Assembly: GCF_002019705.1 (NCBI RefSeq)
Contig: NZ_KV917377.1
Coordinates: 3,222,565-3,286,564 of the forward strand
From: Shouchella patagoniensis
GTDB taxonomy: Bacteria; Bacillota; Bacilli; Bacillales; Bacillaceae_D
Direction: 5' to 3'
Length of the DNA stretch: 64,000 bases
Below the pieces are notes generated by a model, which did not search any database, was not told where the DNA came from, and was given only the letters and a program-made list of their open reading frames with translations. The translations under genes were made by a program, and so were the position numbers. Of the stretch, positions 1 to 64,000 are shown one piece after another; position 1 is the stretch's first letter; each line of letters opens with the position of its first letter.

Positions 1-1
1 A

Positions 2-538
2 CTTGGTTCAGCAGTTGCTCTTGAAGAAGTGAATCGTGCTTTGTTAACGGAAGCTAGTTTAAACAAAGATCATTCCTTGTTTTCGTCCAAAACGAGCGTA
101 TCTGCTGGGCAGGAACAAGTCGCAGCTCGCATTATTGTTATGGGGAACTCAACAGAATCCGTTAGCGATTTGAAGATAGGTGCAGGTGTAATGGCGGATG
201 CTCTCGATTTGATTGGTCTCCAAGGCGCATTTAATGATATTGGGATACAGGTAGATGGGTTTTTGACGCCAAACCAGAAGGAACAAATTGTACAAGTTTT
301 TGTTAATGCAGGAGCAGATGCATTGCCTGATGTGCGCGGAAAGCGCCATACAATGCATACTGATGCATTGAGCATGCATGCGGGGATTTTGGCAAAGGCT
401 GTTGCAAATGCGGTTGTTGGAAGCTATGTCGGCGAAACGAGGATTTTATGTTCTGCTGGTTCGGAGCACCAGGGACCTCAAGGTGCAAATCTCGTTGCGC
501 CGATTTTACGTGTGGAAGGAAGGGTGCTTAATGATTAA
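2..538 (+). CDS. Ring-opening amidohydrolase (cyanuric acid amidohydrolase/barbiturase family), C-terminal part
   Basis: The gene enters the window already open; the frame beginning at base 2 has no start consistent with a full protein, so the N-terminal domain lies outside. The visible 178 codons fit the last two of the three repeated domains of this family, which opens cyanuric acid or barbiturate rings using Lys-Ser pairs. Two Ser-containing motifs are visible, SAGQE early and SAGSEHQGPQGAN near the end, plus a Lys-bearing RGKRHTMHTD segment. The stop overlaps the start of the next gene by 8 bases, so translation is probably coupled. Family membership is well supported by the C-terminal SEHQGP motif; which ring is the substrate cannot be told from sequence, and the neighbours fit either a triazine or an oxidised pyrimidine. 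Confidence 0.82.
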   Translation, partial: LGSAVALEEVNRALLTEASLNKDHSLFSSKTSVSAGQEQVAARIIVMGNSTESVSDLKIGAGVMADALDLIGLQGAFNDIGIQVDGFLTPNQKEQIVQVFVNAGADALPDVRGKRHTMHTDALSMHAGILAKAVANAVVGSYVGETRILCSAGSEHQGPQGANLVAPILRVEGRVLND

Positions 539-1523
539 AAATGGTTGGAAAAATTACCACGCCCATATTGACAAAGGCTTCCTAATCCCACCATATAGCT
601 ACAAAGACGCTCCAGCACCCAAGCGGGCTGAGTGGACAAGGGAAGCAAAAGTGGTAATGTCCAAAAATGAAATTAAGCTTGCCGCAAACCTGGCTCTTGA
701 AAAAATGGTTGGTTACGGAACGACTTATGTCCGAACCCACGTTGACGTTGATCCCCTATTTGAATTACGAGCAGTTGAAGCACTGCTTGAGGTGCAAGAA
801 GAGTGGTCCGGACGGTTGGTGCTTGATCTCATCGTCTTTAACCAGGAAGGCTTTGACCGATTCCCGGAAACAGAAGTTCTGCTAGCAGAGGCGCTGAGTA
901 TGGGAGTGAACGGAATCGGCGGCCATACGAGTATGGATCAAAGCGGTCAAGCACATATCGATAAAATCTTTGCCCTTGCTGAGAAAGCAGATGTTGATTG
1001 GATTGAGTTTCATACCGATGAAACCGGGCGAACTGATGATTTTCATTTGCCGTATTTGGCTAAGGTGGCGATAGAAAAAGGCTGGAAGCAAAAAGTAACC
1101 GCGATTCATTGCTGTTCACTTGCAACGGTGGATGACGACGTAGCAAAGAAAACAATTGAAGCTGTCGTAGAATCGGGAATGACGGTAACGGCTTGCCCAA
1201 CGGCGATCGCAACACGCTCGTTAACGCGGGTGAAAGAACTAGCCAAGGCAGGGGTGCCGTTGCAAGTAGGATCAGACAATATGCGTGATTATTTTAATCC
1301 TCTCGGAAGTGGAAATATGCTCCAATATGGCCAGCTGCTTGCGTATGTACAACGGTTCTATGAACGTCCAGAAATGGAACAAGTGCTTTCTTGGCTTGCA
1401 GCAGAGCCGCCAAATAAGCGAGTGCAAGCCGCAATTGAAAACCTAGAAGTGGAGCTGTCTTATCAAGTAGAATCAGCGATCGAATTGCTTGCGGAAACCC
1501 CAACTATAAACAAACGGCAATGA
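531..1523 (+). CDS. Cytosine deaminase-like metal-dependent amidohydrolase
   Basis: This 330-residue amidohydrolase-superfamily protein carries the metal and catalytic set of cytosine deaminases: HAH at residues 10-12, HTDE with H161 and E164, H193 in AIHCC, and D249 in GSDN followed by a typical DYFNPLG stretch. Family members remove an amino group from cytosine, isoguanine, creatinine or triazines. The reading frame is open further upstream, but ATG at 531 has a good GGAAGG site and fits the family start. Here it may deaminate an amino-substituted ring before the upstream ring-opening enzyme acts; that role is inferred from context. It could equally hydrolyse a linear ureide. Confidence 0.82.
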   Translation: MIKNGWKNYHAHIDKGFLIPPYSYKDAPAPKRAEWTREAKVVMSKNEIKLAANLALEKMVGYGTTYVRTHVDVDPLFELRAVEALLEVQEEWSGRLVLDLIVFNQEGFDRFPETEVLLAEALSMGVNGIGGHTSMDQSGQAHIDKIFALAEKADVDWIEFHTDETGRTDDFHLPYLAKVAIEKGWKQKVTAIHCCSLATVDDDVAKKTIEAVVESGMTVTACPTAIATRSLTRVKELAKAGVPLQVGSDNMRDYFNPLGSGNMLQYGQLLAYVQRFYERPEMEQVLSWLAAEPPNKRVQAAIENLEVELSYQVESAIELLAETPTINKRQ

Positions 1524-1551
1524 ACCTATTTTCATGAGAGGCGGGATCAAG

Positions 1552-2379
1552 ATGCAATCAAAGAGCGAGACGACCACGCTTAATCAAACAGGCCAAAAAC
1601 CAATGAAAAAAAAGCACCTTCCCCAGTCATTATGGGCTGTCCTAACATTGATCAGCTTTTTCCTTCTCTGGCATGCGGCGACTGTTTTGTTTGGGATACC
1701 ACGGTATCTGTTGCCATCTCCAGCGGAAATCTTTTTAAGGATGGTGACAGACTTCAATGTTCTCCTGTCTCATTCCCTGACAACCATCACAGAAGTGGCA
1801 CTTGGATTTGCCCTTAGCTTGTTTATTGGCATTCCTCTTGCAATATCGATTATCTATTCAAGGTACTTAGCAAATTCACTTTATCCAATCCTTATTGGTA
1901 TCCAATGCATTCCGATGGTATCGATTGCACCAATTCTAGTCATCTGGTTTGGATATGGATTAACCACAAAAGTGTTGCTTGCTTGTCTTATTTCGTTTTT
2001 TCCAATTGTCATCAATGCGGTTGTCGGTTTTCGTTCATTGGATAAGGATATGCATGACCTCGGTCGTTCGATCGGGATTTCTGAATGGAAGAACTTCTTC
2101 TATTTGCGCTTACCCCATGCGCTCCCACATTTGTTTGGTGGGGTAAAAGTAGGTGTGACACTTGCTGTCGTTGGGGCGATTGTTGGCGAATTTGTTGCTT
2201 CCGAACAAGGGCTAGGTTATTTGCAGCTTACGGCAAATGCCCGTCTTGATACACCGCTCGTTTTTGCGACATTGTTTACGCTTGCGATTATTGGTATGTT
2301 GCTGTTTGCAACCGTCCATTTGACTGAGAAACTTGTAATGCCTTGGTATAACGCAAATAAAGCGCAAGGAGGTAAGTGA
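1552..2379 (+). CDS. ABC transporter permease, NitT/TauT (SsuC-like) type
   Basis: A 275-residue inner-membrane protein with about six hydrophobic segments and the binding-protein-dependent permease signature near DLGRSIGISEWKNFF, followed by a Pro-containing cytoplasmic loop that docks on the ATPase. In-frame ATG codons exist at 1534 and 1552; the AGGCGGG site at about 1538-1544 selects 1552. It lies between the deaminase-like gene and the ATPase gene with almost no spacing. The NitT/TauT group imports nitrate, taurine, sulfonates, thiamine precursors and pyrimidine-like compounds. In this operon the cargo is probably the ring compound that the neighbouring hydrolases degrade (inference). 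Confidence 0.9.
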   Translation: MQSKSETTTLNQTGQKPMKKKHLPQSLWAVLTLISFFLLWHAATVLFGIPRYLLPSPAEIFLRMVTDFNVLLSHSLTTITEVALGFALSLFIGIPLAISIIYSRYLANSLYPILIGIQCIPMVSIAPILVIWFGYGLTTKVLLACLISFFPIVINAVVGFRSLDKDMHDLGRSIGISEWKNFFYLRLPHALPHLFGGVKVGVTLAVVGAIVGEFVASEQGLGYLQLTANARLDTPLVFATLFTLAIIGMLLFATVHLTEKLVMPWYNANKAQGGK

Positions 2380-2380
2380 G

Positions 2381-3163
2381 ATGTCAACTAAATTAGAACT
2401 TAATAACATAGGAAAAATCTTCACAACAAAAACAGGGGATGTCCAAGCGTTAAAAAATATCTATATGTCAATTGAGGCTGGCGAATTTATCTCGATTGTA
2501 GGACCAAGTGGATGTGGGAAAAGTACGATTATGCGCATCATTGCTGGCCTTGACCAACCTTCAAGCGGCGAAATTAAGCAGAATGAAGAGTCTTTATCAG
2601 CGATTACAAATGGGTTGGCGGTTGTCTTTCAAAAAGATGTGCTGCTTGCATGGCGTTCCGTACTAGAAAATGTTTTATTTCCCCTTGAGGTGAAATTTGG
2701 ACGAAAGCACAAGCAAAAAAATAGGGTGAAAGCAATAGAGCTCTTAGAATCAGTTGGGTTGGAAGGGTTCTCTGATAAATATCCGCATGAGTTATCTGGC
2801 GGGATGAAGCAGCGTGTTTCCATTTGTCGGGCATTAATTCAAGATCCAAAATTATTATTAATGGATGAACCTTTTGGAGCCCTTGATGCCTTAACGAGGG
2901 AACAGATGATGTATGATTTGTTGAAGCTATCGGACAAGTTTGGTTTTACAACAGTGTTTATTACACACAGCATTGAAGAGGCTGTTTTTTTATCGGATAA
3001 AGTAGTAGTCATGTCGGGGCGCCCTGGGACAATCTTACGAGACATTTCCATGAAGCTAGTTCGACCGCGTACAAGCGAAACACGTTCAGAACTGGCGTTT
3101 CATAAACATGTAAAGGAAATACGAGCCATTTTTAAATCCCAAGGGATCTTAGCTGAAGCGTAA
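2381..3163 (+). CDS. ABC transporter ATP-binding protein, SsuB/TauB type
   Basis: A 260-residue ATPase with all expected motifs: Walker A GPSGCGKST at residues 41-49, Q-loop in VVFQKDVLLAW near 83, signature LSGGMKQR at 138-145, Walker B LLLMDEP at 158-164 and the H-loop in ITHSIEEAV. The Q-loop followed by LLAW is typical of the NitT/TauT ATPases. It starts one base after the permease stop, so the two are surely co-translated, and is followed by the binding lipoprotein. It powers import of the operon's substrate. Confidence 0.93.
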   Translation: MSTKLELNNIGKIFTTKTGDVQALKNIYMSIEAGEFISIVGPSGCGKSTIMRIIAGLDQPSSGEIKQNEESLSAITNGLAVVFQKDVLLAWRSVLENVLFPLEVKFGRKHKQKNRVKAIELLESVGLEGFSDKYPHELSGGMKQRVSICRALIQDPKLLLMDEPFGALDALTREQMMYDLLKLSDKFGFTTVFITHSIEEAVFLSDKVVVMSGRPGTILRDISMKLVRPRTSETRSELAFHKHVKEIRAIFKSQGILAEA

Positions 3164-3186
3164 CTTAATACAAAGGAGCTTAATTA

Positions 3187-4239
3187 ATGTTAATGAGACA
3201 TTTTAGATCATTTTACGTTGCTTTCTTTTCGCTCATAGCTTTGGCTGCGTGTAACACTGACTCAGGCGGAGATGACAATGCCCCTACTGTTGATGGAGCA
3301 ACGGGCGAGATTGGTGAACCAGAAGTGGAAGATGTGACACTCCGGCTCAATTGGCGGTTTAAAGGTGAATTTGTCCCTTTTTTCATTGCGCAAGAAAAAG
3401 GATTTTTTGCCGATTATGGACTTAATGTCGAGGTACTTGAAGGGAATGGTTCAACAAACACGATGCAAACGGTCGCCCAAGGGCAAGATGATTTTGGGAT
3501 CACATCAACCGTCGAACCAACTCAAGGCGTTGGAGAAGGAATGCCCATCACAATGGTTGCTTCTTATATGAACCGCTCGCCGATTATGATTGCGTCCCAC
3601 TCAGATACTCCAGTCGAAGAGCCAAAGGATTTAGAAGGAAAATCGATTGCTATGGCGATTGCTTCTACATTTACAAATGTGTTTCCTCATTTTTTAGAGA
3701 CAAATGGGGTGGATGGTTCTTTCGTTGAATCAGTCCAGGTTGAAGCATCGGCTCGGAATGGCTTGTTTTTAAATGAAGAAGTGGATGCGGTAGCGATTTT
3801 TTCTACAAATGAATACCCCATTTTTGAGAAGGAATTAGGGGTGGAATTGACTCCCCTTTACTTAGCAGATTATGGGTTTGATTTGGCTGGATTAACTGTA
3901 ATAGGAAATGACCGCTTTTTAAACGAGAACCCAAACACAACTGCCCGTTTTCTTGCCGCTATTGATGAAGCGTTTGAATACACACTTGCAAACAAAGAAG
4001 AAGCCGTGGAGCTTTCCGCGAAATTATTTCCGGATGCGGTTGATAAAGAAGTAACGCTTATGCAGCTAGGGCTGCTTGAAGAGATCACATTGTTTGATGG
4101 TGTTCCTTATGGGTGGATGACGGAGGAAAACATTGAAGACACACTCGATATTCTAGAAGTTAGTGATTTAATCGGGGAACAGCATGAACTGGATACCTAT
4201 TTCACGAATGCATTTTTAGAGGGGGCTGCTCATGAGTGA
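3187..4239 (+). CDS. ABC transporter substrate-binding lipoprotein, NMT1/THI5-like
   Basis: A 350-residue secreted binding protein. The N-terminus is a lipoprotein signal ending LIALAAC with Cys22, followed by an acidic linker. The mature part begins with VTLRLNWRFKGEFVPFFIAQEKGFF, given here only as its family hallmark LNW and the FxxAQxKGFF pattern, seen in pyrimidine-, hydroxymethylpyrimidine- and riboflavin-binding proteins of the NMT1/THI5 group. That group often binds pyrimidine-like heterocycles, which agrees with the ring-opening and deaminase-like enzymes in the operon. Start at 3187 follows an AAAGGAGC site 8 bases upstream; ATG at 3193 is possible. The stop overlaps the next gene by 8 bases. 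Confidence 0.88.
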   Translation: MLMRHFRSFYVAFFSLIALAACNTDSGGDDNAPTVDGATGEIGEPEVEDVTLRLNWRFKGEFVPFFIAQEKGFFADYGLNVEVLEGNGSTNTMQTVAQGQDDFGITSTVEPTQGVGEGMPITMVASYMNRSPIMIASHSDTPVEEPKDLEGKSIAMAIASTFTNVFPHFLETNGVDGSFVESVQVEASARNGLFLNEEVDAVAIFSTNEYPIFEKELGVELTPLYLADYGFDLAGLTVIGNDRFLNENPNTTARFLAAIDEAFEYTLANKEEAVELSAKLFPDAVDKEVTLMQLGLLEEITLFDGVPYGWMTEENIEDTLDILEVSDLIGEQHELDTYFTNAFLEGAAHE

Positions 4240-4873
4240 GTCTTATAAAGTGCATTCCCTTGTTACAGAGAAAAAGTCAGCCTTGCTTGTCGTTGATATG
4301 CAAAATGATTTCGTTCATGGAGACGGTATGTTTGCCCATGATGGCTACGATGTTTCGAATTACCAACGGTTAGAGCCAACAATTTACGGCATGATTGAAA
4401 CGGCAAGGGAGCACGGCATACCGGTTGTGTTTGTATCAATGGCCCATAACGAAAGCAATGATGGAAGCGGAGCATGGCGCAAACGGCGACTAGCGAAGGG
4501 CCACCCCAATAGTTGCCGAGAAGGTACTTGGGGAGCACAGCAGTATGGACGCTTGAGCCCTCTCTCTCATGAAGCGCTCATAAAAAAACATCGCTACAGT
4601 GGTTTTATTGGCACCGATTTGGATGGGAGGTTAAAGCAATTGCAAATCGAAACCTTGGTCCTAGTTGGAATCAACACAAACACGTGTATAGAATCAACAG
4701 CGCGGGATGCGCACCAGCTTGATTATCACGTTGTGCTTGTCAATGAAGCAACAACGGCTGCATATGAAGATGCAATTACGCCTTCGCTTACCAATATAGA
4801 GCGCCATTTTGGTATCGTTGTTGAGCATAATGAATGGCAAGCCGCGATCACAGGACAAACACAAGTCAGTTAA
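4232..4873 (+). CDS. Isochorismatase-fold cysteine amidohydrolase (RutB/biuret hydrolase-like)
   Basis: A 213-residue cysteine hydrolase with the catalytic triad of the family: D22 in VVDMQNDF, K119 before RYSGF, and C152 in INTNTCIESTARDA. The KxRYSGF and TNxCxESTxRD patterns are close to RutB (peroxyureidoacrylate amidohydrolase) and N-carbamoyl-amino-acid amidases. Relatives also include biuret hydrolase. In an operon with a cyanurate/barbiturate-type ring opener, a ureide such as biuret or ureidomalonate is a reasonable substrate, but sequence alone does not decide. The start overlaps the lipoprotein gene stop. Confidence 0.85.
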   Translation: MSESYKVHSLVTEKKSALLVVDMQNDFVHGDGMFAHDGYDVSNYQRLEPTIYGMIETAREHGIPVVFVSMAHNESNDGSGAWRKRRLAKGHPNSCREGTWGAQQYGRLSPLSHEALIKKHRYSGFIGTDLDGRLKQLQIETLVLVGINTNTCIESTARDAHQLDYHVVLVNEATTAAYEDAITPSLTNIERHFGIVVEHNEWQAAITGQTQVS

Positions 4874-4888
4874 AGGGGAGGGGGTGCC

Positions 4889-6502
4889 ATGGATCATTTT
4901 AATAAACGCGGACTTACCGTTAAACGATTGCTCGAACTCGACCCGTTAACCGGCGCCGTCTTAGTAGCTGGTGAGTCGCGGAAGGAAAATGTTGTTTCCC
5001 GAGTCAATATTATGGGTTCTCCGGAGATCGTCAATTTTGTCAGACCACAAGAGTTCATTATGACAACAGGATATCTGTTTCAAGACCGGAAAGAGCAGTT
5101 TGGCGAACTGATTGAGGCGCTTGATAGGCGAGGCGTCTCTGGGATTGGTATTAAAGTCCAACGCTTTATTGAATCGATTCCGGATAGCTTGCTTGAAAAA
5201 GCGAGAGAACTCCATTTCCCCGTCGTAGAGATTCGTCCTCACACCATTTTTTCTGATGTGATCAGGGTGGCAATGGAAGAAGTGTTTTATCAGGAATCCG
5301 AACATTTAATTACACTTTATAATCGGGTCCAGCAGTTTATGAATGTGCTCGGAAAAGGAAAACCGCTTCAAGATGTGGTCTATCAACTCGAACAGATTAT
5401 TGGCAATCCAATTTTGCTGCAAGATTTGGAGGGGACAGTAACAGCACCTTTGCTCGAGGATGTGCTTGAAGCGGGGGAATTGTTTGAAGCGAAAAATGGA
5501 TTAGAATCAAAAGCGGGTACCGGCGTCAGTATGATTGCAATGCGGTCTGAACAATTTCGCTGTTACTCGATTCCACTCGCAGTAGAAGGGTTCGTTGATT
5601 ATGTGCCTTTTATTGCGTGTGTCGAGACGAATTATGAGCTAACAGAAGTGGACTGTTTGACCCTCGATAAAATGAGCGCCATGCTCGGAATTGAGCTGAC
5701 AAACGACCTTGCTCGAAAAAAGATTGAGAAGAAATATTTAAACCAGTTTGTAAAGGACTTACTCATTGGCGACATTGTATCAAAAAGCGACATCAATATT
5801 CGAGCAAGTTCTTTCGATTTGGATTTTGAACAGAAATGGTTCCGTGTCGTCCTCCTCGATGTGGATTCAGATGTGTTTTTTAATCATACGGAGTTCTCGT
5901 ACTTATTAAAGTCGATTGAAAGGGCGACAAAAGGCCAGTTGCTTGGGACGAGCCTTGATGAATCTCTTGCTTTTTTGATCGTTGAAGATTCAAAAGAACG
6001 GGCGGAGCAAGCGGCGCAAACAATAAAAAAAGAAGTCGCTCGCCAAGTGAAGCGATTTGGTTTGGAAATCGATTTTATGCTTTATGCAGGTCAAGCTGTT
6101 CAGGCTATTAGTGATATATCAAAAAGCTATCAAAAATCGCGTCAAGTGAAACAGATTTCAAGTCGTTTCAGGATAGACAACCATATGCTCTCGTTCGAAA
6201 ACCTCCATTTATACCGATTGCTCTATTTTTTGCCACAACATAGCGGGGTAGACGACTACGTCCAAGACGTGCTCGGATCACTAGAAGCAGACGGAAAAAA
6301 AGGGGCAGTCTATATCGAAACGCTGGAAACGTATTTCCAAGCCAATAAAAACATACGTGCCACAGCAGAGCAGCTTTATACCCATTACAATACGATTGTG
6401 TATCGACTAGACAAGATCGCATCCTTGTTGAAGATCGACTTGGATCATCCAGACAGTAGTCTTGAATTGCAAGTTGCACTAAAACTAAGGCATATTCGAT
6501 GA
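4889..6502 (+). CDS. PucR family transcriptional regulator
   Basis: A 537-residue regulator with an N-terminal PucR-like sensor region (about residues 8-125, containing the FVRPQEFIMTTGY stretch), a middle region, and a C-terminal PucR-type helix-turn-helix around residues 470-530 in which ETYFQANKNIRATAEQLYTH-type sequence and the NTIVYRL recognition segment are visible. PucR proteins switch on purine or ureide catabolism genes when nitrogen compounds are present. It has a very strong GGGGAGGGGG site and sits inside the operon, between the cysteine hydrolase and the amidase, so it probably controls its own operon. Confidence 0.9.
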   Translation: MDHFNKRGLTVKRLLELDPLTGAVLVAGESRKENVVSRVNIMGSPEIVNFVRPQEFIMTTGYLFQDRKEQFGELIEALDRRGVSGIGIKVQRFIESIPDSLLEKARELHFPVVEIRPHTIFSDVIRVAMEEVFYQESEHLITLYNRVQQFMNVLGKGKPLQDVVYQLEQIIGNPILLQDLEGTVTAPLLEDVLEAGELFEAKNGLESKAGTGVSMIAMRSEQFRCYSIPLAVEGFVDYVPFIACVETNYELTEVDCLTLDKMSAMLGIELTNDLARKKIEKKYLNQFVKDLLIGDIVSKSDINIRASSFDLDFEQKWFRVVLLDVDSDVFFNHTEFSYLLKSIERATKGQLLGTSLDESLAFLIVEDSKERAEQAAQTIKKEVARQVKRFGLEIDFMLYAGQAVQAISDISKSYQKSRQVKQISSRFRIDNHMLSFENLHLYRLLYFLPQHSGVDDYVQDVLGSLEADGKKGAVYIETLETYFQANKNIRATAEQLYTHYNTIVYRLDKIASLLKIDLDHPDSSLELQVALKLRHIR

Positions 6503-6517
6503 ATAAGGAGGCAGACT

Positions 6518-7693
6518 ATGAGCCAGTCACGTGCGTTTATAACCGAAGGATGGAAGGTTCAAGAAACGAATGAAGGTTGCTTAAATGAGCTTTCGTTTGC
6601 GGTGAAAGATGTGTTTGCCATAAAAGGACATACGGCAAGTGCAGGGAATCCAGATTGGCTAGCGACTCACGATCCAGCTACAAACTATGCCACGGCGATC
6701 AAACGATTGTTAAAGAGGGGCGCTACACTTGTTGGAACGACGGTGACTGATGAACTCATGTTTAGTTTAAACGGAGAAAATGTGCACTATGGAACACCGG
6801 AAAACCCAAATGCGGTCGGAAGGATCCCAGGTGGTTCATCAAGTGGCTCCGCTGCCGCAGTTGCCGCGGGTGTTGTTGATTTCGCCATTGGCACGGATAC
6901 AGCAGGATCGATCCGCATCCCGGCCAGTTACTGCGGTGTGTATGGATTCCGTCCAACTCATGGTGCTGTATCAACAGAAGGGGTTATTCCTCTTGCTGCT
7001 CGTTTTGATACAGTCGGCTGGATGGCGCGGTCGGCCTCTGTTCTCAAAAAAGTGGGTGAAGCGTTATTTGAAAAAGACCAAACACAGGCTAGGTTTAAGA
7101 CGATCTATGTGCCAGAAGATGCTCTTGCCCTCGTATCAGAAGAGGTAGCAGCTAGGTTTGAGCGTGAACTTCAAGCGGTCTCAGGAAGTTTGAACATTGA
7201 ATACATGAAGCTAAGTGAGGATGGCCTTGCAACATTTATGAACACGTTTCGTGGTTTGCAAGGTTATCAAATTTGGCAAACTCATAAAGACTGGATCATA
7301 GACGTGCAGCCAACCTTTGCACCTGATATTGCCGCGCGCTTTAATTGGACGAGTACCATTCCGGCAGAAGGGCAGGAAAAAGCGGTACGTCAAAAAAAAG
7401 TGCTAAGAAAGCAAGTTGAAATGCTCCTTGGCAAGCACGGGCTACTCGCATTCCCCACATCGCCGAATGTTGCGCCACTTCTTAACACGGGTCCAGAGAA
7501 ATTAGAAAACCATCGCACAAACACATTTAAACTGACGGCGATAAGCGGGTTGTCGGAAATGCCGCAAGCAACAATGCCCCTGTTAGAAGTTGAAGGGTTA
7601 CCGGTTGGGTTCTCTCTCTTGGCCGGCAGAAACATGGATGCTCAGCTTTTGTCATACATCAATGAATTAGAGACAGCGGGGGTAGCTAAATGA
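6518..7693 (+). CDS. Amidase signature family hydrolase
   Basis: A 391-residue amidase with the Ser-cisSer-Lys triad: K30 in AVKDVF, S107 in GGSSSGS and nucleophile S131 in GTDTAGSIR. It is shorter than the roughly 450-600 residues of AtzE- and AtzF-type enzymes and lacks the second domain of allophanate hydrolase, so it is not an ordinary AtzF. It likely cuts a C-N bond in a linear intermediate released by the ring-opening step, such as a carboxybiuret- or ureido-acid-like compound (inference). It has an AAGGAGG site and its stop overlaps the next start (ATGA). Confidence 0.85.
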   Translation: MSQSRAFITEGWKVQETNEGCLNELSFAVKDVFAIKGHTASAGNPDWLATHDPATNYATAIKRLLKRGATLVGTTVTDELMFSLNGENVHYGTPENPNAVGRIPGGSSSGSAAAVAAGVVDFAIGTDTAGSIRIPASYCGVYGFRPTHGAVSTEGVIPLAARFDTVGWMARSASVLKKVGEALFEKDQTQARFKTIYVPEDALALVSEEVAARFERELQAVSGSLNIEYMKLSEDGLATFMNTFRGLQGYQIWQTHKDWIIDVQPTFAPDIAARFNWTSTIPAEGQEKAVRQKKVLRKQVEMLLGKHGLLAFPTSPNVAPLLNTGPEKLENHRTNTFKLTAISGLSEMPQATMPLLEVEGLPVGFSLLAGRNMDAQLLSYINELETAGVAK

Positions 7694-8580
7694 AACTCGG
7701 AACAGTAAAACAAAACAACGAGGAAATTGCTGCGATCTTAGCAGGGAACAAGCTAATCCCATTAAGAGAATTCAATGAACAGTTTGACTACAAATGGGAA
7801 GAGACGGTTTTTGACTTACTTCAAAGCGGAAAATTTGAACAACTAAAGACCTGGTATGATGACGAAGGGAAAGAGTTATTAGTAAAAGAGGCAGGTGTGG
7901 CAGGAGAAGCTGAGCTCGCACCGCTTTACCGCAACCCAAGGAAAATCTGGGGAATCGGTCTTAACTATACGAATAGCAAAGAGGAGAAAGCGGAGGCACC
8001 ATACACTGATCCGGTAAGCTTTATGAAGCCAGACACGAGTTTAATCGGAGAAGGGGATCAGATCAACATTCCACAAGGTTCAACTCAAACTACGGCAGAA
8101 GCAGAGCTGGCCATTATTATTGGCAAAACATGTGATCATGTGGAAGAATCAGAAGCAATGAATTATGTCGCCGGGTTTACGACTGCTCTTGATATGACTG
8201 AGGCCTCGATTCACGAAGCGAATTTGCGTTATTTAACGCGGGCAAAGAGTTTTAATACATTCTTTAGTTTTGGTTCCTATCTGTTTACGCCTGACGAATT
8301 TACCTCTCTTGAAAAAATAACGGTCTCAACGTACCAAAATGGCAAAATGAAACATACAAACTGCATTGAAAATATGCGTTACTCTTTGCCTTACATCGTC
8401 TCCTTCCACTCAAAGGTCATGACACTTTTGCCTGGTGACGTTCTTTTAACAGGTACGCCGGGAGCGGTCGTTATTCACAAAGGTGACAAGGTGGAATGTA
8501 TGATTAGCGGAATGCCTAGGCTTGCGAACGAAGTAGCGGATGTGGTTTCACGATGTGACACACCTAGTTCATCTCGTTAG
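7690..8580 (+). CDS. Fumarylacetoacetate hydrolase (FAH) fold protein
   Basis: A 296-residue protein with an N-terminal cap and a C-terminal FAH domain from about residue 90. The metal site is visible as the Glu pair in TTAEAELAIIIG and the following LDMTEAS, and the fold's late GDVLLTGTPG motif is present. FAH-fold enzymes cut or decarboxylate 1,3-dicarbonyl or 2-keto acids. The helix that usually reads NDxSARD is LDMTEASIHE here, an unusual variant. Start ATG overlaps the amidase stop, so it belongs to the same operon; its place in a ureide pathway is unexplained and may deal with the carbon skeleton left after amide hydrolysis. No clear terminator follows directly. Confidence 0.82.
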   Translation: MKLGTVKQNNEEIAAILAGNKLIPLREFNEQFDYKWEETVFDLLQSGKFEQLKTWYDDEGKELLVKEAGVAGEAELAPLYRNPRKIWGIGLNYTNSKEEKAEAPYTDPVSFMKPDTSLIGEGDQINIPQGSTQTTAEAELAIIIGKTCDHVEESEAMNYVAGFTTALDMTEASIHEANLRYLTRAKSFNTFFSFGSYLFTPDEFTSLEKITVSTYQNGKMKHTNCIENMRYSLPYIVSFHSKVMTLLPGDVLLTGTPGAVVIHKGDKVECMISGMPRLANEVADVVSRCDTPSSSR

Positions 8581-9136
8581 ATCTTTAGGGTTTTGGCGGC
8601 GAAGTTCAAGTTGAGATTGAGGAATAATCATAGAGTTAGATGCATATAGTCACACTTGTTTGGCGAAATCTCTGCGGTCAGTTAAAATGGGCATCCTGAC
8701 TATAACCGCTCGCTTGTCTCTCTGCATCATAAGAGAGACAAGCGGCTCCAACTATTCCTATTCTTCCATGCCAACAATTGAGCTGCGTTTGTAATCGGCA
8801 ATCCATTCGCTCGAGGTTTTCCGCTCAAGTCTTCTATCCGAAAAAGACAACGAAAGCGCTACCTCATTTTGCGTGATCCGCAAATCGTGATGATTGAAAC
8901 AAAGAGCGCTCATGAATCACACAACGATTGGGTCCTTTTAGATGAAGCGCTTTTATTAGGACGGGAGAATACTTAGGTGTGGAAACCAAGCTCACATAAA
9001 ATACATAGTGGACCCATACCCAAAAACAAGTGTATTAAATAGAAATATGTGATCGACGGTAGTGTTAATCGAATGCTGTATTGAAATCTGAAACAAGTCT
9101 TCATTTCTAAACATGAATATGTGCGACAGTAAAAAA
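8581..9136. other. Intergenic stretch with a hairpin and an unidentified coding remnant
   Basis: No intact gene is seen. A 12-bp perfect hairpin (CGCTTGTCTCTC at 8711-8722 and its complement at 8733-8744) lacks a T tract on either side, so it is a poor intrinsic terminator but may end or stabilise the upstream mRNA. From about 8776 to 8976 one plus frame is open for some 65 codons and encodes protein-like sequence including YLILRDPQIVMIE, with no start codon or ribosome site. It looks like the tail of a decayed gene; I do not recognise the family. Confidence 0.4.
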
Positions 9137-9137
9137 G

Positions 9138-9176
9138 GAAAAACGCTGTAGAATTTTTAAACTGCAGCGCTTTTTC
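9138..9176 (-). terminator. Intrinsic terminator of the minus-strand SDR/FAH operon
   Basis: On the minus strand the GCGCTGCAG arm pairs with CTACAGCG (one G-U pair) and is followed by a run of T. It lies about 20 bases after the stop of the FAH gene at 9197. Confidence 0.75.
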
Positions 9177-9196
9177 TTTTATTTAAAAATAAATGG

Positions 9197-10084
9197 TTAT
9201 TCTTTTACAAATCGATTCGTCAAGGTCCCTAATTTTTCGATGCTAACGGAAACGGTATCACCTGGTTTTAAATAGATACGCTCTTGTTCTGGCAAACCCA
9301 TTACGACGCCTTCTGGTGTTCCAGTAAGGATAATGTCCCCTGGTTTTAACGTAAAGTGTTTAGAAATGTAGCTAATGATTTCTTTGCAGTTAAAGATCAT
9401 ATCGGATGTATTTGAGTGCTGTCTAGTTTCGTTGTTAACCGTTGTTTGAAGTGACAGTTTCTGAGGATCCCCAACTTCATCTGCTGTGACAAGGTATGGA
9501 CCGATAGGACTGAAATCATCACATGTTTTGCCAAGCAACCATTGAGGCGTCCGCATTTGCAAGTCTCGGGCAGAAAGGTCATTCGCAATCGTATAGCCGA
9601 GGACGTATTCGAGCGCTTTTTCCTCAGATACATTTTTGGCTGTTTTTCCAATGACAATCGCTAGCTCGACTTCATAATCAAGTTCATTTGTCACACTAGG
9701 TACAGCAATGTCATGATCGTGGCCAGTTAGCGTATTGTTGAACTTATTAAACAGAATCGGGACTTCTGGATACGGTGAGTTGGTTTCATCCGCGTGTTTC
9801 CGGTAATTGAGGCCAACACAGATGATCTTTTCTGGATTTGTCACAGCGGGTCCAAATTGACAGTCTAATTCATTTCGGATATAGAGACCGTTTGTTTCGA
9901 GAGTTTGGACATATGCTCCTAGCTGGTTGGCGGCTTGTTCACCGCCAGCGATCAACTCAGTGATCGTTGTCGGGATGTTCGCAGCAGGCCGTACTGTTAA
10001 GGCATGATTGATATCAATGACTTGGCCATTTTGTTTAACACCAAGCGTTTCGTTCCCTTGATTGAGTAGCGTACATAGTTTCAT
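9197..10084 (-). CDS. FAH family hydrolase, probable 2,4-diketo-3-deoxy sugar-acid hydrolase
   Basis: A 295-residue FAH-fold protein with the canonical metal motif: ELDYEVELAIVIGK, then ANDLSARDLQ, and the late GDIILTGTPEGV motif. The QWLLGKTCDDFSPIGP segment is typical of the group containing L-2,4-diketo-3-deoxyfuconate or -rhamnonate hydrolase, which splits a diketo sugar acid into pyruvate and a hydroxy acid. Such genes sit beside an SDR that makes the diketo acid, exactly as here. Substrate chain length (five or six carbons) cannot be read from sequence. Confidence 0.83.
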   Translation of the reverse strand: MKLCTLLNQGNETLGVKQNGQVIDINHALTVRPAANIPTTITELIAGGEQAANQLGAYVQTLETNGLYIRNELDCQFGPAVTNPEKIICVGLNYRKHADETNSPYPEVPILFNKFNNTLTGHDHDIAVPSVTNELDYEVELAIVIGKTAKNVSEEKALEYVLGYTIANDLSARDLQMRTPQWLLGKTCDDFSPIGPYLVTADEVGDPQKLSLQTTVNNETRQHSNTSDMIFNCKEIISYISKHFTLKPGDIILTGTPEGVVMGLPEQERIYLKPGDTVSVSIEKLGTLTNRFVKE

Positions 10085-10098
10085 TGTTTTTTCTCTCC

Positions 10099-10857
10099 TT
10101 ATGCATTTTTTCCAAAGACAACGCCGCCGTCGATGTAAAGTGGGGAACCCATCATAAACCGTGACTCTTCTGAGGCAAGAAAAAGGGCTGCATTTGCAAC
10201 GTCTTCAGCTGTTCCTAACTCACCAGATAACTGGCGGTTTTTAATTTTTGCAATTGCCTCGTGTGGATTTGGTGATTTTGATAAGTAATCTTCAACAAAA
10301 GGCGTCATAATGGTGCCAGGAAGGAGGGCATTTACACGAATGTTATCGCTGGCATAATCCACTTGCATCGACTTTGTTAAAGCTAATACAGCCCCTTTAG
10401 TTGTGGCATAAGACGCCCGGTCAGCAAGACCGATCTCTGCGATGCAAGACGACATATTAATAATGGTACCTGATTTTGCCTTAATCATATAAGGCAATAC
10501 AGCTTTGCTAGATAGAAAAACGCCTTTAATGTTCACTGCAATAACCCGATCCCAGTCTTGCTCGTTTAGTTCATGCAAGCGACCAACACCGCTCACTCCG
10601 GCATTATTAAACAAAATGTCAACTCGACCGAATTGTTCGATTACTTGAGAGGCCATTGCCTGAACGGAAGTTTCTTTTGTTGTATCAACTTGGATGAATG
10701 TAGCGTTAGCAATTTCACTTGCGGCTTCTTTACCCTTTTCTGCATCAATGTCAGCAATAATAACGGCTGCTCCTTCCGTAGAAAAACGAGCAGCTGTTGC
10801 TTTACCGATGCCTGATCCAGCGCCGGTAATAATCGCTGTTTTGTGTAACAAACGCAT
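10099..10857 (-). CDS. SDR family dehydrogenase, probable 2-keto-3-deoxy sugar-acid 4-dehydrogenase
   Basis: A 252-residue classical short-chain dehydrogenase: cofactor motif TGAGSGIG at residues 11-18, NNAG near 84-87, catalytic S137, Y150 and K154 (YATTK). The Asp-containing ADID segment at the end of beta-2 suggests NAD rather than NADP. The frame opens at TTG 10863, but ATG at 10857 sits 9 bases from an AAAGGAG site and is the better start. The pairing with a 2,4-diketo-acid-type FAH hydrolase suggests oxidation at C4 of a 2-keto-3-deoxy sugar acid (inference from context). Confidence 0.85.
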   Translation of the reverse strand: MRLLHKTAIITGAGSGIGKATAARFSTEGAAVIIADIDAEKGKEAASEIANATFIQVDTTKETSVQAMASQVIEQFGRVDILFNNAGVSGVGRLHELNEQDWDRVIAVNIKGVFLSSKAVLPYMIKAKSGTIINMSSCIAEIGLADRASYATTKGAVLALTKSMQVDYASDNIRVNALLPGTIMTPFVEDYLSKSPNPHEAIAKIKNRQLSGELGTAEDVANAALFLASEESRFMMGSPLYIDGGVVFGKNA

Positions 10858-10957
10858 AAACAAGGACTCCTTTCCTTTTTGTTGATATGTCGTATTGTTC
10901 CAAAGTGTAGCACAGCAGGTTTGTATTGATAATTGCTAGATTTAGCGAAAAGGTAGC

Positions 10958-11821
10958 TTATTTTAAGGTGCGTTTCCGATAGCTGGAAGGAGTCATGCCT
11001 GTGATTGAACGAAAAGTTCGGAAAAAATGAGGCATACTGCTGTAACCACACTCTTCGGCAATGGTTTGGATGCTTTCATCTGTACTAATTAGCCATTCTT
11101 TTGCTCGCACCATACGTTTGGATTTAACAAACTCACTGTAAGTTAAGCCGACGGCGGTTTTAAATGTTTTGCTGAAATAAGAAGGATGAACCGATGATCT
11201 TCTCGCTAACATTGTTAAATCTAAGTCCTCTTTTAAATGGGTATCAATATAAGACAAGCTGTCTTTAATCCAAGCGGGAATATGTGGCGTCGATATTGTT
11301 AGGTCGTTTGGCGTCATGCAACTACGATTCATTAAAATGATGATGGTACGAATAATCAAAGCCGTCATCTCAGTTGAATAATGATCTGTTTGCATTGTTT
11401 CTCGCTTAAGTTGTTCAAATAGCGAGCAGACCTCTTGTTGTTTATCGGGAGCCATATGGTAACGGTACTGCTTGTTTTGCTTCGAAGCAAAGAATAAGGA
11501 GGAAAGTAGCTCCTGGTCTGAACTGAGCGTTGATGATAAGAGGGACGGGCAGAAAAACAACGCTGTTGTCGTTAACGTATCTCCTTTCTTCAAGATCGAA
11601 CAATGGATAACATTACCAGGAATAATGACTGTATCTCCTTCTTTGACATCATAAAACATGTCATCGATAAAAAAAGTACAACTGCCTTGGTGAATAATAA
11701 AGAGTTCATGCCAATCATGTACATGATGAGGAAGTTCTTCGACGCTCGTTTTGGTTGTGTGCGGAACAAGGTGGAATGGGATCGTATGCGATTGATCCAT
11801 CGGTTTTCGTATCGGGTCCAT
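10958..11821 (-). CDS. AraC family transcriptional regulator
   Basis: A 287-residue regulator with an N-terminal cupin-like sensing domain (HVHDWHELFIIHQGS near residues 33-47) and a C-terminal pair of helix-turn-helix motifs (about 185-285), including HPSYFSKTFK and the final GYSSMPHFFRTFR segment. It heads the minus-strand SDR/FAH operon (94-base gap) and is divergent from the TRAP operon, so it probably senses the sugar acid and controls both sides. ATG at 11821 follows an AAGGGAGC site. Confidence 0.92.
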   Translation of the reverse strand: MDPIRKPMDQSHTIPFHLVPHTTKTSVEELPHHVHDWHELFIIHQGSCTFFIDDMFYDVKEGDTVIIPGNVIHCSILKKGDTLTTTALFFCPSLLSSTLSSDQELLSSLFFASKQNKQYRYHMAPDKQQEVCSLFEQLKRETMQTDHYSTEMTALIIRTIIILMNRSCMTPNDLTISTPHIPAWIKDSLSYIDTHLKEDLDLTMLARRSSVHPSYFSKTFKTAVGLTYSEFVKSKRMVRAKEWLISTDESIQTIAEECGYSSMPHFFRTFRSITGMTPSSYRKRTLK

Positions 11822-11924
11822 ACTGCTTGCTCCCTTCTGTTAAGATCAAAAAAAGCAACTTTTACGCCAGAATTCGTTATTTATTGCTTTTCTATTTTCA
11901 TGGTAGCATACAGATAAACATTTT

Positions 11925-11938
11925 TGAAAGCGCTTTCT
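11925..11938 (+). promoter_or_regulatory. cre box (CcpA site) upstream of the TRAP operon
   Basis: TGAAAGCGCTTTCT matches the Gram-positive cre consensus TGWAARCGYTWNCW at every position and is centred on a 12-bp perfect palindrome. It lies in the 158-base gap between the divergent AraC gene and the TRAP genes, 42 bases before the dctP start. This predicts repression by glucose through CcpA. Confidence 0.75.
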
Positions 11939-11979
11939 ATATTGGTGATAGACAAAAACGAAGGGAGGTTGACACAGGA

Positions 11980-12990
11980 ATGAAACGAAGCTTTCTGATG
12001 TTAGTTGTATGTATATGCCTTTCTGGTTGTACACAAACAACTTCAGCCGTTATCGAAGAAGAGGTGCATACGGTCAATGTGGCATACGGTAACCAACCAG
12101 GTGAACCACTTGATCAACAGGCTAGAATGTGGCAGGAACTAGCTGGTGAAAGAAGTGATGGGCGTCTTCAATTAAATGTGTATCCGAGTTCCCAGCTTGG
12201 CGGGGAAAGCGACATGATTGAACTGGCGATGCGAGGCAACAATGTCATTGTGTTTACGGCTTACGACTTTCTGATGGATTACGTACCTGATTTTGGCATC
12301 TTAGCGGCACCTTATTTAGCAGATGATTTTGAGGATCTGCTTTATTTGCCAACAACCGATTGGTACAAAGGGCTTGAAGGTGAAATGAACGAGATGGGGC
12401 TAGCGCTTCTTGGCAAAAAAACGATTTATGGCGAACGACATCTTATGACGAAAGAAGAGGTACAGACACCTGATGACCTCCGCGGTATGAAAATCCGAGT
12501 ACCAAATAACAACTTATATATTCGTGCATTTCAAGCTTTAGGAGCCTCACCGACGCCACTGCCGCTTGGTGACCTTTATGCTTCTTTGCAGCAAGGTGTC
12601 ATCGACGGGGCGGAAAACCCGCTCCCCGTTTTACAAGGAACAAAAACAAATGAAGTGACCAACTATTTGACGCTCACAGGACATATGAAGGTGATGAGTG
12701 TGTGGATAACAGGAACTGGGATGATGGAGTCTTTACCAGATGATCTACAACAGATTCTCATTGAAACGAGCGAGGAAGCGGCTGAATATGCTCATCCCAT
12801 TACAGAAAAAGAGTCAGAGGAGGCGCTAGAGGCGTTTGAAAAACAAGGGATGATTATTAATGAAATCGACCAAGAGTTATTCCGTGAAAAAGCGGCACCG
12901 TTTTTTGATTCGATGCCTACTTGGTCGCCAGGTTTATATGAAATGGTAGTAGACCTTATTGAAGAACGTCCGAAGGAGATAGGATCATGA
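11980..12990 (+). CDS. TRAP transporter substrate-binding lipoprotein (DctP family)
   Basis: A 336-residue binding protein of the DctP family. The N-terminus is a lipoprotein signal ending CLSGC. The family's dicarboxylate/sugar-acid ligand region is visible, with the Arg in the MKIRVPNN segment that usually salt-bridges the substrate carboxylate. The frame is open upstream to 11755, but an AAGGGAGGT site at 11961-11969 points to ATG 11980. Together with the next two genes it forms a TRAP importer, here most likely for a sugar acid used by the downstream enzymes. Confidence 0.92.
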   Translation: MKRSFLMLVVCICLSGCTQTTSAVIEEEVHTVNVAYGNQPGEPLDQQARMWQELAGERSDGRLQLNVYPSSQLGGESDMIELAMRGNNVIVFTAYDFLMDYVPDFGILAAPYLADDFEDLLYLPTTDWYKGLEGEMNEMGLALLGKKTIYGERHLMTKEEVQTPDDLRGMKIRVPNNNLYIRAFQALGASPTPLPLGDLYASLQQGVIDGAENPLPVLQGTKTNEVTNYLTLTGHMKVMSVWITGTGMMESLPDDLQQILIETSEEAAEYAHPITEKESEEALEAFEKQGMIINEIDQELFREKAAPFFDSMPTWSPGLYEMVVDLIEERPKEIGS

Positions 12991-13484
12991 GATACATCAT
13001 GAAGGTTATGGATGAAGCCGATGATTGGCTGGCAGGGGGAGCTCTTGCTTGCATTATCGCTATCATTGGAGCGAATGTGTTTTGTCGATTTGTGTTGTCG
13101 CAACCGATTACATGGAGCGAAGAAGTAAGTCTCGCTTTGTTTGTTTGGTTGACGTTTATTGGAATTAGCGCAGTGATGAAGCGAAATGAACATGTTGGCA
13201 TTGACTACTTTGTCCGCAAACTTCCAAAGCCGTTCTTTCTTTTTGTTCAACGGTTCCGGTTTCTTATGCTTGTTGTCGTGACGTTTGTTGTCTTTGTGTA
13301 TTGGGGTGGGATTTTAGTCATTGACACTCATTGGAAAATAACGCCGGTGCTGGGGATTGATTTTAAATTTATCTATATTGCTATTCCGCTTGGAGGCGTT
13401 TTGGCGCTTTACCATTTAGTAAAGGCTGCTGTGAAACGGGACCGATCGTTTATCTATCAAGAGGAAGAGGGCGATAACCGGTGA
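12987..13484 (+). CDS. TRAP transporter small permease (DctQ family)
   Basis: A 165-residue protein with four hydrophobic segments and the DctQ signature around WSEEVSLALFVWLTFIG, residues 45-62. It overlaps the dctP stop by four bases (ATGA) and the dctM start by four bases, giving tight translational coupling. It forms the small membrane subunit of the sodium-driven TRAP importer. Confidence 0.93.
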   Translation: MRYIMKVMDEADDWLAGGALACIIAIIGANVFCRFVLSQPITWSEEVSLALFVWLTFIGISAVMKRNEHVGIDYFVRKLPKPFFLFVQRFRFLMLVVVTFVVFVYWGGILVIDTHWKITPVLGIDFKFIYIAIPLGGVLALYHLVKAAVKRDRSFIYQEEEGDNR

Positions 13485-14764
13485 CAATCCTTCTCGTTGT
13501 TTTACTCATTCTTGTTTTAATCGTGTTGAATGTGCCGGTCGCTTACGCGTTGCTTGGCGGGTCGGCCATTTATTTTCTTACAAATTCCAGCTTCACGAAT
13601 GAAACGTTGACACAGCGCATGATCAGTGGCGTCGAGTCGTTCCCCCTTCTAGGTATTGTGTTTTTTATTACGGCAGGCGTGCTGATGAACTATACGGGTA
13701 TCACGAAACGTATACTCACTTTTGCAAAAATGGTGACTGGACATTTAACAGGCGGCTTGGCAAAAGTAAATGTCTTACTGAGCGTGCTTATGGGCGGGTT
13801 GTCAGGTTCAAACGTCGCCGATGCGGCGATGCAATCAAAAATCTTAGTACCGGAAATGGTGAAGAAGGGTTATGCGCCTGGCTTTGCCGCCGCCTTAACG
13901 GCAACGAGCTCAATAATCACACCGATTTTGCCGCCAGGGATTGCGTTGATTTTGTATGGCTATGTTGGAAATGTTTCAATTGGCGATTTGTTTATTGCTG
14001 GTATTATTCCAGGATTGATGCTTGCCGCTTTTCTTCTTGTTTACGTCCATTTTGCTGCGAAGAAGCGAGGCTTTGAGCAAGTCAAAGATCCAGTGCCAAA
14101 GTTCTCGGAAGTACTGTATGCCTCCAAAGATGCACTGCTTGCAATCATGCTTCCAATCGTGATTATTGGTGGAATTCGTTTAGGCGTGTTTGGACCGACA
14201 GAAGCTGGCGCAATCGCCGTTATCTATGCACTAATTATTGGTTTTTTAATCTATAGAGAAATGTCATTCAAAGATTTACTCAATGCGTTAAAGGAATCTA
14301 TGCAAATCATTGCGACCGTGATGATTATTATTGCCGCGGGTACGGCCTTTGGTTGGATTTTAACACTTGAACAAATTCCGCAGGCGCTAACGTCTTCGAT
14401 TACCGAAAGGATTGAACACCCGCTTCTCTTTTTGCTCATAATCTTAATTTTCTTGTTTGTAGTCGGCATGTTCATTGAAGGGAATGTGTTATTGATCATT
14501 TTAACGCCGATCTTTATGCCGATGCTTGGAACATATGGAATCGATCCGGTTCATTTCGGAATCTTTTTCATCCTTTGCTTGAGCATCGGTACGATTACGC
14601 CGCCAATCGGTACAATTATGTTCACAACCGCAGCAATTACGAAAGTGAAAATTGAAGTGTTTATTAAAGAAGTCATTCCATTTTGGGTTTTGCTTATTGT
14701 GTTAACGCTTGTCATTATCTTTATTCCAGCCTTATCGCTTTTGTTGCCAACGATCTTGTCATAA
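13481..14764 (+). CDS. TRAP transporter large permease (DctM family)
   Basis: A 427-residue polytopic membrane protein with the DctM hallmarks: the GGLSGSNVADAA loop near residues 105-116 and the IITPILPPGIALILYG and GTITPPIGTIMF repeats. It is the transport channel of the TRAP system, with GTG start overlapping dctQ. Length is normal. The small gap to the AraD1-like gene puts both in one operon. Confidence 0.94.
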   Translation: MTILLVVLLILVLIVLNVPVAYALLGGSAIYFLTNSSFTNETLTQRMISGVESFPLLGIVFFITAGVLMNYTGITKRILTFAKMVTGHLTGGLAKVNVLLSVLMGGLSGSNVADAAMQSKILVPEMVKKGYAPGFAAALTATSSIITPILPPGIALILYGYVGNVSIGDLFIAGIIPGLMLAAFLLVYVHFAAKKRGFEQVKDPVPKFSEVLYASKDALLAIMLPIVIIGGIRLGVFGPTEAGAIAVIYALIIGFLIYREMSFKDLLNALKESMQIIATVMIIIAAGTAFGWILTLEQIPQALTSSITERIEHPLLFLLIILIFLFVVGMFIEGNVLLIILTPIFMPMLGTYGIDPVHFGIFFILCLSIGTITPPIGTIMFTTAAITKVKIEVFIKEVIPFWVLLIVLTLVIIFIPALSLLLPTILS

Positions 14765-14785
14765 CTAAATGAAGGAGTGAGCGAC

Positions 14786-15685
14786 ATGAGAATCATACGT
14801 TACAAAGAAAAGGAACAGATTCATATTGCTGTAGTGAATGGGGAGGAAATTAAAACAACCCCACATCCGACTGTGACTGAACTATTGGAAGAAGCAAAAA
14901 GAAGTGGATTGCAGACATCGGTTTGGCTTAACTCAGAGCTATACAACTGGCCTGTTGCGGCTAAAACACTTGATGAACTACAGCTGCAAGTACCGTTTGA
15001 GCTTTCAGAAGTATGGGCAGCGGGCGTTACGTATCAACGCAGTCGGGAAGCGAGAAATTATGAAGCAACAGGCGGCGCGTTAAATGCAGAAACTTTTTAT
15101 GACAAAGTGTACGATGCCGAGCGCCCAGAATTGTTTTTTAAATCAACGCCGTCTCGAACGGTTGGACCTGGGCAAGCCGTTGCGATCCGCTCGGATTCAA
15201 ACTGGCAGATTCCAGAGCCAGAACTTGGGCTTGTTTTAAACAAAGAAGGCGAGCTTATTGGTTATACGATTGGCAATGATATGAGCTGCCGCGATATTGA
15301 AGGCGAAAATCCGTTGTATTTGCCACAAGCAAAAGTGTGGAAGCGCTCTTGTGCAATTGGTCCGGCACTGACGCTTGCAGACACAATTGACGATGTGTAC
15401 AACTTATCGATTCGTTGTCGAATTATTCGCAATGGAGTGGTGGTGTTTGAAGACGCTGCTAGTCTGAAACAATTAAAACGCACTGTTGACGAACTAATTT
15501 CTTATTTGTTGCGAGATAACGAGATCGGTGATTATACCGTACTCCTCACTGGAACATGCATTGTTCCACCCAACGATTTTACCCTTAAGGAACAAGACGA
15601 AATCGAAATTGAAGTTGAAGGTATTGGCAAGCTGTCGAATGTCGTTAACAGTACAACTACAAAGAAAAAGGAGATGTATACGTGA
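14786..15685 (+). CDS. 2-keto-3-deoxypentonate (AraD1-type) dehydratase, FAH fold
   Basis: A 299-residue FAH-superfamily protein of the AraD1 type, which dehydrates 2-keto-3-deoxy-arabinonate or -xylonate to alpha-ketoglutarate semialdehyde. Group hallmarks are visible: [26 protein letters not shown], the EPELGLVLN metal pair, [20 protein letters not shown], and the late [10 protein letters not shown] motif. A GTG at 14777 is in frame but lies within the GAAGGAG site; ATG 14786 is the start. The downstream semialdehyde dehydrogenase, overlapping by four bases, takes the expected product. Confidence 0.87.
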
Positions 15686-17145
15686 TGGCGGACATAGCAA
15701 TCAAGCATCACTTTGGCAGTTTTATAAATGGCTCTTGGCACCAAGATGGTTCTTCTTTTGAAAGCACCAATCCAGCACAGCCAAAGGAAGTAGTTGGTAC
15801 AGTGCATGAAACGACTACTGACGAGTTAACAGAAATGGTAAAACAGGCACAGATTGCCCAAAAGACGTGGGCTAAACTAGCGGCTCCATCGCGAGGAAAC
15901 TTGCTTTATAAAGCGGCTGATGTGTTGGATGCAAGAGCGACCGAGATTGCCAAAACGATGACGCGGGAAATGGGGAAAACACTGGCAGAGGCAAAAGGTG
16001 AAACGGCAAGAGGTGCCGCGATTCTCCGTTATTATGCGGGTGAAGGTATGAGGGAAGTTGGCGATGTGATTCCGTCTACTGATCCAGAAGCGCTGATGTT
16101 TACAACAAGAACCCCGCTTGGCGTTGTTGGCGTCATTACACCGTGGAACTTTCCGGTTGCGATTCCAATTTGGAAAATGGCTCCAGCCCTTGCCTATGGC
16201 AACGCTGTTGTGCTGAAACCAGCACAAGAATCGGCAGTAACCGCGGCGAAAGTGATCGAATGTTTTGAGGAGGCTGGGTTTCCAAAAGGAGTTGTCAGCT
16301 TTGCTCCTGGGACTGGCGTAGACATTGGCAAAGCGCTAACCGAACAAGAAGGCATTGATGCGGTCACATTTACTGGTTCAAATGCAGTTGGCAAGAAAGT
16401 AGGGCAAACGTTACTTGCAAGAGGGGCGAAATACCAGCTTGAAATGGGCGGTAAAAATCCTGTGATCGTCTCAAAGGATGCTGATCTTGAGCTCGCCGTA
16501 GCGGCAACAATTAGTGGTGCATTAAAATCGACGGGGCAAAAGTGTACCGCAACGAGCCGGGTCATTGTCGAAGAAGCGGTTTATGAACACTTCAAAGAAA
16601 AGTTGTTGAATGAAATCGCAACGCTTACGGTTGGCGATGGCCTCGAAGCTGGTACATGGATGGGCCCTCTTGCGAATGAGGAGCAATTATATAAAGTGTT
16701 AGATGCGATCGAAAAAGGTATATCGGAAGGCGCTGATTTGCTTATTGGTGGGAAACGAGTTGCCGGATCAGATGGATATTTTGTAGAACCAACTGTATTT
16801 GAGGCAGTAGAGAGAGAGATGTCACTTGCAAGAGAAGAAATTTTTGGTCCAGTGCTTGCGCTTATAAAGGCGCCTTCGTTTGATGAGGCGCTTGAGCTTG
16901 CCAATGATTCAGAATATGGTCTGAGCGCATCGGTCTTCACGACCAATATTGAACGGATGATGACGTTTATTAACGAGATGGAAGCAGGGCTTGTTCGGGT
17001 AAATGCAGAAAGCGCAGGGGTGGAGCTTCAGGCTCCATTTGGCGGTATGAAAAACTCAAGCTCTCACTCTCGTGAACAAGGCAGGGCAGCGATTGAATTC
17101 TTTACATCAATTAAAACCGTGTTTGTGAAAGGAGGACGGCGATGA
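15682..17145 (+). CDS. Aldehyde dehydrogenase, probable alpha-ketoglutarate semialdehyde dehydrogenase
   Basis: A 487-residue aldehyde dehydrogenase with the catalytic Glu in LEMGGKNP and catalytic Cys in [10 protein letters not shown], plus the TPWNFP and FTGSNAVG cofactor motifs. The order after an AraD1-type dehydratase strongly suggests oxidation of 2,5-dioxovalerate to alpha-ketoglutarate, the last step of the Weimberg-type route. It begins GTG-ATG; either codon at 15682 or 15685 may be used after the AAGGAG site. It overlaps both neighbours by four bases. Confidence 0.9.
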
Positions 17146-17444
17146 CGAGCATTCGAACTCATGTGGTCATGCGTCCAGAAGACAACGTTGCCACTGCGTT
17201 AACGTTTATCGAAAAAAACAAACGTGTGCCTCTCAATCAAGGCGAGGAAGTGATCATTCAAGCAGAAGACGGCATTGCATTTGGGCATAAATTTGCGCTC
17301 GTTAATATAAAAAAAGGAACCGATATTTTCAAATACGGCGAAATTATTGGCATTGCCTCTTCTGACATTGATGCGGGCGACCATGTCCACATTCATAACG
17401 TCGATGGAAAACGCGGAAGAGGAGATGTAAACGATGAGTCTTAA
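17142..17444 (+). CDS. UxaA-type dehydratase small subunit (SAF domain)
   Basis: A 100-residue protein made only of the SAF domain that forms the N-terminus of altronate and galactarate dehydratases ([20 protein letters not shown] at about residues 40-60 and GDHVHIHNV near 86-94). The SAF loop with GHK and the HVHIHN segment are expected to bind substrate and contribute to the active site. The catalytic part is encoded separately by the next gene, which it overlaps by 11 bases, so the enzyme is a split form. Confidence 0.88.
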
Positions 17445-18600
17445 ATTAACCGGCTATCACCGTTCCGATGGGACAGTGGGCATACGGAACCACGTCTTAA
17501 TTTTACCCACAATCGTCTGTGCGACTCAAGCGGCAATGAATGTCACTAAGCTCGTGGATGGGACAGTCTCTATTGTACATCAACACGGGTGCGCCCAAGT
17601 TGGCGCTGATTATGAGCAAACGTTCCGCACCTACGTGGGCATGGGATTAAATCCAAACGTTTATGGTGTCGTCGTAATGGGGCTAGGTTGCGAGACGCAT
17701 CAGGGCAGGAGCGTTGCGAATGAAATCGCTAAACGAACAAATAAACCGGTTGAGCTTGTTTCAATCCAAGATCATAGCGGTACGCTTCAGGCGACAGTAG
17801 AAGCAGCAAAAATTGCAACGAAGATGGTACAAGACGCATCTATGGTTGAAAGAGAGCCAATTTTGTTCTCTGACTTGGTTGTTGGCACCGAATGCGGTGG
17901 CTCTGACGCTTGTTCAGGCTTATCTGCCAATCCGGCGGTCGGATACGTTAGCGACGCGATTGCTGAAAAAGGTGGCACTTCAATCTTAGCAGAGACGACA
18001 GAGCTAATTGGTGCTGAACATTTACTGGCAGACCGGGCAAAAAACGAACAAGTTGTTAAGCGTGTTTTTGAGGTGATTGAAGCGATGGAAAATCGCGCTT
18101 TTGGGATGGGAGTCGATATTCGTACAGGAAATCCAAGCCCTGGGAATAAAAAAGGCGGATTGACCACGCTTGAGGAGAAATCACTAGGGGCTGCAGCTAA
18201 AGCGGGTACATCCCGTTTGAATGAACTTGTCAATTATGCCGAAAAGCCGACAGAAAAAGGATTAGTTTGGATGGATACCCCGGGTCATGATATTGAGCAG
18301 CTTACTGGTATGACGGCAGGTGGTGCCCAACTTGTGTTGTTTACGAGCGGGCGTGGCACGCCAACTGGATCGCCAATCGCACCTGTTATCAAGATTGCGA
18401 CTAATACAGCAATGTTTGAAATGATGAATGACAATATGGACGTAAATGCTGGAACAATTATTGAAGGTAAAGAAACGATTGAAGAAACGGGTGAACGTCT
18501 GATGGCTGAAATTGCTGCTGTTGCTTCTGGTAAACGGACGAAAGCGGAAATTCTCAAACAACATGACTTCGGGATATGGCGAATTGGACCGACGTTTTAA
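17434..18600 (+). CDS. UxaA family sugar-acid dehydratase large subunit
   Basis: A 388-residue protein equal to the catalytic C-terminal region of altronate/galactarate dehydratases. Conserved features include HQHGCAQ, GLGCETHQ, ECGGSDACSGLSANPAVG and GRGTPTGSPIAPVIK. Together with the SAF partner it should dehydrate a sugar acid to the 2-keto-3-deoxy acid. The split arrangement also occurs in (2R)-sulfolactate sulfo-lyase SuyAB, so that function was considered, but the AraD1-type dehydratase and semialdehyde dehydrogenase upstream favour a pentonate or aldarate. It ends the operon. Confidence 0.87.
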   Translation: MSLKLTGYHRSDGTVGIRNHVLILPTIVCATQAAMNVTKLVDGTVSIVHQHGCAQVGADYEQTFRTYVGMGLNPNVYGVVVMGLGCETHQGRSVANEIAKRTNKPVELVSIQDHSGTLQATVEAAKIATKMVQDASMVEREPILFSDLVVGTECGGSDACSGLSANPAVGYVSDAIAEKGGTSILAETTELIGAEHLLADRAKNEQVVKRVFEVIEAMENRAFGMGVDIRTGNPSPGNKKGGLTTLEEKSLGAAAKAGTSRLNELVNYAEKPTEKGLVWMDTPGHDIEQLTGMTAGGAQLVLFTSGRGTPTGSPIAPVIKIATNTAMFEMMNDNMDVNAGTIIEGKETIEETGERLMAEIAAVASGKRTKAEILKQHDFGIWRIGPTF

Positions 18601-18652
18601 ATTTTCGTGTTGAAATAAGCCGTAAGCTATTAATTAAATAATCATCTTATTG

Positions 18653-18684
18653 GACCTAACTCTCTATTTCATAGAAGTTAGGTC
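18653..18684 (+). terminator. Hairpin after the sugar-acid operon
   Basis: GACCTAACT at 18653-18661 pairs with AGTTAGGTC at 18676-18684 across a 14-base loop. The T tract after it is weak, so termination is likely but not certain. Confidence 0.45.
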
Positions 18685-18847
18685 TTCTAATCGTTTTATA
18701 GAATTTAACTTACATATCCCATCCGATTAAATTCCTTGAATGTTCACATAATTACGGCTAAATTTTCCTTTTTATCTTAGAAAAACGGGTATAGTAGAAG
18801 TGAGGATGCTATCGAATTTCTTTTAAACAAGAAGGGAGATAACAAGC

Positions 18848-19720
18848 ATGTATAAACGAATTGTTGTTGGTGTAGATGGGTCAGAGCAATCAAACCATGC
18901 ATTTGCGAAAGCGCTAGTCATAGCGGAAGCAAGTGAAGCTACACTTATTATTGGTCACGTAATGGATATTAGGAACTTCCCAAATGAGCACCTGTTGTAT
19001 TCAGGTCAGCTTTGGGAGGAATGGAAAGGCGTAGCAGATGAACTGCTACAAGCACACAAGAAGCAGGCAGAAGCAAAAGGTGTTGTCGTGGAAACGGCAT
19101 TCTCTTCTGGTAATCCGCGTATCCAAGTAGCAAAGGAATTAACGAAAGATTACGAGGCAGACTTGCTTATTACGTCAGCAACAGGACGTAACCGAATAGA
19201 CCGTTTATTTACTGGAAGTGTGGCAGAGGCGGCAATGCGTCACTCACCTTGTGATTATTTAATCGTAAAAGGGTATGAGAACGCATCTAACCGATATACA
19301 AATATTGTAGTTGGAATTGATGGATCAAATCAGTCAGAAAACGCGGTACGCGAAGCTGCGATATTAGCTAAGGAACATGGTTCTGACTTAACAATCGTGT
19401 ATGTCTTACCTGTCTCCTCGTATCAAGGTGTTGCCACCTCGTCCCCAGAATTAATGGAGAAACGAGAGCGAGAAAAGATTAAGGATATGCTTGCCTCCAA
19501 CAAAGAGCGAGCAGAAGAGATGGGAGCATTAAATGTGAAAACGGAATTCCTTTATGGCAGTCCTCGCGAAAAGTTCTCGACCGGTCTTTCGAACACAATT
19601 AATCCAGACTTAATCGTTATCGGATCAACAGGAACAAATATGGTGACTCGCTTTATGATTGGAAGTGTGGCAGAAGCCGCGATGCGTCATGCACCATGCG
19701 ATGTATTAACGGTTAAATGA
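18848..19720 (+). CDS. Tandem-domain universal stress protein
   Basis: A 290-residue cytoplasmic protein with two Usp domains (about residues 1-141 and 152-290). Each starts with a VVGxDGSxQS strand and ends with the nucleotide-binding pattern seen as GRNRIDRLFTGSVAEAAMRH in the first and GTNMVTRFMIGSVAEAAMRH in the second. It probably binds ATP and acts in stress endurance. GGGTAT at 18787-18792 resembles a sigma-B minus-10 element, but no good minus-35 partner is seen. A strong AGAAGGGAGAT site precedes the ATG. Confidence 0.92.
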   Translation: MYKRIVVGVDGSEQSNHAFAKALVIAEASEATLIIGHVMDIRNFPNEHLLYSGQLWEEWKGVADELLQAHKKQAEAKGVVVETAFSSGNPRIQVAKELTKDYEADLLITSATGRNRIDRLFTGSVAEAAMRHSPCDYLIVKGYENASNRYTNIVVGIDGSNQSENAVREAAILAKEHGSDLTIVYVLPVSSYQGVATSSPELMEKREREKIKDMLASNKERAEEMGALNVKTEFLYGSPREKFSTGLSNTINPDLIVIGSTGTNMVTRFMIGSVAEAAMRHAPCDVLTVK

Positions 19721-19778
19721 GGAATTAGGGAAGGCGAAGTACTGTTGTGCCTATTGATTAAAAGACAAGCTTAAAAAA

Positions 19779-19812
19779 GCAAAGCACTGCCCAAACGGGC
19801 CGTGCTTTTTAT
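19779..19812 (+). terminator. Intrinsic terminator of the universal stress protein gene
   Basis: AAGCACTGCCC pairs with GGGCCGTGCTT across an AAAC loop with one mismatch, followed by five T. It lies about 60 bases after the stop. Confidence 0.8.
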
Positions 19813-19835
19813 TCGCTCAAATTCTTTTTTGTAAT

Positions 19836-20240
19836 TTATACTCGACTTACTTTTTTTGAATCAACTTCTAATATCTTTAACTGTAAGTCCTTATAATCTA
19901 ATTGTTCGTTAATGCTTGGCAAGTAGCCAAATTGGTGCAGTAAAAATCCTGCTAAATTGTCTTCTTCTTCAGGTATTCTTGTATGGAACACATTGTTTAG
20001 TCCGCGTAAAGCAATTTTTCCGTCGCAAATAATTTCTGATTCTGTTTTGTTTTTCAATTAAGACATCATCAATATCGGTCTCGTCTTCAATGTCTTCTCC
20101 AATCATCGCTTCAATCAGGTCTTCGTGCGTAATGATTCCTTCTGTACCTCCGTACTCATCAAGTACGATCGCAAAATGCTTTTTACTGGTTTCCTTATTT
20201 TATAAATTGGGTACTGGTTGTGTAGTAGTCATATTTAACT
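19836..20240 (-). pseudogene. CorC/HlyC-family (CNNM-like) protein, decayed 3' part
   Basis: Minus-strand translation gives the end of a CBS domain ([19 protein letters not shown] at about 20184-20125) and then, in another frame, the CorC/HlyC C-terminal domain (GFLLHQFGYLPSINEQ, ending at 19836). The frame changes near 20055. A short QYPIYK piece from earlier in a CBS domain is seen near 20215 in a third frame. The DUF21 membrane half is absent. Intact family members are membrane proteins linked to Mg/Co efflux. This is a clear gene remnant, not a functional gene. Confidence 0.78.
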
Positions 20241-20287
20241 CGTGTATATAGAATCGAGTCGTTTATGCAGATAAAAGGGGAGAAGAA

Positions 20288-20760
20288 ATGACACATCAAG
20301 AAAATAAATCGAGCCACGACTCATTGGTCGCGGTGTCGGATAAATTGTTTGAGAGTATTATTGAAGAGTTAAATGTGAGCACGGCATACATAGCGAGAAA
20401 AGACCGTCATGTGATGACAGTTGTGAACTCTTATAATCGAGACGAAGAGATTGTGCCAAAAGAATATGAATTAGACTATAAGGAGTCGAACTGTGAATTG
20501 GTTCTTCAAGCAGAGGATGGGTCAAAAAGCATCAGCAATTTTATGCAAGATGTGTTCACTGAGGGCGATTTACTAACCTATTAAATCGACTTGTCTCGGC
20601 ACTGCGTATAATGGGTGTTCGTGTTATGCTAACAGCTGTTCCAGTTGAGCTTGCAAACCAAGATTCTGCTCGAAATCATTTGAATACCCTTGATGTAGAA
20701 TCTGTAAAAAATATTCAATCAGCCTTAAAGAAAATTGGTTATATACTAAAGGAAATTTAA
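20288..20760 (+). pseudogene. GAF-domain protein with STAS-like tail, deleted/frameshifted
   Basis: The first 98 codons (20288-20584) start with a good AAGGGGAG site and encode the first part of a GAF domain (STAYIARKDRHVMTVVNSY). The frame then ends. In another frame, 20581-20760 encodes LRIMGVRVMLTAVPVELANQ and a following helix that resemble the end of a STAS domain in RsbR-like stress regulators. The rest of the GAF domain and the STAS core are missing, so an internal deletion plus frame change has probably destroyed a GAF-STAS protein. The STAS assignment is tentative. Confidence 0.6.
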
Positions 20761-20847
20761 GGAAACAGATCGATATTCTTTGAAATCTTTTTTTGGAAGA
20801 TGATAGAATGTGAACCACATTTAAAAATGATCGATAGGAGGGTTACG

Positions 20848-21708
20848 ATGTTCGGAGACTTGTGGAATTCAACGTATGATCTACTATCCGACACGGGCTT
20901 TTGGCTAAGTGTTCTTGGTACTGTAGTGAAAGTCATTGTTATTTTAATTCTTGCTCGTATGATTCTGGGCTTCTTGAAAAAGGTAATTAGCCAGACGCTA
21001 AAAAAGAGAGAGGGAAAATACGTCAATTTATCAGAACAACGGAGTCAGACACTCGTTTCTTTGTTACATAGTATTGCTGCGAATGTCATTTACTTTATTG
21101 CTATTTTGCTTGTTCTTGATGAGCTTGGTTTCTCACTCGCCTCAGTTCTTGTTGGAGCTGGAGTTCTTGGTCTCGCGATTGGTTTTGGTGCGCAGAATGT
21201 AGTTCGCGATGTCATCACTGGTTTCTTTATCTTGTATGAAGACCAGTTCTCAGTAGGTGATTATATTACAACAGGTGAATATACAGGAACAGTAATTGAC
21301 TTTGGCTTACGTGTAACGAAGATTCAAGATTGGACCGGAGAAGTAAATATCATTCCAAACGGTCATATTGAAGAAGTGAAAAATTATTCAAAAGAAAACG
21401 CTTATGCGGTTGTGGATATGCGTGTCTCGTATCAGGATCGGATCGAAACGACACAGGAAATCATTGAGGAAGCCTGCCTGTCAGTGTTTGAAAAAGAAGA
21501 GAATATGATTCAAAAACCGGAAATGCTTGGTTTACAAGAAATCGGCGAATCAGGTGCAGTTATTCGAACAATTGCTCTTTGTAAACCGGTGATGCAATGG
21601 GGAGTGGAACGTGAGATGAGACGTGCAATTTTAGATGCATTTGCATTAAAAGGTGTCGAGGTTCCTTACCAACAAATTACGGTACATCAAAAGGGAAATG
21701 TTTCTTAA
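20848..21708 (+). CDS. MscS family mechanosensitive channel
   Basis: A 286-residue small-conductance channel. It has three hydrophobic segments, the Gly/Ala-rich pore helix (GAGVLGLAIGFGAQNVVRD in the region of residues 96-114) and the cytoplasmic beta domain starting DQFSVGDYI. It should open under hypo-osmotic stress to release solutes. The frame is open from 20800, but TAGGAGGG at 20835-20842 selects ATG 20848. Confidence 0.93.
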   Translation: MFGDLWNSTYDLLSDTGFWLSVLGTVVKVIVILILARMILGFLKKVISQTLKKREGKYVNLSEQRSQTLVSLLHSIAANVIYFIAILLVLDELGFSLASVLVGAGVLGLAIGFGAQNVVRDVITGFFILYEDQFSVGDYITTGEYTGTVIDFGLRVTKIQDWTGEVNIIPNGHIEEVKNYSKENAYAVVDMRVSYQDRIETTQEIIEEACLSVFEKEENMIQKPEMLGLQEIGESGAVIRTIALCKPVMQWGVEREMRRAILDAFALKGVEVPYQQITVHQKGNVS

Positions 21709-21714
21709 CGAATA

Positions 21715-21746
21715 AAAAGCTTGTGGCTTAGCCACAAGCTTTTTAA
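21715..21746 (+). terminator. Intrinsic terminator of the mscS-type gene
   Basis: AAAAAGCTTGTGGCT pairs with the complementary arm ending CACAAGCTTTTT, with a 2-3 base loop. It is nearly symmetric and may work in both directions. Confidence 0.85.
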
Positions 21747-21851
21747 AACTGAAAATAAACGCACGCGCATGTCGTGCGTATAACGAGGTAAGAGGCGTTT
21801 CTTCCACACCTTAGCTAAAAAAATCAAAAAAAGTTTGCTACGTATTTTCAA

Positions 21852-21880
21852 TTGACAAAAGGCTAGTGTAGACATATACT
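21852..21880 (+). promoter_or_regulatory. rbs operon sigma-A promoter
   Basis: TTGACA at 21852-21857 and TATACT at 21875-21880 with a 17-base spacer. It directly precedes the rbs operator and rbsR. Confidence 0.8.
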
Positions 21881-21881
21881 T

Positions 21882-21899
21882 TGTGTAACCGGTTACACA
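21882..21899 (+). promoter_or_regulatory. LacI-type operator (RbsR site) over the rbs transcription start
   Basis: TGTGTAACC followed directly by its exact complement GGTTACACA forms an 18-bp perfect palindrome with a central CG, as LacI-family operators do. It begins two bases after the minus-10 box. Its core also resembles a cre box, so CcpA may bind. It implies autorepression by RbsR. Confidence 0.8.
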
Positions 21900-21919
21900 T
21901 CATGAGGAGAAGAAGAGTT

Positions 21920-22915
21920 ATGACAACGATAAAAGATGTTGCAAAATATGCGAACGTCTCTGTAGCAACGGTCTCACGTGTGTTGAACCAAAAGGGATAC
22001 GTCAGTAAAGAGGCAGAAAAAGCTGTTACTTCAGCAATAGAAGCTTTGAATTATAAACCAAACGCAATCGCCAGGACACTTTATCATAAAACATCAGGGA
22101 TGATAGGTTTGCTTGTACCAGATATTGCGAACCCATTCTTTCCAGAGCTAGCGCGCTCAATTGAGGATATTGCTTTAAAAAAGGGCTATACCGTCGTACT
22201 TTGCAACACAGACAGTGAGCTCGTCAAAGAGCAACAGTATGTGCGGGCCTTGCAGCAGAAATACGTTGATGGACTCATCTTAGCCACAGGAACTGGCTCC
22301 TATGAACACTATCAGACATTGGATATGCCCGTAGTCGCTTTGGATCGCTTTATAAGTAAAGATATACCAACTGTTGTTTCCGAAAATAAAAACGGCGCAA
22401 AAGCTGCAACGATGCATCTAATTGAAAAAGGGTGTACGTTCATTGCACACTTAAGAGGACCAAAAGGTCTTGCACCAGCCGACGATCGATATGAAGGATT
22501 TAAGGAAGTGGTTGAAGCCAAAGGAATTGCTCATATTATCGTTGAGACAGGTTTCCACATCGAAAAAGCGGAAGAAGTGGTTCAACGTCTTCTAAAGCAA
22601 CATCCTACCGTTGATGGTATTTTTGCAAGTAGTGATGTAACTGCCGCTGGTGCAATGAAAGCAGCTCATACGTTAAAGCGAGAGATCCCATCAGAAATAC
22701 AAATTGTAGGTTTTGATGGCATCTTATTTGGAGACATGCTTGTTCCATCCTTAACGACAGTTCAGCAACCAATTTATGAAATGGGCGTACGTTCAGTTGA
22801 ATTATTAGTACAATTAATTGAGAAAAAAACGTTGTTGTCCTACTGGCATGAGCTGCCGACAACATTAAAGTTACGAGGTACGACTAAAGGAGGTAGCTTA
22901 AGTGTCAAAACCTAA
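21920..22915 (+). CDS. rbsR: LacI family ribose operon repressor RbsR
   Basis: A 331-residue LacI-family repressor. The N-terminal helix-turn-helix ([20 protein letters not shown], about residues 4-23) is followed by the hinge helix (NAIARTL) and a periplasmic-binding-like sensor domain. It heads a complete ribose operon, so ribose or a derivative is the likely inducer. The frame is open upstream, but ATG 21920 fits the family start and follows GAGGAGAAG. The stop overlaps rbsK by 14 bases. Confidence 0.93.
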
Positions 22916-23780
22916 AGTAACCGTTATTGGAAGCATTAATATGGACATGGTTACCCAAACCGATGTGGTGCCAGAACAAGGTGAAACCGTTATGGGAACA
23001 GGATTTCAAACTGTTTTTGGAGGTAAAGGTGCTAACCAAGCAGTCGCTTGTGCAAGGCTTGGGGCTGATGTGAAAATGATTGGTCGCGTCGGTGATGATG
23101 CGTTTGGAGAGTTGCTTAAGGGTGGGCTACTCGCAGAAGGGGTTTCTGTCGACTGTGTGGAACCCGTTACACACTGTAGTTCAGGTGTCGCGACAATCCT
23201 TTTATCTGATCGTGATAACCGTATTATCGTAACTCCTGGTGCAAATCACCGTGTTGATGAAGCTTATGTATCTTCATACGAAGATGTAATCGCTTCAAGT
23301 GACATCGTTCTTGTGCAATTAGAAATTCCACTAAAAACAGTTGTATATACGGTGGATCTCTGTGCCAAACATCAAATCCCGGTCATTCTTAATCCTGCTC
23401 CTGCGCAAGAGCTCCCACCGGAAACATATGAGAAAAGCACATATATCACACCTAATGAATCGGAACAGGAGCAATTGTTTTCTAAAGTGAGTGCTGCTTT
23501 AAGCGAGAAGCTTATTGTGACGCAAGGAGCGAATGGAGTACGTTGGTTTGAGAATGGACAAACAGAATATGTTGCAGGCCATCAACTCGTTCCTGTTGAT
23601 ACGACAGGAGCTGGGGACACCTTTAATGGAGCACTTGCTGTAGCAATTGGTAACAAGCAACCCTTGCGTGAAGCCATTTCATTTGCTAATGCAGCTGCAG
23701 CTGTTTCCGTACAGTCATTTGGTGCACAAGGTGGTATGCCAACAACAGAAGAGGTTTGGACATTTCTCGCCAATAAGTAG
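22902..23780 (+). CDS. rbsK: Ribokinase
   Basis: A 292-residue PfkB-family sugar kinase that makes ribose 5-phosphate from ribose and ATP. The N-terminal GSINMDMV segment and [10 protein letters not shown], and the C-terminal catalytic [16 protein letters not shown] motif with the base Asp, are all present. It starts with GTG after an AAAGGAGG site, inside the end of rbsR. Confidence 0.95.
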
Positions 23781-23798
23781 TTAATAGGAGGATCTCCA

Positions 23799-24188
23799 AT
23801 GAAAAAAACTGGAATTTTAAATCGTGATATCGCTCGGGTGCTCGCATCACTCGGGCATACAGATCATATTGTCATTGCTGATTGTGGGTTACCAATTCCT
23901 TCAGGTGTCGAGTGCATTGATCTTTCCATTAAACGTGGAGTACCTACATTTGTTGAGGTACTTGAAGAAGTATTAGAAGACATGGAAGTAGAGGCAATGA
24001 TCGCCGCAACAGAAGCTAAAGAAAAGAACCCTTTTGTTCACCATGCCTTACAGAGCAAAGGAATTCCAACGTACTACTTGCCACATGAAGATTTGAAAGC
24101 GGAAACACATAAGGTGAAGACGGTTATTCGTACAGGAGAAAGTACTCCGTATGCAAATGTTATTCTGCGAGCCGGCGTGATCTTTTAA
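23799..24188 (+). CDS. rbsD: D-ribose pyranase
   Basis: A 129-residue RbsD that interconverts the pyranose and furanose forms of ribose so that ribokinase can use it. The family N-terminus MKKTGILNRDIARVLASLGH with the catalytic His20 is present, with DCGLPIP following and the C-terminal TGESTPYANVIL segment. Gene order between rbsK and rbsA matches the B. subtilis operon. An AGGAGG site precedes it. Confidence 0.95.
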   Translation: MKKTGILNRDIARVLASLGHTDHIVIADCGLPIPSGVECIDLSIKRGVPTFVEVLEEVLEDMEVEAMIAATEAKEKNPFVHHALQSKGIPTYYLPHEDLKAETHKVKTVIRTGESTPYANVILRAGVIF

Positions 24189-24203
24189 GAGGAGGGATTC
24201 ACG

Positions 24204-25703
24204 ATGATTGTTGAGATGAGCAATATAAGCAAGTCTTTTAATGGAAACAACGTATTAAAGAATGTTAAATTCTCTCTTCAAAAAGGCGAAATTCATGCAC
24301 TAATGGGTGAGAATGGAGCGGGAAAATCAACGCTTATGAAAATCTTAACAGGAATCTATCCTAGGGATGAAGGCGTTGTACGAGTAAAGGGACGAGAGGT
24401 TGCATACAACCATCCAAAAGATGCAGAGTTAGACGGAATTGCTGTGATTCACCAAGAATTAAATATCTTGCCAGAGCTTTCAGTAGCAGAGAATTTATTC
24501 TTAGGAAATGAACAGACGTTTGGAAAAACGGGCTGGTTAAAAACGAAGGAGATGAATCGGCATGCTGAACAAGCGTTGGCTGAACTTGGTCTTAAAGTAA
24601 AAGCTACAGAGCGAGCAGGACGTTTATCCGTTGGAAAGCAGCAATTGATTGAAATTGCAAAAGCTTTAAGAACGAATGCCGACATTATTATTATGGACGA
24701 ACCAACTGCGGCGTTAACAGATAGGGAAATTGATACGCTGTTTGAAGTGGTTCGTGGTTTACAGGAAAAAGGCGTTACGTTCGTATATATCTCACACAGG
24801 ATGGAAGAAATTTTCTCCCTCTGTCAACGTATTACCGTACTACGCGATGGAAACTACGTTTCAACAGAAGTGATTGCAGAGACAAGTTTTGATGAGATTG
24901 TCAGGCTAATGGTTGGAAGAGAACTTGGTGGGCGTTACCCGAATCAAGATTTGACACCTGGTGAGGTAAAGCTTTCGGTAAAAGGAATAAGTCGAAAGGA
25001 TGAATTTGAAAGCGTTACCTTCGATGTTCGTGCTGGTGAGATTTTTGGAATTGCAGGGCTTATGGGTGCAGGTCGGTCAGAGGTTGTTGAAACCATTTTT
25101 GGTTACAGGCGCATAGATAGTGGTCTGATTGAGTTAGATGGCAAACAAGTTTCCTTCAAAAGTCCGGTCGATGCGATTAAACAAGGCATTGGCTTTGTAT
25201 CAGAAGACCGCAAAACGAAAGGACTAATTGTTGATTTCTCGGTACGTGACAATATGAATTTAACCAACTTAACATCGGTTTCCTCTGGTGGCGTGATGCA
25301 AGCAACGAAAGAACAAGCATTATATGAAGAGTTAGTTAAAAAGCTTGGAGTCCGGACATCGGGTCCAAATCAACGAGCCAAATCTTTAAGTGGGGGCAAT
25401 CAACAAAAAGTGGTTATTGCCAAGTGGCTTGGGATTAAGCCGAAAGTACTCATTCTTGATGAACCAACACGAGGCGTCGATGTTGGAGCGAAAAAAGAGA
25501 TTTATACGATTATGAATGAACTGGCTAAGCAAGGAGTGGCGATCATAATGGTTTCGTCGGAGCTACCAGAAATTATCGGTATGAGTACACGAGTTGCGGT
25601 TATGTTTGAAGGAAAACTCATGAAGATCTTAGATCATGATGAGCTCTCGGAAGAAACAATTATGCACGAAGCAACAGGAGGAGAAAAGCATGTTCGACAA
25701 TAA
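24204..25703 (+). CDS. rbsA: Ribose ABC transporter ATP-binding protein
   Basis: A 499-residue fused double ATPase typical of sugar importers. The first half has Walker [10 protein letters not shown] and signature LSVGKQQL; the second half has the usual degenerate Walker [10 protein letters not shown] but an intact LSGGNQQK signature and LDEPTRGVD Walker B. It drives ribose uptake with RbsC and RbsB. The stop overlaps rbsC by 14 bases. Confidence 0.95.
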
Positions 25704-26634
25704 ACGAGTCAAAGCAATGGCAGCGATGCTGGGTCCATTTATCGGTTTGTTTTTAATTATAGTAATCATAAGTATTTTAAACCCTAGTTTTCTATCAGCT
25801 TCGAACTTGCTAAATGTCCTTCGGCAAGTATCCATTAATGCATTAATTGCCTTTGGAATGACCTTTGTTATTCTTACAGGTGGCATTGATTTATCTGTTG
25901 GTGCGATTCTCGCATTCTCTGGAGCAGTAACGGCTACCCTGCTTGCTTCAGGAATGGATCCGATGCTCGCGATTCTTCTAGGGTTGCTCGTAGGAGCTGC
26001 GCTTGGAGCGATCAACGGAATGATTATTGCAAAAGGAAAAGTGGCTCCTTTTATTGCGACACTAGCGACTATGACGATTTACCGTGGGGCCACATTGATG
26101 TTCACAGATGGACGTCCCGTTTCTAATTTAGGTGATTCAACCGTGTTTCAAATGATTGGTGGCGGTTACTTTTTTGGTATTCCAATGCCGGCAATTACGA
26201 TGATGGTTAGTTTTGTTATCTTGTATTTTATCTTAAAGAAAACAACATTTGGACGACGTGTGTATGCAGTTGGTGGCAACGAAGAGGCATCCATTTTATC
26301 GGGAATTAAAGTTGATCGAATCAAAATTTACGTGTATTCACTGACGGGCTTTTTGGCTGCGGTAGCGGGTGTGATCTTAACCTCACGTTTAAACTCGGCA
26401 CAGCCAACGGCGGGAACGATGTTTGAATTAGATGCCATTGCAGCGGTTGTCCTTGGTGGAACAAGTTTAACCGGTGGAAGAGGCTGGATTGTCGGCACGC
26501 TTATCGGTGCCTTAATTATAGGAGTCTTGAATAATGGATTGAACTTGTTAGGCGTGAGCTCGTTCTTCCAGCAAGTAGTAAAAGGAAGCGTTATCTTACT
26601 CGCGGTCTTGCTTGATCGTAGAAAAACAGCTTAA
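25690..26634 (+). CDS. rbsC: Ribose ABC transporter permease
   Basis: A 314-residue membrane protein with 8-10 hydrophobic helices. The family signature [10 protein letters not shown]-type sequence appears as [19 protein letters not shown] near residues 62-80, and [14 protein letters not shown] near 258-271. The open frame extends upstream into rbsA, but GGAGGAG just before ATG 25690 sets the start. It forms the ribose channel. Confidence 0.95.
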
Positions 26635-26648
26635 AGGAGAGATTTTAA

Positions 26649-27587
26649 ATGAAAAAACTTCAATTATCGGTTGCCATGTTTGGGATTACAGCAATGCTTG
26701 CTGCTTGTTCAATGGACGCACCAGTTTCAGATGAGGCGTTACCAGAGGGTGGCAATGAAGGTGGAGCGAGTGATGGAGAGTTTACTGTTGGTTTATCTGT
26801 TTCAACAATGAATAACCCCTTCTTTGTTACATTAGGGGAAGGGGCAGAAGCAAAAGCAACTGAGCTCGGTTTTGAAATGGTTTCTGTTGACGCACAAGAC
26901 GATAGTGCAAAACAAATCAACGACATTGAGGATCTTATTCAACGCGGAGTTGATTTAATTATAATCAATCCAACTGATTCTTCTGCTGTAGCGGCTGCAG
27001 TTCAATCAGCTAATGATGCAGACATCCCAGTTATAACGGTAGACCGAGCAGCTGACAATGGAGAGGTCGTCACTCATATTGCATCTGATAACATCGCTGG
27101 AGGCGAGATGGCTGGAGAGCTTTTACTCGAACTAGTTGGTGAAAATGCAGTAGTTGCAGAACTTGAAGGTATACCTGGTTCCTCTGCTGCTCGAGAACGT
27201 GGAGAAGGATTTAACAATATTGCTGATCATTCCTTTAACGTAGGCGCAAAGCAAACAGCGAATTTTGCCCGCGCTGAAGGATTAACGGTGATGGAAAACA
27301 TATTGCAAAGTAACCCTGACATCATGGGGGTATTCGCGCACAATGATGAAATGGCACTTGGTGCACTTGAGGCAATCTCTGCAGCTGGTCGTGATGATAT
27401 CGTTGTAGTTGGTTTTGACGCGACAGACGATGCTGTAGCCTCTGTAGAGAGTGGCGGTCTTGCCGGCACAATTGCTCAGCAACCAACACTAATTGGGGAA
27501 GAAGCGATTGAAGCGGCAGCAGCTGTATTAAATGGTGAAAATGTAGAAGACTTTATCCCAGTTGATCTTGAGTTGATTCGGCAGTAA
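26649..27587 (+). CDS. rbsB: Ribose-binding lipoprotein
   Basis: A 312-residue lipoprotein with signal ending AMLAAC and an acidic Gly-rich linker. The mature part matches ribose-binding proteins: VGLSVSTMNNPFFVTL at its start, QINDIEDLIQRGVDLIIINP, and the VVVGFDATDDAVASV segment. It delivers ribose to RbsAC and ends the operon, followed closely by a strong terminator. Confidence 0.94.
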   Translation: MKKLQLSVAMFGITAMLAACSMDAPVSDEALPEGGNEGGASDGEFTVGLSVSTMNNPFFVTLGEGAEAKATELGFEMVSVDAQDDSAKQINDIEDLIQRGVDLIIINPTDSSAVAAAVQSANDADIPVITVDRAADNGEVVTHIASDNIAGGEMAGELLLELVGENAVVAELEGIPGSSAARERGEGFNNIADHSFNVGAKQTANFARAEGLTVMENILQSNPDIMGVFAHNDEMALGALEAISAAGRDDIVVVGFDATDDAVASVESGGLAGTIAQQPTLIGEEAIEAAAAVLNGENVEDFIPVDLELIRQ

Positions 27588-27598
27588 TAACAGATAAG

Positions 27599-27634
27599 AA
27601 AAAACCTTTCGCGCTCTTGCGAAAGGTTTTTTCT
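27599..27634 (+). terminator. Terminator of the rbs operon
   Basis: AAAACCTTTCGC at 27601-27612 pairs perfectly with GCGAAAGGTTTT at 27619-27630 around a six-base loop, with a T run after it. Confidence 0.93.
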
Positions 27635-27897
27635 ACTTAAATTGGTGCTCTTGATCAAAGCAGTCATCATTAATTAAACGTTTGTTTAATCTTTTTAAAA
27701 AGCGAAGCATCCGTTGCCAGTTTTGATTTTATACTCGAGCAAGTCAGCGGACACCTTTATTTATCAAGGGTTCTTTTGGTTGTTCATTAATAAAGGAAAT
27801 CGTCCACTTAACTCGAAGTAAGTAAAGCATGCTCAAAAAATGATGGAATGGTTGGTAATAGGATAAAGCACGAATGGAGTGCTACCCACTTAGAAAG
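27635..27897. other. Intergenic stretch without a gene
   Basis: AT-rich spacer between the rbs terminator and the nitrilase-type gene. The only structure seen is a small AT hairpin (ATTAAAC at 27673-27679 with GTTTAAT at 27684-27690). No credible promoter or coding sequence was identified. Confidence 0.4.
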
Positions 27898-27912
27898 AAA
27901 GGTGATAATTAA

Positions 27913-28794
27913 ATGAAGCAATTTCGTATTGCAGTTGTGCAAGCGAAACGTGATCCGTATAACGAACAGCGAAATACGAAAGATGGACTCGCGTTTGTTC
28001 ATGAAGCAAAATCAAAAGGAGCGGATATGGTCCTATTTCCTGAATGTTGGATTACTGGATATGAGTTCCCAGATCTCAATAAACCATATGCGGACTTAAA
28101 AGACGACCCTTCGTTTATAAAGTGGCGTGAAGAAGCATTAACTAAAGAAAGTCCACATGTGCAGGCGTTTTGTAACCTTGCCAAGCAACTTCAAATTGCT
28201 ATTGTTATTACTGGTTATACAAAAGGAGAAAAAGCTCCGCGCAATAGTGCTTTTGTTATTAATAAAGCAGGGGAAATCGCTTTTCAATATGACAAAGTTC
28301 ACACATGTGATTTTGCTGATGAAAAGATGTTGGAGTCTGGTAATTCATTTCACGTATGCAACGTGGACGGTGTGCAGATAGGCATTATGATTTGTTATGA
28401 TAGAGAATATCCAGAAAGTGCTCGAATTTTAATGTTGAAAGGCGCAGAACTCATTTTAGTACCAAATGATTGTGAGACGATGGCCCCAAGAGTACAGGCG
28501 CTATCAACGAGAGCGTATGAAAATATGACAGGTATAGTTATGGCGAACCCTCCTCGAGAAAATGCAGGTTTTTCTTGTGCATTTAGCCCAATTTGTTGGG
28601 ATGAGAACGGGAAAGCAATGGATAATACCGTGATGATGGCAGACGAAACAAGTGAAGGACTGTTTATGGCAGAGTTCGATTTAGACAAATTACGCAACTA
28701 TCGTAAAAAGGAAATGATGGGAAATACATTTCGGAAAGTAAAGGCTTACGGAGAGCTGTTAAGAGAGGCGGTGGAAGAACCGTTTGTGCGTTGA
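27913..28794 (+). CDS. Nitrilase-superfamily carbon-nitrogen hydrolase
   Basis: A 293-residue amidase-like enzyme with the Glu-Lys-Cys triad: E44 in LFPECW, K128 in YDKVHTCDF and C161 in MICYDREYPE. The last motif places it near N-carbamoylputrescine amidase and omega-amidase-type enzymes (branches acting on linear amides and N-carbamoyl amines) rather than true nitrilases. AAAGGTG precedes the ATG. It stands alone between the rbs operon and a GntR regulator, so its substrate is open; that regulator may control it. Confidence 0.87.
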   Translation: MKQFRIAVVQAKRDPYNEQRNTKDGLAFVHEAKSKGADMVLFPECWITGYEFPDLNKPYADLKDDPSFIKWREEALTKESPHVQAFCNLAKQLQIAIVITGYTKGEKAPRNSAFVINKAGEIAFQYDKVHTCDFADEKMLESGNSFHVCNVDGVQIGIMICYDREYPESARILMLKGAELILVPNDCETMAPRVQALSTRAYENMTGIVMANPPRENAGFSCAFSPICWDENGKAMDNTVMMADETSEGLFMAEFDLDKLRNYRKKEMMGNTFRKVKAYGELLREAVEEPFVR

Positions 28795-29070
28795 TGAGGA
28801 AACAACTGAAGAGCAAAACTCGTTTTGAGTTACTCGCTTTCTCGCATCAGACATAGAGTTCCAATGGCATTAGACAAGTTCAGATCCAGAGATTTTTAAC
28901 GAAGTACGGGCATTTGTTGGCGATAATACGGTTATAAAAAGAGATGATGGCGAACCTTCCTTGCTTGAATGATCGGTTGCAGAAACAGAGACACTACAGG
29001 ATTTGTTGCATCAAGTAGATTAAGATGGTTATTATGATTAAGTAAATGAAGATATAATATATGTTTTATT
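28795..29070. other. Intergenic stretch with a possible gene scrap
   Basis: No intact gene. One plus frame from about 28888 encodes protein-like sequence (FNEVRAFVGDNTVIKRDDG) broken by a TGA near 28970, continuing to about 29023. There is no start codon or ribosome site. It may be a remnant of an unknown gene or chance. Confidence 0.3.
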
Positions 29071-29098
29071 AAAAAGATAGACTTCGGTTTATCTTTTT
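29071..29098 (+). terminator. Terminator with a UUCG tetraloop
   Basis: AAAAAGATAGAC pairs with GTTTATCTTTTT around TTCG (one G-U pair). The symmetric A and T flanks allow termination in either direction. It ends transcription before the GntR gene. Confidence 0.85.
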
Positions 29099-29206
29099 TA
29101 CTGTAACGTTCTCTCGGGTTGCAAATGATTGAAATTTATAACAATATAAAATATAATAGCTGTAACTGACATACTAGTATGATTAAAGTGTAAGAAGCGT
29201 ACGAAT

Positions 29207-29911
29207 TTGTTAAGAGAGTGGGTGGGAACGATTTCTACGATTGATACGAAGAGAGTAAACGGTTCTACTAGGGATTTTGTATATCAGACGATTAAGAATC
29301 AAATTATTAACTTGGAATTAGAGCCAGGAAAGAAAATTTCTGAAAAAGAAGTAGCGAAGTTACTTGAAGTAAGTAAGACACCGGTTCGAGAAGCCTTTTT
29401 GATGCTTGCGCAAGAAGATTTATTAGATGTCTTTCCACAAAGTGGCACATTTGTATCGTATATAAGCTTAGAATTGGTTGAAGAAGGGCGTTTTGTCAGA
29501 CAGAAAATTGAAGCCGCAATTGTTAAAGAGGCGTGCTTATCCTTTGGCGCAGACCAATTATTTCAATTAGAAAGCAACTTAGCAATGCAAGAGTTGTGCT
29601 TAGAAAAAGGAACGCATCAACGGTTATTTGAACTTGATGAAGAGTACCATCGGACATTATTTGAAGGGTGTAAGAAAAATCGATCTTGGAAGATGATTCG
29701 ACAAATGAACAGTCATTTTGATCGGCTGCGAGTTCTAAGGTTAGCTTCAAACCCTGAATGGACGGGAATTGTCTCGCAGCACAAAAATATATTCGAGGCA
29801 ATTCGTAATCAAGACATTGAATTAGCTGTAAAAGTAATGAATGACCACTTAGAAGCCGTTAATTATGAAAAAGACCAGTTAAGATTAAATTATCCGACTT
29901 ATTTCTCTTAA
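29207..29911 (+). CDS. GntR family regulator, FadR (FCD) subfamily
   Basis: A regulator of up to 234 residues with an N-terminal winged helix (KISEKEVAKLLEVSKTPVRE at about residues 42-61) and a C-terminal all-helical FCD ligand-binding domain. FCD regulators usually respond to organic acids. The start is uncertain: TTG 29207 opens the frame, but GTG 29222 follows AGAGAG and could be used. Its targets are not obvious; the preceding nitrilase-type gene and the importer operon that follows are both candidates. Confidence 0.88.
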   Translation: MLREWVGTISTIDTKRVNGSTRDFVYQTIKNQIINLELEPGKKISEKEVAKLLEVSKTPVREAFLMLAQEDLLDVFPQSGTFVSYISLELVEEGRFVRQKIEAAIVKEACLSFGADQLFQLESNLAMQELCLEKGTHQRLFELDEEYHRTLFEGCKKNRSWKMIRQMNSHFDRLRVLRLASNPEWTGIVSQHKNIFEAIRNQDIELAVKVMNDHLEAVNYEKDQLRLNYPTYFS

Positions 29912-29919
29912 GATTTATT

Positions 29920-29958
29920 TATGAAGGGAGTAGTAAACTCATATCCCTTCTTTTTTTA
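29920..29958 (+). terminator. Terminator of the GntR gene
   Basis: GAAGGGA pairs with the downstream TCCCTTC arm around a loop of about 14 bases, followed by seven T, a few bases after the stop. Confidence 0.75.
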
Positions 29959-30062
29959 AGTTTTGGACCAATTTCTGAACATCTACTATTATAAAAGTTG
30001 AATAAATAACTGCCAATCGAAAAATAGGTTGTTAAATTGACAGTAAGTTTCTGTTTAACGTG

Positions 30063-30091
30063 TTGACATTTCTGAAAATTGAGGATATCAT
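30063..30091 (+). promoter_or_regulatory. Probable promoter of the first importer operon leader
   Basis: TTGACA at 30063-30068 and TATCAT at 30086-30091 with a 17-base spacer. A terminator lies only about 50 bases downstream and the first gene about 180 bases downstream. Confidence 0.6.
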
Positions 30092-30142
30092 ACTGATATA
30101 TTAGCATTCTAGTTAGATCAGATTAACCCATAGATGTTTGCT

Positions 30143-30180
30143 AAAAAAGAAGTCCGTTTTGTGAAAACGGTTTCTTTTTT
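30143..30180 (+). terminator. Leader terminator (possible attenuator) before the importer operon
   Basis: AAAAAAGAA plus CCGTTTT pair with AAAACGG plus TTCTTTTTT with a small internal bulge and a GTG loop. It sits between the promoter at 30063 and the permease gene at 30278, so it would stop transcripts in the leader unless bypassed. Its 3' arm region TGAAAACGGTTTCT (30162-30175) also matches the cre consensus at all but one position. Confidence 0.65.
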
Positions 30181-30277
30181 ACCTACTTAATTTGATCATT
30201 AAACTAAGTTTTGTGAATCAATTCTTTTTGAAAGCTCATTAAATGAGAAGGCATTTAAAGTAAGGGGGGCATGACAT

Positions 30278-31234
30278 GTGCAGCAAGTAGCAAAAGATTT
30301 AAGCATGCAATCATTAAGGGAAAGTACAAAGTGGGGAAGAGCGAAAAAAATCTTAAAAAAAGATTGGCAATTGTATTCGCTATTGTTAATCCCCATCCTC
30401 TATTTCATTATTTTTAAATATGGACCCATGTTTGGCAATATTATCGCGTTTAGACGCTTTGTCCCTGGGGGGAACATCATTGGAGAGGAATGGGTAGGAC
30501 TATACTACTTCCAGATGTTTCTGAATGATCCGACTTTCTTTGCGGTCTTTCAAAATACGCTTATCTTAGCCTTGCTTTTACTAGTCATTACATTTCCTAT
30601 ACCAATCATTTTTGCTTTGCTTCTAAATGAAATTAAGCGAAAAGGGTTCAAACGATTTGTACAGACAACTTCTTATCTGCCTCACTTTTTCTCGATGGTC
30701 GTTGTCGCAGGGATGGTATTAGAACTCGTTTCGGTAAACGGGTCAATAAATAACTTAGTAGAGTTCTTTACTGGAAACCGATATAGCTTCATCCAAATGC
30801 CTGAATGGTTCCGCACGATTTTTATTTCTTCAGATGTGTGGCAAACAACCGGTTGGGGTGCGATTCTTTATCTTGCTGCATTAACTGGAATTAATGATGA
30901 GTTGTATGAAGCTGCTCGAATTGACGGAGCAAATCGCTGGAAACAAACGCTTCATATTACAATACCGGGCATCCTACCTACAATTGTTGTCTTATTAATC
31001 TTGAACATCGGGAACTTCTTGCAAGTCGGCTTTGAAAAAATTCTATTACTCTACAATCCGCTTATTTACGAAACAGCTGATGTAATTGCTACTTATGTTT
31101 ACCGAATTGGAATTCAATCAGCCAGCTTTAGTTACGGGACGGCGATTGGCTTATTTGAAGCTTTAATTGGATTGATATTAGTCTTTGGAGCGAATTTCCT
31201 ATCAAGAAAAGTAACTGATAACAGCTTGTGGTAA
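30278..31234 (+). CDS. LplB-type carbohydrate ABC transporter permease
   Basis: A 318-residue inner-membrane permease of the LplB/YtcP group that imports oligosaccharides. About six membrane helices are visible; the permease signature with EAARIDGANRWKQTLHITIP is near residues 212-231. The start is GTG 30278 behind a long AAGGGGGG site; the ATG codons nearby at 30271 and 30276 are out of frame. It pairs with the next permease and the lipoprotein after it; no ATPase gene is in the cluster, so a shared MsmX-like ATPase elsewhere is expected. Confidence 0.92.
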   Translation: MQQVAKDLSMQSLRESTKWGRAKKILKKDWQLYSLLLIPILYFIIFKYGPMFGNIIAFRRFVPGGNIIGEEWVGLYYFQMFLNDPTFFAVFQNTLILALLLLVITFPIPIIFALLLNEIKRKGFKRFVQTTSYLPHFFSMVVVAGMVLELVSVNGSINNLVEFFTGNRYSFIQMPEWFRTIFISSDVWQTTGWGAILYLAALTGINDELYEAARIDGANRWKQTLHITIPGILPTIVVLLILNIGNFLQVGFEKILLLYNPLIYETADVIATYVYRIGIQSASFSYGTAIGLFEALIGLILVFGANFLSRKVTDNSLW

Positions 31235-31246
31235 GGAGGGTACTTG

Positions 31247-32119
31247 ATGCAGGAATCAATTCAGTATCGAATTTTTAAGTTTTTTAATGCAGCACTGATG
31301 TTGCTCATTATCTTTGTAACGCTATACCCCTTTTTAAATATTGTTGCTCAATCGTTTAGTTCAGAAGCAAATATTGTTGCGGGTAATGTCAATTTAATCC
31401 CTCAAGGCTTTAATATTGATACGTACCGAGTCGTTATGAGCGATAATATGTTCTGGACTAATTATAAAAATACCGTTATATATACCGTTGTTGGGACTGC
31501 AATCTCACTTGTTTTATCAACAATGCTCGCTTATCCCCTTTCAAAAAGGCGTTTAAGAGGTAGAAACTTCATTATTATGTTTGTTGTTTTTACGATGTTC
31601 TTTAACGGCGGGTTAATTCCTAACTATGTATTAATTAGTAGTTTAGGTTTTGGTAATACGATTTGGGCAATTGTTATTCCAGGCGCAATTAGCGTCTTTA
31701 ACTTACTCATTATGAAAACATTTTTTGAAAACATACCGGAAGAACTTGAAGAGGCAGCGATTGTTGATGGATCAAACACATATGGGATTTTACTTAAGAT
31801 TGTGTTGCCTCTATCAAAGCCAATTTTAGCGACAATGATGCTCTTTTATGCGGTAACACATTGGAACTCTTGGTTCCCTGCTTTTCTTTACTTCAGTGAC
31901 AAAGATCTATTCCCAGTTTCAATGTACTTAAGAAACATGATAAAAGGTGTAGAAGGAACGCTCTCAACAGGGGCAACAAGTGCGGATAACTTAAATCAAA
32001 TATCATCTAACATTAAGTCAGTAACAATGGTCTTAACCGTATTGCCTATTCTCTGTGTTTATCCATACATTCAAAAGTACTTTGTTTCAGGCGTGATGTT
32101 AGGTTCTGTAAAAGGGTAA
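31247..32119 (+). CDS. LplC/YtcP-type carbohydrate ABC transporter permease
   Basis: A 290-residue permease, partner of the upstream one, with six helices and the signature EEAAIVDGSNTYGILLKIVL near residues 166-185. The characteristic C-terminus FVSGVMLGSVKG is present. TTG 31244 precedes ATG 31247; the AAGGAGG site fits the ATG. It belongs to the same operon as the lipoprotein 130 bases downstream. Confidence 0.92.
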   Translation: MQESIQYRIFKFFNAALMLLIIFVTLYPFLNIVAQSFSSEANIVAGNVNLIPQGFNIDTYRVVMSDNMFWTNYKNTVIYTVVGTAISLVLSTMLAYPLSKRRLRGRNFIIMFVVFTMFFNGGLIPNYVLISSLGFGNTIWAIVIPGAISVFNLLIMKTFFENIPEELEEAAIVDGSNTYGILLKIVLPLSKPILATMMLFYAVTHWNSWFPAFLYFSDKDLFPVSMYLRNMIKGVEGTLSTGATSADNLNQISSNIKSVTMVLTVLPILCVYPYIQKYFVSGVMLGSVKG

Positions 32120-32137
32120 CGTAGATTCAATCTACGT
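32119..32137 (+). other. Intercistronic hairpin between permease and binding-protein genes
   Basis: ACGTAGAT and ATCTACGT pair around a three-base loop immediately at the permease stop, with no T tract. It may stabilise or mark an mRNA end so that permease and binding-protein levels differ. Confidence 0.5.
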
Positions 32138-32153
32138 GAGCCTGGAAGAATAA

Positions 32154-32167
32154 TGTAAGCGTTTTAT
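32154..32167 (+). promoter_or_regulatory. cre-like box upstream of the binding lipoprotein gene
   Basis: TGTAAGCGTTTTAT matches cre at 13 of 14 positions and lies 82 bases before the lipoprotein start, so CcpA control is likely. Confidence 0.5.
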
Positions 32168-32248
32168 ATATAGGTGTGGAGGTGACTAATAAGCGAGGAT
32201 GTTGATCGTTTCGTAATTGAGTCTATTTAAACTAAGGGGGATAAAAAA

Positions 32249-33868
32249 GTGAAAAAAGGGTTAAAAGTCTCATTGTTAGCAATGTCTAGCTTACTTGCGG
32301 TAGCGGCGTTGGCAGCTTGTAGTGGCAATACCGATGAACCTGGTTCTGTTGAAGGAGAAGTAAGTGGAGCGGCGATGGAAGAATATGCAGCTGGCGACCA
32401 ATTCAAAGCGACCGAACCAATCACATTCTCAATGCTTTTTAGTGATCACCCAAACTATCCGTATAAAAGCGATTGGTTGTTGTTTGAAGAATTAGAGGCA
32501 CGGACAAATGTGTCTTTAGATATGACCATTGTGCCTATGAGTGATTACACGGAGAAACGAAGCTTGCTTATAAGTGGTGGGGATGCACCATTTATTATTC
32601 CAAAAACCTATCCAGGTGAAGAATCACCATTTGTTTCCTCTGGAGCGATTTTACCTGTAAGTGAATATTTACATCTTATGCCCCATTTTACAGCGGCGAT
32701 AGAAGAATACGAGATGGAGCCTTACTTAGAAACATTAGAACAAGAAGATGGTAATTATTATGTTTTACCGGGAATGCATGAAAACGTTTGGCCAGATTAT
32801 ACACTAGCGATGCGAATGGATATTTTAGAAGAGTTGGGTCTTGATGTACCCGAAACGTGGGATGACTTAGAAGTTGTGCTAGAAGAGATGAAAGAAGCAT
32901 ACCCGGATGTTACCCCTTTCTCTGATCGATTTACATTCGAAAGCACGATGAATATCGCTGCACCAACGTTTGGCACAGTAGCTGGTTGGGGATTAGGAAG
33001 TGGGCTTAAATTTGACCACGATAATGAGGAGTTTTATTTTGCTCCGGCAACTGATGCCCATAAAGATTTTGTAACTTATTTCCATGGTTTGGTAGAGAAA
33101 GGTTTATTAGATAAAGAAAGTGTGACACAAGAAGATCAACAAGCTCAACAAAAATTAGTAAACGGCGATTCATTTGTCATTAATACGAACTCACAAACAG
33201 TGATTGATTATCGTAATGATATGAATGAGACGTTAGGTGAAGACAATTTTGAGATAAAGAAAATTCCTGTACCAGCTGGACCATTAGGTGGTGTAATGGG
33301 GGGCTCTAAATTAGAAAATGGCGTTATGATTAATGCAAAAGCAAAAGAAGATCCAAACTTCGAAGCGATGATGCAATTTGTTGATTGGTTTTTCTATAGC
33401 CCTGAAGCAAAAGAATTTACAAAATGGGGAGTAGAAGGAGAAACGTTTACGAAAGATAGCGATGGAAATAGACAGCTAGCTGATGATGTAAACTATGTTG
33501 GTTTAAACCCTGATGGCACAAAAGCTCTTAATGCAGATTTCGGATTTTCTGGTGGGAATTTTTCTTATGGGGGCTCTACTGAACTGTTGCATTCAATGAT
33601 GAATGATGAAGAAATTGAGTTCCAAGAAGAGATGCTTGCTACAAAAGAACCACTAATGCCAGATCCACCAATTAAATACAATGCGATGGAGCTTGAGCAA
33701 GCAACGTTGCTTAGCACACCGTTAACAGACCATGTGAGGCAAAACACGCTTCAATTTATTTTAGGCACAAGGGATTTGGAGGAGTGGGATGATTACGTGC
33801 AAGAGCTGGAATCAAGAGGACTACAAAACTTCCTTGATCTAGCAAATAGTGTGTATCAAGAACAGTAA
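32249..33868 (+). CDS. LplA-type extracellular carbohydrate-binding lipoprotein
   Basis: A 539-residue lipoprotein with signal ending ALAAC and a very acidic mature part, long as in LplA-type proteins. It contains the usual LPGMHENVWPDYTLAMRMD-type loop and a FVDWFFYSPEAKEF helix of solute-binding family 1. It captures an oligosaccharide for the two upstream permeases. The start is GTG 32249 behind AAGGGGGAT. A hairpin follows the stop. Confidence 0.92.
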   Translation: MKKGLKVSLLAMSSLLAVAALAACSGNTDEPGSVEGEVSGAAMEEYAAGDQFKATEPITFSMLFSDHPNYPYKSDWLLFEELEARTNVSLDMTIVPMSDYTEKRSLLISGGDAPFIIPKTYPGEESPFVSSGAILPVSEYLHLMPHFTAAIEEYEMEPYLETLEQEDGNYYVLPGMHENVWPDYTLAMRMDILEELGLDVPETWDDLEVVLEEMKEAYPDVTPFSDRFTFESTMNIAAPTFGTVAGWGLGSGLKFDHDNEEFYFAPATDAHKDFVTYFHGLVEKGLLDKESVTQEDQQAQQKLVNGDSFVINTNSQTVIDYRNDMNETLGEDNFEIKKIPVPAGPLGGVMGGSKLENGVMINAKAKEDPNFEAMMQFVDWFFYSPEAKEFTKWGVEGETFTKDSDGNRQLADDVNYVGLNPDGTKALNADFGFSGGNFSYGGSTELLHSMMNDEEIEFQEEMLATKEPLMPDPPIKYNAMELEQATLLSTPLTDHVRQNTLQFILGTRDLEEWDDYVQELESRGLQNFLDLANSVYQEQ

Positions 33869-33886
33869 AAATACTAGTAATGAGAC

Positions 33887-33914
33887 AAATCTGCCTGTTT
33901 TCAGGCAGGTTTCT
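33887..33914 (+). terminator. Hairpin after the lipoprotein gene
   Basis: AAATCTGCCTG pairs with CAGGCAGGTTT around TTTT (one G-U pair); the T tract that follows is interrupted, so read-through into the DUF624 and GH2 genes is likely. Confidence 0.6.
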
Positions 33915-33950
33915 CTCATTTTCTACACAAGACAAGAAAAGGATGTGCAG

Positions 33951-34652
33951 ATGATGAGTGAGAATGGCAGAGAATTTGGTCAAGGGATCCTGTCGATAGT
34001 GACAAATCATATTTATGCGTTAGCTCTTATTAATGTTTATTTCATATTATGTAATAGTTTATTCATCATGGTTTTTCTATTGCTAATCCCTAGTTTCTCA
34101 AATATGGCAATCTACTTTCTTGCGCTAATTCCTTCAGGTCCAGCAATAACAGCGATGTTCTCGACAGTGAGCAAGTTAGTACGTGAGAAGGAAATCGTTC
34201 CGACAAAAGATTTTTTTAAAAGTTATAAAAATGACTTTGTAAGCTCAATGAAGGTGTGGTTGCCGCTTCTTACTGTTTTATTTATTCTTGCTGTTGATGT
34301 TTATTATTTTAATGCAAATTATTCTTCAATGAGCCAAGTATTAGCAGGTGTCTTTTTAATCGCCTTGCTTTTAATTAGTACTTTTTCTTTCTATGTATTT
34401 TATATCCATGCCCAGTTTCATTTCAGGGTAAGGGATGTTTATCGACTAGCTGTTTATTATAGTTTTATGAAGGTAAAGGCGACGACTGGAAATATTGCAA
34501 TTGCCATTATTGCTTTCTTTCTAATGAGTGTTTTATCTGACTTTATTCTCTTGTTTATCGCAAGCCTCATTTGTTATGTGGTTGTGTTGAACAGTCAAAC
34601 GGTTCGCAAAGATGTGAAGGCACAGTTCGTTGAGCAGTCGCAAGCCAGTTAA
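33951..34652 (+). CDS. DUF624 (YesL-like) membrane protein
   Basis: A 233-residue membrane protein of the DUF624 family with about five hydrophobic segments and the characteristic N-terminal NVYFILCNSLFIMVFLLLIP stretch and LIPSGPAITAMF. Members are typically encoded next to LplABC-like importers and glycan hydrolases, as here; their biochemical role is unknown. The open frame starts at 33849 inside the preceding hairpin, but ATG 33951 after AAAAGGATG is the credible start. Confidence 0.85.
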   Translation: MMSENGREFGQGILSIVTNHIYALALINVYFILCNSLFIMVFLLLIPSFSNMAIYFLALIPSGPAITAMFSTVSKLVREKEIVPTKDFFKSYKNDFVSSMKVWLPLLTVLFILAVDVYYFNANYSSMSQVLAGVFLIALLLISTFSFYVFYIHAQFHFRVRDVYRLAVYYSFMKVKATTGNIAIAIIAFFLMSVLSDFILLFIASLICYVVVLNSQTVRKDVKAQFVEQSQAS

Positions 34653-34691
34653 TTAAAGGATGAAATAAGGATGGAAAGCAGGGGAAATACG

Positions 34692-37600
34692 ATGAACAAG
34701 AAGGTGCGCTTTAATGATGGATGGGAGTTTGCAAAGAGCGTTTTAGAAAAGGATGACTACAGCGACTTATTATTTGAAGCAGTTGATATTCCTCATGATT
34801 GGCAAATCAACAATACGTTAGATCTCTATGAAAACAGTATCGGGTGGTACCGAAAACGATTTGTTTACAAGAAGAGGGCAGAACAAGTCTTGTTGTGCTT
34901 CAATGGCGTTTATATGGATTCAACCGTTTATGTAAATCAAAATGCTGTAGGCGAATGGAAGTATGGGTATTCTTCTTTTGAACATGATGTAACAGATCAG
35001 CTAGTCGATGGAGAAAATGAAATTATTGTGAAAGTGATGTTTCAGAGTCCGAACAGCCGCTGGTACCCAGGAGCTGGTATCAATCGAGACGTATGGTTAA
35101 AAACAAGGGGAACCAATCATATCGTTACAGACGGCATCTACATCACCACAGACAAACAAGAAAACGGATGGCTTGTGGACATTAAAACAGAGCTAAACCT
35201 GAATGAAGATGTAAAACTGATACATCGGCTCTTGGACCAAGACGATCAAGAAATTTCTCTTACTGCTGAAATGATTTACGCAGGCGGCTCTTCTGTGCGA
35301 ATGAACCATCAAACTATGTTTATTAAATCACCGAAACGATGGGATATCGAGAGTCCGAATCTTTATTCTCTTCATACAGAATTAATAGGTGTGAAGCCGC
35401 CAGAGAAAATGGAATCGATCGTCCAACGTATTGGCTTTCGAACAATCAAGCTTGATCCGAAAGAGGGATTTTTCTTAAATGAAAGAAAGTTGAAATTAAA
35501 TGGAACATGTGAACACCACGATTTAGGTGCTTTAGGAGCTGCTTTTAATCGAACGGCTCAAAAAAGAAGATTTAATTTGTTAAAAGAGATGGGTGTAAAT
35601 GCAATTCGAACAGCTCATAACATGCCGGCAAAAGAATGGATGGACTTAGCGGATGAAATGGGTCTTCTTATTGTAACGGAAGCTTTTGATATGTGGGAAA
35701 GATCAAAAACAACATATGATTATGGACGGTTCTTTAATGAATGGGCTCTAGCCGATATAAAGAGCTGGGTTAAACGTGATCGAAATCATCCTAGTCTACT
35801 TATGTGGAGCATAGGCAATGAAATTTACGATACACATGCAAGTGAAAGAGGGCAAGAAATAACGAAAATGCTCATGAATGAAGTGAAAAAATACGATCCA
35901 AACGAAAATGGAAAAGTAACGATTGGCTCAAACTATATGCCCTGGGAAAACGCACAAGCATGTGCGGAAATCGTGGGAGTCGTAGGTTATAATTACGGGG
36001 ACAAGTATTACCACAAGCATCACCAACTCCATCCAGATTGGATCATTTATGGAAGTGAGACGGCAGCGATTGTACAGAGTCGAGGTATCTATCATTTTCC
36101 ATTTGAAAAGCCAATTTTGGCCGACGACGATGAACAATGTTCGGCGCTTGGAAACAGTTCAACAAGTTGGGGTGCTAAATCGGTAGAGGCTTGTCTTATT
36201 GCTGAACGAGATGCCCCCTTTTCGCTTGGACAATTTATTTGGAGCGGTTTTGATTATATCGGTGAGCCAACACCGTACCATACAAAAAACGCCTACTTCG
36301 GTCAGCTCGATACAGCTACGTTTAAAAAAGATTCCTATTATATGTATCAAGCAGCATGGACCGATGTTCAAAAAAGACCAATGGTTCATCTTTTTCCGTT
36401 TTGGGACTTTAATGAAGGGCAGCTTATTGATGTAAGAGTTTGCTCCAATGCCTCACAAGTTGAAGTGCTGCTGAATGGCCAGTCACAAGGCCTGCAACTG
36501 TTGGATCATAAACACGGGACAAAACTTATCGGACACTGGAAAATTCCATATCAATCTGGAGAATTAAAAGCAATTGCTTATGACGATGAAGGTCAGATTA
36601 TCGCAACGGATGTGACTCGATCGTTTGGCGATGCACAAAGCATTCGTTTAAAAGCAGATAAAGCAAGTCTTGTAGCTAATGGTGAGGACTTAATCTTTGT
36701 TGAAATTAGTGTGGAAGATCAGTGGGGCAACCTAGTTGAAAACGGGACCAACCGAGTGACTGTCCATATCACAGGAGCAGGACGCTTAGTTGGTTTAGAT
36801 AATGGCGATAGCACGGATTATGATCAATACAAAGGTGTTAGTCGTCGCCTATTTAGTGGCAAGTTAATGGCAATTGTAGCGGCAACACTTGAAGCGGGAG
36901 AGATCCAATGTGACGTTTTCTCCGAAGGACTTACGAGTGCACAGATTCAATTTCAGGCAGTGCGTAGCCAGAATGCGGTCGTAGGAATTTCTGCATCAAC
37001 AAAAAATAGGGAAAGAGCGATTGAAACTGGTACAATGAAAGAAACCCCTCTTCGCAAAATTGCGCTTTCTAGTCACTCTGGACAACGTTTTGATGCGACC
37101 AACAACAGAAAGGTTGTTCAAGTGCAATTATTTCCAGAAACAACTTCGTATCGAGAAATTGAATGGAGTGTGGTAAACGATGTGGGGATTGAATCAACTA
37201 TTGCAAAAGTAGAAGCGCGAGGACAAGAGGCAATCGTTACGGCAGTTGGTGACGGTCATTTTAGATTGCGTTGTACGAGTAAAAATGGAACAAACAAAAT
37301 CAAACTGATTTCTGAATTAGAGTTTTCTGCACAAGGGTTAGGAATGGCATATAAAGACCCATACGAATTTATTTCAGCAGGCTTGTATGATTTTAGCAAT
37401 GGTGAAGTAAGCAATGGAAATGAGAGAGGTGTCGCGACAAGCCGTGATGGAGAGACGCAAGTTGGATTCTCATCAATTGATTTTGGTCGCAATGGTTCAG
37501 ATACAATTACAATCCCGATTTTTGCTTTATCAAGTGATCTTTACACACTGCAAATATGGGAAGGCATCCCTGGTGAAGCAGGCAGCGAGCTACTAGGAGA

Positions 37601-38108
37601 TTTTACGTACCAAAAAGAATCAAAATGGAATGTTTATCAAGAAGAAACATATCGCTTATCAAAAAAGCTACGTGGTGTGACCTCGATTTGTTTTGTTGTA
37701 AATCAAAAAATTCATATAAAGGGTTTTTTGTTTCAACAGAAAAATCGGGCTAATGAAGTGAACTTTGTTAATGAATGCGATCACATTTATGGTGATTCGT
37801 TTACTAAGACAGACGAGGCAATCGAACATATTGGCAATAATGTATCGATTGAGTTCACTAACTTGGATTTCACTCACGCGGGAGCAACGAAGTTATTTAT
37901 TAACGGATATTCACCAATTGATAAGAATGCCATTCACATCCATATTGAAAACGAGCAATGTCAAAGCAAGCAAATGGTGGAATTTGATAAGTCTGACGGT
38001 TATGAAGAGCGTGCCTTTGATTTAGAAAAGATCCGGGGACTACAAAATGTGACGTTTGTTTTTTTACCTGGAAGTCATTTTCATTTTAAATCGTTTCGAT
38101 TTGCCTAA
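34692..38108 (+). CDS. Large GH2 family glycoside hydrolase (beta-galactosidase-like)
   Basis: A 1138-residue cytoplasmic-looking enzyme (no signal peptide). Domain order: sugar-binding beta domain (about 1-170), immunoglobulin-like domain, TIM barrel (about 265-560), DUF4982-like domain (VEVLLNGQSQG near 590), an invasin/Ig-like segment (VANGEDLIFVEI) and a C-terminal carbohydrate-binding-module-like region (FTHAGATKLFING). Catalytic residues are visible: acid/base E377 in WSIGNE and nucleophile E456 in YGSET. It likely removes beta-galactosyl or related residues from imported oligosaccharides. ATG 34671 is possible; AGGGGAAATACG supports 34692. Confidence 0.9.
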   Translation: MNKKVRFNDGWEFAKSVLEKDDYSDLLFEAVDIPHDWQINNTLDLYENSIGWYRKRFVYKKRAEQVLLCFNGVYMDSTVYVNQNAVGEWKYGYSSFEHDVTDQLVDGENEIIVKVMFQSPNSRWYPGAGINRDVWLKTRGTNHIVTDGIYITTDKQENGWLVDIKTELNLNEDVKLIHRLLDQDDQEISLTAEMIYAGGSSVRMNHQTMFIKSPKRWDIESPNLYSLHTELIGVKPPEKMESIVQRIGFRTIKLDPKEGFFLNERKLKLNGTCEHHDLGALGAAFNRTAQKRRFNLLKEMGVNAIRTAHNMPAKEWMDLADEMGLLIVTEAFDMWERSKTTYDYGRFFNEWALADIKSWVKRDRNHPSLLMWSIGNEIYDTHASERGQEITKMLMNEVKKYDPNENGKVTIGSNYMPWENAQACAEIVGVVGYNYGDKYYHKHHQLHPDWIIYGSETAAIVQSRGIYHFPFEKPILADDDEQCSALGNSSTSWGAKSVEACLIAERDAPFSLGQFIWSGFDYIGEPTPYHTKNAYFGQLDTATFKKDSYYMYQAAWTDVQKRPMVHLFPFWDFNEGQLIDVRVCSNASQVEVLLNGQSQGLQLLDHKHGTKLIGHWKIPYQSGELKAIAYDDEGQIIATDVTRSFGDAQSIRLKADKASLVANGEDLIFVEISVEDQWGNLVENGTNRVTVHITGAGRLVGLDNGDSTDYDQYKGVSRRLFSGKLMAIVAATLEAGEIQCDVFSEGLTSAQIQFQAVRSQNAVVGISASTKNRERAIETGTMKETPLRKIALSSHSGQRFDATNNRKVVQVQLFPETTSYREIEWSVVNDVGIESTIAKVEARGQEAIVTAVGDGHFRLRCTSKNGTNKIKLISELEFSAQGLGMAYKDPYEFISAGLYDFSNGEVSNGNERGVATSRDGETQVGFSSIDFGRNGSDTITIPIFALSSDLYTLQIWEGIPGEAGSELLGDFTYQKESKWNVYQEETYRLSKKLRGVTSICFVVNQKIHIKGFLFQQKNRANEVNFVNECDHIYGDSFTKTDEAIEHIGNNVSIEFTNLDFTHAGATKLFINGYSPIDKNAIHIHIENEQCQSKQMVEFDKSDGYEERAFDLEKIRGLQNVTFVFLPGSHFHFKSFRFA

Positions 38109-38202
38109 CCTGTGTAGGGGCTTAATGAGCCTGAAGGTGGCAAGTCGGTCAAAGGCCGTTTGACTATCAGAAGTTCATTAAGAAATGGGGCGTTCGATTA
38201 TA

Positions 38203-39039
38203 ATGGAAATTCAGGAAGCGTATAAACGTTTTGGACTTACAGAAGAAGCGAGCGATGAAGCGATTGAGAAGCAATTTATGTTATGGATTAGAAAGAACAA
38301 GGCAGACCCGTCAATTGATCTAGATTCCATCACAATCGCTTACGAAACAATTAAAAATTATCGAGCATACGGAGCGGATGGACCGAACCATTCTTCTACG
38401 TTTAAAGACAAGGTCGGGCATTTTTTCACTTATTACAAATTGCATGTAATAGGCGTTATTGCTCTACTGGCAGTCCTGATAGGAATTGGCAATACATTAT
38501 GGAATAATTATCAACAAAGACTGTATTTAGCAAGCCTACCACCTGAAAATGTAGAAATGATGTTTTACGGTTCTTATTTACATTCAACTTTGTCAGCTGA
38601 TGAAGATGCAGAACTTATGTTGGAAGCAAATATTATTGAGATGATGCCTTCATGGGAACGGGTTATTACGACGATTCATGCCATAAATGGGGCTGATACA
38701 ACCGATGTTGGCGCGCAACAAAAAAGCGCAGTTATTCTAGCGACTGAACAACCAGATATGTACATTATGGATCTTGAGTCATTTGAACGCTATGTGGGCA
38801 GTGGTATGTTTGCCCCATTAGATGAAATAAGCGAACAGATTTCAGAAGAACAATGGCATTCTGCCACAGCAGAAGAAGATACAACAGAATACGTTTACGG
38901 TCTCGAAGTGGCAAATAATCCAACCTTTACAGGGGTCACTGTCGACGAGAATTCTACAAAAATAGCAGCAGTCCGTAGAGACGCAGAAAATAAAGAAAAT
39001 GCGTTAGAGCTTATACAAGAAATGGCTGCTGGGATGTAA
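38203..39039 (+). CDS. Membrane protein with J-like head and extracellular binding-protein-like domain
   Basis: A 278-residue protein. Residues 1-55 (AYKRFGLTEEASDEAIEKQF...AYETIKNY) have the helical pattern of a J domain but no HPD motif. One membrane helix follows (VIGVIALLAVLIGIGNTLW, about 82-101). The outer part contains PDMYIMDLESFERYVGSGMF-type sequence similar to extracellular solute-binding proteins. Similar proteins seem to occur in glycan-use loci of Bacillus and Paenibacillus, with unknown function. The frame is open from ATG 38185; I prefer 38203, but the start is uncertain. Confidence 0.7.
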   Translation: MEIQEAYKRFGLTEEASDEAIEKQFMLWIRKNKADPSIDLDSITIAYETIKNYRAYGADGPNHSSTFKDKVGHFFTYYKLHVIGVIALLAVLIGIGNTLWNNYQQRLYLASLPPENVEMMFYGSYLHSTLSADEDAELMLEANIIEMMPSWERVITTIHAINGADTTDVGAQQKSAVILATEQPDMYIMDLESFERYVGSGMFAPLDEISEQISEEQWHSATAEEDTTEYVYGLEVANNPTFTGVTVDENSTKIAAVRRDAENKENALELIQEMAAGM

Positions 39040-39097
39040 GGTTTCTGGTTGATAGAATGGTTTTTTGCCCCTGAAAGTCGTAAGCGTGCCGAGTATA

Positions 39098-39136
39098 GTA
39101 AAGAAGGAAGCAGCTCGCAGCTGTTTCCTTCTTTAC
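39098..39136. terminator. Bidirectional terminator between convergent genes
   Basis: GTAAAGAAGGAAGCAGCT pairs with AGCTGTTTCCTTCTTTAC around CGC (one G-U pair). It is shared by the J-like gene and the minus-strand nuclease-fold gene. Confidence 0.8.
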
Positions 39137-39143
39137 TGTACGT

Positions 39144-40049
39144 TTATTCCGCGTTTTCCCCAAGTTCTAATTCAACGATGACAGGGTAATGATCACTCGG
39201 GTATTGACCATTATTACGATAATCGTTAATTTCAATGGAAGTAGCTTGAATGTTTCTTGTTAGAACCCAATCGATTTTATTGTCTGCACCTCCCCCTGTA
39301 GGGTCATTAAAGTTGTTAAAGGTTCCGAGGTCTTCATTCATTGTCGTTTCAGCATAGTCCCACGGATCTTGGAACATGTTTTCTGCTGTTAAGGTTTCAT
39401 ATGGTTCACTACCAATTGGGGCATTAAAATCACCCGTTAAAATCATTGGAAGATTCTCGTCGTAATCAGTAATCTTTGATGCAATGAGGTTTGCGCTTTG
39501 TCGCTGTGCTTCTGCTGATTGGTGGTCGAAATGTGTATTTACAAAATAGAATTGCTCATCCGTATCTTCTTCTTGGAACTTAGCCCATGTTACCATTCTG
39601 GGAATAGAATTACCCCATGATGTCGAACCGACTACGTCCGGTGTATCCGAAAGCCAATAATGACCAGATTCTACTGGTGTAAATCGGTCAGACTTATAAT
39701 AAATTGCCATGAATTCGCCGGAGGTTCCACCTTCACGTCCTAATCCAATCCAGTCGTAGTCTGTTAAATCATTATCAAGCTCAGTAACTTGGTAATGGTG
39801 TACTTCTTGTGTGCCAATTATATCCGCATCCTCAGACTCTAGAAAAGACTGAATAGTTGGCCGACGTTCTGTCCAACTGTGTGGAGATGGATCGTTTGCG
39901 TTTCCATTTCTTAAATTAAAAGACATGACTTTCAGCTGATTTTCCTCCTCGCTGAGTGTAATTGCGTGGGTATCACTCGTACCACTAACTACATGTGATC
40001 CGAAAAAGAAGACAGAAAATAGAGTAAGTGTTCTCAATGGTTTTTTCAT
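39144..40049 (-). CDS. Secreted endonuclease/exonuclease/phosphatase (DNase I fold) protein
   Basis: A 301-residue protein with an N-terminal signal peptide (hydrophobic stretch about residues 7-22) and the DNase I-like fold: SFNLRNGNAND at the start, catalytic Glu in GTQEVHH, TGDFNAP and the final SDHYPVIV. Family members cut nucleic acids or phosphate esters; this branch, with NGNAND and ARPF-like loops, is often annotated only as EEP family. Its presence between two glycan loci is unexplained. An AAGGAGG site precedes the ATG. Confidence 0.85.
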   Translation of the reverse strand: MKKPLRTLTLFSVFFFGSHVVSGTSDTHAITLSEEENQLKVMSFNLRNGNANDPSPHSWTERRPTIQSFLESEDADIIGTQEVHHYQVTELDNDLTDYDWIGLGREGGTSGEFMAIYYKSDRFTPVESGHYWLSDTPDVVGSTSWGNSIPRMVTWAKFQEEDTDEQFYFVNTHFDHQSAEAQRQSANLIASKITDYDENLPMILTGDFNAPIGSEPYETLTAENMFQDPWDYAETTMNEDLGTFNNFNDPTGGGADNKIDWVLTRNIQATSIEINDYRNNGQYPSDHYPVIVELELGENAE

Positions 40050-40223
40050 TGAACCAACCTCCTTTTTATGGAAGTTACCCTGATTAGAGGCGTTAAAACA
40101 TGTTTTAAGTTGGGAAAATTAGTTAGAATACTAGATTACATGATTACTAGTTTTTTTGATGACTCTATTGACCTCCAAACTCCATTAAGGCGTATAATAA
40201 GGAATCAAAAGGGGGAACCGGGC

Positions 40224-41936
40224 ATGTTTCAGCGAGTGTATCAATGGTTAGGACTTCGACGGTTTCGACGAAAGATTTTAATCGTGTTTTTATTTTTTTC
40301 GATCTTGCCAATCTTGTTTATAGGCTTTGTCTCGAAACAATTAGCTGATCGCAGCTTAATTGAAACATATAATGAGCGAAATGAAGCGCATCTTTTAAAT
40401 GCTAGTAGATTAATTGATCGTTCACTGGAAGACATTGTTAATATTCAACGGCTCATATTAGCAGACCGTTCTATTCGGCAAGAATTGATTCGGAGTAACG
40501 AACAGATGACTGAAGGGGCAGGGACGATCGGTGTTGATACATACAGGAACTTGCAGCGGCTTTTATCCAATTATTTGATTGACCAACGTTATGTTGACTC
40601 AGTCTGTTTATTCGATAATTGGTTTCGTTCCATATGTCACGGTGGGACTGCAGAAAGAGATGCTCAAACATTTCAAACAGAGAAATGGTATTTAGATGCA
40701 TTGGATGAACATGGCGGTGAGTTATTATTTTCTGTAAATGTGTTTGGGAATGATCAAGAGACATTTTCGTATGTAAAATCACTGAGGGATCCAGATGAGT
40801 TCCGACTTGATACAATTGGCTTGCTTGTTGTGACGATTGATAAAGCATTACTAGAAGATGTAAACACGAGTGCAGAAGGTGACTTAATTGTTCAAGCTAA
40901 CGACCACACGGTCCTCGATACACGAAGTGATCCCGGCATTCAAGAAGGAATCAATGCAAGAGCGCTAGAAGCGCAGGATTATATATTTAATGAGTATACG
41001 AATCCTTTATCAGGATGGACATTGTACTCAGTAATTGATGAGGGAAAGCTGTTGGGGCAATTAAATAATATTGGTGCGGTGACATTTGGACTTGGAGGCA
41101 TATTATCCGCTCTCTTAATCATGGCGATGATACCGTTGTCTAGAAAATTAAGTAGACCATTGTCGCAGTTATATGATAGCGCTATCAATTTATTTGACAA
41201 CCCATCTGATGAGCAGAAGAGTGGACTGGATGAGTTGAAAGTAATTGATGGGACATTTCGACGTGTGGCTTCACAAAACAAACAACTAAGTGAACGGTTG
41301 ATGGAAGCAAAACTTAGAGAAAAGGAAGCTGAATTGCGGTTATTGCAGGCACAAATTAATCCGCACTTTTTGTATAATACATTGTCATCAATCTATTGGA
41401 TGGCGCAAATGCAAAAGCAATCAGATATAGCTCAAATGGCAGTCTCTTTATCTGAAAGCTTTAAAATTAGCTTAAACAACGGTAGAGAACGAATTCCGTT
41501 AAAGAAAGAGTTAGAACATATTAAGCACTATATGACCATTCAAAATTTGCGTTTTAAGAACAAATTTCACTATGTAGAAGAGATCGATGACTCTTTATTA
41601 GAGAGAGAAGTCATTAAGCTATTGTTACAGCCAATCATTGAGAATGCAATTGTTCATGGTTTAGAGAAGAAAATAGGGACTGGTTGTGTTGTACTTTCAG
41701 GTCGGGAAGAAGAAGGCATGCTAGTGTTCCGGATTAAAGATGACGGTGTCGGTATGGAGCAAACTGCAAAAGCAATGTCAGGGTTTGGTTTAAATAACGT
41801 TCTTGAACGAATTAAGCTATATTATGGAGAAGAGAGTGGACTTGAGATTGTAAGTAAAGTTCAGCAAGGAACGGTTGTAACGATGCGCTTGGCATTAAAA
41901 GAAGGAGGATACAATGCTACGAATAATTATTGTTGA
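40224..41936 (+). CDS. YesM-like sensor histidine kinase
   Basis: A 570-residue membrane kinase. It has a hydrophobic helix near residues 20-37, an extracellular sensing region, a second helix near 290-310, a short linker, the His_kinase box with phospho-acceptor H381 in INPHFLYN, and a C-terminal ATP-binding domain (LLQPIIENAIVHGLE, GVGMEQ, GFGLNNV). The frame extends upstream to 40068, but GGGGGAACCGGGC before ATG 40224 sets the start. It overlaps the response regulator gene and probably senses an extracellular glycan. Confidence 0.92.
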   Translation: MFQRVYQWLGLRRFRRKILIVFLFFSILPILFIGFVSKQLADRSLIETYNERNEAHLLNASRLIDRSLEDIVNIQRLILADRSIRQELIRSNEQMTEGAGTIGVDTYRNLQRLLSNYLIDQRYVDSVCLFDNWFRSICHGGTAERDAQTFQTEKWYLDALDEHGGELLFSVNVFGNDQETFSYVKSLRDPDEFRLDTIGLLVVTIDKALLEDVNTSAEGDLIVQANDHTVLDTRSDPGIQEGINARALEAQDYIFNEYTNPLSGWTLYSVIDEGKLLGQLNNIGAVTFGLGGILSALLIMAMIPLSRKLSRPLSQLYDSAINLFDNPSDEQKSGLDELKVIDGTFRRVASQNKQLSERLMEAKLREKEAELRLLQAQINPHFLYNTLSSIYWMAQMQKQSDIAQMAVSLSESFKISLNNGRERIPLKKELEHIKHYMTIQNLRFKNKFHYVEEIDDSLLEREVIKLLLQPIIENAIVHGLEKKIGTGCVVLSGREEEGMLVFRIKDDGVGMEQTAKAMSGFGLNNVLERIKLYYGEESGLEIVSKVQQGTVVTMRLALKEGGYNATNNYC

Positions 41937-42654
41937 TGATGAGCAGCTTATGGTGGATGGTATGGTACAAATGGTAGATTGGAACTCAAAAGGCGCCAAA
42001 GTTGTCGGAACAGCAGGTAATGGCGATGAAGCATTGAAACTTGTCGCATGTGAGAAACCCGACTTAATTTTTACAGATATTGAAATGCCGGGGATGAACG
42101 GGCTCGATTTTTTAGAGGCAATCAAGCCAATCTCTCCGGAGTCAATGTTGTTTATTTTTAGCGCCCATACTGATTTTCAATATGCAAAAAGAGCTTTAAA
42201 GCTTGGGGTACTCGATTATTTGGTTAAACCAGTGACCGTAACGATGATCGAAGATGCCTTGGACCGAGCGATGGTGCAGGAACGTAAGCATGAACGGTTC
42301 GCTCAGCAATGGAGTTATGAGAGTTTTTCAAAAACAAATCATGTTGCAATTAAAAAAGCATTAACGTTTATTGCAGAATACTATGGTAAGGACATCACTA
42401 TTGATTATGTAGCAGAACATATTGGTATGAATGCCTCTTATTTTAGCACGTTGTTTAAAAAAGAAATTGGCTTATCGTATATAAAATATTTGACGAAGTA
42501 CCGAATGGAGACGGCAAGACGATTGCTTCTAATGGGTGAGAAGGTGATAGATGTAAGTGAGAAAGTAGGCTATCAATCGTATCGTCATTTCTCCGAGACA
42601 TTCAAGAAACAGTATCAAATGCTGCCAAGTGAAATGAAAACAAGAGGCGAGTAG
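41914..42654 (+). CDS. YesN-like response regulator with AraC-type DNA-binding domain
   Basis: A 246-residue regulator: receiver domain (about 1-120) with phospho-acceptor D55 in IFTDIEMPG and a C-terminal AraC helix-turn-helix pair (about 145-245) with GMNASYFSTLFKKEIG and VGYQSYRHFSETFK. It is shorter than many YesN proteins because the middle region is missing. It overlaps the kinase gene by 23 bases and likely activates the importer-rhamnosidase operon directly downstream. Confidence 0.93.
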   Translation: MLRIIIVDDEQLMVDGMVQMVDWNSKGAKVVGTAGNGDEALKLVACEKPDLIFTDIEMPGMNGLDFLEAIKPISPESMLFIFSAHTDFQYAKRALKLGVLDYLVKPVTVTMIEDALDRAMVQERKHERFAQQWSYESFSKTNHVAIKKALTFIAEYYGKDITIDYVAEHIGMNASYFSTLFKKEIGLSYIKYLTKYRMETARRLLLMGEKVIDVSEKVGYQSYRHFSETFKKQYQMLPSEMKTRGE

Positions 42655-42655
42655 A

Positions 42656-42684
42656 AAGCAAGCGAATGACGCTTGCTTTTTTTC
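42656..42684 (+). terminator. Terminator of the two-component gene pair
   Basis: GCAAGCG at 42658-42664 pairs with CGCTTGC at 42670-42676 around AATGA, followed by eight T. Confidence 0.88.
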
Positions 42685-42713
42685 TACCTAAAAAATTCGG
42701 ACATAAACTAATT

Positions 42714-42727
42714 TTTGAAGCGCTTAC
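42714..42727 (+). promoter_or_regulatory. cre-like box before the importer-rhamnosidase operon
   Basis: TTGAAGCGCTTACA contains the AAGCGCTT core and matches the palindromic cre form TGTAAGCGCTTACA at 12 of 14 positions. It lies about 50 bases before the lipoprotein gene. Confidence 0.5.
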
Positions 42728-42774
42728 ATTAGGAGGGACTACGTATTAAACTGATAAAAAAGGAGGGGACAAAG

Positions 42775-44055
42775 ATGAGAAAAATGAATTTTCCACTTGT
42801 TTTGCTTTCTTCAATGGTATTCATCGCTGGCTGTTCTTCAAGTTCCGATGGAGATACGCAAGGTGGCAGCGAAGAGCGTGAGATCAATTACTTATCGAAT
42901 CGGACAGCAAACCAAGGGCAACCACGAATCGTATTACCCATTATGGAACAGTACCAAGAAGAGAATCCCGATGTTTCTTTGAACTTAGAAACGATTGAAC
43001 AATCGGATATTGTTCAGCGCATCCAACTATTAACTGCTAGTAATGCGCTGCCAGATATGTTTGTTTATGAATCGGCTCAATTAAATGACTTAATTGCGGG
43101 CGAATACATAGTGAATATCGAGAATGCGTTTGAAGAAGCGGATATGCTCGATACCGTGCGTCCAGCTGCGATTGATTTAATGCAGCAACTCAGTGGCACT
43201 GGAGAAATGTATGCGGTACCAATGGAATTAAATATTGAAGGGTTTTGGTATAACAAAGAGATCTTTGAATCATTAGGACTTGAAGAACCTCAAACATGGG
43301 ATGAAATGATGGAAATTAGCGATGTGCTTTTGGAAAATGAGATTCAGCCGTTTGCCTTGGCTGGTCAAGATCGATGGCCAATTACCCGGCTGATTAATGC
43401 TTTTGCGGTGCGCTATTACGGAGTGGATGCGATGCAACGTGTAGCAGACGGGAATTTATCAATTACAGATTCTGGTTTTATTACAGCAGCACAAACGATC
43501 CAGGAAATGAATGATAACGGCTATTTTGGTCAAGGGGTTAATGCAATGGATTATGATGCGGCAACTGGTTCTTTTTTAACTGGTCAGTCCGCGATGTATT
43601 ATATGGGAAGCTGGGCACTTGGAGAGATGAATGATGAAAATCAAAATCATATTGGTGGACCCGAAAACATCGGTTTCTTTAATGTCCCCTTGGTTGAAGG
43701 GGGAGAAGGAACGCTTGAGGACTACATGATGAATGCTGGTTTAATAACCGTTTTTTCTCAAGCTGGATTTGATGAATCCACACGGGATTGGTTCGAATAT
43801 TTGTATACTCATTACGCAGATCATGCGATGAGTGAACATGGAATGGTTTCTGGACTTGCGACAAGTGTGGAACCAGAAGAAGATGATCCGTTGACTCAAC
43901 TTGTACTTGATGAACTTGAACAAGCAGAAAGTAGTGCACTTTGGTTTGAAGCAACTTTTAACGCGCGAAAACAAGAACTTGCCGAAACAAACGCACAACA
44001 ACTGATTGGAGGATCCATGACACCTGAAGAGTTCATGGGCGCACTGGAGGATTAA
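42775..44055 (+). CDS. Extracellular sugar-binding lipoprotein (solute-binding family 1)
   Basis: A 426-residue lipoprotein with signal ending FIAGC (Cys20), a short Ser/Gly linker and a solute-binding family 1 fold: LTASNALPDMFVYES, VPMELNIEGFWYNKEIFESLG and TWDEMMEI are family landmarks. It is shorter and of a different group than the lipoprotein at 32249, so the two importers probably take different sugars. Given the GH78 gene at the end of the operon, rhamnose-bearing oligosaccharides are likely (inference). Confidence 0.92.
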   Translation: MRKMNFPLVLLSSMVFIAGCSSSSDGDTQGGSEEREINYLSNRTANQGQPRIVLPIMEQYQEENPDVSLNLETIEQSDIVQRIQLLTASNALPDMFVYESAQLNDLIAGEYIVNIENAFEEADMLDTVRPAAIDLMQQLSGTGEMYAVPMELNIEGFWYNKEIFESLGLEEPQTWDEMMEISDVLLENEIQPFALAGQDRWPITRLINAFAVRYYGVDAMQRVADGNLSITDSGFITAAQTIQEMNDNGYFGQGVNAMDYDAATGSFLTGQSAMYYMGSWALGEMNDENQNHIGGPENIGFFNVPLVEGGEGTLEDYMMNAGLITVFSQAGFDESTRDWFEYLYTHYADHAMSEHGMVSGLATSVEPEEDDPLTQLVLDELEQAESSALWFEATFNARKQELAETNAQQLIGGSMTPEEFMGALED

Positions 44056-44065
44056 TGGATTAAAA

Positions 44066-44095
44066 AAAGGGTTAAGCATATATGCTTAACCCTTT
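44066..44095 (+). other. Perfect 30-bp palindrome between lipoprotein and permease genes
   Basis: AAAGGGTTAAGCATA is followed directly by its exact complement. As RNA it forms a strong hairpin just before the GAAAGGAGG ribosome site of the next gene. It probably protects the lipoprotein mRNA 3' end or reduces permease expression. Confidence 0.75.
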
Positions 44096-44112
44096 GAAAG
44101 GAGGAACCGAGT

Positions 44113-44997
44113 ATGGAAAAAGTATTAGGAAATAAAAAGACAATCCTCTTCTTTGTAGGACCAGCATTACTCATTTATTTATTGTTATTAATCGTGCCTT
44201 CGCTTTGGTCGATCGGGTATTCATTTTTTGATGGTTCACCAATTAGAGGCTTTGAGTTTGTTGGTTTTGCAAATTATACAACAGCTTTATCAGATAGCCA
44301 TTTTATCGATAGTCTCCTAGCAAGTATCAAATATGCAGCATTTGTAACGACGGGGCAAGTTGTCCTTGGTCTTGCGTTAGCATTGCTGTTTGTCTTTTTC
44401 CTGCAAAAGTATTCGTCATTAGTTCGGACGCTTATTTTTTTTCCAGTTATATTACCTGCTGTTGCGGTAGCGCAACTTTTTTCGAAGCTCTTTGAATATT
44501 CACCACAGTTAGGTTTTGTCAATGACTTGCTCGTTACATTGAACTTAGATGGATATGTTCAAGCTTGGCTTGCACAAGGAGAGACAGCATTTGGCGTGTT
44601 AGTTCTCATGGATATTTGGCGTTCGATGGGCTTTTACGCAATTATCCTTTATACAGGTTTGATTGATGTGCCAGATGATGTGATTGAAGCAGCTCGACTT
44701 GACGGAGCGAGCGGATTCCGTCTTATAACAAGCATTGTGCTACCTATGATTCGACCAATTCTGTTATCAGCTGTCATTTTCAGTTTGAACGGGACTTTAA
44801 AAGTATTTGAATCAGCCGTTGCCTTAACTGGGGGTGGGCCTGGGAACAGCACAACGATGTTAACGATGTACATGTACAACACAGCCTTCTCATATGGCGA
44901 GTACGGGTATGGAAGTGCAATCGCCGTTTACTTACTGATTATGTGTTTAATTGTAACGTTATTCATTTACCGCTTTGCACGAAAGAACGTCGCATAA
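44113..44997 (+). CDS. Sugar ABC transporter permease (MalF/UgpA-like)
   Basis: A 294-residue permease with six hydrophobic helices and the signature EAARLDGASGFRLITSIVLP near residues 193-212. The GGGPGNSTTMLTMYMYNTAF motif that follows is typical for the MalF/UgpA-like subunit. It works with the next permease and upstream lipoprotein; the ATPase is not encoded here. Confidence 0.93.
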   Translation: MEKVLGNKKTILFFVGPALLIYLLLLIVPSLWSIGYSFFDGSPIRGFEFVGFANYTTALSDSHFIDSLLASIKYAAFVTTGQVVLGLALALLFVFFLQKYSSLVRTLIFFPVILPAVAVAQLFSKLFEYSPQLGFVNDLLVTLNLDGYVQAWLAQGETAFGVLVLMDIWRSMGFYAIILYTGLIDVPDDVIEAARLDGASGFRLITSIVLPMIRPILLSAVIFSLNGTLKVFESAVALTGGGPGNSTTMLTMYMYNTAFSYGEYGYGSAIAVYLLIMCLIVTLFIYRFARKNVA

Positions 44998-45012
44998 GGA
45001 GGAGGAGTAAGG

Positions 45013-45891
45013 ATGAAAGCAACGATCGGCACTGATCAAGACACTGTAAGAAAAAGCAAGCAAGCGGGAGTGGGGTTATCCATTATAGGTAAAGTGTTCA
45101 TTGGAAGCTTTTTGTTAATGACAGTGTACCCTATTGTTTGGTTGTTGTTGTCTTCATTTAAGGAGCCAGCTGAATTTATTACGAACTCGATGAATGCATT
45201 GCCAGAAGGACTGTATTTTGGCAACTATGTAGAAGCGTGGAACACAGGGAATATGGGTGTGTACTTTCGTAACAGCATTTTGGTTACTTTTCCTGCGCTC
45301 GTTTGCATTATTTTGTTTGGTTCAATGGCGGCATTTGCAATCGAGAAGTTACGTTGGAAGTTGAAAAACGTAGTTATGCTTCTGTTTTTGGCAGGTATTA
45401 TGATTCCTGTGCAAATTGTCTTGTTACCGTTGTTCCAAATGTATTTTAATGCGAACTTGCTCAATAGTCTGTTTGGTCTTGGATTGGTATATCTTGTATT
45501 TGGGTTGCCACTCACCATTTTCTTGTTTACAAGTTATTTCAAATCAGTTCCAAATGAGTTGATTGAAGCAGCTGTTGTTGATGGAGCTACGATCTATCAG
45601 ATCTTCTTTAAGCTCGCATTTCCATTAATAAAAAATGCAATTGTCACTGTTGCTCTTGTCCAGTTTTTCTTTGTCTGGAATGATCTGATCTTTGCAATGA
45701 GCTTTATTAGTGATTCTGAACTGCGTACAATTCAGACGGGATTAATGAGTTTTGCAGGTGAGTATGGACAAAGAGAATGGGGACCAACATTTGCGTCTAT
45801 TTCATTAGCGGTAGTTCCAATTTTAATTTTATACGTATTTTTAAATAAGCTTGTTATGAAAGGTATGACAAGTGGAGCTGTGAAAGGATAA
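45013..45891 (+). CDS. Sugar ABC transporter permease (MalG/UgpE-like)
   Basis: A 292-residue permease with six helices, the signature EAAVVDGATIYQIFFKLAFP near residues 195-214, and the common C-terminus MKGMTSGAVKG. It starts behind AGGAGGAG, 15 bases after the partner permease. Together they form the channel of the second importer. Confidence 0.93.
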   Translation: MKATIGTDQDTVRKSKQAGVGLSIIGKVFIGSFLLMTVYPIVWLLLSSFKEPAEFITNSMNALPEGLYFGNYVEAWNTGNMGVYFRNSILVTFPALVCIILFGSMAAFAIEKLRWKLKNVVMLLFLAGIMIPVQIVLLPLFQMYFNANLLNSLFGLGLVYLVFGLPLTIFLFTSYFKSVPNELIEAAVVDGATIYQIFFKLAFPLIKNAIVTVALVQFFFVWNDLIFAMSFISDSELRTIQTGLMSFAGEYGQREWGPTFASISLAVVPILILYVFLNKLVMKGMTSGAVKG

Positions 45892-45909
45892 AAATAAGGA
45901 GTGGATAAC

Positions 45910-48552
45910 ATGATTTCAATAACGAAAATGACGTGTGAAGATACTGAAAACCCAATCGGATTAGATTGTGAAACACCACGGTTTAGTTGGATTGTAAGGA
46001 GTAGTCGTCCGGATTACAAACAAACGCGCTACGAGCTTCAAGTGATGACAGACAATGGAGGACAAGAAGTCATTTGGTCAAGGCGGGATTTTACCGACCA
46101 ATCCATTCATGTTCAGTATGATGGTCCGCCACTTGAGTCGTATAAAGGTTATTACTGGCGCGTTCGGGTTTGGGCGGAAGATGAACGATCAGGCTGGAGT
46201 GAAAGTGCATATTTTGCTATGGGAATTCTTAAAGTAGAAGAATGGAAAGCTGACTGGATTACATCAGCGAATGCGAGTGAAGCAAATACGTTCGCTTGTG
46301 GAAAAGAGTTTCAAGTTAAAAAAAATGTTTTTAAGGCAGTTATATATGCTACAAGCCTAGGGTTATATGAACTCACGTTAAATGGTTCTCAAGTGAGTGA
46401 CTATGCGTTAACACCAGGCTGGACCAACTATCATAACCGAATTCAATATCAAGCGTATGATGTCACGAGCTACTTGCAAGCTAACAATGAACTTCGAGCT
46501 ATTATTGGAGAAGGCTGGTATAACGGACATTTAGGTTGGGCAGGCGAAAAAGATACGTATGGAAACAAAAATGGGCTACTTGTACAAATGAGAATTGAGT
46601 ATGAAGATGGTGAAGTTGATTGGGTCATTACAGATAGAAGCTGGCAAGAGCTTGAGACGCCGATTCTAATGTCAGATCTCTATAACGGTGAAATGTATGA
46701 TGCGCGCATTTCATTTGAACCTATTGGTCAAATGCGTGGCTTCTCTTATCCGAAAAGCCACCTAGTTGCGCAGGAAAATGAACCGGTAGCTGTGTTTGAA
46801 CGTTTAGCACCACAGCGTTTGTTTAAAACACCAAAAGATGAGCTTGTGCTCGACATGGGACAGAACATGGTCGGTGTGATTGAACTGAAAGTGAGAGGAG
46901 AAGAAGGGCAGACAGTTCAACTTGTACATGGCGAGGTGCTTGATAGCGATGGAAACTTCTACCGCGATAATTTGCGAACGGCTGAACAAAGCATCTCCTA
47001 TATTTGTAGAGGTGAAGGTGAAGAAATGTATCGGCCTCACTTTACGTTTCATGGTTTTCAATTTGTGAAGCTTACGGGTTTTCCAGAAGACGTGCGAGCT
47101 GAAGACTTTACTGGGTTGGTCCTTCATTCAAACATGGAACAAATAGGTCTGTTTCAAACATCCGATACGTCTATTAACCAGCTTCAACATAATATTCTGT
47201 GGGGACAGAAGGGGAACTTCGTTGATGTGCCAACAGATTGTCCACAAAGAAATGAACGACTTGGTTGGACCGGGGATGCTCAAATGTTTATCCGTACTGC
47301 CAACTTTAATATGGGAACGAAGCGTTTTTTCCAAAAATGGCTACGAGATTTAGCGTTTAATCAAAGTGCGAGTGGTTCAGTCCCATTTGTTGTTCCTGAT
47401 ATTTTAAACGGTCAGTTTAACGGCAACCAAGGTCGGAACTGTGCAGCTTGGGGAGATGCAGCTGTCATTTGTCCTTGGACACTGTATTTAAGCTACGGGG
47501 ATGATCGAGTGTTATCAGAACAATATGAAAGTATGAAAGCATGGGTTAATTATATTCGTAGTACGAGTGAGGCAGGGGTTTTATGGCAAGGTGAATTTCA
47601 GCTAGGTGACTGGCTTGCGTTAGATGCTGAAGAAAACAGCTACTATGGCGCCACGGATAATGATCTAGTTGCTTCGGCTTATTATGCCTATTCTACGAAA
47701 CTTCTGGCAAAAACAGCTCGAGTATTAGGAAAGCTTGATGATTATCATCAATACAAGAACTTGTTTAAGAAAATCAAACAGGCGTTTCAAGATACGTATA
47801 TCACTGGAATTGGCAAACTGTACTCGGATACACAAACAGCCTATGTACTGACGCTTCACTTTGGATTGGCACCTAAGCACGAACGCCAAGCCCTCGCTGA
47901 TCAATTGGTTAAACTCATTCGCCAAAATGACAACCATTTGACGACTGGTTTTGTTGGTACACCATATTTATGCCATGCCTTGTCTGATAATGGGTACACA
48001 GATGTGGCATATGACTTGCTTTTCCAAAGGAGTTACCCATCTTGGTTATACCAAATTGATCGCGGCGCAACAACGATGTGGGAACATTGGGACAGTATTA
48101 AGGAAGATGGTTCGTTTTGGAGTACCGATATGAACTCATTTAATCACTACGCATATGGATCAATTGGAGATTGGATGTATCAAAACATTACTGGTTTTGA
48201 TTTAGTAGAACCAGCTTATAAAACATCAATTCTAGCACCAAAGCCAACGACAAGGCTGTCTTCGGCAAAAGGATCACTCGAAACGCCTTACGGAAAGTTG
48301 GTATTGGACTGGTATTTAGAAGGGGATACGTATACTGTAAGCGGTACTGTTCCAGAAAATACAAGTGCCTATATATGTCTTCCTATTGTGGGCGATTTTA
48401 AAGCGTTTGAAGAAGAACAACTGGATTTATCAAATATTGATGCTGAAGAAATGGAAACACTTAAAAGGCATCTTCGTAAAGATAGTGTGTTGCTAAAACG
48501 AAGTGCGGGTACCTTCTCGTATTCGTATCAAATTAGTGAAATTAAAAATTAA
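45910..48552 (+). CDS. GH78 alpha-L-rhamnosidase
   Basis: An 880-residue enzyme of glycoside hydrolase family 78, with N-terminal beta domains (about 1-330), the concanavalin-like domain, the six-hairpin catalytic barrel (about 420-780) and a C-terminal beta domain. The catalytic pair is visible: acid E449 in CPQRNERLGWTGD and base E725 in TTMWEHWD. It has no signal peptide, so it removes alpha-L-rhamnose from oligosaccharides inside the cell after import. GTG 45901 is in frame but within AAGGAGTGG; ATG 45910 is the likely start. Confidence 0.93.
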   Translation: MISITKMTCEDTENPIGLDCETPRFSWIVRSSRPDYKQTRYELQVMTDNGGQEVIWSRRDFTDQSIHVQYDGPPLESYKGYYWRVRVWAEDERSGWSESAYFAMGILKVEEWKADWITSANASEANTFACGKEFQVKKNVFKAVIYATSLGLYELTLNGSQVSDYALTPGWTNYHNRIQYQAYDVTSYLQANNELRAIIGEGWYNGHLGWAGEKDTYGNKNGLLVQMRIEYEDGEVDWVITDRSWQELETPILMSDLYNGEMYDARISFEPIGQMRGFSYPKSHLVAQENEPVAVFERLAPQRLFKTPKDELVLDMGQNMVGVIELKVRGEEGQTVQLVHGEVLDSDGNFYRDNLRTAEQSISYICRGEGEEMYRPHFTFHGFQFVKLTGFPEDVRAEDFTGLVLHSNMEQIGLFQTSDTSINQLQHNILWGQKGNFVDVPTDCPQRNERLGWTGDAQMFIRTANFNMGTKRFFQKWLRDLAFNQSASGSVPFVVPDILNGQFNGNQGRNCAAWGDAAVICPWTLYLSYGDDRVLSEQYESMKAWVNYIRSTSEAGVLWQGEFQLGDWLALDAEENSYYGATDNDLVASAYYAYSTKLLAKTARVLGKLDDYHQYKNLFKKIKQAFQDTYITGIGKLYSDTQTAYVLTLHFGLAPKHERQALADQLVKLIRQNDNHLTTGFVGTPYLCHALSDNGYTDVAYDLLFQRSYPSWLYQIDRGATTMWEHWDSIKEDGSFWSTDMNSFNHYAYGSIGDWMYQNITGFDLVEPAYKTSILAPKPTTRLSSAKGSLETPYGKLVLDWYLEGDTYTVSGTVPENTSAYICLPIVGDFKAFEEEQLDLSNIDAEEMETLKRHLRKDSVLLKRSAGTFSYSYQISEIKN

Positions 48553-48570
48553 TATAGAAGAAAAAGATTC

Positions 48571-48605
48571 GATAAAGCCCCCTCATCCAATGAGCGGGCT
48601 TTATC
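48571..48605 (+). terminator. Terminator-like hairpin after the rhamnosidase gene
   Basis: GATAAAGCCC-C-CTCAT pairs with ATGAG-C-GGGCTTTATC around CCA. The stem is long; the T content after it is modest. Confidence 0.7.
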
Positions 48606-48643
48606 AATTTGTAATTGAATCGAATGACGTGAAGTGAACAATC

Positions 48644-48672
48644 TTGCTTTTTTTTATCTATCCATGTAAACT
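48644..48672 (+). promoter_or_regulatory. Promoter of the Rrf2 regulator gene
   Basis: TTGCTT at 48644-48649 and TAAACT at 48667-48672 with a 17-base spacer; the inverted-repeat operator begins seven bases later. Confidence 0.55.
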
Positions 48673-48678
48673 AAACCT

Positions 48679-48703
48679 ATTACAGATATTAGAGATCTGC
48701 AAT
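48679..48703 (+). promoter_or_regulatory. Rrf2-type operator, first copy
   Basis: ATTACAGAT-N7-ATCTGCAAT inverted repeat placed over the expected transcription start. The outer bases extend the symmetry to CCT and AGG. The same pattern recurs before the flavoprotein gene at 49163. Confidence 0.7.
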
Positions 48704-48722
48704 AGGTGTGAGGTGTGGTTAA

Positions 48723-49145
48723 ATGAAATATTCAAAAGCAACAAATTATGCGTTACACACAATGGTTTACTTGACCCTTGCCCCAAAAGGGAATGCAGTG
48801 GGCGTTGAGCAATTAGCGAAAGTACAAGATCTTTCGCCAACCTACTTGTCTAAGATTCTGACGAAGTTAGTGAAAGCGGGTTTAATTGAATCCAACCCTG
48901 GGGTGAATGGTGGATATAGCATTTTAAAACGTGCGCACACAATTTCATTTTTAGATGTCATTCAAGCAATTGAAGGACAAACGACGTTATTTAGTTGTTC
49001 ACTCGAACACGATGATCTTTCTAGAAATGACGACTGTTTAATTGAACAAGTGATGGCAGAAGCGGAAGCGAAGATGAGAGAGGATTTAAACAGTAAGTAC
49101 ATTGTGGATATTGCTAAGATTATGAAAGAAAAAAAGGAAAAGTAA
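48723..49145 (+). CDS. Rrf2 family transcriptional regulator
   Basis: A 140-residue Rrf2-type repressor with an N-terminal winged helix (YALHTMVYLTLAP, LSPTYLSKILTKLVKAGLI). It has only two cysteines, C98-region FSC and DDC, one fewer than the three that hold an iron-sulfur cluster in IscR or NsrR, so a cysteine redox switch is more likely (inference). The neighbouring flavoprotein gene shares its operator pattern, so it probably controls itself and that gene in response to oxidants or reactive electrophiles. Confidence 0.9.
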   Translation: MKYSKATNYALHTMVYLTLAPKGNAVGVEQLAKVQDLSPTYLSKILTKLVKAGLIESNPGVNGGYSILKRAHTISFLDVIQAIEGQTTLFSCSLEHDDLSRNDDCLIEQVMAEAEAKMREDLNSKYIVDIAKIMKEKKEK

Positions 49146-49162
49146 TCCTTTTTTTTAAGTTA

Positions 49163-49187
49163 ATTAAAGATATAAAGAATCTGTAAT
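49163..49187 (+). promoter_or_regulatory. Rrf2-type operator, second copy
   Basis: ATTAAAGAT-N7-ATCTGTAAT, with the same spacing and half sites as the copy before the Rrf2 gene. It lies 28 bases before the flavoprotein start. Confidence 0.7.
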
Positions 49188-49215
49188 ATATGTAATGAGA
49201 TGGGGAGGCAATCAA

Positions 49216-50127
49216 ATGTTAGATTGTATCGTAATTGGTGGAGGGCCTGCTGGATTAAATGCAGCGCTCGTACTTGGTCGAGCAAGAAAGAACGTGATTT
49301 TATTTGATGAAGATAAACCAAGAAATCGCGTCACAAGTGAATCTCATGGATTTATCACAAGAGATGGAATTGAACCAGCTGAATTTAAACGAATTGCTCA
49401 TCAAGATCTAGCTCATTACCCGAGCGTATCACTTTATCAACAGCGTGTGGTGGCCGTGGAAAAAGAGGGAAATTCTTTTTTAGTAGAAGCAGCGGATGGA
49501 ACACATTTTACGGCAAAAAAAGTGTTGTTAACAACAGGGTTAGTAGACATACTGCCGAACATTAAGGGGATTGAGTCTTTTTATGGGAAAAGCTTATTCA
49601 GTTGTCCGTTCTGTGATGGCTGGGAGATGCGAGACAAAGCATTGGTCGTAATCTCAAAAAGTACGGATCATGCTGTTCATATAGCAAAGTTGCTTACCAA
49701 TTGGAGTGACGATATTATTGTTTGTACAAACGGGAAGTGCGAAGTATCGGGTGAGGATAAAGCGTTATTAGCGGAAAAAAAGATAACCGTTATTGAAGAT
49801 GAAATCAATAAACTGAGTGGAGAGAATGGTCACTTACAAACGATTCAATTTGTAGGAGGAAAAGAGATTAAACGTGATTCAGGTATTGTTATGACTGATT
49901 TAATACAAGCAACCGATTTTGCAAGCTCTTTAGAATTGGAAGTCAATCAGATGGGCGGCGTAGTGACTGACATGTTTGGTCGAACAAATCAGGTAGGTGT
50001 TTATTCTGCTGGGGACCATTCAATTGCGGGGCCATCGCAATTAATAATTGCTGCAGCTGAAGGCAATAAAGCTGCAGTAGGCGTCATTGCCGATTTAACG
50101 GAGGAATCGTTTCAACAAAAGAATTAA
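49216..50127 (+). CDS. Thioredoxin reductase-like NAD(P)/FAD oxidoreductase
   Basis: A 303-residue flavoprotein. FAD-binding IGGGPAGLNAAL is at residues 7-18; a redox-active cysteine pair sits in SCPFCDGWE near residues 130-138; the final GDHSIAGPSQLIIAAAEG is the FAD C-terminal motif. The second nucleotide motif is altered (VVISKSTDHAV instead of GxGxxA), so its pyridine nucleotide use may be unusual. Frame is open from 49195, but GGGGAGG sets ATG 49216. It likely reduces a disulfide or electrophile under Rrf2 control. Confidence 0.86.
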   Translation: MLDCIVIGGGPAGLNAALVLGRARKNVILFDEDKPRNRVTSESHGFITRDGIEPAEFKRIAHQDLAHYPSVSLYQQRVVAVEKEGNSFLVEAADGTHFTAKKVLLTTGLVDILPNIKGIESFYGKSLFSCPFCDGWEMRDKALVVISKSTDHAVHIAKLLTNWSDDIIVCTNGKCEVSGEDKALLAEKKITVIEDEINKLSGENGHLQTIQFVGGKEIKRDSGIVMTDLIQATDFASSLELEVNQMGGVVTDMFGRTNQVGVYSAGDHSIAGPSQLIIAAAEGNKAAVGVIADLTEESFQQKN

Positions 50128-50245
50128 AGAAAAAGTTGTTTTAATGGTCATTCTAACTTACGGGTATTCAACATGTGACACTTGAATCTTATTTTTTTAA
50201 TTGGCATGGAAGTATGGAAAACCGACTAAATTTTAGATAGAGGAA

Positions 50246-50277
50246 GAACGCTTTTCAAACAGAAAAGCGTTCTTTTT
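50246..50277. terminator. Bidirectional terminator between the flavoprotein gene and arsC
   Basis: GAACGCTTTTC pairs perfectly with GAAAAGCGTTC around AAACA, followed by five T after a C on the plus strand. Confidence 0.82.
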
Positions 50278-50280
50278 CAC

Positions 50281-50700
50281 TTATTCTCCTGTCTTGGCAA
50301 ATGCATGAATACGTTCGCCAATTTCATCACGAACGCGTTGGAAAAAAGCCCATTTCTCCTCATCTGTTCCTTCTGCTTTAGCAGGATCGTCAAATCCCCA
50401 ATGCTCACGGCGAAGGTGAGGAGGAGTTGTTGGGCAGCGATCGGCGGCATCGCCACATAATGTAACAACCATATCGCTGTTATTAAGTAAGTCCATATGA
50501 ATCGTATCTGATGTTTGCTTTGAGATGTCGATATCTACTTCTGCCATTGCTTTCACGGCATTTGGGTTTAAGCCATGGGCTTCAATTCCTGCACTATAAA
50601 CAGTCCAATCATCGCCTAGATACTTTTTTGCCCATCCTTCGGCCATTTGGCTGCGACATGAGTTACCTGTACAAAGAAAGTAGATGGTTTTGTTTGTCAT
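50281..50700 (-). CDS. arsC: Thioredoxin-coupled arsenate reductase
   Basis: A 139-residue low-molecular-weight-phosphatase-fold enzyme. The P-loop with nucleophile C10 and C15 ([15 protein letters not shown]) and the redox relay C82 and C89 ([10 protein letters not shown]) are all present, as in the Staphylococcus/Bacillus thioredoxin-dependent ArsC. It reduces arsenate to arsenite for export by the ArsB encoded just upstream in the operon. Confidence 0.96.
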
Positions 50701-50720
50701 GGTGAGTAAACTCCTTTCAT

Positions 50721-52019
50721 TTAACTGATGATGATCAACCAGAGATAGAGTCCGAATAAGGTAATGAACAATACTGGTAGTGTAATGACGATGCCTGTTT
50801 TAAAATAGGTTCCCCAAGAAATCTTGACACCTTTCTGAGAGAGAACATGGAGCCAAAGGAGTGTTGCTAATGAACCGATTGGTGTAATTTTTGGTCCTAA
50901 GTCTGAACCGACTACATTTGCATAAATAAGTGCTTCTTTTATTAACCCGGTCGTAGCAGTAGTGTCAATTGCAATAGCATTAATCATGACGGTTGGCATG
51001 TTGTTCATGATTGATGACAAGATTGCTGCTAAGAAACCCATGCTCATTGTTGCGACAAAAAGTCCTTGTTCAGCAACGTAGTTAATTCCAACGGCTAATA
51101 AATCGGTCAAACCGGCGTTTTGAAGTCCGAAGACAACGACATACATTCCAATTGAAAAGAAAACGATGTTCCAAGGCGCACCTTTTATGACAGTGCGTGT
51201 TTCAACTGCTGGGCTCTTGCTCGCAATCGCTAAAAAGACGAGTGCCACGAGGCCTGCGACAAGCGATACTGGAACATGGATTAACTCACTAACAAGATAA
51301 CCAATGAGTAAAACGGCTAAGACAAACCAAGATAGGTTAAACATTTTTGGATCCTTAATGGCTGTTACAGGCTCTTGAAGCTTTCCATAATCATAACGTT
51401 TTGGAATGCTTTTTTTGAAATAAAAGTACAACACAAGAATGCTAGCAACAAGTGAGAAGAAGTTCGGTACGATCATGCGCGTCGCATATTCGATAAAACC
51501 AATCCCGAAAAAATCGGCAGAAACAATGTTGACTAAGTTACTAACGATAAGCGGCAGAGAGGTTGAATCGGCAATAAAACCACTCGCAATGATAAATGGA
51601 AAAACCATCTTCTCACTAAAATTTAAAGAACGTACCATTGCCAACACGATTGGCGTTAAAATTAAAGCCGCGCCATCATTAGCAAAAAAGGCCGCAACGA
51701 TCGAACCAAGTATACAAACATAAACAAACATGAGGACGGAATTTCCCTTGGCTGCACGAGTCATATGTAGGGCGGACCATTCAAAAAAACCAATCTCATC
51801 TAAAATTAATGAAATCAAAATGATGGCTATAAACGTAAGAGTGGCGTTCCAAACAATACTTGTTACCTCAATGACATCACCAAATGAGACAACACCAAGA
51901 AGGAGCGCAATGATGGCACCGCCACAAGCAGACCACCCAATGTTAAGGTTTTTAGGTTGCCAAATAACTAGAACAAGCGTAATGATAAAAATAGCTGAAG
52001 CTAAGATGACTGAAGTCAA
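50721..52019 (-). CDS. arsB: ArsB arsenite efflux protein
   Basis: A 432-residue polytopic membrane protein of the ArsB/NhaD superfamily with about twelve hydrophobic segments. The characteristic [25 protein letters not shown]-like region and [13 protein letters not shown] loops are present. It exports arsenite or antimonite. It lies between arsR and arsC with gaps of about 20 bases, so the three form one minus-strand operon. Confidence 0.95.
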
Positions 52020-52040
52020 CTCGTTATTCCTCCTTTGCCG

Positions 52041-52385
52041 TTAGCCGCAATTGACTGGTGTTTCTTTCTTTAAAAGTTTGAGGAGATCTGGGTCTTCATC
52101 ATCGATTTGAGCTAAGATGAGTTGAATCATTGGTGTATGATAGGAATCAGGGTCCATAGAATAAAAGCGCCATTGTCCCCGGCGTTCTTCTTTTAAGAGT
52201 CCGGCTTGTTTTAACTTTCGTAAATGTTGGCTTACAGCAGGTTGACTCATATCAAACATATCAACAAACTGACAAACACAATATTCCTTTTTTGATACAA
52301 GTTTCATGATTAACAATCGTGTCGGGTCACTTATAAGTTTCATACATTCGGCGGTTTTTGCTGAACTTAATTTAACTGTTTCCAT
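52041..52385 (-). CDS. arsR: ArsR family arsenic-responsive repressor
   Basis: A 114-residue winged-helix repressor with the arsenite-binding cysteines C36 and C38 in YCVCQF and the DNA-recognition segment SQPAVSQHLRKLK. The frame can start at ATG 52403, but that is only five bases from the minus-10 box at 52413-52408, so ATG 52385 (METVKLSS) is the better start. It should repress its own operon and release DNA on arsenite binding. Confidence 0.93.
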   Translation of the reverse strand: METVKLSSAKTAECMKLISDPTRLLIMKLVSKKEYCVCQFVDMFDMSQPAVSQHLRKLKQAGLLKEERRGQWRFYSMDPDSYHTPMIQLILAQIDDEDPDLLKLLKKETPVNCG

Positions 52386-52407
52386 ACGACACCTACTTTC
52401 CATGGAG

Positions 52408-52448
52408 ATTATATAACGTTTTACTTATATAAGTCAATTGTTATATAA
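52408..52448 (-). promoter_or_regulatory. ars promoter with triple-repeat operator
   Basis: On the minus strand TTGACT (52437-52432) and TATAAT (52413-52408) are 18 bases apart. Three copies of the palindrome TTATATAA begin at 52409, 52425 and 52441, exactly 16 bases apart, across the promoter. This is a likely ArsR binding region. Confidence 0.7.
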
Positions 52449-52604
52449 ACATTTACTATTTAGTTCGTGATATCGTGACGTTCCTTGCATTCAGTGATAG
52501 ATGTTTTGTATGATCAAAATTGTTTACAAGTATGATGGGGTAAGTGAATAGAGGAAAAAGAGATGACGTTCGTTTATCTATACGGCTGGAACAGGAGGGG
52601 CTTT

Positions 52605-52970
52605 ATGAAAAAAGCAATCATGACAGTAGTAATGCTTACCCTTATGACAGGTTGTGGAGATGAGGAAGAAATAAAGTTAATTGAATCAGCACAAGGATTT
52701 ATAAATCATGTTGTAGATGGTGAATACGAAGCTGCGGTTGAGAAGTTTGACGAGAGAACAAAGGAAAGTTTACCAGCAGAGCAATTGGAAATCGTTTGGA
52801 ATGAATTAGAAGACACATATGGTTCGTTTGTTCAATATGAATACGAGGAAACCATTCAAGAACAGGAGCTAGAAATCCTTCGTTTTGCTGGAACGTTTGA
52901 ACAAGTGGAGACAATGCTGACTGTGACGTTTAATGAAGAGGAAGAGATTGTTGGTTTTTTGATTCAGTAA
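52605..52970 (+). CDS. Small DUF3887-like lipoprotein
   Basis: A 121-residue lipoprotein with signal ending LMTGC (Cys17) and an acidic mature part resembling DUF3887, an NTF2-like domain of unknown role (GFINHVVDGEYEAAVEKFD, YGSFVQYE). The frame opens at 52563, but AGGAGGGG before ATG 52605 gives the true start with a proper signal peptide. No operon partner. Confidence 0.8.
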   Translation: MKKAIMTVVMLTLMTGCGDEEEIKLIESAQGFINHVVDGEYEAAVEKFDERTKESLPAEQLEIVWNELEDTYGSFVQYEYEETIQEQELEILRFAGTFEQVETMLTVTFNEEEEIVGFLIQ

Positions 52971-53124
52971 TCTGTTGCAGCCCTGGCTCCTCTAATGCAG
53001 CAAGTACCTTTGCAGTCCCACCACGAACAAATGTGGGTAACTACCAGTAAACGTACTCACAAGAATGAATCATAAAGGATATAGCAAGCTATCAAAAAAA
53101 GCAAGAAGTTGAAAGGAGTCATCC

Positions 53125-53418
53125 ATGAAAATCGTCGTTACTGAAGCTGCTGCTAGTTGGTTTAAAAATGATTTTAATATTGATAAAAACGAAAAAGTGA
53201 AGTTTTATGCACGTATTTACGGATCTAGTCCTGTTCAAGAAAATTTCGCGCTTGGTTTTGATAAGGAAACCGATCCGAATAATGAAGCTGTCCACACGGA
53301 AGTGAACGGGGTCTCGTTTTACATTGAGGATGAGGATGTCTGGTTTTTTGATGGGCATGATCTCCACGTTCATTACGATAAAGAAGAAGATGAATTGATT
53401 TTTGATTATAAGAAATGA
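53125..53418 (+). CDS. HesB/YneR-like small protein
   Basis: A 97-residue protein of the HesB-like fold, close to B. subtilis YneR: IVVTEAAASWFKNDF at the start and the acidic VWFFDGHDLHVHYD segment. It lacks the conserved cysteines of A-type iron-sulfur carriers, so it is not an IscA equivalent; the YneR role is unknown. AAAGGAG precedes the ATG. Confidence 0.87.
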   Translation: MKIVVTEAAASWFKNDFNIDKNEKVKFYARIYGSSPVQENFALGFDKETDPNNEAVHTEVNGVSFYIEDEDVWFFDGHDLHVHYDKEEDELIFDYKK

Positions 53419-53427
53419 GAAAGGAAC

Positions 53428-53464
53428 AAAAGCTGCCATCTCCATATTAGAGGGCAGCTTTTTC
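53428..53464. terminator. Bidirectional terminator between convergent genes
   Basis: AAAAGCTGCC pairs with GGCAGCTTTT, with T tracts on both sides. It serves the HesB-like and cupin genes. Confidence 0.82.
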
Positions 53465-53465
53465 T

Positions 53466-53969
53466 TTACCAAAGAGACGGAAGTGGACCTCTTTCCCCGT
53501 ATATTGGATCGCAGGATGGTTTTGGCACATCTTTAATCACTTGTAGATTCCGTTCCGACTCGATGGGATCACCTGTGCATAAATCATAGGCAACACCATC
53601 AGGATAAGCACCTATGACCGCAAAATTATCGCTACCATCAACGTATTTATGACCAAAACCAGCTGGGAGAATGAGTACGTCGCCACGCTCTACAAACACT
53701 TCTTCTCCCTGGACTCCACCTACATGTAGAGTGGCGTGACCAGCATCTACAACAAGCACTTCATGGGAGTTGCTATGATAATGATGATAGTCAAATACAC
53801 CACCACGCCATGTATTGCGCCAATGGTTGGCTGTTAAAACCGCTTCAATTTCATCGCCAATTTCAAAAACATTTTTATAGTGCAATAAGGAAAAAGAAGG
53901 ATGATTGGGAATTTTCCCATCGTTGGCATACGAATACGTTTTGATGTCTATTTGCCCCTGGGACTTCAT
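53466..53969 (-). CDS. YjlB-like cupin protein
   Basis: A 167-residue single-domain cupin. The metal-site region HYHSNSHEVLVVDAG has HxHxxxxE-type ligands, and PAGFGHKY supplies the later histidine. It matches the YjlB family (YxxDGKIPNHPS start, GGVFDYHHYH, CTGDPIE end). Function in the family is not established; it may be a metal-dependent dioxygenase or isomerase. Confidence 0.85.
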   Translation of the reverse strand: MKSQGQIDIKTYSYANDGKIPNHPSFSLLHYKNVFEIGDEIEAVLTANHWRNTWRGGVFDYHHYHSNSHEVLVVDAGHATLHVGGVQGEEVFVERGDVLILPAGFGHKYVDGSDNFAVIGAYPDGVAYDLCTGDPIESERNLQVIKDVPKPSCDPIYGERGPLPSLW

Positions 53970-54046
53970 TTATCTTCCTCCGTTCGTTTTTTTACTTCTA
54001 TACCACTTTAAATAAAGGATAAAACGTGGACAGATACCGTTGACAA

Positions 54047-54373
54047 TTAATCAATATACTCGACATTTGAGATAACAATCTCACGGTTCCTATAGACATA
54101 CTCAACACGGTGAAACCCGCTGCCACCGTCTGTGTGAAAATCAAGAACATGAACGAAATTGGAGTCGTCTTCTCTTAATACCTCAACAATTTCCTGAATG
54201 TCTTCCTCCGTTACATTTTCGTTGTATTCAACTCCATCAGCACCTAAAAGCAAATGATCAAGTAATTCCACTGATGATTTCTTCTTTTGTGCCTCGTTTA
54301 TGTAGATAATGAGTATGAGTGAAGTGATTATTGCAGAATAGATGTAAGGATTGTTGTTTTTTTTCTTTGACAT
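54047..54373 (-). CDS. Hypothetical protein with one N-terminal membrane helix
   Basis: A 108-residue protein: Lys/Asn-rich start, one hydrophobic helix (YIYSAIITSLILIIYI, about 10-25), then an acidic, soluble part with mixed helix and strand. It may be anchored in the membrane with the acidic part outside. I recognise no family. GAGGGTGCC precedes the ATG; the acidic composition agrees with other exported proteins in the window. Confidence 0.65.
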   Translation of the reverse strand: MSKKKNNNPYIYSAIITSLILIIYINEAQKKKSSVELLDHLLLGADGVEYNENVTEEDIQEIVEVLREDDSNFVHVLDFHTDGGSGFHRVEYVYRNREIVISNVEYID

Positions 54374-54449
54374 GGCACCCTCCAGCCGATAAGGCTCACA
54401 CGTTATTTGGAAAAGACAACGTTTGCGATAGGTGCGCTACTTAGTCAAA

Positions 54450-54488
54450 AAACAAGAAGACCACTTATTCGAGTGGTTCTTCTTGTTT
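54450..54488 (-). terminator. Terminator of the lamin-tail/GDPD gene
   Basis: Arms AAACAAGAAGA-CCACT and AGTGG-TTCTTCTTGTTT pair around TATTCG with a small bulge; the minus-strand reading has a T-rich tail. Confidence 0.75.
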
Positions 54489-54500
54489 ACGTCTTCCCTA

Positions 54501-57500
54501 TTACAACTCTACTAATTTCCTGGAAAGAGCGTCTAACTCATCAAAAAGGGTCAGAGAGATTTGATGTTGGTCAACCTGTTTGCGAATTAGAGAACGGAAT
54601 TGTTTAAGTTCTTGTCTATATCTCTTTGATCCGGTTTTTTCAAGAAAGAGGATGGTGGATGCTTGGAAAGACAGCAGAAGATATGATTTTGTATTTATGC
54701 TACGACGTGCGCGCCAGAGTGCTTCCAGCAAGAGCTTTGCAGATAACTGGTTTTCTTTAATGACAGTTAGTTGAACCGGGTTTGAAAACATCCGCCATCT
54801 ATCAGGGAGCAGAGCAGCACCATCGGAAGTCCTGTAATTAAATGGCTGATACTCATGATAAAGGTGAAACAATTGTGTCCCTGCGCTTTGTGCCGTAATA
54901 CGAGTGGTAGTGATGGCGGCGACAGCATGATCTTCACCAAGCAAACGGAACCCTCCGGAAAGTGGTTTGTTTGTATTAGGTCGATACTGAACCGTTGCTT
55001 CATAGTCATCTAAATGAATTGATTCTCCCTCAAATAAAACGAGGTGTGCTGGGACTTGATTGACTTGCAAGGGCATCTGCTCATTCCATTGTGGGTAATC
55101 GCTATATATCATTGTAATGCCACGGCGCTTTTTACTCTGAATGCTTGCCCTTGAATTGGTTGTACCGCCTACAAGTGGAAGGCCGCGGTGTTTGGCAAAA
55201 CGAATCAGCTCAGGTGTAAGCGCGTCGTCACCCGGCATAGTGAACATGCCACGGCGAATCATTTGCCGGGCTGTTTTTTCAGCATGCTGCAAAGCTGTCA
55301 TTTCGTAAGGTCCAAGTCCTGATAAAATGTGCAGTGCACCGACCTCAGGGTTAAGAGCTTGGATGGCAGACATTACAACTGGATTAAATCCACTTAAATA
55401 GACTTGTGCCGCAACATCGTATTGATCAATTAATTGAGCGACTTGTGCTTCTAACCCATTTGTTTTGATTTCTAGTGATAGAATCAATTCTTTCCCTTTA
55501 ATATAGGCAAAAACTTCTTCAAGTGTTGGAATGGTTACATTAGGGTATTGAGCATAAATATCTTCCCATTCCGGATTATCCGTTTTGTTTGCCGTTAACT
55601 GTTTTAGTTCGGCAACTGTCATATCCACAACATAGCCGCTGCCATCTGTTGTTCGATTAACCGTATAATCATGAATAACAACGGGTACGCCATCTTTTGA
55701 AACCATAATATCAATTTCAACCGCTTCAATTCCTCGCTCATAAGCAAGCTCAATCGCGGGCATCGTGTTTTCGGGCGCAAGAGAATTGACGCCACGATGA
55801 GCGATGAGTAGTGGTTGTTGAATTAGGCTGTCTTTCGTTTGAAAAGCGTTCAGCGCTCGTGCAGCTGTTAGTGGATAAGCTGTTTCAATTCCAGCTATCC
55901 CTGAAGCAATAAGTTGTTGGATAGCTAATTCATTTTCGGCGCCAGATGCCCAGATGGTGACCGCGCGATTGCGGAAGAAGCGAACTGTTTCGGCCGTTAC
56001 AGCAGTAGCTGGAAGAATGGCAGTAAAGCATGTGCTCCTACGTACCGCACGAATAACATCTGCAAGCGAGTGGTTCTGTAAATAAGAAGATGTCACGCGT
56101 AAGGCGCCAGCATAGCCAGAATAAAGCGTCCGCATTGATTGAATGATTGATACCTGTGTGGAAATAATGACACAGTCATCTATTTGTTTTTGTTTTAACA
56201 AAGTATGAACGGCAGGGACGAGTGTGGCTTTATCTAATTCAATGAGAGGGAGTCGTTTATCTTTAATTTCATCTAGAGTATCTGAAAGCAGAGAATGTCT
56301 ATTAATAGCGAGCAACTCGCCACGGTGTGAGTCTACTTTTATTAAAAAGGAAGCTGTGTTTTCAGGCAACGAAGCTGGCATACCAAAGGAACTATCAATT
56401 AATGTCGGTAGGGCAGCAAGTGTTGAAGCTGCTTCTTTTGTATCTAGTACAAATTCTTTTACCTCTGGAAATGGAATGAGCTCGGGCGCCCCATTTGGTC
56501 CAAAGAGCATTTTCTTAGGTGTAGGATTTGGTTGTTCAACAAAGTCTCGAGAAGGGTTCTTCGTATCAATTGCACTAACCCGCTCAAGTGAATGGCCTTT
56601 AGCAGAAACGCCTGGATGAGCAGTGAGTCCATAGCAGAGTGCATTTTTAAAGAGCGCCGCATCAACGAGTTTTTTGTCAGCATCAAGCAAGATGATTGCA
56701 TCGCCACCGTTTGCCATTTGAAAGCTACCACAGCCCCAACTGCAATTAGGAATAAGCTTTGGCACATTGTCCATTGTGGCTTCCATTTCATAGTCAGGTG
56801 TGACTCCATATAACGTCTTAACCGCTCGTGCATTGCGAGCAATTAAAGCCGGGGTATAAGGTGGAAGCACAGCGCCTTGAGGAAACTGGTACATCGCTTT
56901 ATTCGCAACACCATTTTCTTCAACTTTGTTGCCGAAATAGTAGCCACTCAAATCAATTGCTTGCCCTGTGATATTGGAGATTTCTACGTATTCGTTTGTT
57001 CCTTCATCAAAATAAGGTGTATAGAGAAACTCTGTAATTAAAAGTGATTGGCTTGGTGGTGTTTCAATTCGTCTGATGGGACGCCTAACTGGAGCCGCCT
57101 GAAAAGCGGCAGTTAAATTGGATGAGAGCGAGATACGTTGAATGCTATGACCGTTACCATCAGCTCGTGCTGTGGAGCCACGATAAACAATTTCCCTATA
57201 CGTTAGGTTTTGTAAATAAGGCACAAAATCAACGACACGGTAGTAACGGTCCATCAATAATAATTTATCGCCCCCATTACCAAGCCGAATCGTCCCTGTA
57301 GACCAATTGGCATCAATCAATGTCGGCACGTCCGGATCATTGTAAAGGCGGTCTTTACCAAACCATGGGAATTCAAAATCAGGAATTGCGCCATATACAG
57401 CTTTGAAGATTAAACCAGATTGGCACAGAAATAGTTCTTGGCCTGGTTCAATTATTGTTCCTTCTGGGAATTTTGCCATTCCTTCTCCTTCCCCTTGAAA

Positions 57501-58199
57501 AATGCCATCACCGATCATAAAACCACTTAAATCAATTGGTGCGTGATCGTAGTTTTTAATCGAAATAAACTCTTTGCCATCATCCGCCGCTGGTGCATCG
57601 TACATAAATTGGGAGATTCGAACGTTTGAAATTGGTTCTGATAAGGGGGACGAAGAAGTGGCTTGTTCATCAAAAATGACACCAGGTGTAGCTGGACCCA
57701 TCGAAAGAAACACAGACTGTTCCACACCCCCGGGGGAAGGTAAGCCAAAATGAACACCAAATCCAGCGGAAATATCAGTACCACGGTAACTAGCTTGGAC
57801 TAATTCAATACCTGATTCGTTATCCACGATGACAATACCGCGTGCTTCGCTATTTGAAAAGGCAGGGATATTCCCTGTTACCTCACTAATTTGACCTGGT
57901 ACAAGGGTACTCATATGTCTTCGGTTAAATTCATCAAGCGTGCGCTGGGCTGAGTTTAGCCAAAACACATACGCTTGTTTAGGGCGTATTTGTACAGTAT
58001 TTAATTCAAATGGTCGGTCCGCTCGAGTATCATCTGGATAGCGAAATAGCAAATGAACCTGTGCATCAGAGCCTAGAGTTCCAACGGATACGGTCTGATT
58101 CGATCGGTTATAAATCTCAAAGAATTCATAATCATCGGCTCCGGTATTATCCGGATGAATTTCTGTAATAAGAAGTGAATGGTGGCTAAGCTACTTCAT
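54501..58199 (-). CDS. Giant lamin-tail-domain/glycerophosphodiesterase protein, amber codon at position 3
   Basis: The frame encodes about 1230 residues: several lamin-tail (LTD) domains (LLITEIHPDNTGADDYEFFE at the very start, VRISQFMYDAP near 195 and LLITEFLYTPYF near 390), then a glycerophosphodiester phosphodiesterase domain (IAHRGVNSLAPENTMPAIEL through DIMVSKDGVPVVIHD, near 785-835) and a C-terminal tail. A textbook AAAGGAGGATTTTT site precedes ATG 58199, but the codons are ATG-AAG-TAG before the frame continues uninterrupted. Without that start the first usable codon is TTG 58052, which removes half of the first LTD. No signal peptide is seen. It may be a fresh nonsense mutant, a readthrough case or a sequencing error. 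Confidence 0.75.
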
Positions 58200-58351
58200 A
58201 AAAATCCTCCTTTAGATTACGAGTACCATGCCAATATATTCATGACCATCTTCTTTTGTAAGCCTTTTCTTATACGTGCGAACAAAAAGCCGCTTTTGAC
58301 TGTGGACAAGAAGCCTACCACAGGATTAGAACGATGACGAAAGTATAAAAA

Positions 58352-58387
58352 ACAAAAGGATTGAGCAGTTTAGCTCAATCCTTTTGT
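58352..58387 (-). terminator. Terminator of the VOC gene
   Basis: ACAAAAGGATTGAGC pairs perfectly with its complement around a six-base loop; T follows on the minus strand. Confidence 0.9.
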
Positions 58388-58399
58388 ATGGATAGTTAC

Positions 58400-58780
58400 T
58401 TAATCGGTCATAAATTCGAGTGTATTGCCGTCGGGATCCGTGCAAAAAATTTGTTGAAAACCGCTTGTACTATTTTTCTTTTCAATAAATGGTACGCCTT
58501 GTTGTTCTAGGAAATCGATCGTTTCTTTATAGCTGTTGACACGAAAAGCAACATGTTCATTTCTTGAATTTATTTGATTACTTTTTTGATGCAAGACAGC
58601 CCCAGAACTTGCTTCAATGAGGTGAAGTTGTTGTGTCCCGATGGCGTACCAGGCACCTTTGAAAGTAAAGGGAGGGCGATCCAACTCGGGCAACTGAAGT
58701 TTATTGCTATAAAATGCCTTTGCTTTTTTAATGTCTTTTACGACAAGACTGACGTGGTGTATTTCTAATGCATGTAACAT
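58400..58780 (-). CDS. VOC (glyoxalase/bleomycin resistance) superfamily protein
   Basis: A 126-residue VOC protein with two paired beta-alpha-beta-beta-beta modules. IHHVSLVVKDIKKAKAFY starts the first and HVAFRVNSYKETIDFL the second; DPDGNTLEF is the usual C-terminal metal-ligand strand. Such proteins include glyoxalases, thiol transferases and dioxygenases; the specific reaction cannot be told. It is a single gene with its own terminator. Confidence 0.88.
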   Translation of the reverse strand: MLHALEIHHVSLVVKDIKKAKAFYSNKLQLPELDRPPFTFKGAWYAIGTQQLHLIEASSGAVLHQKSNQINSRNEHVAFRVNSYKETIDFLEQQGVPFIEKKNSTSGFQQIFCTDPDGNTLEFMTD

Positions 58781-59535
58781 GATGATTTCCTTTCTTTGTT
58801 TGCTTAATAGTGTGTGTTACTTCAATGGGTCGGATTAGAAAAAGAGATTTTCATCCGTTCGGCCTCTTATTAGAAACGGCAAAACAGAAGTGATCGAGTG
58901 CATACTTTTTCGATGAAACGGATGCATAGAACTTCTAATGTCGTAGCGTCTAGTGTACTCTGGATGATCGAGATCTGCTCCAACCGTGGATAATGTGTAT
59001 AAGCTTAATAGAGCTGTATTTTTAGGAGTGAGATAGTTGCAGGACCGTATCGTCATTTTTCTGATCCTTCCTATTTGTTTTTTGTTTCATCATTTCGGTA
59101 ACCGTGAAAGAGCATAGGAAAGCAAAATCTACTTTAAAATGGAAGACTCGCATCTCGAAAGTTGTGTAAGAGAGTTCGTCATGTTCATTGATGGGATGCT
59201 AGAATAAAGGTAGCTGAACGCAGTAGTATATGGAAAACCTCGTTGATGAAGAAATCATATAGGTTTGGCGAGAAGATGTACAGTGAAGCGTTTTAACAAG
59301 TAAAGAAAGGCAGAACGGTTAAAAAAGAAGAAATGATAGAATAATCTATTAATTTTTAACGGTACTCGTATGGTACCATACCACTTTTTAAAGGTCAACT
59401 AGCTTCTGTTTCTTACCATCATGAAAAACAACATGTTGACTAGGTTTTACAATAAAGGTGAGGAGCACGCTTCATTTGATAGAATGGTTTTTAAAAGCGT
59501 AAAAAAATAGGAAGTTAAAAAGGAGAGTCTGTTGT
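58781..59535. other. Long intergenic stretch with one perfect palindrome
   Basis: No credible gene in 755 bases; the only open frame (minus strand, 58835-59056) has no ribosome site or family resemblance. The single clear element is GTATGGT followed by its complement ACCATAC at 59368-59381, a 14-bp palindrome like a regulator site. It is 155 bases before the acetyltransferase gene. Confidence 0.4.
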
Positions 59536-60000
59536 ATGGATATTCGGAAGGCGAAGCAAGAAGACGTGAGGGAGATTGTCCGTTTGTTAGCGGACGATGA
59601 ACTAGGTTCTAAGCGTGAAAGAAATGAAGACCCATTACCAGAGACATATTTGGAAGCGTTTAAACAGATTGAGGCTCAAAGAGGCAACGACATACTACTA
59701 GGGATCGAAGACAAAGAGATAATCGGGTGTCTCCAACTAACTATTATTCCAGGTTTGTCGAGGCAAGGAATGAAACGAGCACAAATTGAAGGAGTGCGCG
59801 TGAAGCAAAACGTTCGAGGTAAGAAGGTTGGAGAAGCTTTGCTTAAGGAAGCGATTGCGCATGCAAAGTTGGAGGGATGTGGACTGGTTCAATTAACGAC
59901 AGATAAACAACGCATTGATGCGCATCGCTTTTATGAACGGTTAGGTTTTTTGGCTAGCCATGAAGGGATGAAATTGTCTTTGGAAGGGATTAAAGAATAA
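59536..60000 (+). CDS. GNAT family N-acetyltransferase
   Basis: A 154-residue acetyltransferase. Acetyl-CoA pyrophosphate-binding motif appears as VKQNVRGKKVGEALLKE (about 103-119), followed by LVQLTTDKQRIDAHRFYERLGF, a common C-terminal half. The substrate is unknown; many such proteins modify small amines or antibiotics. An AAGGAGAG site precedes the ATG. Confidence 0.9.
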   Translation: MDIRKAKQEDVREIVRLLADDELGSKRERNEDPLPETYLEAFKQIEAQRGNDILLGIEDKEIIGCLQLTIIPGLSRQGMKRAQIEGVRVKQNVRGKKVGEALLKEAIAHAKLEGCGLVQLTTDKQRIDAHRFYERLGFLASHEGMKLSLEGIKE

Positions 60001-60109
60001 GGCGGACAAAGGGAGAAGCTATCAAGGCAGTTAGGTACACTACAATGATCAACAACGCAAGATTCCGAAAATTTACTTATAAAGAACAGTTAGAGAAGGG
60101 GCGGTTCCT

Positions 60110-60540
60110 ATAGGTGCACTATTCGTTGTTGTGGGGCTTTACATCATTATTAGTCTCGTAGTCATTGCCGTTGATTTTTTAGAAATAGGTATCAAGATTT
60201 CATTGCTTTATTTTCTAGTATTGCTTTTATCGCTTTATTGATCGGTGGTGTTCAATTAAGTATGAATCAAAAACAGAAAAAAATAGAAACACAGGAAGAA
60301 GTAGCGGCAACGAAAGATAAAGACCAGTTTATGTTTAGAATGAACGTAGAAGAGAAATTTTCGTATATCATAATTGCCTTTATTTTCGGAGGTTGGTTTT
60401 TAGCATCATTCACTACACAAGCTAATACACTAGAGGCGTATAAAATTGTTGAATGGAACATTTTTATGCTTGTATCTATTTTGGTTATATACATCTTTTT
60501 GTTTGTTTATTTTATGAAATTTAGTCGAATGCAAGAATAA
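60110..60540 (+). pseudogene. Small multi-helix membrane protein, frameshifted
   Basis: The last 100 codons (60238-60540) form a small two-helix membrane protein, but the same frame is open back to 60175 and reads RYQDFIALFSSIAFIALLIGG. In a second frame 60110-60178 encodes another hydrophobic helix (LFVVVGLYIIISLVVIAV). The two join exactly if one T is added to the T6 run at 60175-60180. The upstream frame begins with ATA at the position where AAGGGG would place a start. It looks like a damaged gene; no family recognised. It may be a homopolymer sequencing error. Confidence 0.5.
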
Positions 60541-60586
60541 TTCTTGTGTTCTTTTTTTATATAGATAGAAGAAAATAAGTATTTCA

Positions 60587-60647
60587 TTAGTCAATTTAAA
60601 TAAACATATAAAATCGAGTTGACTAATAGGGATTAATTGAATAAAGT
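60587..60647 (+). promoter_or_regulatory. Promoter and inverted repeat upstream of the cystine carrier gene
   Basis: TTGACT (60619-60624) and TAAAGT (60642-60647) are 17 bases apart. TTAGTCAA at 60587-60594 is the exact inverted repeat of TTGACTAA at 60619-60626, which covers the minus-35 box, and may be a regulator site. Confidence 0.5.
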
Positions 60648-60715
60648 AGGTGATGAACTTTTAAATAAGAAATCAATCATGTTTATAAAAAGATTGACCC
60701 GAGGAGGAAATTAAG

Positions 60716-62113
60716 GTGGAGTTATGGTTAACAATTGCTGTTATTGCTTCTGTCATCGTCGTAGCGGCGATTTTATTTTGGATGCAGCGTAAGCACTTGT
60801 CGTTTTCGGTTCGTGTTTTAACAGCGCTTGGAGCCGGGGTTGCTTTAGGTTTTATCCTGCAATTTTTCTTTGACCCTGAATCAAGTGTTATTGTAAATGC
60901 GATGGAATGGGTCGGTATTATGGGGACTGGCTACGTTCGATTATTGCAAATGATTATGATGCCGCTAGTTTTTATTGCAATTTTAACTGCATTTACACGT
61001 ATTAAAGCAGCGAAAGATGTTGGCAAGATCAGTGGTTTGGTTATCGGAATGCTGATTGTAACAACGATTGTCGCTGGCGTAGTTGGTTTAACTTCGGCAT
61101 CGGTCTTTAATTTAAGTGCAGATGACATTCAAGTCGGTTCGGCGGAAGAAGAACGAGGCGCATCAATGGAAGAACGCTACGCAAACATTGAAGCAGACTC
61201 ACTTCCACAACAAATTGTGCAATTGATTCCAACGAATCCATTCCAAGACCTGACAGGTGCACGGTCAACGTCCACACTAGGTGTGGTTATCTTTGCGGCA
61301 TTCTTAGGCGTAGCCTACTTAGGTGTTCGTCGAAAAGAAACAGAAGCGGCAGAGATGTTTGAAAAAATTACTGGCGCGATTTTTTCCGTCATCATGCGGG
61401 TTGTTACATTAATCTTACGGCTTACGCCATATGGTGTGCTTGCTATCATGACTTCGACTGTTGCGACGAGTGACTTAGGAGCGGTCACCACGCTTGGCAC
61501 ATTTGTGATTGCTTCCTATGTAGCATTAGGTGTTGTGTTTCTCATTCACTTGCTCATCTTGCTATTTATGGGACTAAGCCCTGTACAGTATTTGAAAAAA
61601 GCATTTCCGGTGTTGGCGTTTGCTTTTACATCCCGTACGAGTGCAGCGGCATTACCAATGAATATCCAAACCCAGAAAAAGCTCGGTGTCCCAGAAGGAA
61701 CAGCGAACTTTGCGGGCTCATTTGGGCTTTCAATTGGGCAAAACGGGTGCGCGGGTGTATATCCGGCAATGCTTGCCTTTATGATCGCACCAACAGTTGG
61801 TCAAAACCCGCTTGAGCCAGGCTTTATTGCGATGCTTCTCGCTGTAATTGCTATTAGTTCATTTGGAGTAGCTGGAGTTGGAGGCGGAGCAACATTTGCA
61901 GCGATTCTCGTGCTATCAGCAATGGACCTTCCAATCGCACTTGCAGGACTACTTATTTCGATTGAGCCATTGATTGATATGGGTAGAACAGCAGTGAATG
62001 TATCAGGAAGTATGGTAGCAGGTATTTTCACTTCGAAAGTGAAAAAAGATTTGAACCATGACGACTATCGCAATGACGAATTACGAATAGACGGAATGGA
62101 ATCAAATAGCTAA
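60716..62113 (+). CDS. tcyP: TcyP-type L-cystine/dicarboxylate symporter
   Basis: A 465-residue membrane carrier of the dicarboxylate/amino acid:cation symporter family, most like TcyP: MQRKHLSFSVRVLTALGAG near the start, the TGYVRLLQMIMMPLVF helix and AFTSRTSAAALPMNIQ in the re-entrant loop region. DctA-type members differ in these places, so cystine uptake is the favoured role. It starts with GTG 60716 behind GAGGAGG. In B. subtilis the counterpart is controlled by CymR with sulfur status; the inverted repeat upstream may be the equivalent site, but this is unproven. Confidence 0.87.
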   Translation: MELWLTIAVIASVIVVAAILFWMQRKHLSFSVRVLTALGAGVALGFILQFFFDPESSVIVNAMEWVGIMGTGYVRLLQMIMMPLVFIAILTAFTRIKAAKDVGKISGLVIGMLIVTTIVAGVVGLTSASVFNLSADDIQVGSAEEERGASMEERYANIEADSLPQQIVQLIPTNPFQDLTGARSTSTLGVVIFAAFLGVAYLGVRRKETEAAEMFEKITGAIFSVIMRVVTLILRLTPYGVLAIMTSTVATSDLGAVTTLGTFVIASYVALGVVFLIHLLILLFMGLSPVQYLKKAFPVLAFAFTSRTSAAALPMNIQTQKKLGVPEGTANFAGSFGLSIGQNGCAGVYPAMLAFMIAPTVGQNPLEPGFIAMLLAVIAISSFGVAGVGGGATFAAILVLSAMDLPIALAGLLISIEPLIDMGRTAVNVSGSMVAGIFTSKVKKDLNHDDYRNDELRIDGMESNS

Positions 62114-62126
62114 CAGAGATAATGGT

Positions 62127-62160
62127 GAAAAGCTGGGATATCTATCCCGGCTTTTCTTTT
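62127..62160 (+). terminator. Terminator of the cystine carrier gene
   Basis: AAAAGCTGGGATA pairs with TATCCCGGCTTTT (one G-U pair), followed by CTTTTTG. Confidence 0.85.
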
Positions 62161-62381
62161 TGTTGTATGGCCGTTTGTTTAGAATGTGAAATTAGTTTGA
62201 CTGATAGGAAAAACCTCACGCATACACTTTCTAAATGTCTTCTTTTGCTAGGATGATGGTCATGTTTTTTTGTCAGTAGTAGACGATGGGAAAACCTTCC
62301 TATAAACTGGAAAAAGAGATAATGGTCGAATATTTTGTGAAAGTAAATACCTGTAAATGAACGGAAGTAGGGGGATCGATA

Positions 62382-62771
62382 ATGACTGATATGACGCAAC
62401 TATTCCGGTTGCAAAATGAAATAAGTGCATTTGTATTACAGTTGGGAAATGCAGAAGAAAAAATCGAACGGTTAGAATCAGCAAAGAAATCGTTAAGCTC
62501 TGAACAAGAAATGCTGCATGATCATAAGGCGAAGATAAAAGAGCCTGAACTAGACGGTGATAATTGGAGTGGGAATGAAGCATCTGACCATGAAGAAATC
62601 CGTAGTGATATGTATACGGCATATACCGATTCTCGAGATAAAGTCGAACAAATGTTAAGTTCGATTGAAACAGAAATTAGCAATCTTCGTGGTGAGGCAA
62701 ACCGGTGTTCAGCGTCGATTGCATCAAAGGAATCGTCGTTGCAATTACTACGTAATCGTATAATCACCTAA
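62382..62771 (+). CDS. YwqH-like (DUF5082) protein
   Basis: A 129-residue, almost entirely helical, charged protein with coiled-coil character (RLQNEISAFVLQLGNAEEKIERLE and VEQMLSSIETEISNLRGEAN regions). Length, content and position match YwqH/DUF5082, the first gene of LXG toxin loci of Bacillus. Such small helical partners are thought to help the LXG toxin reach the type VII secretion apparatus. GGGGGATCGATA precedes the ATG. It is followed by a YwqI-like gene 19 bases on. Confidence 0.8.
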   Translation: MTDMTQLFRLQNEISAFVLQLGNAEEKIERLESAKKSLSSEQEMLHDHKAKIKEPELDGDNWSGNEASDHEEIRSDMYTAYTDSRDKVEQMLSSIETEISNLRGEANRCSASIASKESSLQLLRNRIIT

Positions 62772-62790
62772 ATGGAGAGGAGAGTAGCTC

Positions 62791-63054
62791 ATGCCGGAAA
62801 TTAAAGTAAATGAAGACGAAGCACTAAGCGCATTAAGTGACGCAGGTGAAAAAGCAGGTTTTGCCGTCGCTGACAGCGAACCAGCGATTGAGACTTCATC
62901 AATGGCGTTCCTGACAAAACTAACGTCGTTCGAAACAGAATATGCAAATCAGCTGAAAGCGTATTTAGATGTCCTAAAAGGGGTGCAACAAGAAAGCGAA
63001 GAGCTCGTTAAAACATATGGAGAAGTAGATAAAACGCTCGCAAGTCATAGGTAA
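62791..63054 (+). CDS. YwqI-like (DUF5344) protein
   Basis: An 87-residue helical protein of the YwqI/DUF5344 family, WXG100-sized but without a WXG turn: two helices around SSMAFLTKLTSFETEY. In Bacillus loci it lies between YwqH and the LXG toxin, as here, and is probably a secretion partner of the toxin. GGAGAGGAG precedes the ATG. Confidence 0.8.
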   Translation: MPEIKVNEDEALSALSDAGEKAGFAVADSEPAIETSSMAFLTKLTSFETEYANQLKAYLDVLKGVQQESEELVKTYGEVDKTLASHR

Positions 63055-63074
63055 GACGGAGAGGATGCGAATGG

Positions 63075-64000
63075 ATGAAGGTTCTTGACGTACAAGAAGT
63101 CATTGATGCAATTGATAAGATCAAAGGTGCCAAGCAACAGGATTCAGACAACCTTGAAAACTTGCGAGCAAGCATCCAAAAGATTGAACAACTAGAGTCT
63201 TTGCAAGGAGAAGGAGGAGAAGCGCTAAAAGACCATTTCAGGAGACTTCATGTACCTGTTCTCGAAGCGTTTCATTTACTCATTCGTCAATACATGGAAC
63301 AATTAGATACAGTAAAGTCTAACTTACTAGGCTTTGAAACAAGCTCTGCCATTGTTAGGGAAGAGTTCCTTTCTGGTGACATTAAAAATGGTCTTGACCG
63401 TATTGCCACAAGTGCGACAGAGGATGCGAATGAAATTGAATCAATTCGCACATCGGTTAGTGATATTCTTGCGCTCACCCCTTTTTCAATGGATACGGTC
63501 TTAGGTTATGTAGACCGAGGCAAAGACCACGCAAACGAAACCATTAAGAAATTACATGCACTAGACGAAGAAAATGAAGCCCTGATGACGCAAGCAGAGA
63601 GCGCGCTACAAGAAGTAACAAACGTGGTGAACCACGTGTCGAACTGGTCGAGTGGTGGTGCCATTTTATCAGCAGATACATTAAAAGAAATTGATGCAAA
63701 CCTCGAAGAATTATACACAAGCCTCGTCACAGAAGCGATTTTAATGGCGCCCCCAACCGATGAAATTGATTGGATAGGACAAGAGAGCGCCATGTATCAA
63801 CAAGCACTCCCACTTGAGTTCTTGTACACAGGTGCTTATGCCAATATCCCAGGTGGACTCGAGTCGATGGGGTGGTATTTCATGAACCACTTCCCAGTTA
63901 GCGCGATGGTCAATGATGAACAAGCAATTCAGGCCTGTGCTGCTCCAGAAATCGATCATACTGTCGATGAAGGCGATAGTTGGTGGAATTCCATGTTCAA
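63075..64000 (+). CDS. LXG-domain polymorphic toxin, N-terminal part
   Basis: An open frame of at least 308 codons cut by the window end. The N-terminus MKVLDVQEVIDAIDKIKG is the classic LXG start and the first 200 or so residues are helical with heptad-like Leu/Ile spacing (LXG domain, delivered by the ESX/type VII system). After it comes a different region containing PPTDEIDWIGQESAMYQQ and LESMGWYFMNHFP; it may begin the linker or toxin domain. The toxic activity lies past the window. ATG 63075 follows GGAGAGG; ATG 63071 stops after five codons. Confidence 0.88.
   Translation, partial: MKVLDVQEVIDAIDKIKGAKQQDSDNLENLRASIQKIEQLESLQGEGGEALKDHFRRLHVPVLEAFHLLIRQYMEQLDTVKSNLLGFETSSAIVREEFLSGDIKNGLDRIATSATEDANEIESIRTSVSDILALTPFSMDTVLGYVDRGKDHANETIKKLHALDEENEALMTQAESALQEVTNVVNHVSNWSSGGAILSADTLKEIDANLEELYTSLVTEAILMAPPTDEIDWIGQESAMYQQALPLEFLYTGAYANIPGGLESMGWYFMNHFPVSAMVNDEQAIQACAAPEIDHTVDEGDSWWNSMF

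What the first reader, a model, noticed from the sequence alone, without database searches (positions are those of the whole stretch)
2..8580. Compact import-and-hydrolysis operon for a cyclic ureide or triazine
The sequence shows, in one tightly packed operon, a cyanurate/barbiturate-type ring opener, a cytosine-deaminase-like amidohydrolase, an NMT1-type importer, a RutB-like cysteine hydrolase, a PucR regulator, an amidase and an FAH enzyme. Known cyanurate routes use AtzD, then AtzE or biuret hydrolase, then AtzF; the oxidative uracil route uses barbiturase and ureidomalonase. This set matches neither exactly: the amidase is too short for AtzF and has no second domain, and an FAH enzyme is added. 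It may be a distinct route for a modified pyrimidine or triazine used as nitrogen source.
Basis: partly seen in the sequence, partly recalled or inferred. Interest (0 to 1): 0.68.

Follow-up and report, generated by a model that had tools for sequence, protein, structure and literature searches.

The report
Cyclic-ureide import and ring-opening operon
An alkaline-loving bacterium carries a nine-gene kit that imports a small nitrogen-rich ring compound, opens the ring with an orphan relative of cyanuric acid hydrolase, and probably strips its nitrogen through oxalurate, a known intermediate of uric acid breakdown; the exact starting compound is still unproven.

Summary
The operon is real: nine packed genes, the first starting 512 bases before the window. 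It is not a known cyanurate or barbiturate route. The ring opener belongs to a clade of AtzD/barbiturase-family (Toblerone-fold) enzymes in Bacillota, Cyanobacteria and Pseudomonadota; all 34 members analysed share one altered active site: two of three Ser-Lys dyads are broken (K42>Q, S85>I, K296>N), the dyad thought catalytic is kept. The CodA-like amidohydrolase occurs in exactly the same 9 of 41 family genomes. In three distant Bacillota genomes the same pair sits with AllF/AllG/AllH, the oxalurate-cleaving transcarbamylase; here a RutB-like hydrolase, an amidase and an FAH protein stand instead. Homologues of that amidase, mostly with the FAH, also follow pucF-pucG in uric acid clusters of related genomes, and PucG makes oxalurate (recalled). 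Two independent contexts thus point to oxalurate, or a close acyl-urea, as ring-opening product, and so to a parabanic-acid-type ring. That substrate is inferred, not shown; the FAH step is unexplained.

The parts
1..538 (+). C-terminal 178 codons of the ring opener (Toblerone-fold cyclic amide hydrolase, PF09663); the complete gene (349 aa) starts 512 bases before the window (L002:9489-10538)
   Evidence: clade and active-site signature; model of the 78% identical L022 orthologue: pLDDT 88.6, pTM 0.90, Toblerone fold by Foldseek
531..1523 (+). amidohydrolase of the cytosine deaminase/AtzC kind (330 aa from ATG 531), lacking the N-terminal part present in relatives, with CodA-like HxDE and FxQEG motifs (roles recalled)
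   Evidence: both motifs in 19 of 19 Bacillota orthologues aligned; same 9 of 41 genomes as the ring opener
1534..2379 (+). ABC transporter permease
2381..3163 (+). ABC transporter ATP-binding protein
3187..4239 (+). NMT1/THI5-type solute-binding lipoprotein; weak similarity to the formylaminopyrimidine-binding protein 3ix1 (53 bits)
4232..4873 (+). isochorismatase-fold cysteine hydrolase, RutB best among NCBIfam models but far under its cut-off; proposed acyl-urea hydrolase; no orthologue in three congeneric genomes
4889..6502 (+). PucR-type transcriptional regulator
6518..7693 (+). single-domain amidase (PRK08310); homologues 47-52% identical follow pucF-pucG in uric acid clusters
7690..8580 (+). 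FAH-superfamily protein; ExE, Asp and Lys conserved in 18 of 18 orthologues, lid His absent from 17 of 18 and from 5 of 5 uric-acid-cluster homologues (43-52% identical)

Best explanation
The operon imports an amino- or imino-substituted cyclic ureide and strips its nitrogen. Proposed order: (1) the NMT1 ABC system imports the ring; (2) the CodA-like amidohydrolase replaces an amino/imino group by oxygen; (3) the ring opener hydrolyses the resulting cyclic diacyl-urea at one C-N bond with its remaining Ser205-Lys156(-Glu209) site, giving an acyl-urea, most likely oxalurate, so the ring is of the parabanic acid (imidazolidine-2,4,5-trione) type; (4) the RutB-like hydrolase and/or the amidase remove carbamate and ammonia from the acyl-urea and its amide; (5) the FAH protein acts on the alpha-oxo/oxalyl product in a step not yet known; PucR switches the operon. 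Shown here: gene content, conservation, co-occurrence, active-site changes, and different tail modules around the same core pair in different lineages. Inferred: every reaction, the order, oxalurate as node, and the substrate.
For: Clade of 34 with 100/100 support on a branch of 1.65, one identical 12-residue signature Q R I K K S E N K S A G against K R S K R S E K R S G G in 16 of the 18 others; the kept dyad is reported as the only one absolutely conserved and its serine the best candidate nucleophile in cyanuric acid hydrolase (PMC4051656, passages). Amidohydrolase orthologues (69-72%) in exactly the 9 genomes with the ring opener; the other 32 have nothing above 38%. In three distant Bacillota genomes the ring opener and an amidohydrolase with the same motifs lie with FdrA(AllF) and two AllG genes on one strand, with AllH in line in two and divergent in the third; Pseudomonadota loci have AllG in 4 of 4 and FdrA in 3 of 4. 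AllFGH converts oxalurate to oxamate and carbamoyl phosphate (PMC11326118, abstract). In 7 of 12 further loci fetched the amidase directly follows pucF- and pucG-like genes, with FAH next in 5 of the 7; PucG confirmed in one (3isl, 624 bits); OHCU decarboxylase, HIU hydrolase and allantoate amidohydrolase by NCBIfam in sampled loci. The five uric-acid-cluster FAHs lack the lid His as 17 of 18 operon ones do. Independently, ammonia-oxidising archaea were reported with biuH next to an FAH gene in several, an amidase-like gene, and often allFGHK (PMC12625717, passages).
Against: No substrate was tested. Parabanic acid hydrolyses by itself to oxalurate at neutral and alkaline pH, slowly at neutral (PMC5703782, passages), so an alkaliphile may hardly need an enzyme for it. 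Ring openers with the classical cyanurate-type active site also occur beside FdrA-DUF1116-DUF2877-carbamate kinase, so the transcarbamylase context is not specific to oxalurate. FAH-type enzymes act on C-C bonds or tautomers (recalled) and no step is obvious for oxalurate or oxamate. Amidase and isochorismatase look partly redundant; three congeneric genomes lack an isochorismatase orthologue. A close FAH homologue also occurs without PucG beside an AllD/sulfolactate-type dehydrogenase (L094, L095), the pair with a TRAP transporter (L089), and amidase homologues alone (L098, L099); L096 and L097 have pucG and amidase but no FAH seen. The trees are unrooted and do not show that uric-acid-cluster and operon enzymes are intermixed. 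The Pseudomonadota amidohydrolases lack the HxDE motif. HbpS-like and phosphoribosyltransferase-like neighbours in other phyla are unexplained.
Confidence: 0.42

Rival explanations
1. A barbiturate-type route: the ring opener acts on a C5- or C6-substituted barbiturate or oxidised pyrimidine (5-methylbarbiturate, dialurate, alloxan); hydrolase and amidase make a substituted malonate or mesoxalate, and FAH decarboxylates or tautomerises it.
For: Lys at the R325 position is shared with a barbiturase relative (Nonomuraea; 577 bits to barbiturase 5hwe); barbiturase gives 3-oxo-3-ureidopropionate, an acyl-urea (PMC3758960); it would give the amidase a malonamate and the FAH a sensible oxo-acid; the amidase aligns over residues 6-381 with malonamidase E2.
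Against: The barbiturase relative keeps all three Ser-Lys dyads; amidase and FAH homologues sit in uric acid clusters where no malonyl compound is expected.
Confidence: 0.2
2. A pyrimidine-carboxylate route: the ring opener acts on orotate or dihydroorotate, giving ureidofumarate or carbamoylaspartate, then via the RutB-like hydrolase oxaloacetate, on which FAH acts as tautomerase.
For: A Toblerone enzyme was deposited as 'orotic acid hydrolase' (5hy0); a PyrE-like gene lies near the ring opener in 6 of 9 cyanobacterial loci (only sub-threshold Pfam support); FAHD proteins are oxaloacetate tautomerases (PMC10825186, passages); RutB acts on ureidoacrylate (recalled).
Against: 5hy0 is the weakest of the 7 solved relatives of this clade (267 against 440 bits) and keeps Lys at the K296 position; hydrolysis of aromatic orotate is unfavourable (chemical reasoning); it leaves the amidase without a role and does not explain AllFGH.
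Confidence: 0.12
3. It is an ordinary cyanurate or barbiturate route with a diverged ring opener.
For: AtzC-like amidohydrolase (closest solved structure AtzC, 116.8 bits), AtzD-family ring opener, and distant relatives of biuret hydrolase and AtzE are all present.
Against: Loss of K42, S85 and K296; mutating any serine or lysine of these dyads inactivated AtzD or cut the activity of CAH by about 10^4-fold or more (PMC3758960, PMC4051656); NCBIfam cyanuric acid hydrolase model not reached (289 of 360 bits); no AtzF in the operon.
Confidence: 0.1
4. The ring is a cyclic imide or pyridinedione rather than a ureide, and the operon makes amides and oxo-acids from it.
For: FAH and amidase fit 2-oxo-amides; one cyanobacterial locus has genes that look like a nicotinate-type pathway nearby (L040, names by eye).
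Against: AllFGH and RutB-like partners point to a carbamoyl group; the nicotinate-like link is one locus.
Confidence: 0.08

Closest known systems
AtzD/TrzD cyanuric acid hydrolases (PF09663, Toblerone fold)
   Same: Same family and fold (TM 0.89 to 6bum for a 78% identical orthologue); Ser205-Lys156-Glu209 kept
   Different: About 36% identity to AtzD; two of three Ser-Lys dyads broken, two substrate arginines replaced by lysine, below the NCBIfam equivalog cut-off
Barbiturase (Rhodococcus type, 5hwe)
   Same: Same family; its relative shares Lys at the R325 position; ring-opening product is an acyl-urea
   Different: Its relative keeps the three dyads
Group V of the cyclic amide hydrolases (PMC3758960; AZC_3203; Frankia enzyme, probably 5hy0)
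   Same: Group V lists Bacillus alcalophilus and B. cellulosilyticus sequences, probably members of this clade (not checked); AZC_3203 had no cyanurate or barbiturate activity
   Different: 5hy0 (Frankia origin recalled) is the most distant solved relative and keeps Lys at the K296 position; the 2013 paper states these lysines and serines are conserved throughout, which does not hold for the 34 clade members
AllFGH oxalurate transcarbamylase modules
   Same: Neighbours of the same ring opener and amidohydrolase in three distant Bacillota genomes
   Different: Not found in the window operon, where isochorismatase, amidase and FAH stand instead
puc uric acid/allantoin clusters of related Bacillaceae
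   Same: Amidase (47-52%) and FAH (43-52%) homologues, PucR-type regulator, NMT1-type binding protein in most
   Different: No ring opener or CodA-like amidohydrolase seen there; oxalurate would come from PucG (recalled)
AtzC / cytosine deaminase (CodA)
   Same: Amidohydrolase family with CodA-like HxDE and QEG motifs (roles recalled)
   Different: Lacks the N-terminal part; no activity known

Membership tests
Cyanuric acid hydrolase (AtzD/TrzD) | PF09663 over the family cut-off, full length | tested here: met
   319.1 bits, cut-off 25, positions 2-357 of 358
Cyanuric acid hydrolase (AtzD/TrzD) | three Ser-Lys dyads and three arginines around the substrate | tested here: not met
   K42>Q39, S85>I78, K296>N273, R195>K167, R325>K303
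Cyanuric acid hydrolase (AtzD/TrzD) | NCBIfam equivalog NF052395 cut-off 360 bits | tested here: not met
   289.2 bits; a distant Bacillota clade member reaches 359.3
Barbiturase | group VI signature Asn195, His321, Lys325, Val345, Ser/Ala346 (PMC3758960) | tested here: not met
   K, K, A, G at 195, 325, 345, 346; 321 not tabulated
Group V / Bacillus subgroup of the family | Lys at the CAH Arg188 position (Bacillus subgroup, PMC4051656) and conserved Gly346 (Group V, PMC3758960) | tested here: met
   K167 and G324 in the window protein; same in all 34; the papers' own sequences were not compared
Toblerone fold | overall fold of 4bvq/6bum | tested here: met
   AlphaFold model of the L022 orthologue (window protein itself not folded), Foldseek TM 0.89
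AtzF allophanate hydrolase | two-domain protein, NCBIfam TIGR02713 over 511 bits | tested here: not met
   391 aa, 146.4 bits
RutB ureidoacrylate amidohydrolase | TIGR03614 over 377.95 bits | tested here: not met
   110.9 bits; isochorismatase family met
FAH hydrolase/decarboxylase | metal site ExE...D plus Lys | tested here: met
   18 of 18 orthologues
FAH hydrolase/decarboxylase | lid His(xxE) dyad (recalled) | tested here: not met
   His absent from the window protein and from 17 of 18 orthologues; L029 has it
Parabanic acid / oxalurate pathway | catalytic activity on parabanic acid, oxalurate, oxamate | not testable with these tools
   needs enzyme assays
Oxalurate pathway | genomic linkage to oxalurate enzymes | tested here: inconclusive
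   met in other lineages (AllFGH) and for homologues (pucG clusters), not in the window operon itself

The most novel reading that the evidence does not exclude
The 34-member clade is a family of parabanic acid (or methyl/imino-parabanic acid) hydrolases found in three phyla, and the window operon is a scavenging pathway for oxidised purines (or oxidised creatinine): iminoparabanate to parabanate to oxalurate, ended hydrolytically by amidase and FAH in Bacillaceae and Paenibacillaceae and by energy-yielding carbamoyl transfer (AllFGH) in distant Bacillota and Pseudomonadota. It would give a substrate to an orphan branch of the Toblerone-fold enzymes and name the missing oxalurate-cleaving enzymes after PucG in Bacillaceae.
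Probability: 0.3. Interest if true: 0.75.

Novelty: new variant of a known kind. Interest (0 to 1): 0.58.

Why it matters
The AtzD/barbiturase family has a branch with no known substrate (Group V, PMC3758960). This operon and its counterparts give a clade of that kind a tight, testable context: a fixed deaminase-like partner and two alternative tails, both tied to acyl-urea breakdown. It also offers candidates (amidase, FAH) for what follows PucG in uric acid use by some Bacillaceae, and warns that 'cyanuric acid amidohydrolase' labels on such genes are doubtful.

Tried and rejected
Nitrogen-control (TnrA-type) boxes upstream: 7 sites with at most one mismatch in 17 upstream regions (one exact) against 5.4 expected by shuffling; no excess. 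Upstream aldehyde dehydrogenase/dehydrogenase/membrane-protein genes (L002:3257-8625) as part of the pathway: rejected, none is beside the operon in the 8 family loci (one genome has a 28-30% aldehyde dehydrogenase relative about 7 kb away). Allophanate hydrolase for the amidase: rejected. Orotate hydrolysis after the 5hy0 title: kept only as rival. Isochorismatase orthologue elsewhere in the genomes that lack it in the operon: only 32-34% paralogues. Gamma-glutamyltransferase-like genes beside three operon loci (L018, L019, L030) could be oxamate amidohydrolases of the HpxW kind (recalled), but NCBIfam names them gamma-glutamyltransferase and no HpxW test was made. The dihydroorotase and PyrD/PyrK genes near the distant Bacillota loci may be plain pyrimidine synthesis and were not used as evidence. 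I had also called the distant Bacillota genomes anaerobes and the lid His lost in all 18 FAHs; neither was borne out and both are corrected. Peat et al. 2017 (AEM, class V structures) is not held; what I know of it is recalled. Rows dropped: L051 (ring opener split in two frames) and L064 (57-aa fragment) are not in the tree; alignment A2 for the structure used 26 of the 31 loci plus two classical paralogues.


Full report
1. What is there. The window starts inside the first gene of a nine-gene + strand operon. The window lies at G000:C1:3222565-3286564; the upstream stretch gives the whole ring opener, 349 aa, L002:9489-10538, starting 512 bases before window base 1. Pfam and NCBIfam name the rest: amidohydrolase, ABC permease, ABC ATPase, NMT1 binding protein, isochorismatase, PucR, amidase, FAH. 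Neighbouring genes overlap or lie within 23 bases. The amidohydrolase probably starts at 531.

2. Conserved and self-contained. In the bacterial family, 9 of 41 genomes, own included, hold the ring opener. In the 8 others the same genes surround it, except the isochorismatase, missing in 3; outer neighbours differ between genera. One congeneric genome has a contig of exactly the length of the Shouchella oshimensis record and another is within 100 bases of S. miscanthi, so the window is probably Shouchella (inference). A scan of the genome collection gave 31 loci. In the 18 Bacillota loci: amidohydrolase 18 of 18, PucR-type regulator 18 of 18 (in nine Paenibacillaceae loci only 19-25% identical and reversed), all three ABC genes 16 of 18, isochorismatase 14 of 18 (one only 30% identical), amidase 16 of 18, FAH 17 of 18. 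Some misses are due to contig or stretch ends (L027, L032, L038). The three congeneric genomes without the isochorismatase in the operon have only 32-34% paralogues elsewhere. Gene order is shuffled in Paenibacillaceae, so the set, not the order, is kept.

3. The ring opener is not a cyanurate or barbiturate hydrolase by its active site. A tree of 52 family members puts it in a clade of 34 (21 Bacillota, 9 Cyanobacteria, 4 Pseudomonadota; 100/100, branch 1.65). At 12 active-site positions all 34 read Q R I K K S E N K S A G; 16 of the 18 others read K R S K R S E K R S G G, among them AtzD of Pseudomonas ADP; the two exceptions are a Nonomuraea barbiturase relative and one protein with a group-IV-like Thr-Arg. 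So dyads A (K42-S85) and C (K296) are broken and dyad B (K162-S233, plus Glu) is kept. In cyanuric acid hydrolase dyad B is reported as the only one absolutely conserved in the family and its serine the best candidate nucleophile (PMC4051656, passages); the AtzD authors favoured S85 instead (PMC3758960, passages and section 12), which this clade lacks. The 2013 paper's Group V contains two Bacillus sequences and AZC_3203, which had no activity on cyanurate or barbiturate; the 2014 paper mentions a Bacillus subgroup with Lys at Arg188, as here. The clade is thus probably a recognised orphan; in the passages I read its broken dyads were only implied. The enzyme 5hy0, deposited as 'orotic acid hydrolase', is the farthest of the 7 solved relatives and keeps a Lys at K296, so it is not a member. 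A model of the S. miscanthi orthologue (78% identical; pLDDT 88.6, pTM 0.90) has the Toblerone fold.

4. The fixed partner. The amidohydrolase orthologue (69-72%) is in exactly the 9 genomes with the ring opener; of the other 32, 15 have only hits of 38% or less and 17 none. Closest solved structures are AtzC and cytosine deaminases. It keeps a CodA-like H-x-D-E and QEG, in 19 of 19 Bacillota orthologues but not in the two Pseudomonadota homologues aligned (roles recalled), which suggests deamination of a ring carbon next to a carbonyl.

5. Two alternative tails. In three distant Bacillota genomes (families f86 and f105 of the tool's numbering; lifestyle unknown) FdrA, two AllG, the ring opener and the amidohydrolase lie in a row on one strand, with AllH in line in two and divergent (28% identical) in the third, and PucR-type genes nearby (Pfam and NCBIfam names checked on L086 only); the amidohydrolase shares its motifs with the window's. 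Pseudomonadota loci have AllG in 4 of 4, FdrA in 3 of 4 and an HbpS-like gene in 4 of 4; cyanobacterial loci have the HbpS-like gene in 8 of 9, an NMT1 binding protein in 8 of 9 and a phosphoribosyltransferase-like gene in 6 of 9. AllFGH converts oxalurate to oxamate and carbamoyl phosphate (PMC11326118, abstract). In the window's lineage the tail is isochorismatase, amidase and FAH. The same core pair with either tail suggests that both tails act on the same kind of product: an acyl-urea.

6. Amidase and FAH in uric acid clusters. Searching the 41 genomes with amidase and FAH showed close homologues outside the operon. I fetched 12 such places. In 7 (L088, L090-L093, L096, L097) the amidase follows an allantoate-amidohydrolase-like gene and a PucG-like gene, and in 5 of these the FAH comes next (L096 and L097 are near-identical and show no FAH). 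The other five places have the pair with PucR and a TRAP transporter (L089), the FAH without the amidase (L094, L095) or the amidase alone (L098, L099). Sampled neighbours are OHCU decarboxylase fused to HIU hydrolase, HIU hydrolase and allantoate amidohydrolase, and PucG (3isl, 624 bits). PucG makes oxalurate from ureidoglycine and glyoxylate (recalled; the passages seen give only its name and role). In unrooted trees the five uric-acid-cluster FAHs form one clade (100/96) and the seven amidases another (91/87); they are about as close to the operon enzymes as those of different genera are to one another, but intermixing is not shown. The five FAHs lack the lid His, as 17 of 18 operon FAHs do, while the FAHs of L089 and L094 keep it. 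So the same two enzymes may well do the same job, on oxalurate, in both settings. Independently, FAH, an amidase-like gene, biuH and allFGHK were reported near one another in ammonia-oxidising archaea (PMC12625717, passages).

7. Best reading and its limits. Two different contexts, AllFGH and pucG clusters, meet at oxalurate. The cyclic form of oxalurate is parabanic acid, known as the singlet-oxygen product of uric acid (PMC5703782, abstract and passages) and among the nitrogen sources whose use depends on NtrC in a Burkholderia strain (PMC5491218, passages). Against it: parabanic acid opens by itself at neutral to alkaline pH; classical-type ring openers also sit with AllFGH-like genes on Aminobacter and enterobacterial plasmids, so AllFGH-like complexes may take other acyl-ureas; and the FAH step has no assigned chemistry. 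I therefore put 0.42 on the acyl-urea/oxalurate scheme and 0.3 on parabanic acid proper.

8. Literature. None of the titles and abstracts shown describes this operon or a substrate for this clade. Subscription papers are mostly not in the library, among them Peat et al. 2017, so this is not proof of absence.

Noticed in passing
window 9197-12990: A separate set just downstream: a second FAH protein, a short-chain dehydrogenase and an AraC-type regulator on the - strand, and a TRAP-type binding protein on the + strand; looks like sugar-acid use (names by eye).
   Followed up: no
L002:3257-8625 (upstream of the window): A regulator, an aldehyde dehydrogenase, a 3-hydroxyisobutyrate-type dehydrogenase and two membrane proteins with no NCBIfam match lie upstream but not beside the operon in related loci.
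   Followed up: partly
L067:5989-13089; L066:3588-17104: Ring openers with a classical cyanurate-type active site sit with FdrA, DUF1116, DUF2877 and carbamate kinase on enterobacterial and Aminobacter plasmids (132 plasmid records match the ring opener): a possible energy-yielding cyanurate or ureide route.
   Followed up: partly
L040:11237-11653 and 11 other loci: An HbpS/GlcG-like protein (PF03928) follows the clade ring opener in 8 of 9 cyanobacterial and 4 of 4 Pseudomonadota loci; role unknown.
   Followed up: partly
L040, L041, L044: Three cyanobacterial loci carry a classical AtzD-type ring opener near the clade one.
   Followed up: no
L018:17259-18890, L019:17419-18891, L030:8247-9845: Gamma-glutamyltransferase-like genes next to the operon; might be oxamate amidohydrolases of the HpxW kind (recalled).
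   Followed up: partly
L086:9196-10293: A clade member of a distant Bacillota genome scores 359.3 against the 360-bit cut-off of NCBIfam 'cyanuric acid amidohydrolase', so such genes risk being misnamed.
   Followed up: no
L033:6900-7787: Alkalihalobacillus trypoxylicola has a second cytosine-deaminase-like gene inside the operon.
   Followed up: no
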